The position numbers and the translations under genes were made by a program. The notes under the pieces are model-generated. The model worked only from the letters and a program-made list of their open reading frames with translations, was not told where the DNA came from and did not search any database. DNA of 40,342 nt from Fastidiosipila sp. (lineage in GTDB: Bacteria > Bacillota > Clostridia > Saccharofermentanales > DTU023), in assembly GCA_012511175.1 (NCBI GenBank), contig JAAZGO010000012.1, positions 1 through 40,342 of the forward strand. Reading direction: 5' to 3'. Below, one piece after another: positions 1 through 40,342 of the stretch; within the stretch, counting starts at the first letter, position 1; every line of letters starts with the position of its first letter.

Positions 1-3000
1 CGTGCCCGACCAGCCGGTGAAAGCATAACCGGTCTTTAGCGGTGGATTCAGTTCAATCTCATCGCTCTCGACAGTGTAGCTTGAGGGGTTGTCGGCGGCC
101 CCCCCGTCCAGTTCATAGACAATTGAGAAGGAAACAGGCTGCCATACAGCGTAAAGCGTGATTGTGTCTCCATCAAGACCGGACAGGTCGATGACACTTT
201 CCTCGTCCAGGAAGCGGACCGGGCCTCCGGCCGTCAAGGACCAGCCGGTAAACAGATAGAAATTCCTGGTAAATCCGTTCTTTGTGAGCTCCTGTGCCTG
301 TCCGACGACATGGACACTGCTGGCGGTCGCGCCCCCCGTGGCACCATTGCCATCGTAGATCACGGTATAAACCGGGATTACCTCTTCAAGGACGGTAACC
401 ATGATGCCGGTAGCCAGGGGAATCCCGTAAGGATTGATGACACCCTCCGGCAGGACGAAGCTTCCATAGACATGGAAGGTCTGCGCATCCTTGTCATCGG
501 GATCGTAAGAACAGGAATCCAGGTCCCAGTTGACGGTCGCTTCGACCTGGCTGAACTGAGTGGCCAGGGTCCCCGTTTCGGGAAGGCCCAAAGCTTCAGC
601 CGTTTTGGCCGTGCCGTTGACCAGCCCGGTGATGGGTGTAAAAGAAAAGTGGCCGACCAGGATTTTTTCCGGCTCGCGGACCGAAAGGGTGTAGGTACAA
701 GTATCACTTCCCGCTGCGTTTTTAGCCTGGACGGTGAAAGTGAAATTTCCTCCCGAGACCGGTTTGCCGGCAAGAAGTCCGATTCTCGACAGGCTGAGCC
801 CAGCGGGAAGCGACCCTTCCGTCACCGACCAGCTGATGGGCGGATCGCCTGTCGCCGTCAAAATCTGGCTGTAATCCTCGTTCAAGTCCGCCTCGGGAAG
901 TGTCAGAATGGAGATGGCCGGGGCGATGAGGGGCGCTGCGTAGTCATAGCCGGCCTCACTCGGCCCTGTTGATAGTCCGTCCACATAGTTGACGCCATCG
1001 CCAAGGGCCGTGACGGAAAAGTGATAGATGCCGGTGCCCGTTTCCTCGATGGCCGGGAGAAAATCGTATTCGCGCCCTGCAGTGACATCGACCGGACCTC
1101 CCTGGGGGTCGCTGTCGCGGTAGAGCTGCAGGCGGTAGGCGGCCGCCCCGTCCACCGGCCCCCAGGACGCCAGGCCCGGAAAGGTCTCGTCCCAGGCCAG
1201 CATGGAAGCCATGCCAAGCACGGGCACCTGGTCGGGATCTTTGACTGAGAGGGTGTATAGTCTTTGTGTCGTGCTGTAGTTATTAGTGGCATAAACATAG
1301 AAATTTCCGCCCACTGCGCTTGAAGGCAGGCCGGTCAGTATGCCATCCTCGGACATGGAAAAAGAACTCCAAAGGCTGGATGGGGTGACGGGTTCAAAGG
1401 TAAAGATGCAAGGCCGCCTGCCGACCGCGGTAAAGGTACAGCTGAAGGGTTGATTTTTGACGGCCTGAACCACCGGGTTGTCGGGACTTGAAATCCAAGG
1501 ATCGCGGAAATAATTGGCGGGACTTTCGAGAGATACCGGACTGTCATGATAGGTTGCTCCGTCGCCCAGGGCCTGCACCTTGTAAGTGTAATTGGCATCG
1601 TTACCCGCATCGTGCAGGGCCTGATCCAGGTCGCAGCTTGCTTCGGATACCCGGATGACTTCACCTTGCTGGACGCCCTCATGGTAGAGCCAAATCTTGT
1701 AGCCGGACGCGCCTGCCACCGGATTCCAGACCGCCAGCCAAGGCACATCCTGGCCCCAGGCCAGGCCCTTGGGCGAGGCAAGCTGGATGTAACCCAGCTT
1801 CTCCAAGGTACCGGCCGTTTGGTGGTCACCGGTGGTGGTGATTGAGCCCGTATAGGTGCCGTCTGATGTGGCCGCGGCTGTCGTTTCCGTCCCAGACGGC
1901 AGATAGAGGCACAAAAGGCCGGAGCTGTCCGTTTTCATTCCGCTGCAGCCGTAGGGGTAGCCCGCGTCCTGCTGGAGGGCGGGCACACCGGTTTGAGCCG
2001 TCAAGCCCAGAAGGGTGACCCGGGTCAGATAGACCGGTTGATTGCCCTTGTCCGGGCCGTTGGTGGGGTTGGACTTATTGCCCGCGTAGTTGTTTCCGGT
2101 TCCGATGTCCTGTCCGCCGCCGCTACCCTGAGCTTTGATGCTGCCGCCCGTAATGATGACGCAGCAGTTGCTGCGATCCCTGCCGCAGCCAATTCCCGCG
2201 CCTCCTGATCCGCCGCTTGATAAAACGGTACCGCCCGTGATCCGGATCTGGCCGGAATCGCCCGAGTAGCCGCCGCCGATGCCCGCGGCATCCTGGCTGC
2301 CCGTGGCGGTCACCGTACCGCCGCTGATGGTGATCTGGTCGCCGCTGCCGTTTCGGCCACCGCCGATGCCGGCGCCGCCGCCCTTGCCGCTTGCCGTCAC
2401 CCCGCCCCCGCTGATAAGGATGGGGCCCACAGGCGTGCCGGAGCTGACGCCGACATAGGCGCCGCCGATGCCCGCGCCGTGATCCCCGCCCGTGGCGGCC
2501 ACCGTGCCGCCGCTGATGGTAATTTGGGAAGCAGAGCCCCGCTCCCAGGTATGGTTATGACGCCCGGGCCGATGCCCGGACAATAGGTACCGCCATAGGC
2601 GGTGACGATACCGCCGCTGATGGTGACCGGACCGCAGTTAAGGGCGGCGCTCGAGCCGCCGATGCCCGCACCATGCAGGGTGCTTGACGCCTCAATGGTT
2701 CCGCCCTTGATATGGATGGCACCGCTGCCGCTGTCGTAAGTCTCGTTGATATCGTCGAAGCCCCCGCCGATCCCCGCACCCGGCCCGGTCGCTTTCAGCG
2801 ATCCGCTCCCCTCGATGATCAGGGTCGATGCCGACAGGCAGGTGATCCCCGCCCCAAGGTTGTTTGAAAAACTGTTGGTCGTGCCCGCCGCCAGGATCAA
2901 CCTGACATGGGATGGATTGGCCATGTAAAAGGAGCTTCTGTCCCGGGCGCTGATGTTTACACCATTGAGGGCAATTTCGATGGGGTTGGACTGGCTTCCG

Positions 3001-3245
3001 CCGTCAACAATAATATTGTCCTGCGTGGTGGTGACGCCGGTTTTCATGGAAACGGTGTAACTGCCTGCGGCCGAAAATTTGAGTGTGTGGCTGCTGCTGT
3101 CGTAAGCATAGCCGGAGGTGCTGTCTGTTGTGACGACAAAATCGCCAACCGTTTGTGAATCCGCCCGGGCCGGCCGGGGTATCAGGGCGATGCCCAGCGC
3201 CGCCACAAACAATAAGCAAACCATGCGTTTCGCTTTCATACTCAT
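1..3245 (-). CDS. Secreted multi-domain surface protein, 3' end outside window, interrupted by a frameshift
   Basis: Starts at ATG 3245 behind an AAAGGTGG ribosome binding site. The first ~29 residues are a Sec signal peptide (basic start, hydrophobic core, predicted cut after PARA). Next comes a beta-rich N-terminal domain and a glycine-rich region with eight or nine GAGIGG-like units. Near 2545 the reading frame changes; below that point a single frame is open to base 1. That part encodes fibronectin-like segments ending in ALGDG, a putative-Ig (He_PIG-type) domain with SLPAGLSLS and GLLAGKP motifs, and at least two InlB/Listeria-Bacteroides-type repeats ending in FTGWS or LYAVW. Such proteins are usually exported and wall- or S-layer-attached; the attachment signal would lie beyond the window. 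Adhesion or glycan binding is inference. The frameshift could be a sequencing error, phase variation or decay. Confidence 0.8.
2090..2866 (-). repeat. Glycine-rich GAGIGG repeat region within the surface protein
   Basis: In the corrected frames, GAGIGG or near variants (GAGITC, GAGIGG, CPGIGP, GAGIGG, AAGIGG, GAGIGC, GQDIGT) recur about every 25-35 residues. They alternate with ITISGGTV-type strands, consistent with a parallel beta-helix or solenoid. The DNA is correspondingly rich in CCGCCGATGCC units on the plus strand, which makes the region prone to replication slippage or assembly error. Confidence 0.75.
2540..2556 (-). other. Frameshift point in the surface protein gene
   Basis: Read on the minus strand, the frame from the signal peptide gives CPGIGPGVITIPGSG and then low-complexity Ala/Pro/Arg sequence, the hallmark of a wrong frame. 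The neighbouring frame gives GSASQITISGGTVAATGG and continues the repeat pattern without a stop to the window edge. The switch falls in the stretch CCTGGGAGCGGGGC. Restoring one base, for example an extra G in either G run, would rejoin the two frames. Loss of one base in a homopolymer is the simplest reading. Confidence 0.8.
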
Positions 3246-3552
3246 GAATCTGCCACCTTTCCCGGCCTGCTTTCAAGCCGATTGTTATCCGTGTCTTTGG
3301 ACGAAAGGGCCGCTTGGGAATGATCTGCGATCAAAGGTGTATCTGTCTTCATTCGAAGACCGGCGGATTTTTCGAAACAGAAACATTCGGATGCTGCAAT
3401 CAGTTATCTATTTCCATGGTAGGGGCAAATCCGCCCTTGCGGAAGTGACTTTCTGGCATCAAAAAGTCACGATTTCCAGGTCAGACAGGCGGGAAACCGG
3501 AAGAAAAATGAAGACTTGGCCGCAATCCGCCAGATCGGCAAAATCGAATTTT
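3246..3552. other. 307-base intergenic region with inverted repeats
   Basis: No gene is supported here. It lies between the end of the regulator gene and the start of the surface protein gene, both on the minus strand, so it should hold the leader or promoter of the latter. I see GTCTTC-ATTC-GAAGAC at 3345-3360, an 8-base inverted repeat GTGACTTT/AAAGTCAC at 3445-3470, and TCCGC-CCTT-GCGGA at 3430-3443. These could be operator or hairpin elements. No convincing sigma-A promoter could be assigned. Confidence 0.5.
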
Positions 3553-4743
3553 CTATTTCAGCATCAGTACATGGGCGGCCAGTTCATCCCGGTTGGAGAT
3601 GCCGAGTTTTTCGTAAATTTCCAACATGATGTTTTTCAACCTGCCAAGAGAAATGTTGAATTGTCCGGCGATGACGGCGTAGGGAATACGGCGGGCAACC
3701 AGCTGGGCCAGGTGGTATTCCCGCAACGAAAGAATGGTGGTGATGTGGTCCTCGGTGAACTGGTTATGGAAGGAGATCCAATGCTTGACCGTCTCCTGCC
3801 ACTGGGCGGTCACGGTATCCAGGTACTGAGGGAACTCCAGGTTCAGGGCCTGTTCGATCAGGCCGCCAAAATCTGAAAGATGCTCGGCGAAAGGTGTGAT
3901 GAAACCATGCGGCAGGGTGATGCGCATGGTATTAAGGAGCAGGTGGCCAGCCTTGTCTGAATGTCCCAGGCAGTGGCAGGAAAGCGCGCAGATCAACTGC
4001 AGGTAAATTTCCGGAAAGCTGATCCCCTTCCCCCGCAGGCCGAAGGCCAGGACTGATTGGGCAACGGCCAGGGCCGCTGCGTACTGGCCGATATAGAGCA
4101 AATATTTGGCACGCATATAGAGCAAAAAAGAAGGGTTCATCTGGATCGGAAAGGCCTGGAAGTCGCCTTCCCGAAGCCAATCCGGGACCAAACCGGGGGC
4201 CGCGACGGCAACGGCCAGGCTGGTCAGCGCCAATTCCGCGACCAGGGCCAGTTCACTTCCCAGGTATGCCTCCCTGTAATGGATCAAGCTGGCCTCCAGT
4301 TCCCTGTAGGCGGAGTAATCCCCCAAACTGACCAGGGCGGCGATTCCAACCAAAGACGCCCGCAATCGGGCGGCCGGGTCCCCTTCGGTTGCCTGGTAAC
4401 AGCCATAAGCCGTGACAAAGTCACCCCTCAGGTAGGCGATTTCTGCCTTGTACTGCAGGGCGGCTCTTTCGTCTTTTACCCGGCCGAGAATGGAATCGGG
4501 ATCATTCCCCGGCATAGGCAGTGAAGTTGCTTCAATCAGGCGGATTAAATCGGAAGACAGCGCCTGATTCGTAAGGTCTCTTCTTCTGCGGGGATCGGAA
4601 GGTTTTTCAGCGTTTGCCGGGATCATCCAGGCAGGCCCGTATTTTTTGGCACCGGGAACCCGGCCTTTCGATAAAAGGCGTTGAACCTGTCTCAAAGAGA
4701 CTTGCCACTTCTCAGCTGCTTCCTTGCTTGAAATGTAGTCCAT
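3553..4743 (-). CDS. LuxR-type regulator with an extra N-terminal excisionase/MerR-like HTH
   Basis: 396 residues. Residues 1-42 (SSKEAAEKWQVSLRQVQRLL, then a wing ending AWMIP) match the HTH_17/excisionase pattern. The middle ~80-330 is helical and resembles TPR-type sensor regions. The C-terminus (~332-392; LSLREYHLAQLVA, FNISLGRLKNIMLEIYEKLG) matches a GerE/LuxR DNA-binding domain. Cytoplasmic transcription factor by family. ATG at 4743 follows an AGGTGAAGGA-like site and a good promoter. It lies directly upstream of, and on the same strand as, the surface protein gene, and divergent from the ABC transporter operon, so either is a plausible target; this is inference. No receiver domain is visible, so the signal is unknown. 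Confidence 0.8.
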   Translation of the reverse strand: MDYISSKEAAEKWQVSLRQVQRLLSKGRVPGAKKYGPAWMIPANAEKPSDPRRRRDLTNQALSSDLIRLIEATSLPMPGNDPDSILGRVKDERAALQYKAEIAYLRGDFVTAYGCYQATEGDPAARLRASLVGIAALVSLGDYSAYRELEASLIHYREAYLGSELALVAELALTSLAVAVAAPGLVPDWLREGDFQAFPIQMNPSFLLYMRAKYLLYIGQYAAALAVAQSVLAFGLRGKGISFPEIYLQLICALSCHCLGHSDKAGHLLLNTMRITLPHGFITPFAEHLSDFGGLIEQALNLEFPQYLDTVTAQWQETVKHWISFHNQFTEDHITTILSLREYHLAQLVARRIPYAVIAGQFNISLGRLKNIMLEIYEKLGISNRDELAAHVLMLK

Positions 4744-4776
4744 GTTCCTGGTTCCTTCACCTGGGTAGGGGAATTA

Positions 4777-4805
4777 ATTCTAGTCGTTTTGGCGACCTGT
4801 TGCAA
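4777..4805 (-). promoter_or_regulatory. Sigma-A-like promoter for the LuxR-type regulator
   Basis: On the minus strand TTGCAA (4805-4800) and TAGAAT (4782-4777) are separated by exactly 17 bases, ending about 34 bases before the start codon at 4743. Good match to the -35/-10 consensus in a divergent intergenic region. Confidence 0.65.
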
Positions 4806-4917
4806 TGGTCCTGCCCTGTTTCGCCGCTCAAAATTAGTTTTCCCGGAATTCATCTCAAGGCCATCTTTATAGGCTATCCTTTAACATGTTTCAGTAGGGA
4901 CATTGGAAGGAAAGATC

Positions 4918-6504
4918 ATGAGCCAAGACAAAGTGAAATTACCGGCAAAAAGACGAAAATGGTGGCCCTGGGTCCTTGTGGTCCTCCTGGCCGCCTTGGT
5001 GACCGCGGTCGCGGTTATTCCGCCAAGACGCCAAGTTCCCGGGGCCAATATCCGCCAGGCCACTCTCGAAAGAGGAAGCCTGACGGTGACGGTGATCGGC
5101 ACGGGACAACTGGGCTACGATGAGTCATCGGAAATTGAGGTTCCGGCGGGTCTTCTGGTCGATCATATTTACTTTGATGCCGGCGATCAGGCAGCCCGTG
5201 GCGATCTGATGGCCACCTTTGATTCCCTGTCTATCCGGCTTGCCATCGACCGGGTCCTGTCAGAGATTGATAACCTTGACCTGGCCATCGCCCGGACGCC
5301 GGCCGATACCAGGGTCGTCCGCTCCGTGCAGGCGGGCCGTGTCAAGGCTATCTACATCGATAAAAACGATGAGGCTGCCACAGCTTACGAGAAGCATGGG
5401 GCGGCCCTCCTCCTGTCACTGGATGGCCGGATGGCGGTGACCTTTGAAAGTCCGGCTGAGCTGGAAAGGGATGACAAGCTCGAGATTCTTTTATCCGACG
5501 GTAGAAGCAGGGAAGGGACAGTTGAAAAGAGAGACAGGGGTGTGTATTCCGTCACCTTGACCGATGACGGCCCGGAGCCGGGCGAACGGGTCACGGTCAG
5601 GACGAAAGAGGGTGAAGAGCTTGGACAGGGTGATCTTTACGTCCACCGCCCGCTCGCCATCATTGCGACTGAAGGAAAAGTCAAGCAAATTCACGTTTCC
5701 AATAACCAGAAGATTTCCGCCGGCAAGGCCCTTTTCACCTTGGAGGACCTGCCTGCCGGCCCGGCCTATGACCAATTGTTTGCCGACCGGGAGGAATGGG
5801 AGAAAAAACTCCGCGAGCTTCTGGAATTGGAAAAAACAGGTGAACTGCGGGCACCTTTTGATCTCTTTGTATTAGATACCCGCCTCAAAGAGGGTGAGAA
5901 GACGGGTGAAAAGGCGGATATGGCCAATCGCCTGCAGGAAGCGGAGTCAGTTTTCCCCGCTTTCACGGTGGCACCGACCGGCCGCTTCGCCCTGTCCATC
6001 AATATTGATGAGCTCGATGTCCTCTCGGTCAGGAAAGGCCAGCAGGCAGCCATCACCTTTGACGCCATCGAGAACCAGGTCTTTGTGGGAACCATCGACC
6101 GTGTGGCAGCCGCCGCCATTGAGGCGGGAGGAATTGCCAAATACCCGGCCAGGATCCTGATCGAAGCCGATCAGCGGATGCGTCCCGGCATGAGTGTGAC
6201 GGCCACCATTACCGTTGATGAAAAGAAAGACATTTTGCTTCTTCCTGTTACCGCCCTCCAGGAAAGCGGCGGCCGCATTTTTGTCTACACGGCAAAAGAT
6301 GAGAAAAGCGGCAGCCTCACAGGTGAGGTAGATCTTGAAACGGGCCTTTCCGACGGCGACAGGGTTGAGATTACCGGGGGTCTGAGGGAAGGTGAGACCG
6401 TCTTCTACAAGGTAACAACCACGGACAACCTCTTTCCCTTCAGTCCGCCGGGTCACCGGACGGGGAGAAACAGCCAGGCCGGTGAAGGGACAGCCGATGA
6501 ATAA
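4918..6504 (+). CDS. HlyD/MacA-like adaptor subunit of an ABC transporter
   Basis: 528 residues from ATG 4918, chosen over the in-frame TTG at 4903 because the GGAAGGAAAG ribosome binding site sits between them. A Lys/Arg-rich start is followed by one membrane segment (~residues 15-34, WWPWVLVVLLAALVTAVAVI) and then an extracytoplasmic region. Lipoyl/barrel-sandwich-like stretches (LLVDHIYFDAGDQAARGD; GKVKQIHVSNNQKISAG) and a C-terminal beta-barrel domain ending RMRPGMSVTATI follow, typical of membrane-fusion proteins. It is first of three overlapping genes and by family links the MacB-like permease to substrate outside the membrane, as YknX does in Bacillus. It has two sandwich-like blocks and little obvious coiled coil, unlike classical MacA. 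Substrate unknown. Confidence 0.85.
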   Translation: MSQDKVKLPAKRRKWWPWVLVVLLAALVTAVAVIPPRRQVPGANIRQATLERGSLTVTVIGTGQLGYDESSEIEVPAGLLVDHIYFDAGDQAARGDLMATFDSLSIRLAIDRVLSEIDNLDLAIARTPADTRVVRSVQAGRVKAIYIDKNDEAATAYEKHGAALLLSLDGRMAVTFESPAELERDDKLEILLSDGRSREGTVEKRDRGVYSVTLTDDGPEPGERVTVRTKEGEELGQGDLYVHRPLAIIATEGKVKQIHVSNNQKISAGKALFTLEDLPAGPAYDQLFADREEWEKKLRELLELEKTGELRAPFDLFVLDTRLKEGEKTGEKADMANRLQEAESVFPAFTVAPTGRFALSINIDELDVLSVRKGQQAAITFDAIENQVFVGTIDRVAAAAIEAGGIAKYPARILIEADQRMRPGMSVTATITVDEKKDILLLPVTALQESGGRIFVYTAKDEKSGSLTGEVDLETGLSDGDRVEITGGLREGETVFYKVTTTDNLFPFSPPGHRTGRNSQAGEGTADE

Positions 6505-7183
6505 ACTCATGATCGAACTTCATGACGTATCCAAGATCTACCAGGTTGGCGGTCAGGAGGTCCGGGCGCTTGACCAGGCCTCGCTGACGGTCCGGGAAGG
6601 GGAATTCGTCAGTATTGTCGGTCCCTCGGGCAGCGGCAAAACCACCATGATGAATATCATCGGCTGTCTGGATGTGGCGGACAGTGGCCAATACATCCTG
6701 GACGGCCTGCCCATTGACCGCTATTCCGACCGGGAACTGGCCGCAATCCGCAATCGCAAGATCGGATTTGTTTTCCAGGGGTTCAACCTGCTTTCCAGGC
6801 TGACTGCGGAGGCCAATGTGGAGTTGCCGCTGATTTATCAGCGGCTGGCCATGGGTGACCGCAAAAAGCTGGTCAATGAAGCCTTGCAGCGCGTCGACCT
6901 TTATGACAGACGCAAACACAAACCTCAAGAGCTGTCCGGCGGCCAGCAGCAGCGGGTTGCCATTGCCCGGGCCCTGGTGACCAGGCCCTCCCTCCTGCTG
7001 GCTGACGAACCGACAGGCAACCTTGACTCCAAGACAGGTGCCGAGATCATTGAATTATTCCATGAGCTGCACCAGTCAGGCAATACCATCCTGCTGATCA
7101 CCCACAATCCCGATATCGCAAAAACAGCAAGCCGCATGGTACATATTTTTGACGGCAAGGTCTACGAGGAGGCAAGGGCATGA
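6497..7183 (+). CDS. MacB/LolD-type ABC transporter ATP-binding protein
   Basis: 228 residues from ATG 6497, preferred over GTG 6482 because GAAGGGA lies six bases upstream of the ATG. All ABC ATPase motifs are intact: Walker A GPSGSGKT, signature LSGGQQQRVAIARAL, Walker B LLLADEPTGNLD and the switch histidine in LLITHN. It overlaps the adaptor gene by 8 bases and the permease by 4 (ATGA), so the three are almost certainly translated together. It energises the MacB-type permease at the inner face of the membrane. Confidence 0.95.
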   Translation: MNKLMIELHDVSKIYQVGGQEVRALDQASLTVREGEFVSIVGPSGSGKTTMMNIIGCLDVADSGQYILDGLPIDRYSDRELAAIRNRKIGFVFQGFNLLSRLTAEANVELPLIYQRLAMGDRKKLVNEALQRVDLYDRRKHKPQELSGGQQQRVAIARALVTRPSLLLADEPTGNLDSKTGAEIIELFHELHQSGNTILLITHNPDIAKTASRMVHIFDGKVYEEARA

Positions 7184-8361
7184 TCTTCCAATCCATCCGC
7201 ATGGCCTTTGACTCGATTACAGCCAACAAGATCCGTTCTTTTCTCACCATGCTGGGCATCATCATCGGGGTCATTGCCCTGGTCGTGCTGGTGTCCCTGG
7301 TCAGCAGCGCCTCCGACTCGGTCACGGAACAGGTCTCAACCCTGGGGACCGACCTTTTAACTACCATGGTCTTCGATGACAAGGGGCATCCACTGAAGCT
7401 GGCTGATCTTGACCAGCTCAAGTCCAACCCGGCCATCGGCCAGGCTGCCCCCCTGGTTCAAACCCTGGTTACCGCCCGGCACGGTTACACGGAGGAGCCG
7501 GCAACCCTCTATGGGACACTGCCTTCCTATGGGGAGATCCATCACTGGCAGATGCGGCAGGGCCGGTTTTTGAAGACAAGCGACATAGATAACAGTTCCT
7601 ACGTCGTCGTGCTCAGCCTTGAGGCGGCGGACAAGTTTTTTGGCCAGTCCGATCCCCTGAATGAAACCATGATGTTGAATGGCAGGCCATTCACGGTCGT
7701 GGGAGTCTTGGAGGAAGACACTTCCCTCATGAGCGTCATGACGACTTCTGTCAAGATCTACACGCCCTTCACGGTGCTGACCCGCATGTCCGGCGTGCGC
7801 GGGGGTATCTCCAATTTCATTGTCACGCCTTCCAACCCCAGAAGCATGGACGAGGCGGAGGAAGCCCTGACTTCCTTTTTGATGCGGCGCCTCAAGGAGG
7901 ATGACAGTGCCTTTTTCATCTTCAACCAGTCCAACCTGATGAGCGTGGTCGGAACGGTGACCGACATGCTGTCCTATTTGCTGGGCGGCATTGCCGCCAT
8001 TTCCCTCCTGGTCGGCGGCATCGGCATCATGAACATCATGCTGGTTTCAGTGACGGAACGGACCAAAGAGATCGGCATCCGCAAAGCTGTCGGCGCCGCC
8101 AGAGGCAGCATCCTCTTCCAGTTCCTGATCGAGGCCCTGGTGATCAGCCTCATGGGCTGCGCCATCGGTATTGTCTTATCCTTTGGCCTGCTCCGGGTTG
8201 CAACGCTGATTGCCGGGGGACTTATTGCTTTCCGTCTTTCGCTTGGGATCGTTTTAATCGCCATGGGCTTTGCGGTCATCATCGGCGTTCTTTTCGGCAT
8301 TTATCCTGCCTACAAGGCAGCCGGCAAACACCCCATCGAAGCCCTCAGATACGAAGGATAG
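7180..8361 (+). CDS. MacB/YknZ-type ABC transporter permease
   Basis: 393 residues. One N-terminal membrane helix (~19-45, FLTMLGIIIGVIALVVLVSL), a large extracytoplasmic MacB-type domain, then three C-terminal helices (~265-390) with the FtsX-family signature GGIGIMNIMLVSVTERTKEIGIRKAVGA. The start ATG overlaps the stop of the ATPase gene as ATGA. With its partners it forms a mechanotransmission-type ABC system; homologues export antimicrobial peptides, macrolides or toxins, but nothing here identifies the substrate. Last gene of the operon. Confidence 0.93.
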   Translation: MIFQSIRMAFDSITANKIRSFLTMLGIIIGVIALVVLVSLVSSASDSVTEQVSTLGTDLLTTMVFDDKGHPLKLADLDQLKSNPAIGQAAPLVQTLVTARHGYTEEPATLYGTLPSYGEIHHWQMRQGRFLKTSDIDNSSYVVVLSLEAADKFFGQSDPLNETMMLNGRPFTVVGVLEEDTSLMSVMTTSVKIYTPFTVLTRMSGVRGGISNFIVTPSNPRSMDEAEEALTSFLMRRLKEDDSAFFIFNQSNLMSVVGTVTDMLSYLLGGIAAISLLVGGIGIMNIMLVSVTERTKEIGIRKAVGAARGSILFQFLIEALVISLMGCAIGIVLSFGLLRVATLIAGGLIAFRLSLGIVLIAMGFAVIIGVLFGIYPAYKAAGKHPIEALRYEG

Positions 8362-8380
8362 TTCGCTCCCCAGCCGATTT

Positions 8381-8410
8381 TTGGGAAACCATTCAATTAT
8401 TTGCTATAAT
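8381..8410 (+). promoter_or_regulatory. Probable promoter of the opine dehydrogenase/B12 operon
   Basis: TTGGGA (8381-8386) and a perfect TATAAT (8405-8410) are spaced by 18 bases, 20 bases after the permease stop codon. Transcription would begin near 8417, giving a leader of about 150 nt before the ATG at 8569. Confidence 0.6.
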
Positions 8411-8456
8411 ATGAACCTGACGTAATTGTTTAACAGCCGCTCCACAGGCGAACCGG

Positions 8457-8488
8457 GGGCATGCGCACCGCATTTGCCCAGGTTTTTT
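8457..8488 (+). terminator. Intrinsic terminator-like hairpin in the leader of the opine dehydrogenase gene
   Basis: GGGC+ATGCG (8457-8465) pairs with CGCAT+GCCC (8469-8479) around a CAC loop, with a two-T bulge. AGG and six T follow (8483-8488). It lies about 40 nt downstream of the proposed start site and 80 nt upstream of the gene. It could either end the ABC transporter transcript or act as an attenuator for the downstream unit. No competing antiterminator hairpin was convincingly found. Confidence 0.6.
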
Positions 8489-8568
8489 AGCAATCTGACA
8501 AACTGATCCATCACTTTGATTCTTGCGGCCCGGGGGCGGTGCATCTTTTGCGAACAGGGGGAGTCCCT

Positions 8569-9654
8569 ATGAGAGTTACTGTCGTCGGGGCGGGTAATTC
8601 CGGCTTGGCCATGGCTGCGCATGTTAGCTTGGGCGGCCATCAGGTCACTTTATGGAACCGGACCCGATCATCCATCGAAAGACTGATTGATCACCCGGTC
8701 ATTCATTGTGACGGTGTCATCAGCGGGCACATTCCCATCCATCGGGCAACCAGCGATATCTCCATTGCCCTGGAGGATCCCGACCTGATTCTGATCACAA
8801 CACCTGCCTACGCGCATCGGGATCTGGCAGATCTGATCGCCAGGAACATCAGCAGGGAAACACTGATTCTTCTGAACCCTGGAAGGACTTTCGGCGCCCT
8901 GGAGTTCCGGATGATCTACGAGAAGGCCAATCCAAAACTCCCCCAGACCATCGCCGAGGCACAGACCATCATCTACACCTGCCGCAGGACCGGGGCTGAC
9001 ACAGTCCACATAGTCGCCTTGAAATCCGATGTACTCCTTTCTACTTTCAAAGCCAGTGACAATGCGGCCGTTATCGCCAGGCTCCCGGCCTGCATCAGGG
9101 ATTTTTTCATCCCGGCCCGTTCAATGATCGAGACGTCGATCGGCAATGTGGGCATGATCCTGCACTGCGCACCGTTGCTTTTAAATGCGGGCTGGACGGA
9201 AAACGAAACAAATATCTACAAGTACTATTACGACGGAATCACGCCGACCATCAGCGGGCTTCTCGAAAAACTGGACCATGAGCGCATCGGTGTCTCGCGG
9301 GCGCTCGATCATCGGGTTGAAACAACCAGGGAATGGTTGAAGCGGACCTACCACATCACGGGCGAAACCCTTTATGAATGTCTTCAAAATAATGAAGCCT
9401 ACAAGAAAATTGATGCCCCCCAGACCCTGCAGCACCGCTACATCCTGGAGGATGTGCCGTGCGGTCTGGTTCCTCTGGAAGCCGTCGGTCTGGCCCACGG
9501 GGTCGACATGTCTCACACCAGCCTGATCATCGACCTGGCGTCCAGACTCATGGGAATCGATTTTCGAAAAGGCGGACGCAATTTGGAGAGCCTGGGGCTG
9601 GGGAAAGGTAAGCAATGCCTGCATGACCTGATGGAAGAGCTGCCTGATGCATAG
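8569..9654 (+). CDS. Opine (octopine/nopaline) dehydrogenase family enzyme
   Basis: 361 residues from ATG 8569, preceded by AGGGGGAG at five bases; an upstream in-frame GTG at 8539 lacks a site. Residues 1-30 are a Rossmann nucleotide-binding motif with GAGNSG (7-12). The C-terminal half matches the octopine dehydrogenase domain: LHCAPLLLNAG (likely catalytic His199), YYDGITP (220-226), then HRYILEDVPCGLVPLEAVG and a final GGRNLESLGL. By family such enzymes reversibly and reductively join an amino acid with a 2-oxo acid using NAD(P)H, or act on similar N-(carboxyalkyl) or 2-hydroxy/oxo substrates. It overlaps the next gene by 8 bases, so the two products probably act on one pathway. No nicotianamine-synthase-like or racemase gene of a metallophore cluster is nearby. 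Substrate unknown. Confidence 0.85.
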   Translation: MRVTVVGAGNSGLAMAAHVSLGGHQVTLWNRTRSSIERLIDHPVIHCDGVISGHIPIHRATSDISIALEDPDLILITTPAYAHRDLADLIARNISRETLILLNPGRTFGALEFRMIYEKANPKLPQTIAEAQTIIYTCRRTGADTVHIVALKSDVLLSTFKASDNAAVIARLPACIRDFFIPARSMIETSIGNVGMILHCAPLLLNAGWTENETNIYKYYYDGITPTISGLLEKLDHERIGVSRALDHRVETTREWLKRTYHITGETLYECLQNNEAYKKIDAPQTLQHRYILEDVPCGLVPLEAVGLAHGVDMSHTSLIIDLASRLMGIDFRKGGRNLESLGLGKGKQCLHDLMEELPDA

Positions 9655-11569
9655 GGGGGATGGTCCGGTTTACGGCCTGATCAAGCCCTCTGCCGATGCC
9701 CACACCCTGGGAATACACACAGTCGCCGAACTGCTGGGCGAATGCGGCTATCAGGTAGTCCATGCCGGCCAGGAAGCTGCCGGAGCGCTCAGTCTCTGCA
9801 TGCATGAGGCCAAGCGCCGGCTGGTGATCGACTGGATCGTAAAAAGCAAGATCCGGAGGCTGGGAATCAGCTACCGCCTAGATGAAGAAGATGCCATCCA
9901 TATGGTGGGTTATCTGGTCGAAGCGCTCAAAGAGCGGCGCCTATTCTCCTTTCAGGGGGGCCCGCTGGACCTGCTTTTTTTTGCCGGCCTGCCCGCAGCC
10001 TGTGAAGCCATCCATAATGCCCATGGCGGCCTGGTCGTAACCTTCAAGGGAGGGGAGACGCCGGAAGAGACCCTGGAGAAAATGGGCGTTCCCGCGGATC
10101 GCATCCCCCCCGAGCTTCAGGAAAGCAGCCTCTATGACCGGGCCAGGCTTGACTTTGGCAAATGGCTCATTGATTCACAGGGCTACACCGCCCATCCGTT
10201 TCCGGATCGGTCCGGCTATCGGGAGTACGGAAGCCGGAGCGATACGCTGACCCGAAGGCTTGACGCCAACCGGGCCCCCCGCTCCGAACCCTTGATCAGG
10301 GCGCATGCCGGCCCTTACTCTTCTTTGGTTTCCCGGGAGGAATCCGTTTCGGAATTTATCCGGTGGGCCAAGGAACTGGCGCAGGGAGGTTTTCTGGACA
10401 TTCTCTCCATCGGCAGCTCCCAGCTGACCCAATCCAATTTTGGCGAGGACTGGGGGGATCAACCGAACGGCGGAGGTGTTCCCGTCAATTCACCGGATGA
10501 ATACCGGATGATCTACCAGGCGTCAAGGCCGATGCTGGTGAGAACCTACGCCGGCACAAAAAATATCCCCCAACTGGCCCGCATGCACGAAGAAACCATG
10601 AACATCTGCTGGCACGCCCTGTCCCTGTGGTGGTTCAATCAGCTGGACGGACGGGGTCCCTATGACCTCTACACCAATCTGCAGCAACACACGGAAACCC
10701 TGGACTTTATCGCGGAAACCCGCAAACCTTTCGAAGCCAATGTTCCCCACCATTTCGCCTTCCGGGGGGCAGATGATGTGACTTACATCGTTTCAGGCTA
10801 CCTGGCAGCCAAACTGGCCAAGCAAAAGGGGATCAGGACCTTCATCCTCCAAACCATGCTGAACACGCCCCGGATGACCTGGGGGATCCGGGACCTGGCC
10901 AAGACGCGGGCGCTCCTCAAGATGGTCAAAACCCTGGAAGATCCCGACTTCAGGCTTATCCTCCAGCCCAGGGCCGGCCTCGACTATTTCAAGCCTGATC
11001 TCTATGAAGCCAGGATCCAGCTGGCCGCCGTGACCGCCCTCATGGACGACATTGAACCCCGCGATGAATCCAGTCCGCCCCTTGTCCATGTGGTCAGTTA
11101 CTCCGAGGCCTCACACCTGGCGACACCGGCAATTATCGGGGAGAGTGTCCGGATTTCCCTGTCCGCCCTCAATCAATACCGGGATTTAAGGCGAAAAGGG
11201 GATGTTGACGATATGGGGAGGCATGCCGGTGTTGAGGTGCAGGCAGCTGAACTGATCCGGGAGGCCCGCGCGATTGTCCGGGCCATTGAAAACTCGATCC
11301 CGGACCCCTACAGCGCGGAAGGTTTTTATACGCTCTTTACAGCCGGTTTTCTGCCCGTTCCCTACCTCTGGGGTGACCGGGAAGAATTCAGACGTGCCAA
11401 AGACTGGGTTTCCAAGCCGATCAAAGGGGGGATCCGGCTGGTCGACCCGCAGACTTCATCGGTACTGACCGTGGGTGACCGGATCACCAAGGCGCAAAGC
11501 CATCTGGATGAGGCCCGCTACCTTCTGCGCCAGCGGATGGCAGAGAACCCGCCCCTATCTGATCTTTGA
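9647..11569 (+). CDS. B12-binding protein with long C-terminal region, possibly a mutase barrel
   Basis: 640 residues. The N-terminus carries a B12-binding signature: DxHxxG as DAHTLG (Asp17, His19, Gly22), an SxL-like stretch (GISYRLDE, 73-80) and the late GG in FKGGETPEETLEKMGVPADR (~133-152). This implies base-off/His-on cobalamin binding. Residues ~190-600 alternate strands and helices and include GGGVPVNSP, ANVPHHFAFRGADDVTY and TMLNTPRMTWGIRDLAKTRA. They look like a large alpha/beta barrel of the size of glutamate mutase E, but I do not recognise the family with certainty. The inferred role is a coenzyme-B12-dependent rearrangement; a B12-dependent methyl transfer is an alternative. The gene is translationally coupled to the opine dehydrogenase and its end overlaps the convergent HMA gene by 15 bases. 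Confidence 0.7.
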   Translation: MHRGDGPVYGLIKPSADAHTLGIHTVAELLGECGYQVVHAGQEAAGALSLCMHEAKRRLVIDWIVKSKIRRLGISYRLDEEDAIHMVGYLVEALKERRLFSFQGGPLDLLFFAGLPAACEAIHNAHGGLVVTFKGGETPEETLEKMGVPADRIPPELQESSLYDRARLDFGKWLIDSQGYTAHPFPDRSGYREYGSRSDTLTRRLDANRAPRSEPLIRAHAGPYSSLVSREESVSEFIRWAKELAQGGFLDILSIGSSQLTQSNFGEDWGDQPNGGGVPVNSPDEYRMIYQASRPMLVRTYAGTKNIPQLARMHEETMNICWHALSLWWFNQLDGRGPYDLYTNLQQHTETLDFIAETRKPFEANVPHHFAFRGADDVTYIVSGYLAAKLAKQKGIRTFILQTMLNTPRMTWGIRDLAKTRALLKMVKTLEDPDFRLILQPRAGLDYFKPDLYEARIQLAAVTALMDDIEPRDESSPPLVHVVSYSEASHLATPAIIGESVRISLSALNQYRDLRRKGDVDDMGRHAGVEVQAAELIREARAIVRAIENSIPDPYSAEGFYTLFTAGFLPVPYLWGDREEFRRAKDWVSKPIKGGIRLVDPQTSSVLTVGDRITKAQSHLDEARYLLRQRMAENPPLSDL

Positions 11570-11782
11570 CTTCACAACTTCGAAGCCGACCCGGTCGATG
11601 GCATTTTCAATGTCCCGGAGGGTCACTTGTGTCTCGTCGAAGTCGAGTTTGGCCCGGCTGGAGCTAAATGAGACGGTGACGGATTCTCCTTCAACGCCAT
11701 CAAGTTGCTTCAAGGCTGCTGCGATCTTTTGGGAACAGGAAGGGCAGATCAGTGTTTCCAACTGGATGATTGCAGATTTCAT
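11555..11782 (-). CDS. Stand-alone heavy-metal-associated (HMA) domain protein
   Basis: 75 residues, a single ferredoxin-like HMA fold: LETLICPSCSQKIAAALKQL carries the metal-binding CxxC (CPSC), followed by GVEGESVTVSF and a C-terminal AIDRVGFEV. Small cytoplasmic metal chaperones of the CopZ type look like this and hand metal to P1B ATPases. It lies 10 bases downstream of the ATPase gene, which lacks its own N-terminal HMA domain, so it probably supplies that function in trans. The residue before the first Cys is Ile rather than the usual Thr/His of the GMTCxxC motif. The metal is unknown. Confidence 0.85.
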   Translation of the reverse strand: MKSAIIQLETLICPSCSQKIAAALKQLDGVEGESVTVSFSSSRAKLDFDETQVTLRDIENAIDRVGFEVVKSKIR

Positions 11783-11792
11783 GCATTCTCCT

Positions 11793-13655
11793 TCATTTTC
11801 TCAGTTTGTAGCCTAACAATCTCATACCGTTTAAGATGACTGCCAGGATGCTGCCTTCGTGAACCAGCATGCCGATGGACATGTTCATCCAGTCACCGAA
11901 GAGGACGCTGGCAAGCAGGGCAAAGACGACCCCGACGGCGATGACCATATTCTGCGTCATATTCCGAACCGTCGCCTTGGCCAGCCCCAAGGCGTGGGGC
12001 AGCCGGTTGAAATCGGAATTCATCAGAACAACATTGGATGTTTCAATGGCAACCTCCGTGCCGCTTCCCATGGCGATCCCGATCTGGGCCAAGGCCAGGG
12101 AGGGGCTGTCGTTGACGCCGTCGCCGACAAAGGCGATGATCTCGCCCCGGTCAATCCTTTCCTTGATGTAGGCCGACTTGTCCTGGGGCAGCATCTTTCC
12201 CAGAGCCTTGGTCAAACCCAGCTCCCGGGCAATGACATCGACGGTGCCCTGGTTGTCGCCTGACAGCATGATGAGTTTTTTTACGCCCAGCCGTTTGATC
12301 CGTTCGAGGCTTTCCCGGACGCCGGGGCGGACCTGATCCCGGATTCCCATCAGCACCTTCAGCTCGCCGTCCACGGCCGCCAGTACCAGTGAGTTGCCGG
12401 CCGCCTCGAGGCGTAAAAGGTCGGTTTGGACCGCCTGGCTCAATTCAACCCCCTCACTTTGCATGAGCGCCGCATTGCCGACCAGCACGACATGTCCTCC
12501 AGCTGAGGACACGATACCGCCGCCCTTGACGACGTGGGTGGCGGTCACCTCCGAACGGGGGACCTCACCGATATTTTCCAGGACAGCCTTGGCCAGCGGA
12601 TGATCGGATTCGGCTTCGATGCTGGCCAGCAAACTAAGAGCCTGGTCGGCCTGATCCCCATAGACGATTTTTTCTGAAACGGACGGATTGCCGGCCGTCA
12701 GGGTCCCCGTCTTGTCAAAGACCATCCGGTCGAGCCGGCTGAAATCCCGGATGACCTCGCTCCCTTTCAAAAGGATGCCGTGAGCGGCCCCGTTGCCAAT
12801 GCCCGCGACGTTTGAGACGGGTACTCCGATCACCAGGGCGCCGGGACAGCCGAGCACCAGGATGGTGATGGCAAGTTCAACATTTTTGGTGAAAAACCAG
12901 ACCAGGAGGGCCGTCAGCAGGATGGCAGGGGTGTAATACCGGGAGAACCGGTCGATGAAGCGTTCGGCCCGTGACTTGGAGTCCTGAGCCTCCTCGACAA
13001 GCTCAATGATCTTGCCGAAGGTCGTATCTTCGCCGACGCGGTCAGCCTCGATCTGCAGGGTGCCATTATCGAGCAGGGTACCGGCGTAGACCAGGGAGTT
13101 TTTTTCTTTGGCGGCCGGCATGGACTCACCGGTAATGCTGGCCTCGTTGACACTTCCCTCACCAAACAAAACCCTGCCGTCGACCGGCACGCGGGCGCCC
13201 GTCTTCACCAGCAGGACATCGCCGATGTCGACATCGACGATATCGACTTCCACGAAGTTCCCGTCCTCCATCCTCTTCCAGGCAGTATCCGGAGCCATTT
13301 CGGTCAGGGCTTTGATGGCGGACCGTGTCTTATTCAAGGTTCGCTGTTCAAGGTAAGCGCCGAAAAGAAAGAGGAAGGTGACCACGGCTGATTCCTCAAA
13401 GTTTTGAATGGCAAAGGCACCCGCAACTGCCAGCGTGACCAGCACATCAATACTGACCACCTTGACACGCAGGGACTGCCAGGCCTGGATGGCGATGGGA
13501 ATCAGGCCCAGGATGGAAGCCATGATCAGGGCGACGTGGGTGAAGAGCACCGGGCCGCCCGTCCACTTGACCACGAAAGCCGCGGCAATCAGGACTCCAC
13601 TGACAAGGGCAATGCTGTTCTTATTCTTCAGGATGGCCCGTTGGATTTTTCGCAT
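11793..13655 (-). CDS. Heavy-metal P1B-type ATPase with a CPG transmembrane motif
   Basis: 620 residues. Motifs: TGES (175-178), the membrane metal-site motif CPG (270-272, in LGCPGALVIGVPVS), phosphorylation site DKTGTLT (314-320), the HP dipeptide (352-353) typical of heavy-metal pumps, and GDGVND (511-516). Several hydrophobic segments flank these. There is no N-terminal HMA domain. It should move a transition metal across the cell membrane using ATP. CPG in place of CPC, CPH or SPC makes the ion hard to predict. Its start codon overlaps the stop of the upstream small gene by one base (TAATG), and the HMA protein follows, so the three form one unit. Confidence 0.92.
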   Translation of the reverse strand: MRKIQRAILKNKNSIALVSGVLIAAAFVVKWTGGPVLFTHVALIMASILGLIPIAIQAWQSLRVKVVSIDVLVTLAVAGAFAIQNFEESAVVTFLFLFGAYLEQRTLNKTRSAIKALTEMAPDTAWKRMEDGNFVEVDIVDVDIGDVLLVKTGARVPVDGRVLFGEGSVNEASITGESMPAAKEKNSLVYAGTLLDNGTLQIEADRVGEDTTFGKIIELVEEAQDSKSRAERFIDRFSRYYTPAILLTALLVWFFTKNVELAITILVLGCPGALVIGVPVSNVAGIGNGAAHGILLKGSEVIRDFSRLDRMVFDKTGTLTAGNPSVSEKIVYGDQADQALSLLASIEAESDHPLAKAVLENIGEVPRSEVTATHVVKGGGIVSSAGGHVVLVGNAALMQSEGVELSQAVQTDLLRLEAAGNSLVLAAVDGELKVLMGIRDQVRPGVRESLERIKRLGVKKLIMLSGDNQGTVDVIARELGLTKALGKMLPQDKSAYIKERIDRGEIIAFVGDGVNDSPSLALAQIGIAMGSGTEVAIETSNVVLMNSDFNRLPHALGLAKATVRNMTQNMVIAVGVVFALLASVLFGDWMNMSIGMLVHEGSILAVILNGMRLLGYKLRK

Positions 13656-13948
13656 TATTGATCCTGGTCCTGATAGGCCTGGTCCAGCTCAGCCAGCATC
13701 TCATAAACGGCTTCGAAGGTTTCGCAGACATCACAAGGCACGTTGTAATTGTTGGTAATGCCCCGCAGAAGCTCAAACTCCCGGGAAAAGTCTTCCTCGC
13801 CCTTCCTGGACCTGCCGGCAATATCCTCGAACAGTTTTCGGACACCGTGGAATTCCGGATGCGCGCCGCCGTGAACACGGTCGACGACAGGTACGTAGAG
13901 CTCCAGTGTATCCAGATTTTTCTCCAATGCTTCCTGAAATTTCGTCAT
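13655..13948 (-). CDS. Small His/Cys-containing protein of the metal ATPase operon
   Basis: 97 residues from ATG 13948, chosen over the longer frame from 13987 because AAGGAG precedes it. Predicted mostly helical, acidic and soluble. It contains a histidine cluster HGGAHPEFH (~27-35 from the first His) and a CxxC pair (PCDVCE) near the C-terminus. This is reminiscent of hemerythrin-like or metal-sensing four-helix proteins, but I do not recognise the family with confidence. Translational coupling with the ATPase start (TAATG) suggests metal binding, storage or sensing for that pump; this is inference. Confidence 0.7.
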   Translation of the reverse strand: MTKFQEALEKNLDTLELYVPVVDRVHGGAHPEFHGVRKLFEDIAGRSRKGEEDFSREFELLRGITNNYNVPCDVCETFEAVYEMLAELDQAYQDQDQ

Positions 13949-13977
13949 TGACTGCTCTCCTTTTTTCAACCTCGGAA

Positions 13978-13986
13978 ATACTAGCA
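13978..13986 (-). promoter_or_regulatory. Extended -10 promoter element for the metal ATPase operon
   Basis: On the minus strand TGCTAGTAT forms an extended -10 (TG-n-TAGTAT) 30 bases before the start codon at 13948. It is preceded by a pyrimidine-rich stretch with eight T in a row. No good -35 is evident, which extended -10 promoters do not require. Confidence 0.45.
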
Positions 13987-14039
13987 CAAAAAAAAGGAGA
14001 AAGTGGAGCAGGTGATACAGGCAGAAAAGACCGGGCCGC

Positions 14040-14921
14040 CTATTGCCTCAAAATATGGGTAAATCCGAGCCTGTCCGCGAAGTCAACCACTTGCTGATAT
14101 TCGCCGGGCAGACGCCGCCGGTTCATTTCAGCCCGGTGGCCGCAGGGGCTGCCCGGCTGCGGTGTGTACTGCTTCATCAGGGACAGGGGCATGTCGAGCG
14201 GAACAAAAGAGGCCAGTTCCTCCAGGATCCGCAAGGAATCCTGGCAGTGATCCGGCAGGATCAGGTGACGGATGACAAGCCCCCGCAGGATCAGCCCCCG
14301 GCTGTCAAAAACAGGACGGGGCTGCTGGCGGACCATCTCACGGATGGCCAAAAGCGCCAGATCGGCATAGTCCGGCGCCCCGGCAAGGTCTTGAGCCAGC
14401 TGGGAGTCGTGAAACTTCATGTCCGCCAGGTAGACATCGACTGTGTCTGCCAGAGAGTCGAGGCTGTCGACGGTTTCATAGGCGCTGCTGTTCCAGATGA
14501 CCGGAACCGGCCAGCGCTGCCAGGTCACTGTCCGGCGCAGGCTTTCGATGGTACCGGGCAGCCGGTCGGCATAGTGGCTGGGAGTTACCAGGTTGAGGTT
14601 GTGGACGCCGAAATCCAGGAGTTTTTCCATCTTGCGAACCAGCTCTTCCGAAGTGATCCGTTGTCCCTGATGCCCGTGGCTGATGGTGTAATTCTGACAA
14701 AAACAGCATTTTAGAGAGCAACCGGTGAAAAAGATGGTGCCGGATCCCCGATAGCCGCTGATGCAGCGCTCTTCTCCGAAATGGGGCATGAGGCTGGAGA
14801 CCCGGTAGTCGGAAAAACCTTCATCAGATCCGCACCAGCCGGGCTGATCCGGTGTGCGGGGGGCACCGCAGCCGCGGGGGCAGAGGTGGCAGATGCATTT
14901 GGAACCGATGTCTGGATTCAT
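14040..14921 (-). CDS. PflX-like radical SAM protein
   Basis: 293 residues. An N-terminal cysteine motif CxxCPRxCG (CHLCPRGCG, ~11-19) precedes the radical SAM cluster motif CSLKCCFCQ (CxxxCxxC) and GxGxIFFTG. A long barrel with LADMKFHD and VIRHLILPDH follows. This matches the PflX branch of pyruvate-formate-lyase-activase homologues, iron-sulfur enzymes that cleave S-adenosylmethionine; their target is not established. ATG 14921 overlaps the TGA of a 16-residue ORF (ATGA) and has little ribosome binding site of its own, so translation is probably coupled to that ORF. Confidence 0.85.
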   Translation of the reverse strand: MNPDIGSKCICHLCPRGCGAPRTPDQPGWCGSDEGFSDYRVSSLMPHFGEERCISGYRGSGTIFFTGCSLKCCFCQNYTISHGHQGQRITSEELVRKMEKLLDFGVHNLNLVTPSHYADRLPGTIESLRRTVTWQRWPVPVIWNSSAYETVDSLDSLADTVDVYLADMKFHDSQLAQDLAGAPDYADLALLAIREMVRQQPRPVFDSRGLILRGLVIRHLILPDHCQDSLRILEELASFVPLDMPLSLMKQYTPQPGSPCGHRAEMNRRRLPGEYQQVVDFADRLGFTHILRQ

Positions 14922-14968
14922 GCAAGAGTCAGCGAAAAAATGAAAACCACAATGAAGACAAGAGCCAT
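14918..14968 (-). CDS. 16-residue hydrophobic small ORF
   Basis: MALVFIVVFIFSLTLA, from ATG 14968 to TGA 14918-14920. It has one of the best ribosome binding sites nearby: GGAGG at 14979-14975, six bases before the ATG, just inside the end of the nitrilase gene. Its stop overlaps the radical SAM start as ATGA. The product is nearly all hydrophobic, so it could be a tiny membrane peptide. Alternatively it may exist only to deliver ribosomes to the radical SAM gene. Confidence 0.55.
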   Translation of the reverse strand: MALVFIVVFIFSLTLA

Positions 14969-14969
14969 G

Positions 14970-15734
14970 CTAAACCTCCACATGCAGTAAGCCCGGCAGA
15001 CCGTAGGGAAGGGCGTCAAGTTCCCTGCCCAGGTGCCAAAGGTAGGCCCCCCCTTTTGCACGATCCGCCGGGTCGACGTAATTATTGACAAAAAGGACCG
15101 GTTTGGACAGGATCTGGGACCGTTGACGGTAGGCCTCCCCTTCTGTTTCGTGCCATTGGCTGACGGGATAGTCGCAGTGGACCGGCCAAAGGAAAAGATC
15201 GGTCTCCACGTCCCTGTCAATGATGGGCATCAAGAGGTCATCCTCCCATAAGTCGCCGCAGACCAGAAGGGTGATCCTTGTTTGATCCAGCCGAAAAGTA
15301 ATGAACTCATCGCCTTCCCGATATTCCACAGGGGTATTTTTCTTTCTCCACCCTTTTGAAACGCGCCGGTAATGGCCCTTGATATCGCCCAGCTTGTCGA
15401 TGACCAGGTAGGAGGAAAAAAGATAGCCGCCGTCATTTTCGTAAAAACCAAAACCGATGGCCATCCGGTTTTCTGCGGCCCAGCTCCTGATTTGGGCGAT
15501 TTCTTTTCCCCTGACGAAGAGGGCTCTGGCGGCGTCATGCAGGTAAGAGAAATCAAGCGCTTCAAAACCGCTCAAAAAAGCCTCACCAAAAACAGTCAGA
15601 TCGGAACCTTGCTGTTTAGCCTTTGTAACGGCGGTCTTCATGGTCGCTATGTTGTGGTCAAGCTCTTTGAGCGAACCGGGCAGGCAGCAGCAAGTGATGC
15701 GGAGCGGCCGCCTTTTCTGACCTGATGCCTGCAT
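14970..15734 (-). CDS. Carbon-nitrogen hydrolase (nitrilase superfamily)
   Basis: 254 residues from ATG 15734, preferred over GTG 15740 because AGGAGG sits five bases upstream of the ATG. The Glu-Lys-Cys catalytic triad is visible in order: Glu in FGEAFLSG, Lys in RRVSKGWR, Cys in LLVCGDLWED. These cytoplasmic enzymes hydrolyse amides or nitriles; length and motifs fit small omega-amidase/ureidopropionase-like members, but the substrate is not deducible. It lies next to a 16-residue ORF and a PflX-like gene on the same strand. A strong terminator hairpin ends only 15 bases before its start, which is odd (see findings). Confidence 0.85.
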   Translation of the reverse strand: MQASGQKRRPLRITCCCLPGSLKELDHNIATMKTAVTKAKQQGSDLTVFGEAFLSGFEALDFSYLHDAARALFVRGKEIAQIRSWAAENRMAIGFGFYENDGGYLFSSYLVIDKLGDIKGHYRRVSKGWRKKNTPVEYREGDEFITFRLDQTRITLLVCGDLWEDDLLMPIIDRDVETDLFLWPVHCDYPVSQWHETEGEAYRQRSQILSKPVLFVNNYVDPADRAKGGAYLWHLGRELDALPYGLPGLLHVEV

Positions 15735-15748
15735 GTACACCTCCTGTC

Positions 15749-15788
15749 AAAAAAGCACAACCGCCCCCTGGGACGGAGGCGGTTGTGC
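15749..15788 (-). terminator. Rho-independent terminator after ade
   Basis: A perfect 11-base inverted repeat, GCACAACCGCC (15788-15778 on the minus strand) and GGCGGTTGTGC (15765-15755), closes a 12-base loop and is followed by six T (15754-15749). Very strong intrinsic terminator for the adenine deaminase transcript. It also abuts the ribosome binding site of the nitrilase gene. Confidence 0.9.
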
Positions 15789-15809
15789 GCGATTTTACGC
15801 TTGTTTTGA

Positions 15810-17546
15810 CTAGTCGTCCGCCTCCAGCGAAATAAAGTCAAATTTTGTGACATCGAAAAGGCCCATGTCGGTCAGCTTCAATTCAGGGATGACGGGCAGA
15901 GCCATGAAGCAGAGCGTCATAATGGGTTCCACCGCCTCGCTCACTTTCAATTCCCTGACAGCCGTCTCATGGAGTTCCGACAGCTTGTCGTTGACCCACT
16001 CACCTGACTGGTCGCTCATGATGCCGCCGACGGGAAGGGGAAGACGGGAAAGAACCTGGCCGTCTTTGACCAGCACGATGCCGCCTTCCTGCTTGATCAG
16101 TTCCTCAACAGCCAGGGCCATGTCCTGATCATTGGTTCCCGCCGTGATAATGTTGTGGGAGTCATGGGCGATAGTGAGAGCTGCTGCCCCGTGCTTAATC
16201 CCATACCCCCGGAGCAGCCCCACCGCCACATTGCCGGTGTTCTTATGGCGTTCAATGACTGCGATCTTGACAATATCCTGGGCGGGATCGTAGATGAAAT
16301 CCCCCGAGTCGTCGGTTTGGACCTGGGCGATGCCCTTTCCGGTTACAACTCCGCCGGGCAGGATGTCGATCACATGCACCCGGTTCTTCTTCAGTTTCAT
16401 TTTCAGCCGGCCAATTGAAAAATCTTTGACATGAACGCTGCTCCTGACTGGTGAGATGTCCGCCCGCTTGACTTCAGGCAGATACCTGCCATTCTCGGCC
16501 ACCTTTTTGCCATCGATAAAAACGTATTTGGCCTTGAATTCCTCCAGGCTGTTGACCAGGGTCACGTCAGCCCGCCTGCCGGGGAAGAGTGCCCCCCGGT
16601 CTTTCAGACCGAAAGCTTCAGCCGCATTCAGTGTCGCCATCTGGACAGCAGTCACGGGGTGGATGCCGAATTTCACACATTTTCGCAGGTGATCGTCCAG
16701 ATGACCTTCCTCCAGGATGGTCTTGGGCTGCCGGTCGTCGGAGCAAAGGAGGCAGCGCCGGGCGTTCCGGTTTGTTACCACGGGCAGCAAATCCTCCAGG
16801 TTGTGGCAGGCCGAACCCTGACGCATCAAGATGTACATGCCGTTTTGCAGGCGCTCGTACATCTCCTCCATGGTCGAGCACTCGTGGTCGGCCAGGATGC
16901 CGGCCGATGCGTAGGCGCACAGGTCCTTGCCGGTGATGCCGGGACTGTGGCCGTCGATCAGCTTGTTGACCTTTTTCGCGGCAGCCAGCTTGTCAAGGAC
17001 ACCAGGATCAGCGTAAATAATGCCTGGGAAGTTCATGAACTCGCCCAGGCCCAGGATGCGGGCATCGGCCAGTGGCCCTTCCAGATCCTTGGCTTCCAGG
17101 ATAGCGCCGGCGTTTTCAAATGGTGTGGCGGGAACGCAGGAGGGGATCACGTATTCGATGTGGAGGGCTGCTTCTGCGGCCGCATCCAGCATGTAGTTGA
17201 TGCCCTTGAGTCCTGCGACATTGGCAATTTCATGCGGGTCCGCAATGATGGTGGTTGTCCCGAAAGGAACCAGCAACCGGCTGATTTCTTCAGGAGTGAC
17301 GAAGGCTGATTCGATGTGAATATGGGCATCAATCAGACCGGGCATGGCATAAAGACCCTGAGCGTCAAGGGTCTCCTTGCCCTCGTAATCGCCTGTTCCT
17401 GCAATCAACCCGTCGACGATGGCGATATCACCCTTTCTGATTTCGCCCAGCCCGACGTCAACGATCTGACAGTTCCTGATCACCAGGTCGGCAGGCAATC
17501 GCCCCGCGGCCACGTCAATTAAATGTTTCAATGCTGCTTGATCCAT
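15810..17546 (-). CDS. ade: Adenine deaminase
   Basis: 578 residues from ATG 17546 with GGAGG five bases upstream (an in-frame TTG at 17558 would overlap that site). Amidohydrolase motifs: metal-binding GLIDAHIHIESA (~90-101), ADPHEIANVAG, and IDGHSPG, LADHECST, LCSDDRQP. The C-terminal domain shows TIAHDSHNIITAGTND and ends in a LPLPVGGIMSD stretch, all typical of bacterial Ade. It converts adenine to hypoxanthine plus ammonia in purine salvage; length is normal. It follows the SIMPL gene by 31 bases and ends at a strong terminator. Confidence 0.96.
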   Translation of the reverse strand: MDQAALKHLIDVAAGRLPADLVIRNCQIVDVGLGEIRKGDIAIVDGLIAGTGDYEGKETLDAQGLYAMPGLIDAHIHIESAFVTPEEISRLLVPFGTTTIIADPHEIANVAGLKGINYMLDAAAEAALHIEYVIPSCVPATPFENAGAILEAKDLEGPLADARILGLGEFMNFPGIIYADPGVLDKLAAAKKVNKLIDGHSPGITGKDLCAYASAGILADHECSTMEEMYERLQNGMYILMRQGSACHNLEDLLPVVTNRNARRCLLCSDDRQPKTILEEGHLDDHLRKCVKFGIHPVTAVQMATLNAAEAFGLKDRGALFPGRRADVTLVNSLEEFKAKYVFIDGKKVAENGRYLPEVKRADISPVRSSVHVKDFSIGRLKMKLKKNRVHVIDILPGGVVTGKGIAQVQTDDSGDFIYDPAQDIVKIAVIERHKNTGNVAVGLLRGYGIKHGAAALTIAHDSHNIITAGTNDQDMALAVEELIKQEGGIVLVKDGQVLSRLPLPVGGIMSDQSGEWVNDKLSELHETAVRELKVSEAVEPIMTLCFMALPVIPELKLTDMGLFDVTKFDFISLEADD

Positions 17547-17577
17547 AAAGGCCTCCAATCCTCAATTTCCTGTCTTT

Positions 17578-18231
17578 CTATTGAATTTCCCAGGTCACCT
17601 CTACCGATTCAGAGAGGTCGATATCAGCAGGTTCAAGGTCGGGGCTGACCGACGTGTAAGCTGTTTGACCGCCAACCCGGGTGCTTTGCATGACCTCCTG
17701 GCGGAGAGATATTTCTTCTTGCGGGCAGGCCATGTGAACAATCTTGCCCAGTCGGACGCCTGCCGCATCCGCCAGCTGCCGGGCCTTGGTTTTCGCGTCA
17801 TCAACGGCACTTTTAATCAAGTCATTTTTCGCTTGCCTGGGATCCTTGACCAGGTAGGCAATTTGGAATTCGACCGGAACACCGCTTTGCAGAAAGGCGG
17901 TCAGGGCCTGGCCGAGACGTGCCGGGTCCCGGGGTATTTCCAATTCCAGCCGGTGATCGTATTCAAAACCAAGGAAGCGCTGCTTGTAAAACCCCTGGGG
18001 ATCCTGATAACCCTCATATTTGCTGCTGATGGAAAAATGCCTTGTCTGCAGTGATTCTCTTCCAAAATCGATTTCGGCAAGGCAGTCTCTCAGGCGTTGC
18101 ACGGCTTCAGCTGATTCTTCGACCGCCGCGCCGTAGATTTCATTGATGCCGGTAAGGGTGAGCAGAAGTTGAATGGTGTCCGGTTGGACGGTAAGCCGCC
18201 CTCTTCCCGTGACACGGATGATTCGGTCCAT
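17578..18231 (-). CDS. SIMPL-domain (DUF541) protein
   Basis: 217 residues from ATG 18231, preceded by GGGGAGG; an upstream in-frame ATG at 18345 lacks family-like sequence. Family features: RVTGRGRLTVQPDTIQLLLT at the start, repeated long helices, YDHRLELEI and a final VEVTWEIQ strand. No signal peptide is seen, whereas many SIMPL proteins are exported. The biochemical role of the family is unclear. It is 31 bases upstream of ade on the same strand, so probably co-transcribed, but a functional link is unproven. Confidence 0.8.
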   Translation of the reverse strand: MDRIIRVTGRGRLTVQPDTIQLLLTLTGINEIYGAAVEESAEAVQRLRDCLAEIDFGRESLQTRHFSISSKYEGYQDPQGFYKQRFLGFEYDHRLELEIPRDPARLGQALTAFLQSGVPVEFQIAYLVKDPRQAKNDLIKSAVDDAKTKARQLADAAGVRLGKIVHMACPQEEISLRQEVMQSTRVGGQTAYTSVSPDLEPADIDLSESVEVTWEIQ

Positions 18232-18316
18232 GGTCGATCCTCCCCAGGGTCGTTGTATTTCCATCTTAGCACGGAGGAGGGAATACTTTGGGGGTTTTGC
18301 CCACGTGCTATCATAC

Positions 18317-18326
18317 TTGTGCACAA
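18317..18326. promoter_or_regulatory. Palindrome TTGTGCACAA between divergent genes
   Basis: A perfect 10-base palindrome lies in the 176-base region between the SIMPL and Crp/Fnr-type genes, next to a run of A and a TATCAT-like element at 18309-18314. It resembles half-site pairs bound by dimeric regulators, including Crp/Fnr members, but ten bases can occur by chance. Confidence 0.3.
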
Positions 18327-18407
18327 AAAAATCCTTAGAGGACAAGCGTCTTCATATTTGTTATTCTATTCTGGAGTGAAAAGGCCCGGGCATCTTGGGG
18401 AGGATCT

Positions 18408-19145
18408 ATGAAAAAGACATGTGAAGTCATGGCGTCGACACCATTATTTGCCGGTTTGGACCACGAACTTTATCTTGAGTACTGCCGGGACACCCACATC
18501 CATCTCCATGCAAAGGGACAGCCCGTTATCATGGAAGGGGCTGACTGTCATGGGATTGGCGTCATCATCGAGGGCCAGGCGGCCAGGCAGAAATTTACAC
18601 CCACAGGCGAGTATACGACCTTGAACCTGCTGGGTCCCGGAACTGTTTTTGGCGCTGACCTGATCTTTTCTTCCCATAGACTCTATCCCTACTCATTGGA
18701 AGCGCTGACCCTGGTCAAGACCATCCTGATATCCCGTGAAGACCTGCTGGGCTTGATCGCCAGGAGCTCCCAGCTCCTGCTGAATTACATGGCTTTCTTA
18801 TCTGACCGGGGCCGTGAGCAGGATCAAAGGATTCATCTGCTGTCACAAAAGACGCTCAGGCTGAAAATTGCAGGTTATCTTTTATCACTCCTTGAGGAGC
18901 AGCTTGAGTACGAGGGCAAGACCCTGCGCGAGATACTTGAGTTTCCGACAACACGGGCGGTGACCCTTCCCGTATCAAAAGAGGTTGTGGCAAGGCTCCT
19001 GGCCATGCCCCGGCCTTCATTTTCCAGGGAACTGATCAGCATGGAGAAGGACGGCCTGATCCTGGTCAAGGGGCGCCATATCTGGTTGACGGATCTCCCG
19101 GGTCTGGCTTGCGGTCTCTACGAAGATTGTGACCCTGACCTTTAA
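18408..19145 (+). CDS. Crp/Fnr-family transcriptional regulator
   Basis: 245 residues; ATG 18408 follows GGGGAGG at four bases. N-terminal cyclic-nucleotide-type sensor fold (TPLFAGLD; GIGVIIEGQA; LNLLGPGTVFGADLIF), a long dimer helix (~125-160) and a C-terminal winged helix (VSKEVVARLLAMPRPSFSRE, then LEKDG-like MEKDGLILVKG). Cysteines are scattered (Cys5, Cys26, Cys47, and a C-terminal CGLYEDC), so no clear Fnr-type iron-sulfur motif and no obvious cAMP signature; the ligand is unknown. It stands alone, 80 bases before fhs. Confidence 0.9.
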   Translation: MKKTCEVMASTPLFAGLDHELYLEYCRDTHIHLHAKGQPVIMEGADCHGIGVIIEGQAARQKFTPTGEYTTLNLLGPGTVFGADLIFSSHRLYPYSLEALTLVKTILISREDLLGLIARSSQLLLNYMAFLSDRGREQDQRIHLLSQKTLRLKIAGYLLSLLEEQLEYEGKTLREILEFPTTRAVTLPVSKEVVARLLAMPRPSFSRELISMEKDGLILVKGRHIWLTDLPGLACGLYEDCDPDL

Positions 19146-19225
19146 AATGATGGACAAAACGGCATATAAGCCGGGGAATATGTGAAAGCAGCCTTGCTGC
19201 CAGTACCGATTAGGGGAGGAAAAAC

Positions 19226-20905
19226 ATGAGCTACAAGTCAGACATTGAAATCGCCCAGGAGGCCAAAATCCTGCCGATCGACGAGATCGCCAAAAAGGCC
19301 GGCATTCCGGAGCAGTACCTTGAGCATTACGGGAAATACAAAGCAAAGGTTTCGCTCGATGCGCTTGAGGAGCTGCCGGAAAAAAAAGGCAAGCTGGTTC
19401 TGGTGACGGCTATCACACCAACACCGGCAGGTGAGGGGAAGACGACAACGACCATTGGCCTTGGCGATGCGCTGACACGATTGGGAAAGAATTGCACCCT
19501 GGCTTTGCGTGAGCCGTCCATGGGTCCCGTTTTTGGGATCAAGGGGGGAGCGGCTGGCGGCGGTTATGCCCAGGTTGTCCCCATGGAAGACATCAATCTT
19601 CACTTTACCGGTGACATGCACGCCATCGGAGCGGCCAACAATCTACTGGCCGCTATGGTGGATAACCACATCCAGCAGGGTAATGAGCTGGGGATCGACC
19701 CCAAGCAGATTACTTGGAAGCGGGCTGTTGACATGAACGACCGGCAGCTGCGTTTTGTCGTCGATGGCCTCGGCGGCAGGCCGAACGGGGTACCGCGGGA
19801 GGATGGCTTTGAGATCACGGTCGCATCGGAAATCATGGCTGTTTTCTGCCTGTCGACTTCATTGACCAACCTGAAAGAACGTCTGGGCAGGATCGTTATC
19901 GGTTACTCCTATCAAGGAAAACCTGTCACGGCCAAGGACCTCAAGGCTCATGGCGCCATGGCTGCACTCCTGAGAGACGCCTTGGCACCCAACCTGGTTC
20001 AAACCCTGGAGGGAACCCCCGCCTATGTGCACGGCGGCCCCTTCGCCAACATCGCACATGGCTGCAACAGCGTGCTGGCAACCACCATGGGTTTGAGGCA
20101 CTCGGACTACCTGATCACAGAAGCGGGTTTCGGTGCCGACCTGGGCGCAGAAAAATTCATTGATATCAAATGCAGAATGGCAGGTCTCGACCCGGCCGCC
20201 ATCGTCCTGGTGGCAACGGTAAGAGCGCTCAAAATGCATGGCGGCGTCGCCAAGTGCGACCTGAAAGAGGAAAATCTCGAGGCCCTGAGGGATGGGATGG
20301 AGAATCTGACGCAACACGTCCGCAACGTGCTGGATGTTTTCCGCCGTCCCGTGGTTGTTGCCATCAATGCCTTCCCCGACGACACGGAGGCGGAATTGGA
20401 GCTGGTACGCCGGGAGTGCGAGAAGGAGGGCGTGAACGTTGCCCTGTCCGAAGTATGGGCCAAGGGCGGCCAGGGTGGCATCGAGCTGGCTGAGGAGCTG
20501 ATCCGGCTTTGTGACCTGCCAACAGAAGAACCGCTCGGCTTCGCCTATGAAGAAGATTCAACGCTCAGTGAAAAGATCGAGGCTGTCGCCAAACGCATTT
20601 ACCATGCTGACGGCGTCGATTTTGTGGGCCCTGCCGTGAAACAGCTGAAACAGCTGGAAGAGAATGGCTTTGGCAAGCTTCCGGTCTGTATCGCCAAAAC
20701 TCAATACTCATTCTCGGACAATCCCGCCCTGATCGGGACACCGAAGAACTTCCGGGTGACCGTCCGGAATCTCAAGGCCTCAGCCGGTGCCGGCTTTGTG
20801 GTGGCCTTGACGGGTGAGGTGATGACCATGCCGGGCCTGCCCAAGGTTCCCTCCGCTGAAAAGATCGACGTTGATGAAAGCGGACGCATCTCCGGCTTGT
20901 TCTGA
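19226..20905 (+). CDS. fhs: Formate-tetrahydrofolate ligase
   Basis: 559 residues, normal for the family. ATG 19226 follows GGGGAGGA. Diagnostic motifs: ATP-binding [20 protein letters not shown] (~70-90), [41 protein letters not shown] and [16 protein letters not shown] at the end. It makes 10-formyl-tetrahydrofolate from formate, ATP and tetrahydrofolate, the entry step of the methyl branch of acetogenesis and a source of one-carbon units in purine-fermenting or syntrophic anaerobes. No other Wood-Ljungdahl genes are in the window, so an acetogenic lifestyle cannot be concluded. Confidence 0.98.
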
Positions 20906-21050
20906 TCGGATATCCAACGGGGCCGCCAGTCGGCGCCGCTGGACAGGAAAGTATATAATATTCCGGCCGGGACTGCCAAACAAGGGTCAGGCCCGGCCGG
21001 ATCACGGTGCGCACAGAAAGGCGCTTTTACTCGAAAGCGAGGAATGGACC

Positions 21051-22154
21051 ATGAAGGAAATTCAGCAAGCCCTGAATGAGATGGCTCCCAACTTGGGTCG
21101 GCTGATCGGGTTTACCGATGGCCAGGGGGAAATATTGGCCGCTTCCGAGGCAGAATTGGTCGGCGAACAGGATCCCGGCGTTCGCGCGGTTCTCGCTTCC
21201 GGGGATTCGCAGGTGACTGCAGGCGACCGGACCTACCGCGTCGTCAAATGGCCTGACGAGACCTATTTAATCAGTTTTTCAGAAGGTGTTGATGCCGTGG
21301 CCAAGGGCTATGCTGAGCTTCTTTCACGCTGGATCAGTGCCGAGCAATGCAAGGAGGATGACCAGGCTGAACGGGCGCAGGAGCTGAAGCAGATCTTCTT
21401 GAAGAATGTCCTCTTTGAAAATGAATTGCCAGGGGATATCCCTCTCAAGGCGCGCGAATTCCGGATACGGTACAATGAGCGCCGGGTCGTCATGCTGGTT
21501 CATTTCAAATCGGAGGAATTCAAGGCCTGCCTGGAAGTGCTGACTGAGTTGGCCGGTGACCGGGCCGGCGATTTCATCCTGCCCATGGACGAGGAAAACA
21601 TCGTTCTCATGACAGACGCGACTGAAGAACGTTTGGAGGGCCTCGACGATTTCCTGCTCACTTTGACCGGCACCCTGCAGGAAAGAGCCATGGCAGACGT
21701 TGCGGTGGGTGTTGGCATGGTGGCCCCGACCCTGACGGAGACGGCCAAGTCCTATCAGCAGGCTTCAATCGCCCTGATCGTTGGCAGGATCTTTCAGGAT
21801 GCGGAATCGCCTATCATGCGCTATGAGAAGCTGGGGCTCGGCAGGCTGATCTACCAGCTTCCCATTACCCTCTGCGAACTTTTCCTGAGGGAAGTCTTCG
21901 AGCCGGGAACTTATGAGGCGCTCGACCCGGTGACCCGGGAAACCATTGACAAGTTCTTCGAGAACAGCCTCAACGGGAGCGAGACGTCCAGGCAACTGTT
22001 CGTTCACCGCAATACCCTGGTCTACCGGCTGGACAAGGTCCAGAAGATTACGGGCCTTGATTTGCGGAACTTCGAAGATGCGGTCCTCTTCAAGCTGGCG
22101 GATATGGTGCGTAATTATCTGGCCTATGTGGAAGAGGAAAAGAAGAAGCGATAG
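21051..22154 (+). CDS. PucR/CdaR-type transcriptional regulator
   Basis: 367 residues from ATG 21051 (GAGGAA upstream); a longer frame from 20871 overlaps fhs and has no family sequence. The N-terminal ~100 residues look like a sensor (GRLIGFTDGQGEILA) and the middle ~120-290 resembles the CdaR GGDEF-like region. The C-terminus is the PucR helix-turn-helix: LNGSETSRQLFVHRNTLVYR then LDKVQKITGLDLRNFEDAV. Members regulate purine, sugar-diacid or proline use. It lies 145 bases downstream of fhs, with TATAAT at 20954-20959 in the gap but no good -35. It precedes ftsE by 57 bases; target unknown. Confidence 0.85.
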   Translation: MKEIQQALNEMAPNLGRLIGFTDGQGEILAASEAELVGEQDPGVRAVLASGDSQVTAGDRTYRVVKWPDETYLISFSEGVDAVAKGYAELLSRWISAEQCKEDDQAERAQELKQIFLKNVLFENELPGDIPLKAREFRIRYNERRVVMLVHFKSEEFKACLEVLTELAGDRAGDFILPMDEENIVLMTDATEERLEGLDDFLLTLTGTLQERAMADVAVGVGMVAPTLTETAKSYQQASIALIVGRIFQDAESPIMRYEKLGLGRLIYQLPITLCELFLREVFEPGTYEALDPVTRETIDKFFENSLNGSETSRQLFVHRNTLVYRLDKVQKITGLDLRNFEDAVLFKLADMVRNYLAYVEEEKKKR

Positions 22155-22184
22155 ACAGTTCTGGTTTGCGGGGTGAGGGTAAAG

Positions 22185-22202
22185 GCCGGCTGACACGCCG
22201 GC
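22185..22202 (+). repeat. Perfect hairpin abutting the ftsE ribosome binding site
   Basis: GCCGGC-TGACAC-GCCGGC ends one base before the GGAG of ftsE. No T-run follows, so it is not a terminator. It may protect or process the mRNA, or tune ribosome access. Confidence 0.5.
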
Positions 22203-22211
22203 GGAGAGAAG

Positions 22212-23351
22212 ATGGCCTATATCGAATTTGAGAATGTCAGCAAGACCTACCCTAATGGGACGCTGGCGCTTCATGATGTTTCCTTTACGATCGAGGAGGG
22301 TGAATTCGTCTTTCTGATCGGCGAAAGCGGTGCAGGGAAATCGACGGTATTCCGTCTTCTGACACGGGAGGAAGATCCCTCATCGGGCCGGATCATGGTG
22401 GACGGCTACGATATTGGCAAGCTCAGTGAGCGGCGGATCCCTTACCTGCGGCGCGGCATCGGCATGGTTTTTCAGGATTTCCGTCTGATCGACAGCCTGA
22501 CTGTTGGTGAAAATGTTGCCCTGGCTATGGAGATCATCGGCGAATCGCCGCGAAAGGTACGCCAGCGTGTCCCCCTCGTGCTGTCGGTTGTCGGCCTGCG
22601 CCGCAAAATCCACAACTACCCGACGGAGCTCTCGGGCGGTGAGCAGCAGCGTGTCTGCATCGCCCGGGCACTGATCAATAAACCGCGCCTGATCATCGCC
22701 GACGAACCTACCGGAGACCTGGATCCCGTCAATGGTGAGACGGTCATGGCTTTGCTCGACCGTATCAACCGGGAGAACGGGACAACCATCATTACCTGCA
22801 CCCATGACCGCGCAATTGTTGACCGCATGAACCGGCGTGTGATTGAAGTGTGTGAAGGCATACTGGCCCGTGATGATTCAAAGGGTCTTTATCTGCTTGA
22901 AAGCGAACGGAAGAACGGTTTAAGCTATGCAGCCTGCGTCCATCGCCAGGAAGCGGAGGCGGACGAGATCCGTCAGGAAATCGAGGAAGGCGGTGAGGCG
23001 CTTCGCCAGCTTCGCGAAGAAAACAGGTCAGGGCAAGACATCCGGCCAGGCAGAGACCGGGTTAGGAAAATGCGTGAATCGGTCCGGGGCGATGATTTTT
23101 ATGAACGCATGGATGAGAGCGCGTCCTTGAGAAGGAACAGGCCGCCGGCCCGTGAACGCGTCAGGAACCTTCGGAGGCAATTTGAGGCGGATCAAAAAGA
23201 TCCGGGCCAGCTCTCCGCATCGCCCGTGATGCCCCGGCAGCAGGTGGAAGATCCGGAGAGCAAAGGATTGTCGCGCACGGGAAGGATTCCTGTCATCAGG
23301 CTGAAAGGCGACGTCGAGGGCGAAGGTAAAGAGCAGGGTGATGGCGCGTGA
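22212..23351 (+). CDS. ftsE: Cell-division ABC ATPase FtsE with long C-terminal extension
   Basis: 379 residues; typical FtsE has about 220-230. Residues 1-~220 are a standard FtsE: Walker A GESGAGKS (37-44), GMVFQDFRLI, signature LSGGEQQRVCIARAL, Walker B LIIADEPTGDLD and TCTHDRAIVD. Residues ~221-379 are a hydrophilic, Arg/Glu-rich, low-complexity tail (RVRKMRESVRG, ARERVRNLRRQFEAD) ending before the ftsX start. FtsE couples ATP use to FtsX and wall hydrolases at the septum or sidewall. The ftsX GTG overlaps its stop (GTGA). The tail could contact FtsX, FtsZ or the membrane; this is inference. Confidence 0.95.
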   Translation: MAYIEFENVSKTYPNGTLALHDVSFTIEEGEFVFLIGESGAGKSTVFRLLTREEDPSSGRIMVDGYDIGKLSERRIPYLRRGIGMVFQDFRLIDSLTVGENVALAMEIIGESPRKVRQRVPLVLSVVGLRRKIHNYPTELSGGEQQRVCIARALINKPRLIIADEPTGDLDPVNGETVMALLDRINRENGTTIITCTHDRAIVDRMNRRVIEVCEGILARDDSKGLYLLESERKNGLSYAACVHRQEAEADEIRQEIEEGGEALRQLREENRSGQDIRPGRDRVRKMRESVRGDDFYERMDESASLRRNRPPARERVRNLRRQFEADQKDPGQLSASPVMPRQQVEDPESKGLSRTGRIPVIRLKGDVEGEGKEQGDGA

Positions 23352-24247
23352 AGAAAAATGAATGGCATTATGCCGTCAAAGCAGGATTTCAAGGACTGAG
23401 ACGGCACCCGCTTCTGTCCGTGGCTGCCATTACGACCCTGGCTCTAATGCTGTTTTTGATGAGCACTTTTTTTACCTTGTCCATGAACGCCAACCATTTA
23501 TCAATCGTGGCCTCCCAGCAGCCGCCGATCGAAGTCACCATGCAGGTCAGTGCCAGCAATACCGAGATCGAGAATCTGGCAAGATTTCTGCAAAACCACG
23601 AATTCATTGAGGACATCAGCATCAACACGCCTGAGGACAATTTCGAGAAATTTAAGCAGGACATGGGCAAGGAGGAACTGTGGAAAGACTTTAACTACCT
23701 CCTCTATATTCCTTATACTTTCAGTTTCCGCCTGACGGAACCCTCCTACGGGCCGGCTGTCGGCGAAGAAATAAGGGTACTTCCCGGGGTCAAGGAAGTC
23801 CTGATGGAGTCGGAGCTGATGACCATGCTTGACAGTGTCAAGCGGTGGACCCAACGTGCCGGCCTGATCGTATTCGTTATTCTGGCCGTTGCGGCCTCGG
23901 TGGTCATGGCCAATACAACCAGGATTGCCGCTCTGTCGAGAAGCCGGGAGATCCATATCATGAAATATGTGGGCTCAACCAAGGCCTTCATCCGGACCCC
24001 CTTCATCGTTGAAGGGGTTGTCATCGGCATGCTGGGCGCCCTGGTCGCCAGCGTCACCGCCATTTTGATCTATGGCCGTATTGTGACTCGGCTCAATCCC
24101 GCCGGTGCTGTTTTCGAAGAGTCACAGTTCATGCTGCTGCCGGCCAGCAAGATGGCGGCTTCAGTCTTCCTGATCAACCTGGTGACGGGGATTGCGCTCA
24201 CGATGATTGTCAGCGCCATTTCAGTTCGAAAATACGCCAAGGTTTAA
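23348..24247 (+). CDS. ftsX: Cell-division permease-like protein FtsX
   Basis: 299 residues from a GTG overlapping the ftsE stop by four bases. N-terminal cytoplasmic QGLRRHPLLSVAAI, membrane helix ~22-42, an extracellular loop (~50-170) with the usual amphipathic pattern, then three C-terminal helices (~175-295) with MKYVGSTKAFIRTPFIVEG, an FtsX hallmark. It acts with FtsE as a transmembrane switch activating peptidoglycan hydrolases. The EnvC-like M23 protein encoded next is the probable extracellular partner. Confidence 0.96.
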   Translation: MKKNEWHYAVKAGFQGLRRHPLLSVAAITTLALMLFLMSTFFTLSMNANHLSIVASQQPPIEVTMQVSASNTEIENLARFLQNHEFIEDISINTPEDNFEKFKQDMGKEELWKDFNYLLYIPYTFSFRLTEPSYGPAVGEEIRVLPGVKEVLMESELMTMLDSVKRWTQRAGLIVFVILAVAASVVMANTTRIAALSRSREIHIMKYVGSTKAFIRTPFIVEGVVIGMLGALVASVTAILIYGRIVTRLNPAGAVFEESQFMLLPASKMAASVFLINLVTGIALTMIVSAISVRKYAKV

Positions 24248-24358
24248 TTTCTTTTCCATTACATTTTGATAACGGAAAAAGTATTTGCCCGCCCGGAGTC
24301 AGGCTTGTGTTAAAATGTTTAAGATCCTTGCGGGGACCAGATCGTTGAAGGAGTGCAC

Positions 24359-25540
24359 ATGCAGTACCATCATCTTTCAAACCGAAGGATGTTTCGTGTC
24401 CTGGCGGCCTTGCTGGCTGTTTTAGCCGTCCTGTTGTTTTTCCCGCAGACGCCGTCAGGTATCCTTGCCGCTTCCGGAAACAGCCAGGACAAATTGAAGG
24501 AAATCCAAAAGCAGCTTGAATCCGTCCGGTCCAGCCGTCAGCAGATGTCAGGCCAAAAAGACAAGCTGTCCGGTGAACTCGCTTACCTGGAGCAGCGCAG
24601 CCAGGAGCAGCGATGCCTTTATGACTCTGCACTCGAGCAAAAAGAAGCGGCACTGATGGTGCTTGAAATGAATCAGGCTGCATCGGACCAGGCCCAGCTG
24701 GATTACGAAAACAAGCTGGAGGAATACCAGGAGCGGGTGGCCCAGATGTATGCCTGGAACCGGCAGTCCTTGATCGGGATGTTGCTTTCGGCAGACAGCC
24801 TGCAGGGTTTTTTCACCACGCTCCGGTTTATGAAACTTGTCACCGAAGCAGACGAACAGGCGCTCGTTGAACTGGAGGAAGCCTCGGTGCTGGCTGACCA
24901 GCTGGCCTATGACGCCGAGATCCAGTACGAGGAAATGCTTGAGCTGGTCAGGGAAGCTGATCAAGCCATGCAGGCCATCAAACAGCAAGCTTCCATGACC
25001 AGGGAGGAGTTAAACAAAATATCGAGTTCCCTGGAAATTACCAGGCAGAAGGAGGCACAGCTTAACCGCGATTTGCAGGCGGCCAAGGAAGCCGCTTCGC
25101 GTCCTCCAACGCCTCCCGCTCAGACAGTGGCCGCCCATGTCGGTACGGCGGGCTTTATCTGGCCCATACCCGGGCAACATGGCATTTCCTCCCATTTCGG
25201 CTACCGGGCCAGGTATGGGCGCTTCCATTACGGAACCGATGTGATGGCGCCCCGGGGAACCAAGGTGGTTGCCATGGCCAACGGCGTTGTGACCTTCGCA
25301 AGCTCGGGCTGGAACGACGGATATGGAACTGTGGTCATGGTCGATCATGGCAACGGTTACCAGACCCGCTACGCCCATCTGAGCGGATTAAACTGCAGAA
25401 TGGGCCAGGCCGTCAGCTCCGGCCAGGTCATCGGTTATTCGGGTAATTCCGGTAATTCAACGGGGCCCCACCTCCATTTCGAAATACGGATGAACGGCAC
25501 TCCGCACAATCCCATGAATTATTTCAGGAAGTCCGGATAA
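24359..25540 (+). CDS. EnvC-like M23 peptidase with coiled coil
   Basis: 393 residues from ATG 24359 (AGGAG five bases upstream; an in-frame GTG at 24353 overlaps that site). Signal-peptide-like N-terminus (~10-40, hydrophobic with cleavage near LAASG), long coiled coil (~43-245), a Pro-rich linker, then a LytM/M23 domain. Zinc ligands are present: His and Asp in FHYGTDVMAP and the HxH of GPHLHFEI, so it is probably an active endopeptidase, unlike E. coli EnvC whose LytM is degenerate. Coiled-coil-plus-M23 proteins are regulated by FtsEX, and it follows ftsX by 111 bases. A terminator follows. Confidence 0.92.
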   Translation: MQYHHLSNRRMFRVLAALLAVLAVLLFFPQTPSGILAASGNSQDKLKEIQKQLESVRSSRQQMSGQKDKLSGELAYLEQRSQEQRCLYDSALEQKEAALMVLEMNQAASDQAQLDYENKLEEYQERVAQMYAWNRQSLIGMLLSADSLQGFFTTLRFMKLVTEADEQALVELEEASVLADQLAYDAEIQYEEMLELVREADQAMQAIKQQASMTREELNKISSSLEITRQKEAQLNRDLQAAKEAASRPPTPPAQTVAAHVGTAGFIWPIPGQHGISSHFGYRARYGRFHYGTDVMAPRGTKVVAMANGVVTFASSGWNDGYGTVVMVDHGNGYQTRYAHLSGLNCRMGQAVSSGQVIGYSGNSGNSTGPHLHFEIRMNGTPHNPMNYFRKSG

Positions 25541-25572
25541 AAACCGGGCAACACCTGGGAATATGAAAACAG

Positions 25573-25597
25573 ACTGCCGTGTTCCGCGGCAGTTTTT
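25573..25597 (+). terminator. Intrinsic terminator after the M23 peptidase gene
   Basis: ACTGCCG (25573-25579), seven-base loop, CGGCAGT (25587-25593), then TTTT. It closes the ftsEX-M23 transcript and separates it from the S41 protease gene. Confidence 0.8.
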
Positions 25598-25673
25598 GAT
25601 GGTGTAGTATCATTGAAACCGGTCTGAGGCCGGGAAAATAGCATGCGGAAATCAGTAACCGCCGGAGGACAAG

Positions 25674-27077
25674 ATGGATAATCAGGAAAAAAGGCCGGAT
25701 CAATACCTTCACAGCCAGATGATCCCGCCCGCGCAAAAGCGATCGGAGGAAGCCGGGCCACAAGCAACCAAGACCAAAAGAGGCCTGTTCTGGCCAGTTT
25801 TCCTGGCGATTCTGGTCACAGCTTCGGTGACCTTTGTCCTGACAGCTGCCGCCGGCTATTTTTTCTATGGCCAGGCCCTCCGCGAGTCCTCCAACAATGA
25901 TCAGCAAAAACCTCCTGTCCAGACCAGCCCCCGTGAGCCGGAGATGAAGCCGGATGGCCAGACTCTGACTTTCACGGATAAGGAGGGGGTGGAGGAAGCC
26001 CTGGAGAAATTTTCCACCGTCTACAACCTTCTGCAGGGCAACTATTACCAGGAGTTCAGCGATGCAGAAATGATCGAAAAAATGACAGTCGGCCTGGTCG
26101 GACAGATGGGCAGCCCCTATACCTTCTACCTGACCCCCGAATATCATGAATCGGTCGAAGAGTCCATGAAAGGCGAGTACGGCGGGATCGGTGCCATCGT
26201 CATGCGTGATCGCGATGGAAGCTACGTGATCAATGACATTATTCCCGACAGTCCGGCAGAGTCGGCAGGCCTTTATGTGGGCGACATATTTGTCAGTGTG
26301 GATGGCCATGATGCGTCCGAATTTGAGGACATCGGCCAGCTGGCCGCCTATGTCCGGGGCGAGGAGGGAACCCGGGTCCGCCTGGTCCTATACCGGCCTG
26401 TCGAAGACAGGGAAGTGTCCTTTACCCTTACCCGGCGCATCATCACCAATGTTGCGGTACGCACCCGCATGCTTGATCAGGGGATCGGCTACATTCACCT
26501 GACCGAGTTTTCCGACCATGCGGCCGAGAACTTTGAAAACGCGGTTCTGGATCTGATGCGGCAAGGCGCCGCCCAGCTGATCATAGACTTGCGAAACAAT
26601 GGGGGGGGCTATGCCCATGAATGCATTAACATGCTGGACGTCCTCCTGCCGCCTGCAACGGTTGCCACCATCAAAGGCCGTGATGACGGCCAGGAATATC
26701 AGGATGAGTGGAAGACCAAAACGGCGGCGCTTGTTTCCGACGACATGCGCGTTGTGATCCTGCTCAACAAATACTCGGCAAGCGCCAGCGAGCTTTTCGC
26801 GGGAGCCATGCGTGATCTGGGAAAAGCAGTCATCGTGGGGGAACAGTCTTTTGGGAAAGGGGTGGGAACCATGATGTGGCAGCTGGAGGACAAGTCCGCA
26901 GTTCAAATCACCGGTTTCGAGTATTTTCTGCCCAAAGGTGAATCAGTCGAAGGTGTGGGCCTTGTACCGGACTACCGGGTTGAGCTGGCGCCGGAGGTTG
27001 AGGTGAAGGCGCCCAATCAGCGCAGTCTGGAGGAAGATACCCAGCTTCAGAAGGCCCTGGAACTGCTGAAGCCATGA
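25674..27077 (+). CDS. CtpA-type C-terminal processing protease (S41)
   Basis: 467 residues; ATG 25674 follows GGAGGA. One N-terminal membrane anchor (~33-57, FWPVFLAILVTASVTFVL), then an extracytoplasmic PDZ domain (GGIGAIVMRDRDGSYV; DSPAESAGLYVGDIF) and the tail-specific protease fold. The catalytic Ser lies in NKYSASASELFAGAM and the Lys in QSFGKGVGT, both canonical. Such proteases trim or degrade exported proteins; CtpA/CtpB homologues beside FtsEX or M23 genes often act on wall hydrolases or sporulation regulators. That role here is inference. It ends 318 bases before rpsJ. Confidence 0.94.
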   Translation: MDNQEKRPDQYLHSQMIPPAQKRSEEAGPQATKTKRGLFWPVFLAILVTASVTFVLTAAAGYFFYGQALRESSNNDQQKPPVQTSPREPEMKPDGQTLTFTDKEGVEEALEKFSTVYNLLQGNYYQEFSDAEMIEKMTVGLVGQMGSPYTFYLTPEYHESVEESMKGEYGGIGAIVMRDRDGSYVINDIIPDSPAESAGLYVGDIFVSVDGHDASEFEDIGQLAAYVRGEEGTRVRLVLYRPVEDREVSFTLTRRIITNVAVRTRMLDQGIGYIHLTEFSDHAAENFENAVLDLMRQGAAQLIIDLRNNGGGYAHECINMLDVLLPPATVATIKGRDDGQEYQDEWKTKTAALVSDDMRVVILLNKYSASASELFAGAMRDLGKAVIVGEQSFGKGVGTMMWQLEDKSAVQITGFEYFLPKGESVEGVGLVPDYRVELAPEVEVKAPNQRSLEEDTQLQKALELLKP

Positions 27078-27093
27078 AAAATGGGTGCAGCTC

Positions 27094-27109
27094 CGCCGCA
27101 TTTTCGGCG
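27094..27109 (+). terminator. Weak terminator-like hairpin after the S41 protease gene
   Basis: CGCCG-CATTTT-CGGCG followed by only three T. It precedes the rpsJ promoter and could separate the two transcripts, but the T tract is short. Confidence 0.35.
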
Positions 27110-27110
27110 T

Positions 27111-27139
27111 TTGCATTCTCGTAATTCATCATGTATACT
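27111..27139 (+). promoter_or_regulatory. Promoter of the ribosomal protein superoperon
   Basis: TTGCAT (27111-27116) and TATACT (27134-27139) with 17 bases between them, about 255 bases before rpsJ. Best sigma-A-like match in this gap and oriented toward the ribosomal genes. Confidence 0.7.
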
Positions 27140-27394
27140 TCACCTTGCGCCTTTTTGCATGCCTTGCGGCGTGTAAATGAAAGCGGAGAGGGTGGAGATT
27201 GCTGACCGGTTTACTGCAACCGGAAAGGGAACTTCACCTGAGAAGTCCGGCCTCGATGCCGGGCGCAAAATCCACTGGCAGTAGGGCCCCAGCGTTTGTG
27301 CCACCAGCCGTGCGTCTGGGCTTTCCATTGGCAGAAAGAGATACGCCCGAATCAATAGTGATTTTGAAAGCAGTTATCAGGAGGAAGCAGAGGA
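27140..27394 (+). ncRNA. Structured 5' leader of the S10 operon (candidate r-protein autoregulatory RNA)
   Basis: About 250 nt between promoter and rpsJ without a convincing gene. Three stem-loops are visible: CCGGTT/AACCGG (27206-27223), CCGGC/GCCGG (27247-27262), and GCCC(C)AG/CTGGGC (27286-27321) with a large internal loop. S10 operon leaders are known autoregulatory sites (L4 in E. coli; L4-type leaders proposed in Bacillota). Whether this one matches a known class needs a covariance search. Confidence 0.4.
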
Positions 27395-27706
27395 ATGGCC
27401 GTAAACCAAAAGATCAGAATCAGGCTCAAAGCCTTCGACGCCCGGATATTGGACGACAGCGCCAGGCGGATTGTCAGCACAGCGGAGCGCACCGGCGCGA
27501 GCATATCGGGCCCCATCCCGCTCCCGACGGAAAAGGAGATCATTACCATTCTCCGTTCGCCGCACAAGCACAAGGATGCGCGCGAGCAGTTTGAGATCAG
27601 GACCCACAAGCGCCTGATCGACATCCTGGCACCCACCTCGAAGACGGTGGAGGCGCTGATGAGGCTCGAAATGCCAGCCGGCGTCAATATTGAGATAAAA
27701 CTGTAA
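27395..27706 (+). CDS. rpsJ: 30S ribosomal protein S10
   Basis: 103 residues, standard length. Recognised by [40 protein letters not shown] and the final GVNIEIKL. Ribosomal head protein and also the NusE antitermination factor. ATG 27395 has AGGAGG nine bases upstream. First gene of the superoperon; tuf, which commonly precedes it, is absent from the window. Confidence 0.98.
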
Positions 27707-27760
27707 CCCGAAAAGGGTCAATGTTTGCGAGAGCAAACCAATAACTCAGGAGGTTAGGAC

Positions 27761-28387
27761 ATGTCAAAGTTCATGCTCGGCCGCAAGGCCGGGATGACAC
27801 AGATTTTTGATGAAGACGGGCTTGCGATTCCCGTCACAGTGATCGCCTGCGGTCCGCTTACCGTCATCCAGAATATGACCGAGGAGAAGGAAGGCTACCA
27901 GGCGGTTCGTGTCGGCTATGAAGAAAGCAAGAAGGGGAATCGTCCTCACAAGGGTCAGTTTGAGAAAATTGGCGTCAAGCCTATGCGGGTTATCCGTGAG
28001 TTCCACACGGGTGAAACCTATGAGCCCGGCCAGGTGATCGAGGTCAGCCAGATGTTCGAGGTCGGTGACGCCGTTGATATTACAGGAAGATCCAAGGGCA
28101 AGGGTTACCAGGGCGCTATCAGGCGTCACGGCATGCGCCGGGGCCCCTCCGCTCACGGCTCCAAGTATCACCGCAAGGCGGGCGCCATGAGCGCTGCGGC
28201 GACGCCGGGCAAGGTGCGCAAGGGCAGGAAACTGCCTGGCCAGCTGGGCTTCAAGCGGGTGACCGTTCAGAACCTTGTGGTTGTCCAGGTGGACGGCGAG
28301 CGCCATTTCCTGGTCGTGAAAGGCGCGGTCCCCGGACCCAAGGGCGGTCTGCTTGAAATCAAGGCGACCGTCAAGTCGGGAAAGTAG
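27761..28387 (+). CDS. rplC: 50S ribosomal protein L3
   Basis: 208 residues. FMLGRKAGMTQIFDEDGLAI at the start, GRSKGKGYQGAIRRHGM and GPSAHGSKYHRKAGAMSA in the middle are diagnostic. Binds 23S rRNA near the peptidyl transferase centre. ATG 27761 follows AGGAGG. Confidence 0.98.
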   Translation: MSKFMLGRKAGMTQIFDEDGLAIPVTVIACGPLTVIQNMTEEKEGYQAVRVGYEESKKGNRPHKGQFEKIGVKPMRVIREFHTGETYEPGQVIEVSQMFEVGDAVDITGRSKGKGYQGAIRRHGMRRGPSAHGSKYHRKAGAMSAAATPGKVRKGRKLPGQLGFKRVTVQNLVVVQVDGERHFLVVKGAVPGPKGGLLEIKATVKSGK

Positions 28388-28396
28388 GAGGGCCTT

Positions 28397-29020
28397 ATGC
28401 AACTTGATGTAGTTAACATGGACGGTGATCTTGCCGGAACGATCGAATTGTCGGACCGGATTTTCGCCATTGAACCCAACCGGGATGCCGTTTACCGCGT
28501 CATGCTGGCCCAGCAGGCCAACCAGCGGCAGGGCACGCACAAGGCCAAAAACAGGGCCGAAGTGCGCGGCGGCGGCAGGAAGCCTTTCCGCCAGAAGGGG
28601 ACGGGGCGGGCCCGCCAGGGTTCGATCCGCGCCCCCAACCACGTTGGCGGCGGGGTAATTTTCGGCCCCACACCACGTTCTTACCGGGTGCGGCTTCCCA
28701 GGAAACTGCGCCGACTGGCCCTTTTCTCCATGCTCTCCTCCAAGGCGGAAAGCAAGAAGCTGGTCGTGCTCGATAAACTGGAAATTGAAAACGGGAAAAC
28801 CCGTGTCATGGCACAGGTGCTGAAAAACATCGGTGCGGACACCAGCTCGCTGATTGTCACGGCAGGCAAAGGGGAGGACGTGGTCCGTTCCGCCCGCAAT
28901 CTCCCCGGTGTGAAGACAGCGCCAGTCAACGCCCTGTCGGTTCTTGACCTGCTCAAGTATGACCGGCTGATTGCTACGCGCGAAGCACTTGAAACACTGG
29001 AGGAGGTCTACGCGTCATGA
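28397..29020 (+). CDS. rplD: 50S ribosomal protein L4
   Basis: 207 residues. Contains the exit-tunnel loop segment [19 protein letters not shown] and the C-terminal [21 protein letters not shown]4 is a primary 23S rRNA binder and, in several bacteria, the autogenous regulator of this operon. Its stop overlaps the rplW start (ATGA). Confidence 0.98.
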
Positions 29021-29370
29021 AGAATCCGCACGATGTCATCCTGAGGCCCATTATTACGGAGCGCAGCATGGAGGATACCATGCTGGGGAAATACACATTC
29101 GCCGTGGCCAGGGATGCCTCGAAAACAGAGATAGGCAAAGCCTGCGAGTTGCTTTTTGAGGTCAAAGTTCTCCAGGTCAACACCATGAACTTATCAGGCA
29201 AAAAGCGCCGGATGGGCAAGACGAGCGGACGCACCGCGTCCTGGAAAAAAGCCGTCGTGACCATCGACCTTGACCCGGCCCCGGCAGAGTACGCCCTGCC
29301 CGGAGGCAAAAAGGGGACCAGCCCGAAGCGTTACAAGACCGAGATTGCGGAATTCGGGTTTGGCCAGTAA
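29017..29370 (+). CDS. rplW: 50S ribosomal protein L23
   Basis: 117 residues, somewhat longer than the usual 95-100. HDVILRPIITERSMEDT and YTFAVARDASKTEIGKACE are typical. The C-terminal ~20 residues (GGKKGTSPKRYKTEIAEFGF) are an extra tail. L23 lies at the tunnel exit, where trigger factor and SRP dock. Confidence 0.97.
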   Translation: MKNPHDVILRPIITERSMEDTMLGKYTFAVARDASKTEIGKACELLFEVKVLQVNTMNLSGKKRRMGKTSGRTASWKKAVVTIDLDPAPAEYALPGGKKGTSPKRYKTEIAEFGFGQ

Positions 29371-29398
29371 GCGGGCCGCGTGAAAGAAGGAGATCACT

Positions 29399-30232
29399 AT
29401 GGCTATTAAAAGCTATCGCCCCACTTCTCCCGCCAGGAGACAGATGACCGGAGCCGACCATTCCGTTTTATCGGACAAGGCGCCGGAGAAAAGCCTGCTG
29501 GCCAAAAAGAAGAAGCATAGCGGCAGAAATAATTACGGCCGGATTACGGTTCGGCACAGAGGCGGCGGCAACCGCCAGAAGTACCGCCTGATCGACTGGA
29601 AGCGCAATAAAACAGATATCCCCGCCAAGGTTCTGGCCCTGGAGTATGATCCCAACCGCACGGCCTTTATCGCCCTGATCATGTACGCCGATGGAGAGAA
29701 AAGCTACATCATCGCGCCGCACGGCCTCAAAGCCGGGGACACAGTTATTTCCGGAAGTGACGTCGATATAGTGGACGGCAACTGCCTGCCGCTTTCATCC
29801 ATTCCTGTCGGCACCCAGGTTCATAACATTGAAATGAATCCGGGCCACGGGGGCCAGCTGGTTCGTGCTGCCGGCACCTCGGCGCAGCTGCTGGCCAAGG
29901 AAGGCCGCCACGCCACCCTGCGCATGCCCTCCGGTGAAGTCCGGATGGTGCTGCAGAGCTGCCGCGCCGTGGTCGGCGTCGTCAGCAATATCGAAAATGA
30001 TATCGTCAATGTCGGCAAGGCCGGCCGGAAACGGCACATGGGGCGCCGCCCCCACGTCCGCGGATCGGCCATGAATCCGGTTGACCACCCCCATGGCGGA
30101 GGTGAGGGTAAGGCGCCCATCGGCATGCCCGGCCCGGTGACCCCCTGGGGGAAACCGACTTTGGGCTACCGTACCCGCAAGCGGGGTAAATCGACCGACC
30201 GGCTGATCATCAGACGCCGTACCAAGAGCTAA
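29399..30232 (+). CDS. rplB: 50S ribosomal protein L2
   Basis: 277 residues, standard. Motifs [32 protein letters not shown], and the near-universal [20 protein letters not shown] with its conserved histidine, which supports peptidyl transferase structure. ATG 29399 follows AAGGAG. Confidence 0.99.
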
Positions 30233-30248
30233 GGATGGAGGAGACAGC

Positions 30249-30530
30249 ATGAGTCGTTCCGCTAAAAAAGGATATTACGTTGATGAAAGGCTTTTAAAGC
30301 GCATCAATGAACAAAATGAGAAAAATGAACACCGGGTCCTGAAGACTTGGTCGCGCGCCTCCACCATCTTCCCTGAAATGGTGGGGCATACCATCGCGGT
30401 GCATGACGGAAGAAAACATGTTCCCGTTTACATCACGGAGGAGATGGTCGGCCACAAGCTCGGTGAATTCGCCCCAACCAGGACGTTCAGAGGCCATGCC
30501 GGCTCTGAGAAACGCGCCAGAATGCGCTGA
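30249..30530 (+). CDS. rpsS: 30S ribosomal protein S19
   Basis: 93 residues. [38 protein letters not shown] and [16 protein letters not shown] are characteristic. Head protein pairing with S13. GGAGGA ribosome binding site. Confidence 0.98.
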
Positions 30531-30552
30531 GAGACGGCGAGGAGGGACTATT

Positions 30553-31035
30553 GTGGCTAGAAAAACAATGAGCAGACAGGAGCTGATCGACCGGCGGGAA
30601 GAGCTGGTCGCCGACTACGGCAAACAGGCTCCGAGAAACGCCAAAAAAGGCGTACTGACCAAAAAAGAGCGCAAGATCCTGGGGATCGGCCGTGATCAAG
30701 GCCATGCGACACTCCGCCACCTGCGGATGAATGCCTTTAAGGTCAACGCGCTGATCCGGCTTATCGTCGGGAAGCCGCTGGAAGAAGCCTACGCCATTTT
30801 GCAGTACACGCCGCACGGCGCGGCGCAGCCGCTGACCAAGCTTCTGAAATCAGCCGAAGCCAATGCGGTGAACAACAACGGCATGAATGCGGACAATCTT
30901 TATGTGGCCGAGCTCCAAGCCATGCAGGGGCCAACACTGAAAAGAATCCGCGCCCGGGCGCGGGGCCAGGCTTCCTGGATCAGGAAGCGTACCTGTCACA
31001 TTGATGTTGTTTTGAAGGAAAGGCAGGAGGTCTAG
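30553..31035 (+). CDS. rplV: 50S ribosomal protein L22 with N-terminal extension
   Basis: 160 residues from GTG 30553, chosen because AGGAGGG lies six to seven bases upstream; ATG 30568 is an alternative. The L22 core begins only around residue 50 (GHATLRHLRMNAFKVNALIR) and runs through ANAVNNNGMNADNLYVAE and the tunnel hairpin GPTLKRIRARARGQAS. Residues 1-49 are a charged extension absent from standard ~110-residue L22. The core frame is also open upstream into rpsS, but no start there has a ribosome binding site. Confidence 0.95.
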   Translation: MARKTMSRQELIDRREELVADYGKQAPRNAKKGVLTKKERKILGIGRDQGHATLRHLRMNAFKVNALIRLIVGKPLEEAYAILQYTPHGAAQPLTKLLKSAEANAVNNNGMNADNLYVAELQAMQGPTLKRIRARARGQASWIRKRTCHIDVVLKERQEV

Positions 31036-31038
31036 GTT

Positions 31039-31722
31039 ATGGGTCAGAAGGTCAATCCGCACGGTTTACGTGTAGGTGTCATTAAAGACTGGGATTCGCG
31101 CTGGTATGCCGATAGAAAAGACTTTGCCCGCTTCCTTGTCGAGGACAAGAAAATCCGCGACTACGTCAAGGCGGAAACAGAGCGCGCGGGCGTCTCGCGC
31201 ATCGAGATCGAGCGCCTGGGCGATGAACATACAACCATTACGATCACGACGGGGAAACCCGGCATCATTATCGGCCGCGGCGGCGCCGAGATCGAGAATT
31301 TAAAGAAGAAGCTGACCAGGAAATTCGGCCGTTCCTTTTTCATCAATGTGAAGGAAGTTCGCAACGTCGATATCGAGGCACAGCTCGTAGCCGAGAGCAT
31401 CGCCAAGCAGTTGGAAGAGCGGGTGTCTTTCCGGCGGGCCATGAAACAGGCAATCAACCGGGCCATGAAGAATGGCGCCAAGGGCGTGAAAACCATGGTC
31501 TCGGGGCGGCTGGGCGGCGCGGAGATCGCGCGGTTTGAACAGTACCGCGAAGGATCCATTCCGCTTCACACGCTCCATGCCGACATTGATTATGGCTTTG
31601 CAGAGGCCAAAACCTCTTACGGCCAACTGGGCGTCAAAGTGTGGATATACAAGGGCGAGGTCCTGACGGTTCGGAACACCGCCCGGGAAGAGAAGGAGGA
31701 AACTCCAGATGTTAATGCCTAG
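31039..31722 (+). CDS. rpsC: 30S ribosomal protein S3
   Basis: 227 residues. [20 protein letters not shown] at the start; KH domain with [20 protein letters not shown]-terminal [20 protein letters not shown]. Lines the mRNA entry channel. ATG 31039 follows GGAGG. Its 3' end overlaps rplP by 14 bases. Confidence 0.98.
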
Positions 31723-32281
31723 GCGTGTCAAACGCAGAAAACAGCACCGCGGGCGCATGAAAGGGAAAGCCCTCCGCGGCAATAAGGTGACCTACGGACA
31801 ATTCGGTCTGCAGGCCCTTGAACCTTGCTGGATCACTGCCAACCAGATTGAGGCTTCCCGTATTGCCATCAACCGCTACTTCAGGCGCGGCGGCACGGTC
31901 TGGATCAAGATCTTCCCCGACAAGCCCGTGTCCAAGAAACCGGCTGAAACCCGGATGGGCAAGGGAAAGGGAGCACCGGAATACTGGGTGGCTGTCGTCA
32001 AGCCGGGCCGGGTCCTTTTCGAGGTGGCCGGCGTGACAGAAAAACAAGCCCGTGAGGCCCTGCGCCTTGCTTCCCATAAATTACCCTGCAAGGTGCGTTT
32101 CATCGAAAGCGAGCGCGAATTCACAGAAGAGGAAATCGCCAAATATGCCGAGGTTCAGGTCCTTGATATCCCTGATGAACTCCTGACGGATGAGGAGCTG
32201 GCAGAGCAGGCGGGTGAGGCTGAAGTGGACAGCGCAGCGCAAGAAGACGCCGAAGCGGCAGAAGAACAAACGGAGGTCTGA
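31709..32281 (+). CDS. rplP: 50S ribosomal protein L16 with acidic C-terminal tail
   Basis: 190 residues against a usual 137-147. The core ([55 protein letters not shown]) is standard and ends near residue 137. Residues ~138-190 form an Asp/Glu/Ala-rich tail ([20 protein letters not shown], then [12 protein letters not shown]-like). The start overlaps rpsC and has AAGGAGG nine bases upstream. Confidence 0.97.
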
Positions 32282-32283
32282 TC

Positions 32284-32490
32284 ATGAGAGCGAAAGAATT
32301 GCGTGAAAAAAACCAGACCGAGCTTGAAAAGGAGTTGCAGGAACTGAAAAAGGAACTCTTCAATCTCCGTTTTCAACACGCGACCAACCAGCTTGCCAAT
32401 CCGATGGAACTCAAGCGGGTCAAGCGCGACATCGCCCGCGTCAAGACGGTCATGCGCCAGCAAGAGCTTGGCCAGCTGGTCTCAGGATAG
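32284..32490 (+). CDS. rpmC: 50S ribosomal protein L29
   Basis: 68 residues. [20 protein letters not shown] and [20 protein letters not shown] are the family pattern. Sits at the tunnel exit next to L23. Three bases after the rplP stop, with GGAGG inside the end of rplP. Confidence 0.97.
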
Positions 32491-32501
32491 GGGGAGACAG
32501 G

Positions 32502-32762
32502 ATGAACCAGGAACGCAACAAGAGAAAACAGCGCGTCGGCACCGTGGTCAGCGACAAGATGGATAAGACAATTGTCATCGCCGTCACCGAGCATGTCCGC
32601 CATCCGCTTTATAAAAAATACATCAAACGTACCGTCAAGATGAAGGCGCACGACGAAAACAACGAGTGCGGCATCGGTGACCGTGTCCGGGTGATGGAAA
32701 CCAGACCCTTGAGCCGTGAGAAACGCTGGCGCCTCGTGGAAATCATCGAGAAGGCCAGATAG
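32502..32762 (+). CDS. rpsQ: 30S ribosomal protein S17
   Basis: 86 residues. [39 protein letters not shown] and a final MetThr-like [19 protein letters not shown] identify S17. GGGGGAGA ribosome binding site. Confidence 0.97.
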
Positions 32763-32789
32763 GACGGCGGGTTCAGGAGGACTAAGTCA

Positions 32790-33158
32790 ATGATTCAAGT
32801 ACAATACAGGCTCAAATCCGCCGACAATACCGGTGCCAAGCGCCTGATGTGCATCCGGGTGCTGGGGGGGACAGGCCGGCGTTACGCCAACATCGGCGAT
32901 GTAATCGTCTGTTCCGTCAAGGAAGCGGCACCGGGCGGCACCGTCAAAAAAGGCGATGTGGTCAAGGCCGTGGTGGTCCGGACCAAATCCGGCATCCAGC
33001 GCAAAGACGGGTCCGTGATCCGTTTTGATGAGAACGCGGCGGTGATTTTGAAAGATGACGGCAACCCGCAGGGAACCCGGATTTTTGGGCCCATCGCCCG
33101 GGAATTGCGTGAGAAGAACTACATGAAAATTCTCTCTCTGGCGCCGGAGGTTCTGTAA
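32790..33158 (+). CDS. rplN: 50S ribosomal protein L14
   Basis: 122 residues, exactly standard. [37 protein letters not shown] and a C-terminal [25 protein letters not shown] upstream of ATG 32790. Confidence 0.98.
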
Positions 33159-33175
33159 TGGCCAAGGAGGAAAGA

Positions 33176-33526
33176 ATGCCCCGAAATAAATTACATGTCA
33201 AAGTGGACGACCAGGTCTACGTCCTGACCGGCAAAGACGCGGGGAAAACCGGCAAAATTATTGCGGCCTATCCCGCCAAGGGACGTGTGATCGTGGAAGG
33301 TGTCAACATCGCCACCCGCCATGTCAAGCCGCGCTCCCAGACGCAGCAGGGGGGGATCATCCGCCAGGAGATGCCCATCGACGCGTCCAATGTCATGCTG
33401 GTCTGCCAAAAGTGCAAACGCCCGTCGAAGACCGGGAGAAAATACCTGGAAAACGGGGACAAGGTGCGCTTCTGCAAGTCCTGCGGTGCCACCATCTCCG
33501 TGATCAGCAAGGGAAAGAAGGAGTAG
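33176..33526 (+). CDS. rplX: 50S ribosomal protein L24
   Basis: 116 residues from ATG 33176, preferred over ATG 33158 because AAGGAGG sits five bases before it. KOW motif (VKVDDQVYVLTGKDAGKTGK), GVNIATRHVKP, and a C-terminal pair of CxxC motifs (CQKCKR and CKSCG), a zinc-ribbon-like feature common in bacterial L24. Assembly initiator of the large subunit. Confidence 0.96.
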   Translation: MPRNKLHVKVDDQVYVLTGKDAGKTGKIIAAYPAKGRVIVEGVNIATRHVKPRSQTQQGGIIRQEMPIDASNVMLVCQKCKRPSKTGRKYLENGDKVRFCKSCGATISVISKGKKE

Positions 33527-33529
33527 CGC

Positions 33530-34069
33530 ATGAATCGACTGAGGGATAAATATAGGAATGAAGTGCGTGACACCCTGATGAAGGAATTCGGTTACTCTTC
33601 CATCATGCAGGTTCCCAGACTTGAGAAAATTGTCCTCAATATGGGGATCGGCAACATCCGTGAAAATCCCAAGGCGGTGGAGTCGGCTGTGCGCGATCTG
33701 ACCACCATTGCCGGCCAGAGGCCGGTGGTAGTCAATGCCCGCAAGTCGGTCGCCAACTTCAAGTTGAGGGAAGGGATGCCCAACGGGGTCAAGGTGACCA
33801 TCCGCGGCGACCGAATGTACCATTTCCTGGATAAACTGATCAGCATCGCCCTGCCGCGTGTCCGTGACTTCCGCGGTTTGAGCGCCAATTCTTTTGATGG
33901 CCACGGCAACTACTCGCTGGGGGCGCGTGAGCAGCTGATTTTCCCGGAAATCGACTACGACAGCATCGACAAGATCAACGGCCTCGATATCGCCATCGTC
34001 ACGACCGCCCAAACAGACGAAGAGGCCAAGGCCCTGCTCACCGAGCTTGGCATGCCCTTCCGGAATTAG
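33530..34069 (+). CDS. rplE: 50S ribosomal protein L5
   Basis: 179 residues. [39 protein letters not shown] and [19 protein letters not shown] are typical. Binds 5S rRNA. AAGGAG upstream. Confidence 0.98.
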
Positions 34070-34080
34070 AGGAGTCAACC

Positions 34081-34266
34081 ATGGCAAAAAAATCAATGAT
34101 CATCAAAGCGCAGCGCGAACCGAAGTTTTCGACGCGTCAGAAGAACCGTTGCCAACTGTGCGGACGGCCCCATGCCTACATCCGCAAATTCGGTATCTGC
34201 CGCCTCTGTTTTCGTGAGCTCGCTTATAAAGGACAGATCCCTGGCGTTCGCAAAGCCAGTTGGTAA
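34081..34266 (+). CDS. rpsN: 30S ribosomal protein S14, zinc-binding type Z
   Basis: 61 residues with two CxxC pairs ([20 protein letters not shown]), the zinc-containing short form. Ends [13 protein letters not shown]. The zinc form is typical of Bacillota and thermophiles. Confidence 0.98.
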
Positions 34267-34278
34267 GGAGGAGATATC

Positions 34279-34674
34279 ATGCAGGTTACGGATCCGATCG
34301 CGGACATGCTGACACGCATCCGCAATGCCGGGAGAGCCGGCAAAATGACGTGTGAGATCCCCGCTTCGAACATGAAGCGCGCCATCGCGGATATTCTCGC
34401 CGCTGAAGGTTACATTGAGAAGGTGACTTTCCGCGAAGACAATCAGCAGGGGATGCTGACCGTGACACTTAAGTACTACGGCTCCAAGCCGGTTATTACA
34501 GGCATTAAGCGCATCTCCAAACCCGGTTTGCGCGTCTACGCCGATGTCGATCATCTGCCGCGCGTCCAAAACGGCCTGGGGATTGCCATCATCTCGACTT
34601 CCAAGGGCGTGATGACGGACAAGTTTGCCCGCCGTTCCAAAATCGGCGGCGAAGTCCTGGCTTACGTCTGGTAG
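34279..34674 (+). CDS. rpsH: 30S ribosomal protein S8
   Basis: 131 residues. [38 protein letters not shown] and the end [11 protein letters not shown]8 binds 16S rRNA and represses the spc operon in E. coli. AAGGAGGA upstream of ATG 34279. Confidence 0.98.
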
Positions 34675-34733
34675 GCGGAGCTTGACTCTGAAAAGGATGA
34701 TCAGATCCACAATCTTAAGAGCAGGAGGACATT

Positions 34734-35273
34734 ATGTCGAGAATAGGTAAAAAACCCATCACCATCCCGAAAGACCTCAAGGTCGATATCGGGCCGGATG
34801 AAGTCCGGGTCAGCCGGGACGGCCAGACCCTGTCGGAGAAACTCCATCCGGGCATCCGCGTCCGCGTGGAGGGGGATCAGCTTCTGGTCGAGCGCGACAA
34901 TGATCTGCGTGAGACACGGGCCCTGCACGGCCTGGTGCGTTCGCTGATTAACAACATGGTGATCGGGCTGAGTGAAGGATTTACCAAAAACCTTGAAATC
35001 CAGGGTGTCGGTTACCGGGCCCAAAAGAACGGCAACAAGCTGGTCATGGATCTGGGCTACTCACACCAGGTAGTTTTTGAAGAACCGGAAGGCATCACCT
35101 TTGAGCTGGCCTCGCCGACCCGTATCGCGGTCAAGGGCGCGGACAAGCAGCTGGTGGGCGAGATGGCCGCCAAGATCAGAGCCTCGCGTCTGCCCGACCC
35201 CTACAAGGGCAAGGGTGTCCGCTATGCTGGCGAAGTCCTGCGCCTCAAGGCCGGGAAAACCGGTGTCAAGTAA
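34734..35273 (+). CDS. rplF: 50S ribosomal protein L6
   Basis: 179 residues. SRIGKKPITIPKDLKVDIG, QGVGYRAQKNGNKLVMDLG and the C-terminal PDPYKGKGVRYAGEVLRLKA are diagnostic. AGGAGGA upstream of ATG 34734. The 59-base gap after rpsH is the widest in this part of the operon. Confidence 0.98.
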   Translation: MSRIGKKPITIPKDLKVDIGPDEVRVSRDGQTLSEKLHPGIRVRVEGDQLLVERDNDLRETRALHGLVRSLINNMVIGLSEGFTKNLEIQGVGYRAQKNGNKLVMDLGYSHQVVFEEPEGITFELASPTRIAVKGADKQLVGEMAAKIRASRLPDPYKGKGVRYAGEVLRLKAGKTGVK

Positions 35274-35285
35274 GGAGCGTGAAGG

Positions 35286-35654
35286 ATGATTAAAAAAGAA
35301 CCACGCAATAAAGTCCGCCTCCGCCGCCATGCGCGCGTGAGAAAACAACTGGCAGGCACAAGTGCCAGCCCGCGCTTGGGCGTCTTTCGGAGCGCCAGCC
35401 ATATTTACGCGCAGATCATTGATGATACGGCGCATCACACCCTGGTGGCAGCCTCTTCACTCGATGCCGAAGTCAAGGGGACACATCCTCACGGCGGCAA
35501 TGTTGAAGCAGCCAGGGCCGTTGGAAAGCTTGTCGCGGAACGCGCGCTTGTGAAGGGTATCAAGACGGTGGTCTTTGACCGCGGCGGATACCTCTATCAC
35601 GGCCGCGTCGCCGCCTTGGCTGATGCAGCGCGTGAAGCCGGACTTGAGTTTTGA
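35286..35654 (+). CDS. rplR: 50S ribosomal protein L18
   Basis: 122 residues. [35 protein letters not shown] and [20 protein letters not shown] identify L18, a 5S rRNA binder. GAAGGA precedes ATG 35286. Confidence 0.98.
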
Positions 35655-35665
35655 GGAGTAGCAGC

Positions 35666-36187
35666 ATGAGAAGAGAACGTGATCGCGACAGAAGAGAAGA
35701 CAGGGACCGCGAAAGTGAATTTCAGGAGCGGGTCATCCACATCGGCCGTGTTGCCAAGACCGTCAAGGGCGGAAGAAACTTCCGTTTCACTGCCCTGGTG
35801 GTCGTCGGGGACGGCGAAGGACGTGTGGGCAAGGGACTGGGGAAATCGAGTGAAATTCCCGAGGCCATCCGCAAAGGAATTGAAGAAGCCAAAAAGAATC
35901 TGATTAAGGTCGCGACCTATAAAGATACCATTCCTTATGAAGTGACCGGCCGGTTCGGCGCTGCGCGTGTCATGCTCAAGCCGGCGGCTGCCGGCACGGG
36001 CGTCATCGCGGGCGGGGCCGTCCGCGCCGTCTGCGAACTTGCCGGCATCAAGGATATCCGGACCAAATCACTGGGCAGCGCCAATCCCAACAATGTGGTC
36101 AACGCCGCCATCGAAGGTTTGAAAGCCCTGCGCACACTCGAACAGGTCGCTGAGATCCGCGGGGTCAGTCCGCGTGAGATCCTGTAA
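35666..36187 (+). CDS. rpsE: 30S ribosomal protein S5
   Basis: 173 residues from ATG 35666 (GAGGAG six bases upstream); an in-frame TTG at 35651 overlaps rplR. Core motifs: [20 protein letters not shown] and [20 protein letters not shown]. Residues 1-20 are an Arg/Asp/Glu-rich leader ([18 protein letters not shown]) ahead of the conserved [16 protein letters not shown]. Confidence 0.97.
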
Positions 36188-36197
36188 GGAGGGCGGC

Positions 36198-36401
36198 ATG
36201 GAACAAGTAAGAATTACCTTGCTGCGCAGCATCAATAACGCCCGGGAAGACCAGAGGGCCACGGTGCACGCGCTTGGTTTGAGAAAAATCGGTCAATCCG
36301 TGATTCATGAGCATAACGAAGCCATTCGCGGCATGATCCGCAAGGTCCGCCATCTTGTCGTCGCGGAGCCCTATGAAGGAGGAGACGATGAAGCTGAATG
36401 A
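36198..36401 (+). CDS. rpmD: 50S ribosomal protein L30
   Basis: 67 residues from ATG 36198 with AAGGAGG upstream. [20 protein letters not shown] and [19 protein letters not shown] are typical. The last ~9 residues form an acidic tail (EGGDDEAE) that overlaps the start of rplO by 14 bases. Confidence 0.96.
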
Positions 36402-36837
36402 ACTGAAACCCGTTGCCGGGTCGAGCCGCAAGGCATCGCGCGTAGGGCGCGGCCGCAGCTCGGGCGGCGGCAAAACTTCAGGACGCGGCCACAAGGGCCA
36501 GAAAGCCCGCTCGGGCGGCGGCGTCCGTCCCCAGTTCGAGGGCGGCCAGATGCCTCTTTATCGCAGGCTCCCCAAGCGGGGTTTCAACAATAAACGCTTT
36601 GCCAGGCACTACATTACCGTCAACGTCAGCGATCTGATGCGAATGGAGGAAGGCAGCCTGGTGACGGCGGAAAGCCTGGCGGCGGAGGGAATTATCTCCC
36701 TGCCCAAAGTCAACGACGGGCTGAAAATCCTCGGTGACGGGGAACTGACCAAAAAACTGGAAGTGAAAGCTCATGCTTTCACCGCGACGGCCAGGGAAAA
36801 AATTGAGGCGGCCGGAGGAAGCTGTGAGGTAATCTGA
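36388..36837 (+). CDS. rplO: 50S ribosomal protein L15
   Basis: 149 residues from ATG 36388 with AAGGAGGA four bases upstream. [39 protein letters not shown] and [19 protein letters not shown] are diagnostic. Overlaps rpmD. Confidence 0.98.
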
Positions 36838-36838
36838 T

Positions 36839-38131
36839 ATGGGCAGTATGTTTCAGACCCTGGCCAACGCCTGGAAGATTCCTGACCTGAAAAAGAAGAT
36901 CCTTTTCACGCTTTTCGCCATCCTGGTCTTCCGCCTTGGCACAGCCATCCCGACTCCCATGATTGACAGCGTGGCCTTCGCGGCCCTGATTGAACGTTTC
37001 GGCCAGCTGGGTCAGTTTCTCGACATCATCTCAGGCGGAGCCTTCAAGTCGGTGTCTGTCCTGGCCCTGGGCATTTCACCCTACATCAATGCCTCCATCA
37101 TCATGCAGCTTCTGACCTTTGCCATCCCGGCCCTGGAGCGCATGCAAAAGGAAGGCGAGGAAGGCCAAAGAAAAATTCAGAAGATCACCCGGATGGTGAC
37201 TCTGGGCCTGTCACTGGTCATGGCCACCTCCTACGCCCTGCTGACACGCGGCGCGACAACACCGGGGATTCCCGAGTGGCTGAGCCTGGTGGTGGTCATC
37301 TTCAGTTTTGCGGCCGGTGCCTCCTTCATTATGTGGCTGGGCGAGCAAATTGATGTCAAAGGAGTAGGCAACGGCATCTCATTGATTATCTTCATTGGAA
37401 TCGCCAGCCGCCTGCCTGACTATGCCAGGCAGCTCTTTGTCTATTTCCAGGCCCTGACCGTGACCAGGAATATCTTCCTGGCCCTGGGGCTGGTCATCGC
37501 GACCGCCGTCGCCTTCATCGGAATCATCGCTCTGGTTGTCTTCATCCAGAGTGCCGAACGGCGAATCCCCGTCCAGTACACCAAGCGGGTGGTGGGCCGC
37601 AAGATTTACGGCGGCCAGAGCACCTATTTACCCATCAAGGTCAACCAGTCCGGTGTGCTGCCGGTCATTTTTGCCATGTCGGTCCTCATGGTGCCCTCCA
37701 CCATCGCTTCTTTTACGGGGAGCACGGGCAAGCTGGCCACCTGGCTGATGAACTTCAATACCAACCCGCTTTATTATGTGGTCTACTCGATACTGATCGT
37801 CGCCTTTACCTTCTTTTATTCCATGATCAGTTACAACCCGGTCGACATCGCCAGCAATCTGCAGAAGAATGGCGGCTACATCCTGGGCATCCGGCCGGGC
37901 AGACCGACAGCTGAATTTGTGGGCAAAACCGCCCGCCGCCTCAACTGGTTCGAATCGGTCTTTCTGGTCGTCCTGGTCCTGATGCCGTCCCTGCTGGGGG
38001 CCCTGACCGGGGCACACGGGATCTGGTTTGGCGGAACGGCTGTCCTGATTCTGGTTGGCGTGGCCATGGATATCGTGACCCAACTTGAGGCTCAGATGCT
38101 GATGCGCCACTACAAAGGATTCCTGGACTAG
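36839..38131 (+). CDS. secY: Protein translocase subunit SecY
   Basis: 430 residues with about ten membrane helices. AWKIPDLKKKILFTLFAILV at the start, SGGAFKSVSVLALGISPYIN plug region, and the C-terminal cytoplasmic GGYILGIRPGRPTAEF. Forms the SecYEG channel. ATG 36839 follows rplO by one base; ATG 36848 (MFQTLANAWK) is a possible alternative that also fits the family. Confidence 0.98.
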   Translation: MGSMFQTLANAWKIPDLKKKILFTLFAILVFRLGTAIPTPMIDSVAFAALIERFGQLGQFLDIISGGAFKSVSVLALGISPYINASIIMQLLTFAIPALERMQKEGEEGQRKIQKITRMVTLGLSLVMATSYALLTRGATTPGIPEWLSLVVVIFSFAAGASFIMWLGEQIDVKGVGNGISLIIFIGIASRLPDYARQLFVYFQALTVTRNIFLALGLVIATAVAFIGIIALVVFIQSAERRIPVQYTKRVVGRKIYGGQSTYLPIKVNQSGVLPVIFAMSVLMVPSTIASFTGSTGKLATWLMNFNTNPLYYVVYSILIVAFTFFYSMISYNPVDIASNLQKNGGYILGIRPGRPTAEFVGKTARRLNWFESVFLVVLVLMPSLLGALTGAHGIWFGGTAVLILVGVAMDIVTQLEAQMLMRHYKGFLD

Positions 38132-38135
38132 ACCC

Positions 38136-38831
38136 ATGGTGAAGCGGATCGTCATGCTGGGAGCGCCGGGCAGCGGCAAGGGGACCTGGTCCAAGTTTCT
38201 TTCCGACCGCCTCTCGCTGCCCCATATCTCAACAGGCGATCTCTTCCGCCGGGAACTGGCGGCCGACAGCCCGTCCGGACGCCGGATCCGCACCTATATC
38301 GAGCAGGGGGAGCTGGTTCCTGACGATATCACCGTCCGGCTGGTCAAAAAAGTCATTATGGAAGATGAGGGCCGCCAGGGTTTTATCCTGGATGGATTCC
38401 CCCGCACCCTGGTCCAGGCGGAGGCCCTTGACCGGATTCTGGAAGAGGGGGGCCAGGCCATCGATGCGGCTGTCGAGGTTCACGTTTCAGAACCGGTCCT
38501 GACCCGCCGCGCCCTGTCCCGCTTTGTCTGTGAAGACTGCGGCCAGCCCTACAATGCAAGTACCATGAAGCCGGCGGAGGAAGGAATCTGCGACCGCTGC
38601 GGAGGCAGGATTGTCCGGCGGGGGGATGATACGGAGGAAACTCTGAAGCATCGGCTTGAGACCTACCGGGCCAAGACCGCGCCTTTAATGGATTACTACC
38701 GGCGGGAGGGAAAACTCGTTGTTTTCCCTAACGACGGACCGCCTGACGACCAGGCAAAAAGAGATCTTCTCACACTTCTGGGAGAAGACAGCGCCCTGAT
38801 GGAGGGCCCTGCTGACTGGAAATTGAAATAA
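38136..38831 (+). CDS. adk: Adenylate kinase, zinc-LID type
   Basis: 231 residues. P-loop GAPGSGKGT (9-17), ISTGDLFRRE, LDGFPRTLVQA, and a LID with four Cys (CEDCGQ and CDRCGG) for zinc. Interconverts ATP+AMP and 2 ADP. Residue 18 after GKGT is Trp where Gln is almost universal. It follows secY by four bases with only a distant AAGGA, suggesting coupling. Confidence 0.97.
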   Translation: MVKRIVMLGAPGSGKGTWSKFLSDRLSLPHISTGDLFRRELAADSPSGRRIRTYIEQGELVPDDITVRLVKKVIMEDEGRQGFILDGFPRTLVQAEALDRILEEGGQAIDAAVEVHVSEPVLTRRALSRFVCEDCGQPYNASTMKPAEEGICDRCGGRIVRRGDDTEETLKHRLETYRAKTAPLMDYYRREGKLVVFPNDGPPDDQAKRDLLTLLGEDSALMEGPADWKLK

Positions 38832-38847
38832 GAATTGTGAGCGAGCT

Positions 38848-39654
38848 GTGATCAGACTCAAATCAAAGGAAGCCATCGAGCGGATGCGCCGGTCCGGTGC
38901 TGTGCTTGCCGCTGTCTTTGATGCCATCCAGCCCTTGATGAGAGAGGGGATCACGACGGAGGAAATCGACCGGACAGCCCATCAGGTCATCCTGGACGCG
39001 GGCGCCATCCCATCCTTTCTCGGCTATGGCGGCCAGGGCCCGACGCCTTTCCCCGCAGCCACCTGTATTTCAATCGGCCATGAAGTTGTGCACGGTTTCC
39101 CCTCCGCCGACAGGATCCTCAAGGAGGGCATGATCGTGTCAGTCGATGTGGGGGCGCTCCTGGACGGCTACCACGGTGATGCCGCCCGGACCTACCTGAT
39201 CGGTGAGGTGCCGAAAGAAGTGCGTGAGCTGGTCCAGGTGACGGAAGAAGCCTTCTGGCGGGGGGTTGAGCAGGCGTTTCCAGGCAAGCGCCTGGGCGAT
39301 ATCTCCGCCGCCGTCCAGGCTCACTGCGAGTCGCACGGTTTCGGGGTGGTCCGCGATCTGACGGGCCACGGGATCGGTACGGAACTCCACGAAGCTCCCA
39401 ACCTGCCCAATTTCGGGCAGGCGGGACGCGGCATCCGCCTTCTGGAAGGGATGACCCTGGCCTTGGAGCCCATGGTGACGTTGGGATCACCTGATGTTTT
39501 TGTAGGGGAGAATGACTGGACCTTTTTCACCCGTGACGGAAAACCGGCGGCCCATTACGAGAACACCTTCGCCATTACCGCGGAGGGGCCTGAGATTCTG
39601 ACCATGGTGCCCGGGGATCCCAGGCTGCGCAGGATCCGGAGGAAAGCGACATGA
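38848..39654 (+). CDS. map: Type I methionine aminopeptidase
   Basis: 268 residues from GTG 38848; the family start MIRLKSKEAIERMRRSG fixes this codon although the ribosome binding site is weak. Metal-binding residues are in place: GHEVVHGFP, SVDVGALLDGYHGDAARTY (two Asp), GHGIGTELHEAPNLPNFG (His), LALEPM (Glu) and YENTFAIT (Glu). Removes the initiator Met. Overlaps the KOW gene by four bases (ATGA). Confidence 0.97.
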   Translation: MIRLKSKEAIERMRRSGAVLAAVFDAIQPLMREGITTEEIDRTAHQVILDAGAIPSFLGYGGQGPTPFPAATCISIGHEVVHGFPSADRILKEGMIVSVDVGALLDGYHGDAARTYLIGEVPKEVRELVQVTEEAFWRGVEQAFPGKRLGDISAAVQAHCESHGFGVVRDLTGHGIGTELHEAPNLPNFGQAGRGIRLLEGMTLALEPMVTLGSPDVFVGENDWTFFTRDGKPAAHYENTFAITAEGPEILTMVPGDPRLRRIRRKAT

Positions 39655-39971
39655 CCAAAGAGATGCCGCTGCCCTCTCCGCTGAGTCCGGGCTCTGTCGT
39701 CGTCTCGCTCAAGGGACATGACCGCGGCAGGCTTTATCTGGTGCTGGCACAAAAAGGGGAGACACGCCTTCTTCTGGCAGACGGGAAGACTCATGGCTAT
39801 GTGGATGCCAAGCTGAAGAATACCAAGCATGTCAGAAAGCTGGGGCAGGCTGTCGATGCGGCAGGCCTGGAGGAGATTCTCAATGAAGGGACGTGCGAGA
39901 GCGAATGCAATACGGCGATCCGCAAGGTGATCGCCGGCTGGGCGGAAACGAAACTGCCCGGAATCGGTTGA
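39651..39971 (+). CDS. KOW-domain RNA-binding protein (L14e-like)
   Basis: 106 residues. LSPGSVVVSLKGHDRGRLYL is a KOW motif, followed by DGKTHGYVDAKLKNTKHVRK, as in the small RNA-binding proteins often found between map and infA in Clostridia and related to archaeal/eukaryotic L14e. Function unproven, likely rRNA- or ribosome-associated. The C-terminal ~35 residues (CESECNTAIRKVIAGWAE) are less familiar. Confidence 0.85.
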   Translation: MTKEMPLPSPLSPGSVVVSLKGHDRGRLYLVLAQKGETRLLLADGKTHGYVDAKLKNTKHVRKLGQAVDAAGLEEILNEGTCESECNTAIRKVIAGWAETKLPGIG

Positions 39972-39995
39972 AAAGCCAGGCGATCGGAGGAGAAG

Positions 39996-40214
39996 ATGCC
40001 GAAAGAAGAAGCAATTGAAGTCAAGGGGGTTGTTGTGGATACCATGCCAAACGCGGTTTTCCGGGTCCGTCTGGAGAACGGCTTTGAGGTGATCGCACAC
40101 ATCTCCGGCAAATTGCGTCAGAATTACATCAAGATTCTCAATGGTGACCACGTTACGGTTGAGTTATCGCCCTACGACCTGACGCGGGGCCGGATAACCT
40201 GGAGATCAAAATAG
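39996..40214 (+). CDS. infA: Translation initiation factor IF-1
   Basis: 72 residues, standard. [40 protein letters not shown] and a terminal [15 protein letters not shown] define IF-1, an OB-fold protein that binds the ribosomal A site. GGAGGAGA upstream of ATG 39996. Confidence 0.98.
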
Positions 40215-40220
40215 AACTTC

Positions 40221-40249
40221 TTGATTTTCAGAGGCATACGGGTTAAAAT
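40221..40249 (+). promoter_or_regulatory. Internal promoter upstream of rpmJ
   Basis: TTGATT (40221-40226) and TAAAAT (40244-40249) with exactly 17 bases between, 45 bases before the rpmJ start. It would give the rpmJ-distal genes (normally rpsM, rpsK, rpsD, rpoA) extra transcription. Confidence 0.6.
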
Positions 40250-40293
40250 AATAAGCTGTGTGTCCATAGGCGACAGCCATAAGGAGAAGAACC

Positions 40294-40342
40294 ATGAAAG
40301 TGAGACCTTCGGTCAAGCCAATCTGCGAAAAATGCCGCGTGA
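40294..40342 (+). CDS. rpmJ: 50S ribosomal protein L36, 5' part
   Basis: ATG 40294 with AAGGAGA upstream. The first 16 residues, MKVRPSVKPICEKCRV, match the N-terminus of L36 including the first zinc-ligand CxxC; the rest is beyond the window. Confidence 0.95.
   Translation, partial: MKVRPSVKPICEKCRV

Follow-up and report, generated by a model that had tools for sequence, protein, structure and literature searches.

Organization of the locus

The DNA analyzed, hereafter the window, is a stretch of 40,342 nucleotides from a Fastidiosipila sp. contig, and contains two genes, ORF A and ORF B, whose coordinates are given in Table 1 together with those of associated features. A preliminary description, made from the sequence alone, had presented them as overlapping genes that stand apart from their neighbors. 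The overlap amounts to 8 bases (ORF B starts at 9647 and the stop codon of ORF A ends at 9654), and the isolation of the unit is equally apparent: 207 bp separate it from the MacB-type permease gene on its 5' side, and the genes downstream are convergent, on the minus strand. The upstream genes (4903-8358, plus strand) encode an HlyD-type adaptor, an ABC ATPase and the MacB-type permease, and form an ordinary efflux operon. The converging gene (11570-13655, minus strand) encodes a heavy-metal P-type ATPase and belongs to a separate metal-transport unit; a reading frame for a small CPSC metal-binding (HMA-like) protein is found just downstream of it, on the same strand.

Table 1. Coordinates of the two genes, their upstream region and the domains of ORF B
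Feature	Position	Strand	Details
Possible sigma-70-type promoter	8381..8410	+	TTGGGA-18-TATAAT, extended TG; 10/12 matches in a consensus scan
Leader, 158 nt	8411..8568	+	G-rich ribosome-binding-like stretch just 5' of 8569
ORF A	8569-9654	+	361 aa; ATG start at 8569, stop at 9652-9654
ORF B	9647-11569	+	640 aa; predicted adenosylcobalamin-type mutase, function uncharacterised
Cobalamin-binding domain, N-terminal part of ORF B	9647..10141	+	DxHxxG; B12-domain fold matches; PF02310
C-terminal TIM-barrel, residues 193-640 of ORF B	10223..11566	+	Glutamate mutase epsilon subunit homologue

A promoter shared by both genes had been proposed as well. The site listed in Table 1 keeps this proposal plausible, but weak, as a scan of the region yielded 2 sites where 1.9 are expected from shuffled sequences, and the site is thus not above chance. 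A search of the leader against Rfam, cobalamin and other riboswitches included, gave nothing up to E=1, and its RNA fold is not unusually stable (z-score -1.34). Nor did the whole window give any Rfam match at gathering score.

ORF A is a predicted opine dehydrogenase

ORF A is a predicted NAD(P)-dependent opine dehydrogenase of the CENDH type. The GAGNSG and octopine dehydrogenase C-terminal motifs reported earlier were both located: the former, a Rossmann motif with the GxGNxG pattern, occupies residues 7-12, while residues 183-328 match Octopine_DH (PF02317) with an E-value of 1.4e-43 (149 bits against a cut-off of 30). The top PDB chain is 1bg6, N-(1-D-carboxylethyl)-L-norvaline dehydrogenase (2.1e-65). 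Three catalytic-type residues, H199, R290 and D295, are invariant across 29 orthologues and align to CENDH (1bg6) and to octopine dehydrogenase (3c7a). The predicted activity would be the NAD(P)H-dependent reductive joining of an amino acid and a 2-oxo acid into an N-(carboxyalkyl) amino acid, that is, an opine.

ORF B combines a B12 domain and a glutamate-mutase-like barrel

Direct searches with the main domain of ORF B gave no Pfam, NCBIfam or PDB sequence match, and ORF B alone does not match PF06368. Structural modelling of the full protein reached a pLDDT of 88 and a pTM of 0.90. The DxHxxG cobalamin motif that had been noticed near its N terminus reads D17-A-H19-T-L-G22, with D17, H19 and G22 unchanged in all of 34 homologues. 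PF02310 matches 25 of the 34 members of the family (best E-value, 1.2e-5). When the N-terminal 161 residues were modelled alone (pLDDT 92), the top fold matches were B12 domains of adenosylcobalamin (AdoCbl) mutases (Z 14.5-12), the best of them a mutase B12 subunit (Z 14.5).

The preliminary description had named a best structural match of the second protein to a known, unrelated enzyme of assigned function as an outcome that would count against its proposal. The best structural match of ORF B is instead the catalytic subunit of a B12 mutase, glutamate mutase E (Foldseek, 5e-10; VIA-align, 1cb7_B with Z 26.2, 375 residues aligned and rmsd 3.4). Lysine and ornithine aminomutases come next (Z 22-24), followed by methylmalonyl-CoA mutase (Z 18), and unrelated barrels score at Z about 16 and below. 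Homology was also examined with a clade profile that joins the ORF B family and a sister family found in the phylum sample, whose members (about 545-620 aa) share the architecture of ORF B, match PF02310 clearly and match PF06368 from weakly to above the Pfam cut-off, depending on the member. Compared with 58 MutE sequences, the profile gave a probability of 95.5 and an E-value of 1.6e-8 over 408 collinear columns, using a deeper, more diverse set in which the L183 row is a wrong-frame ORF and L184 and L185 look like other B12 mutases. Significance was obtained only with this deeper set; when the MutE set was shallow, neither HHalign nor hmmsearch gave a significant result, one comparison being suggestive.

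In the profile alignment, which is uncertain by 1-2 positions, residues R66, R100, R149 and E171 of MutE, which bind the substrate, correspond to H220, Q262, Y301 and H323 of ORF B, and E330 of MutE aligns to E487. The PLP lysine of OraE and KamE lies 11 residues after the axial His; alignments of 34 ORF B-family and 18 sister-family sequences contain no conserved Lys at this position, which is occupied by L30 in ORF B and by A26 in the first sister-family sequence. The genome from which the window derives carries, in addition, a separate normal MutE and GlmL. Fold and profile homology, changed substrate residues, the missing PLP lysine and the separate MutE and GlmL together indicate that ORF B is a predicted AdoCbl enzyme of the glutamate mutase class, yet not glutamate mutase.

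Divergent MutE-like proteins of a single family (PF06368, E about 1e-60) were also detected at loci L170-L173, in genomes that lack the mutase of the pair (G118, G162, G340 and G201). In the three with a listed dehydrogenase match (G118, G162 and G340), the dehydrogenase gene is not adjacent to the divergent MutE-like gene.

The two genes are inherited together

Conservation of the pair in other genomes had been set out as a test of the initial proposal, and the pair proved to be strongly conserved. In a sample of 398 genomes of the phylum, many of them metagenome-assembled drafts, the mutase superfamily is present in 86, the dehydrogenase in 109 and both in 85. Co-occurrence is therefore found in 85 of 86 genomes, with an odds ratio of 1020 and a Fisher P of 3e-63 in a test that assumes independent genomes, an assumption that does not hold here. 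Stronger evidence comes from the close adjacency of the two genes in many families. At the 87 mutase places in the sample, the dehydrogenase lies just upstream on the same strand in 79 and just downstream in 2; beyond these 81 neighbors, one further place (locus L114 of genome G121) has the dehydrogenase in the operon of the mutase, with a few genes between.

A similar arrangement is found in the family of ORF B, where the dehydrogenase gene is directly upstream in 40 of 54 loci, the window included (4 loci are cut by contig ends, and a few represent the same sequence from two collections). Eight of the 50 resolvable loci have no dehydrogenase nearby; at L053 it lies 6 kb from the mutase, and at L032 an asparagine-synthetase-like gene sits between the two. 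The distance matrices of both proteins correlate (r 0.76 against a permutation maximum of 0.16, 47 loci), and shared species history contributes to this value. A plasmid search using the sister mutase found none. Altogether, these observations indicate that the dehydrogenase and mutase genes are a conserved metabolic unit.

Ligases and other neighbors of the pair

A carboxylate-amine (amide-bond-forming) ligase is the recurrent third gene beside the pair in both mutase families. Three types were distinguished, which belong to unrelated or distantly related families although all are amide-bond formers: a divergent Ddl-like ATP-grasp protein (e.g., L021, L042, L051, L114-L121 and L127), an L-amino-acid-ligase-like ATP-grasp protein (L045 and L049) and an asparagine-synthetase-like protein of roughly 500 aa (L032, L101, L104, L111, L122 and L124). 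For the last type, a beta-lactam-synthetase identity was considered and rejected, the closest relative being AsnB. No ligase neighbors the pair in the window; the genome of the window has no asparagine-synthetase-like partner, and its sole clear Ddl-type match is weak (3e-29, 35%).

At L114, which belongs to the sister family, the same operon includes GlmL, the glutamate-mutase accessory protein, and this lends indirect support to the predicted use of AdoCbl in radical turnover. The stretch between the ATP-grasp gene and the mutase gene encodes there a 4HBT hotdog protein (8554-9036) and the GlmL homologue (9055-10458). Other neighbors are limited to certain lineages, as in the case of glutamate dehydrogenase (L039-L041), amine oxidase (L036 and L134) and rhamnose genes (L049). 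At L037, L038 and L044, the pair is accompanied by a YbaK tRNA-editing domain and an EamA exporter; the YbaK/ProX-like domain is encoded directly 3' of the mutase (L037:7084-7554, L038:4587-5057 and L044:9918-10406), and the exporter gene is upstream and divergent. This arrangement possibly provides self-protection against an unusual amino acid. T-box leaders detected just 3' of the mutase gene at L022:2860-3404 and L042:8794-8992 are probably those of the genes that follow.

A c-di-AMP riboswitch precedes the unit in many relatives

In relatives of the window, the c-di-AMP riboswitch of Rfam (RF00379) is found directly 5' of the dehydrogenase gene at L100, L101, L103, L104, L105 and L032, the latter being a riboswitch-bearing member of the window's own mutase family. 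Of 80 genomes that bear the pair, 42 have such a riboswitch on the same strand and no more than 2 kb 5' of the dehydrogenase gene or of the operon that contains it, against about 0.05 expected under random placement. Ligase genes unlinked to the pair are likewise preceded by this riboswitch in G134, G212, G246, G323, G417 and G438. Nearly all members of the ORF B family lack it, and none was detected in the window or in its entire genome. At L103, two tandem c-di-AMP riboswitches (8549-8938, minus strand) precede one opine dehydrogenase gene.

Gene associations of c-di-AMP riboswitches are reportedly listed by Nelson in 2013 and Block in 2010. Such riboswitches lie 5' of genes for K+ transport, for the cell wall and for the synthesis and transport of osmoprotectants (PMC7288161, PMC7266159), and their presence before cell-wall genes is further documented (PMC8079986). 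A literature search of partial coverage on B12 mutases with opine dehydrogenases, or on ydaO with octopine, returned nothing relevant, and an earlier mention of the dehydrogenase under ydaO control is possible.

Proposed function

The combination of enzymes suggests the following scheme. ORF B would bind adenosylcobalamin in the base-off/His-on mode through H19, and a 5'-deoxyadenosyl radical generated in its glutamate-mutase-like barrel would permit rearrangement of the carbon skeleton of an amino-acid-like acid, presumably other than glutamate. One of the two enzymes would make the substrate of the other, in either direction. The opine-type amino acid may then be amidated or extended, in many relatives, by a third enzyme of the ATP-grasp or asparagine-synthetase-like type. 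One candidate reaction allowed by known chemistry would be a glutamate-mutase-type rearrangement of a glutamate that carries an N-substituent (an opine derived from glutamate or 2-oxoglutarate); the glycyl radical that departs, being N-substituted, is well stabilised, which would make the step feasible.

The pair probably makes a protective small molecule, since it is co-inherited in about one fifth of the sampled relatives, frequently with a salt-stress-associated RNA switch in control. In riboswitch-bearing relatives, the end product is most likely an osmolyte or another solute of osmotic homeostasis, a reading based on the c-di-AMP riboswitch and on a parallel with the osmolyte NAGGN; for the window's own genome, which has no riboswitch, an osmolyte role would be transferred from those relatives. 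The odds seem to us about even that the pair belongs to a B12-radical pathway to a solute of the opine type, which is often amidated, with c-di-AMP commonly providing osmotic control. We advance more tentatively, at somewhat less than an even chance, the idea of a widespread, undescribed pathway of anaerobic Firmicutes in which an AdoCbl radical mutase and an opine dehydrogenase yield a new compatible solute in the form of an imino diacid of the opine type, with amidation by a dedicated ligase and switching by c-di-AMP in many species.

The initial interpretation, in which a B12-dependent rearrangement is coupled to the opine dehydrogenase, is thus supported in part. Conservation and fold make it the best reading; the chemical link, namely which enzyme makes the substrate of the other, is a conjecture, and the ligase partner and the c-di-AMP riboswitch of relatives point to osmolyte biosynthesis.

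If true, the proposal would define a new AdoCbl mutase family, tied to a specific partner enzyme, that occurs in about one fifth of the sampled species of the phylum and for which neither Pfam nor NCBIfam has a name, and would disclose a B12-radical route to an osmolyte. Because of the riboswitch, the function can be tested directly through salt stress and metabolomics, and an osmolyte so far missed in anaerobes would be brought to light.

Alternative explanations

Catabolism is an unlikely alternative, albeit the one that fares best: the pair would ferment an N-substituted amino acid, with rearrangement by the mutase and oxidative cleavage by the dehydrogenase into an amino acid and a 2-oxo acid. 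In known members of the families, each of these reactions can run in either direction, and a host endowed with glutamate mutase and GlmL looks like an amino-acid fermenter. However, the genes that recur beside the pair are amide-forming ligases and c-di-AMP riboswitches, and no uptake system recurs next to it.

As c-di-AMP riboswitches also control cell-wall genes (PMC8079986), an osmolyte is not the sole reading of their presence. The pair might supply an unusual amino acid, to be incorporated by the Ddl-like ligase into a peptide of peptidoglycan or of some other polymer of the cell surface. In agreement with this possibility, the ATP-grasp partner is closest to D-Ala-D-Ala ligase, and the pair of L049 lies within a rhamnose/polysaccharide cluster. 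Yet the four ATP-grasp partners tested (L021, L114, L118 and L121) score below Ddl cut-offs, that of L021 lacks the Ddl N-terminal domain, other genomes have asparagine-synthetase-like enzymes instead, and most pairs have no adjoining envelope genes, so that we regard an envelope role as rather improbable.

That ORF B might be a glutamate mutase isoform, and the unit a source of the opine of 3-methylaspartate, is suggested by the closest fold and by profile homology, but appears very unlikely given that the MutE substrate-binding residues are changed at the aligned positions and that the genome already has a normal MutE with GlmL. The least probable option, with a slight chance only, is that ORF B is a corrinoid methyltransferase, a use of the DxHxxG domain that the preliminary description had left open, or a PLP-dependent aminomutase: methyltransferase B12 domains are also similar and the fold matches next in rank are lysine and ornithine aminomutases, but AdoCbl mutases rank first for the barrel, E487 corresponds to E330 of MutE, the PLP lysine is absent in both mutase families and GlmL is found in one sister-family operon. 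An opine metallophore of the staphylopine type was also considered and rejected, as metallophore genes were not seen to recur beside the pair.

Comparison with known systems

The solute pathway that we favor has partial counterparts among known systems. ORF A shares with 1bg6 and octopine dehydrogenase (3c7a) the full-length fold family and the catalytic-type His, Arg and Asp, but differs from both in its linkage to a B12 mutase. Glutamate mutase (EC 5.4.99.1; MutE/GlmE with MutS/GlmS; PF06368, 1cb7) resembles ORF B in the TIM-barrel (Z 26), the fold of the B12 domain and a Glu equivalent to E330, and a GlmL-type accessory protein accompanies the pair in one sister-family operon. In contrast to glutamate mutase, ORF B is a single chain with the B12 domain fused at its N terminus, lacks the conserved substrate-binding Arg and Glu at the aligned positions and has an opine dehydrogenase as partner. 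D-ornithine 4,5-aminomutase and lysine 5,6-aminomutase (OraE, KamDE) share the AdoCbl barrel fold (Z 22-24) and a B12 domain; unlike them, ORF B has no PLP-binding lysine and a different domain order, and aminomutase accessory genes are absent.

In pyrrolysine synthesis, PylB, PylC and PylD are a radical mutase, an ATP-grasp ligase and a dehydrogenase, PylB being a radical-SAM enzyme. Their logic is shared with the pair by analogy only, and no homology is claimed.

NAGGN, a known osmolyte, is the product of a ligase that acts with an asparagine-synthase-like enzyme (PMC8070244). Its pathway (AsnO/Ngg) resembles the units of relatives in that asparagine-synthetase-like and peptide-ligase enzymes lead to an amide osmolyte, and differs from the pair in that it involves neither an opine dehydrogenase nor a B12 enzyme.
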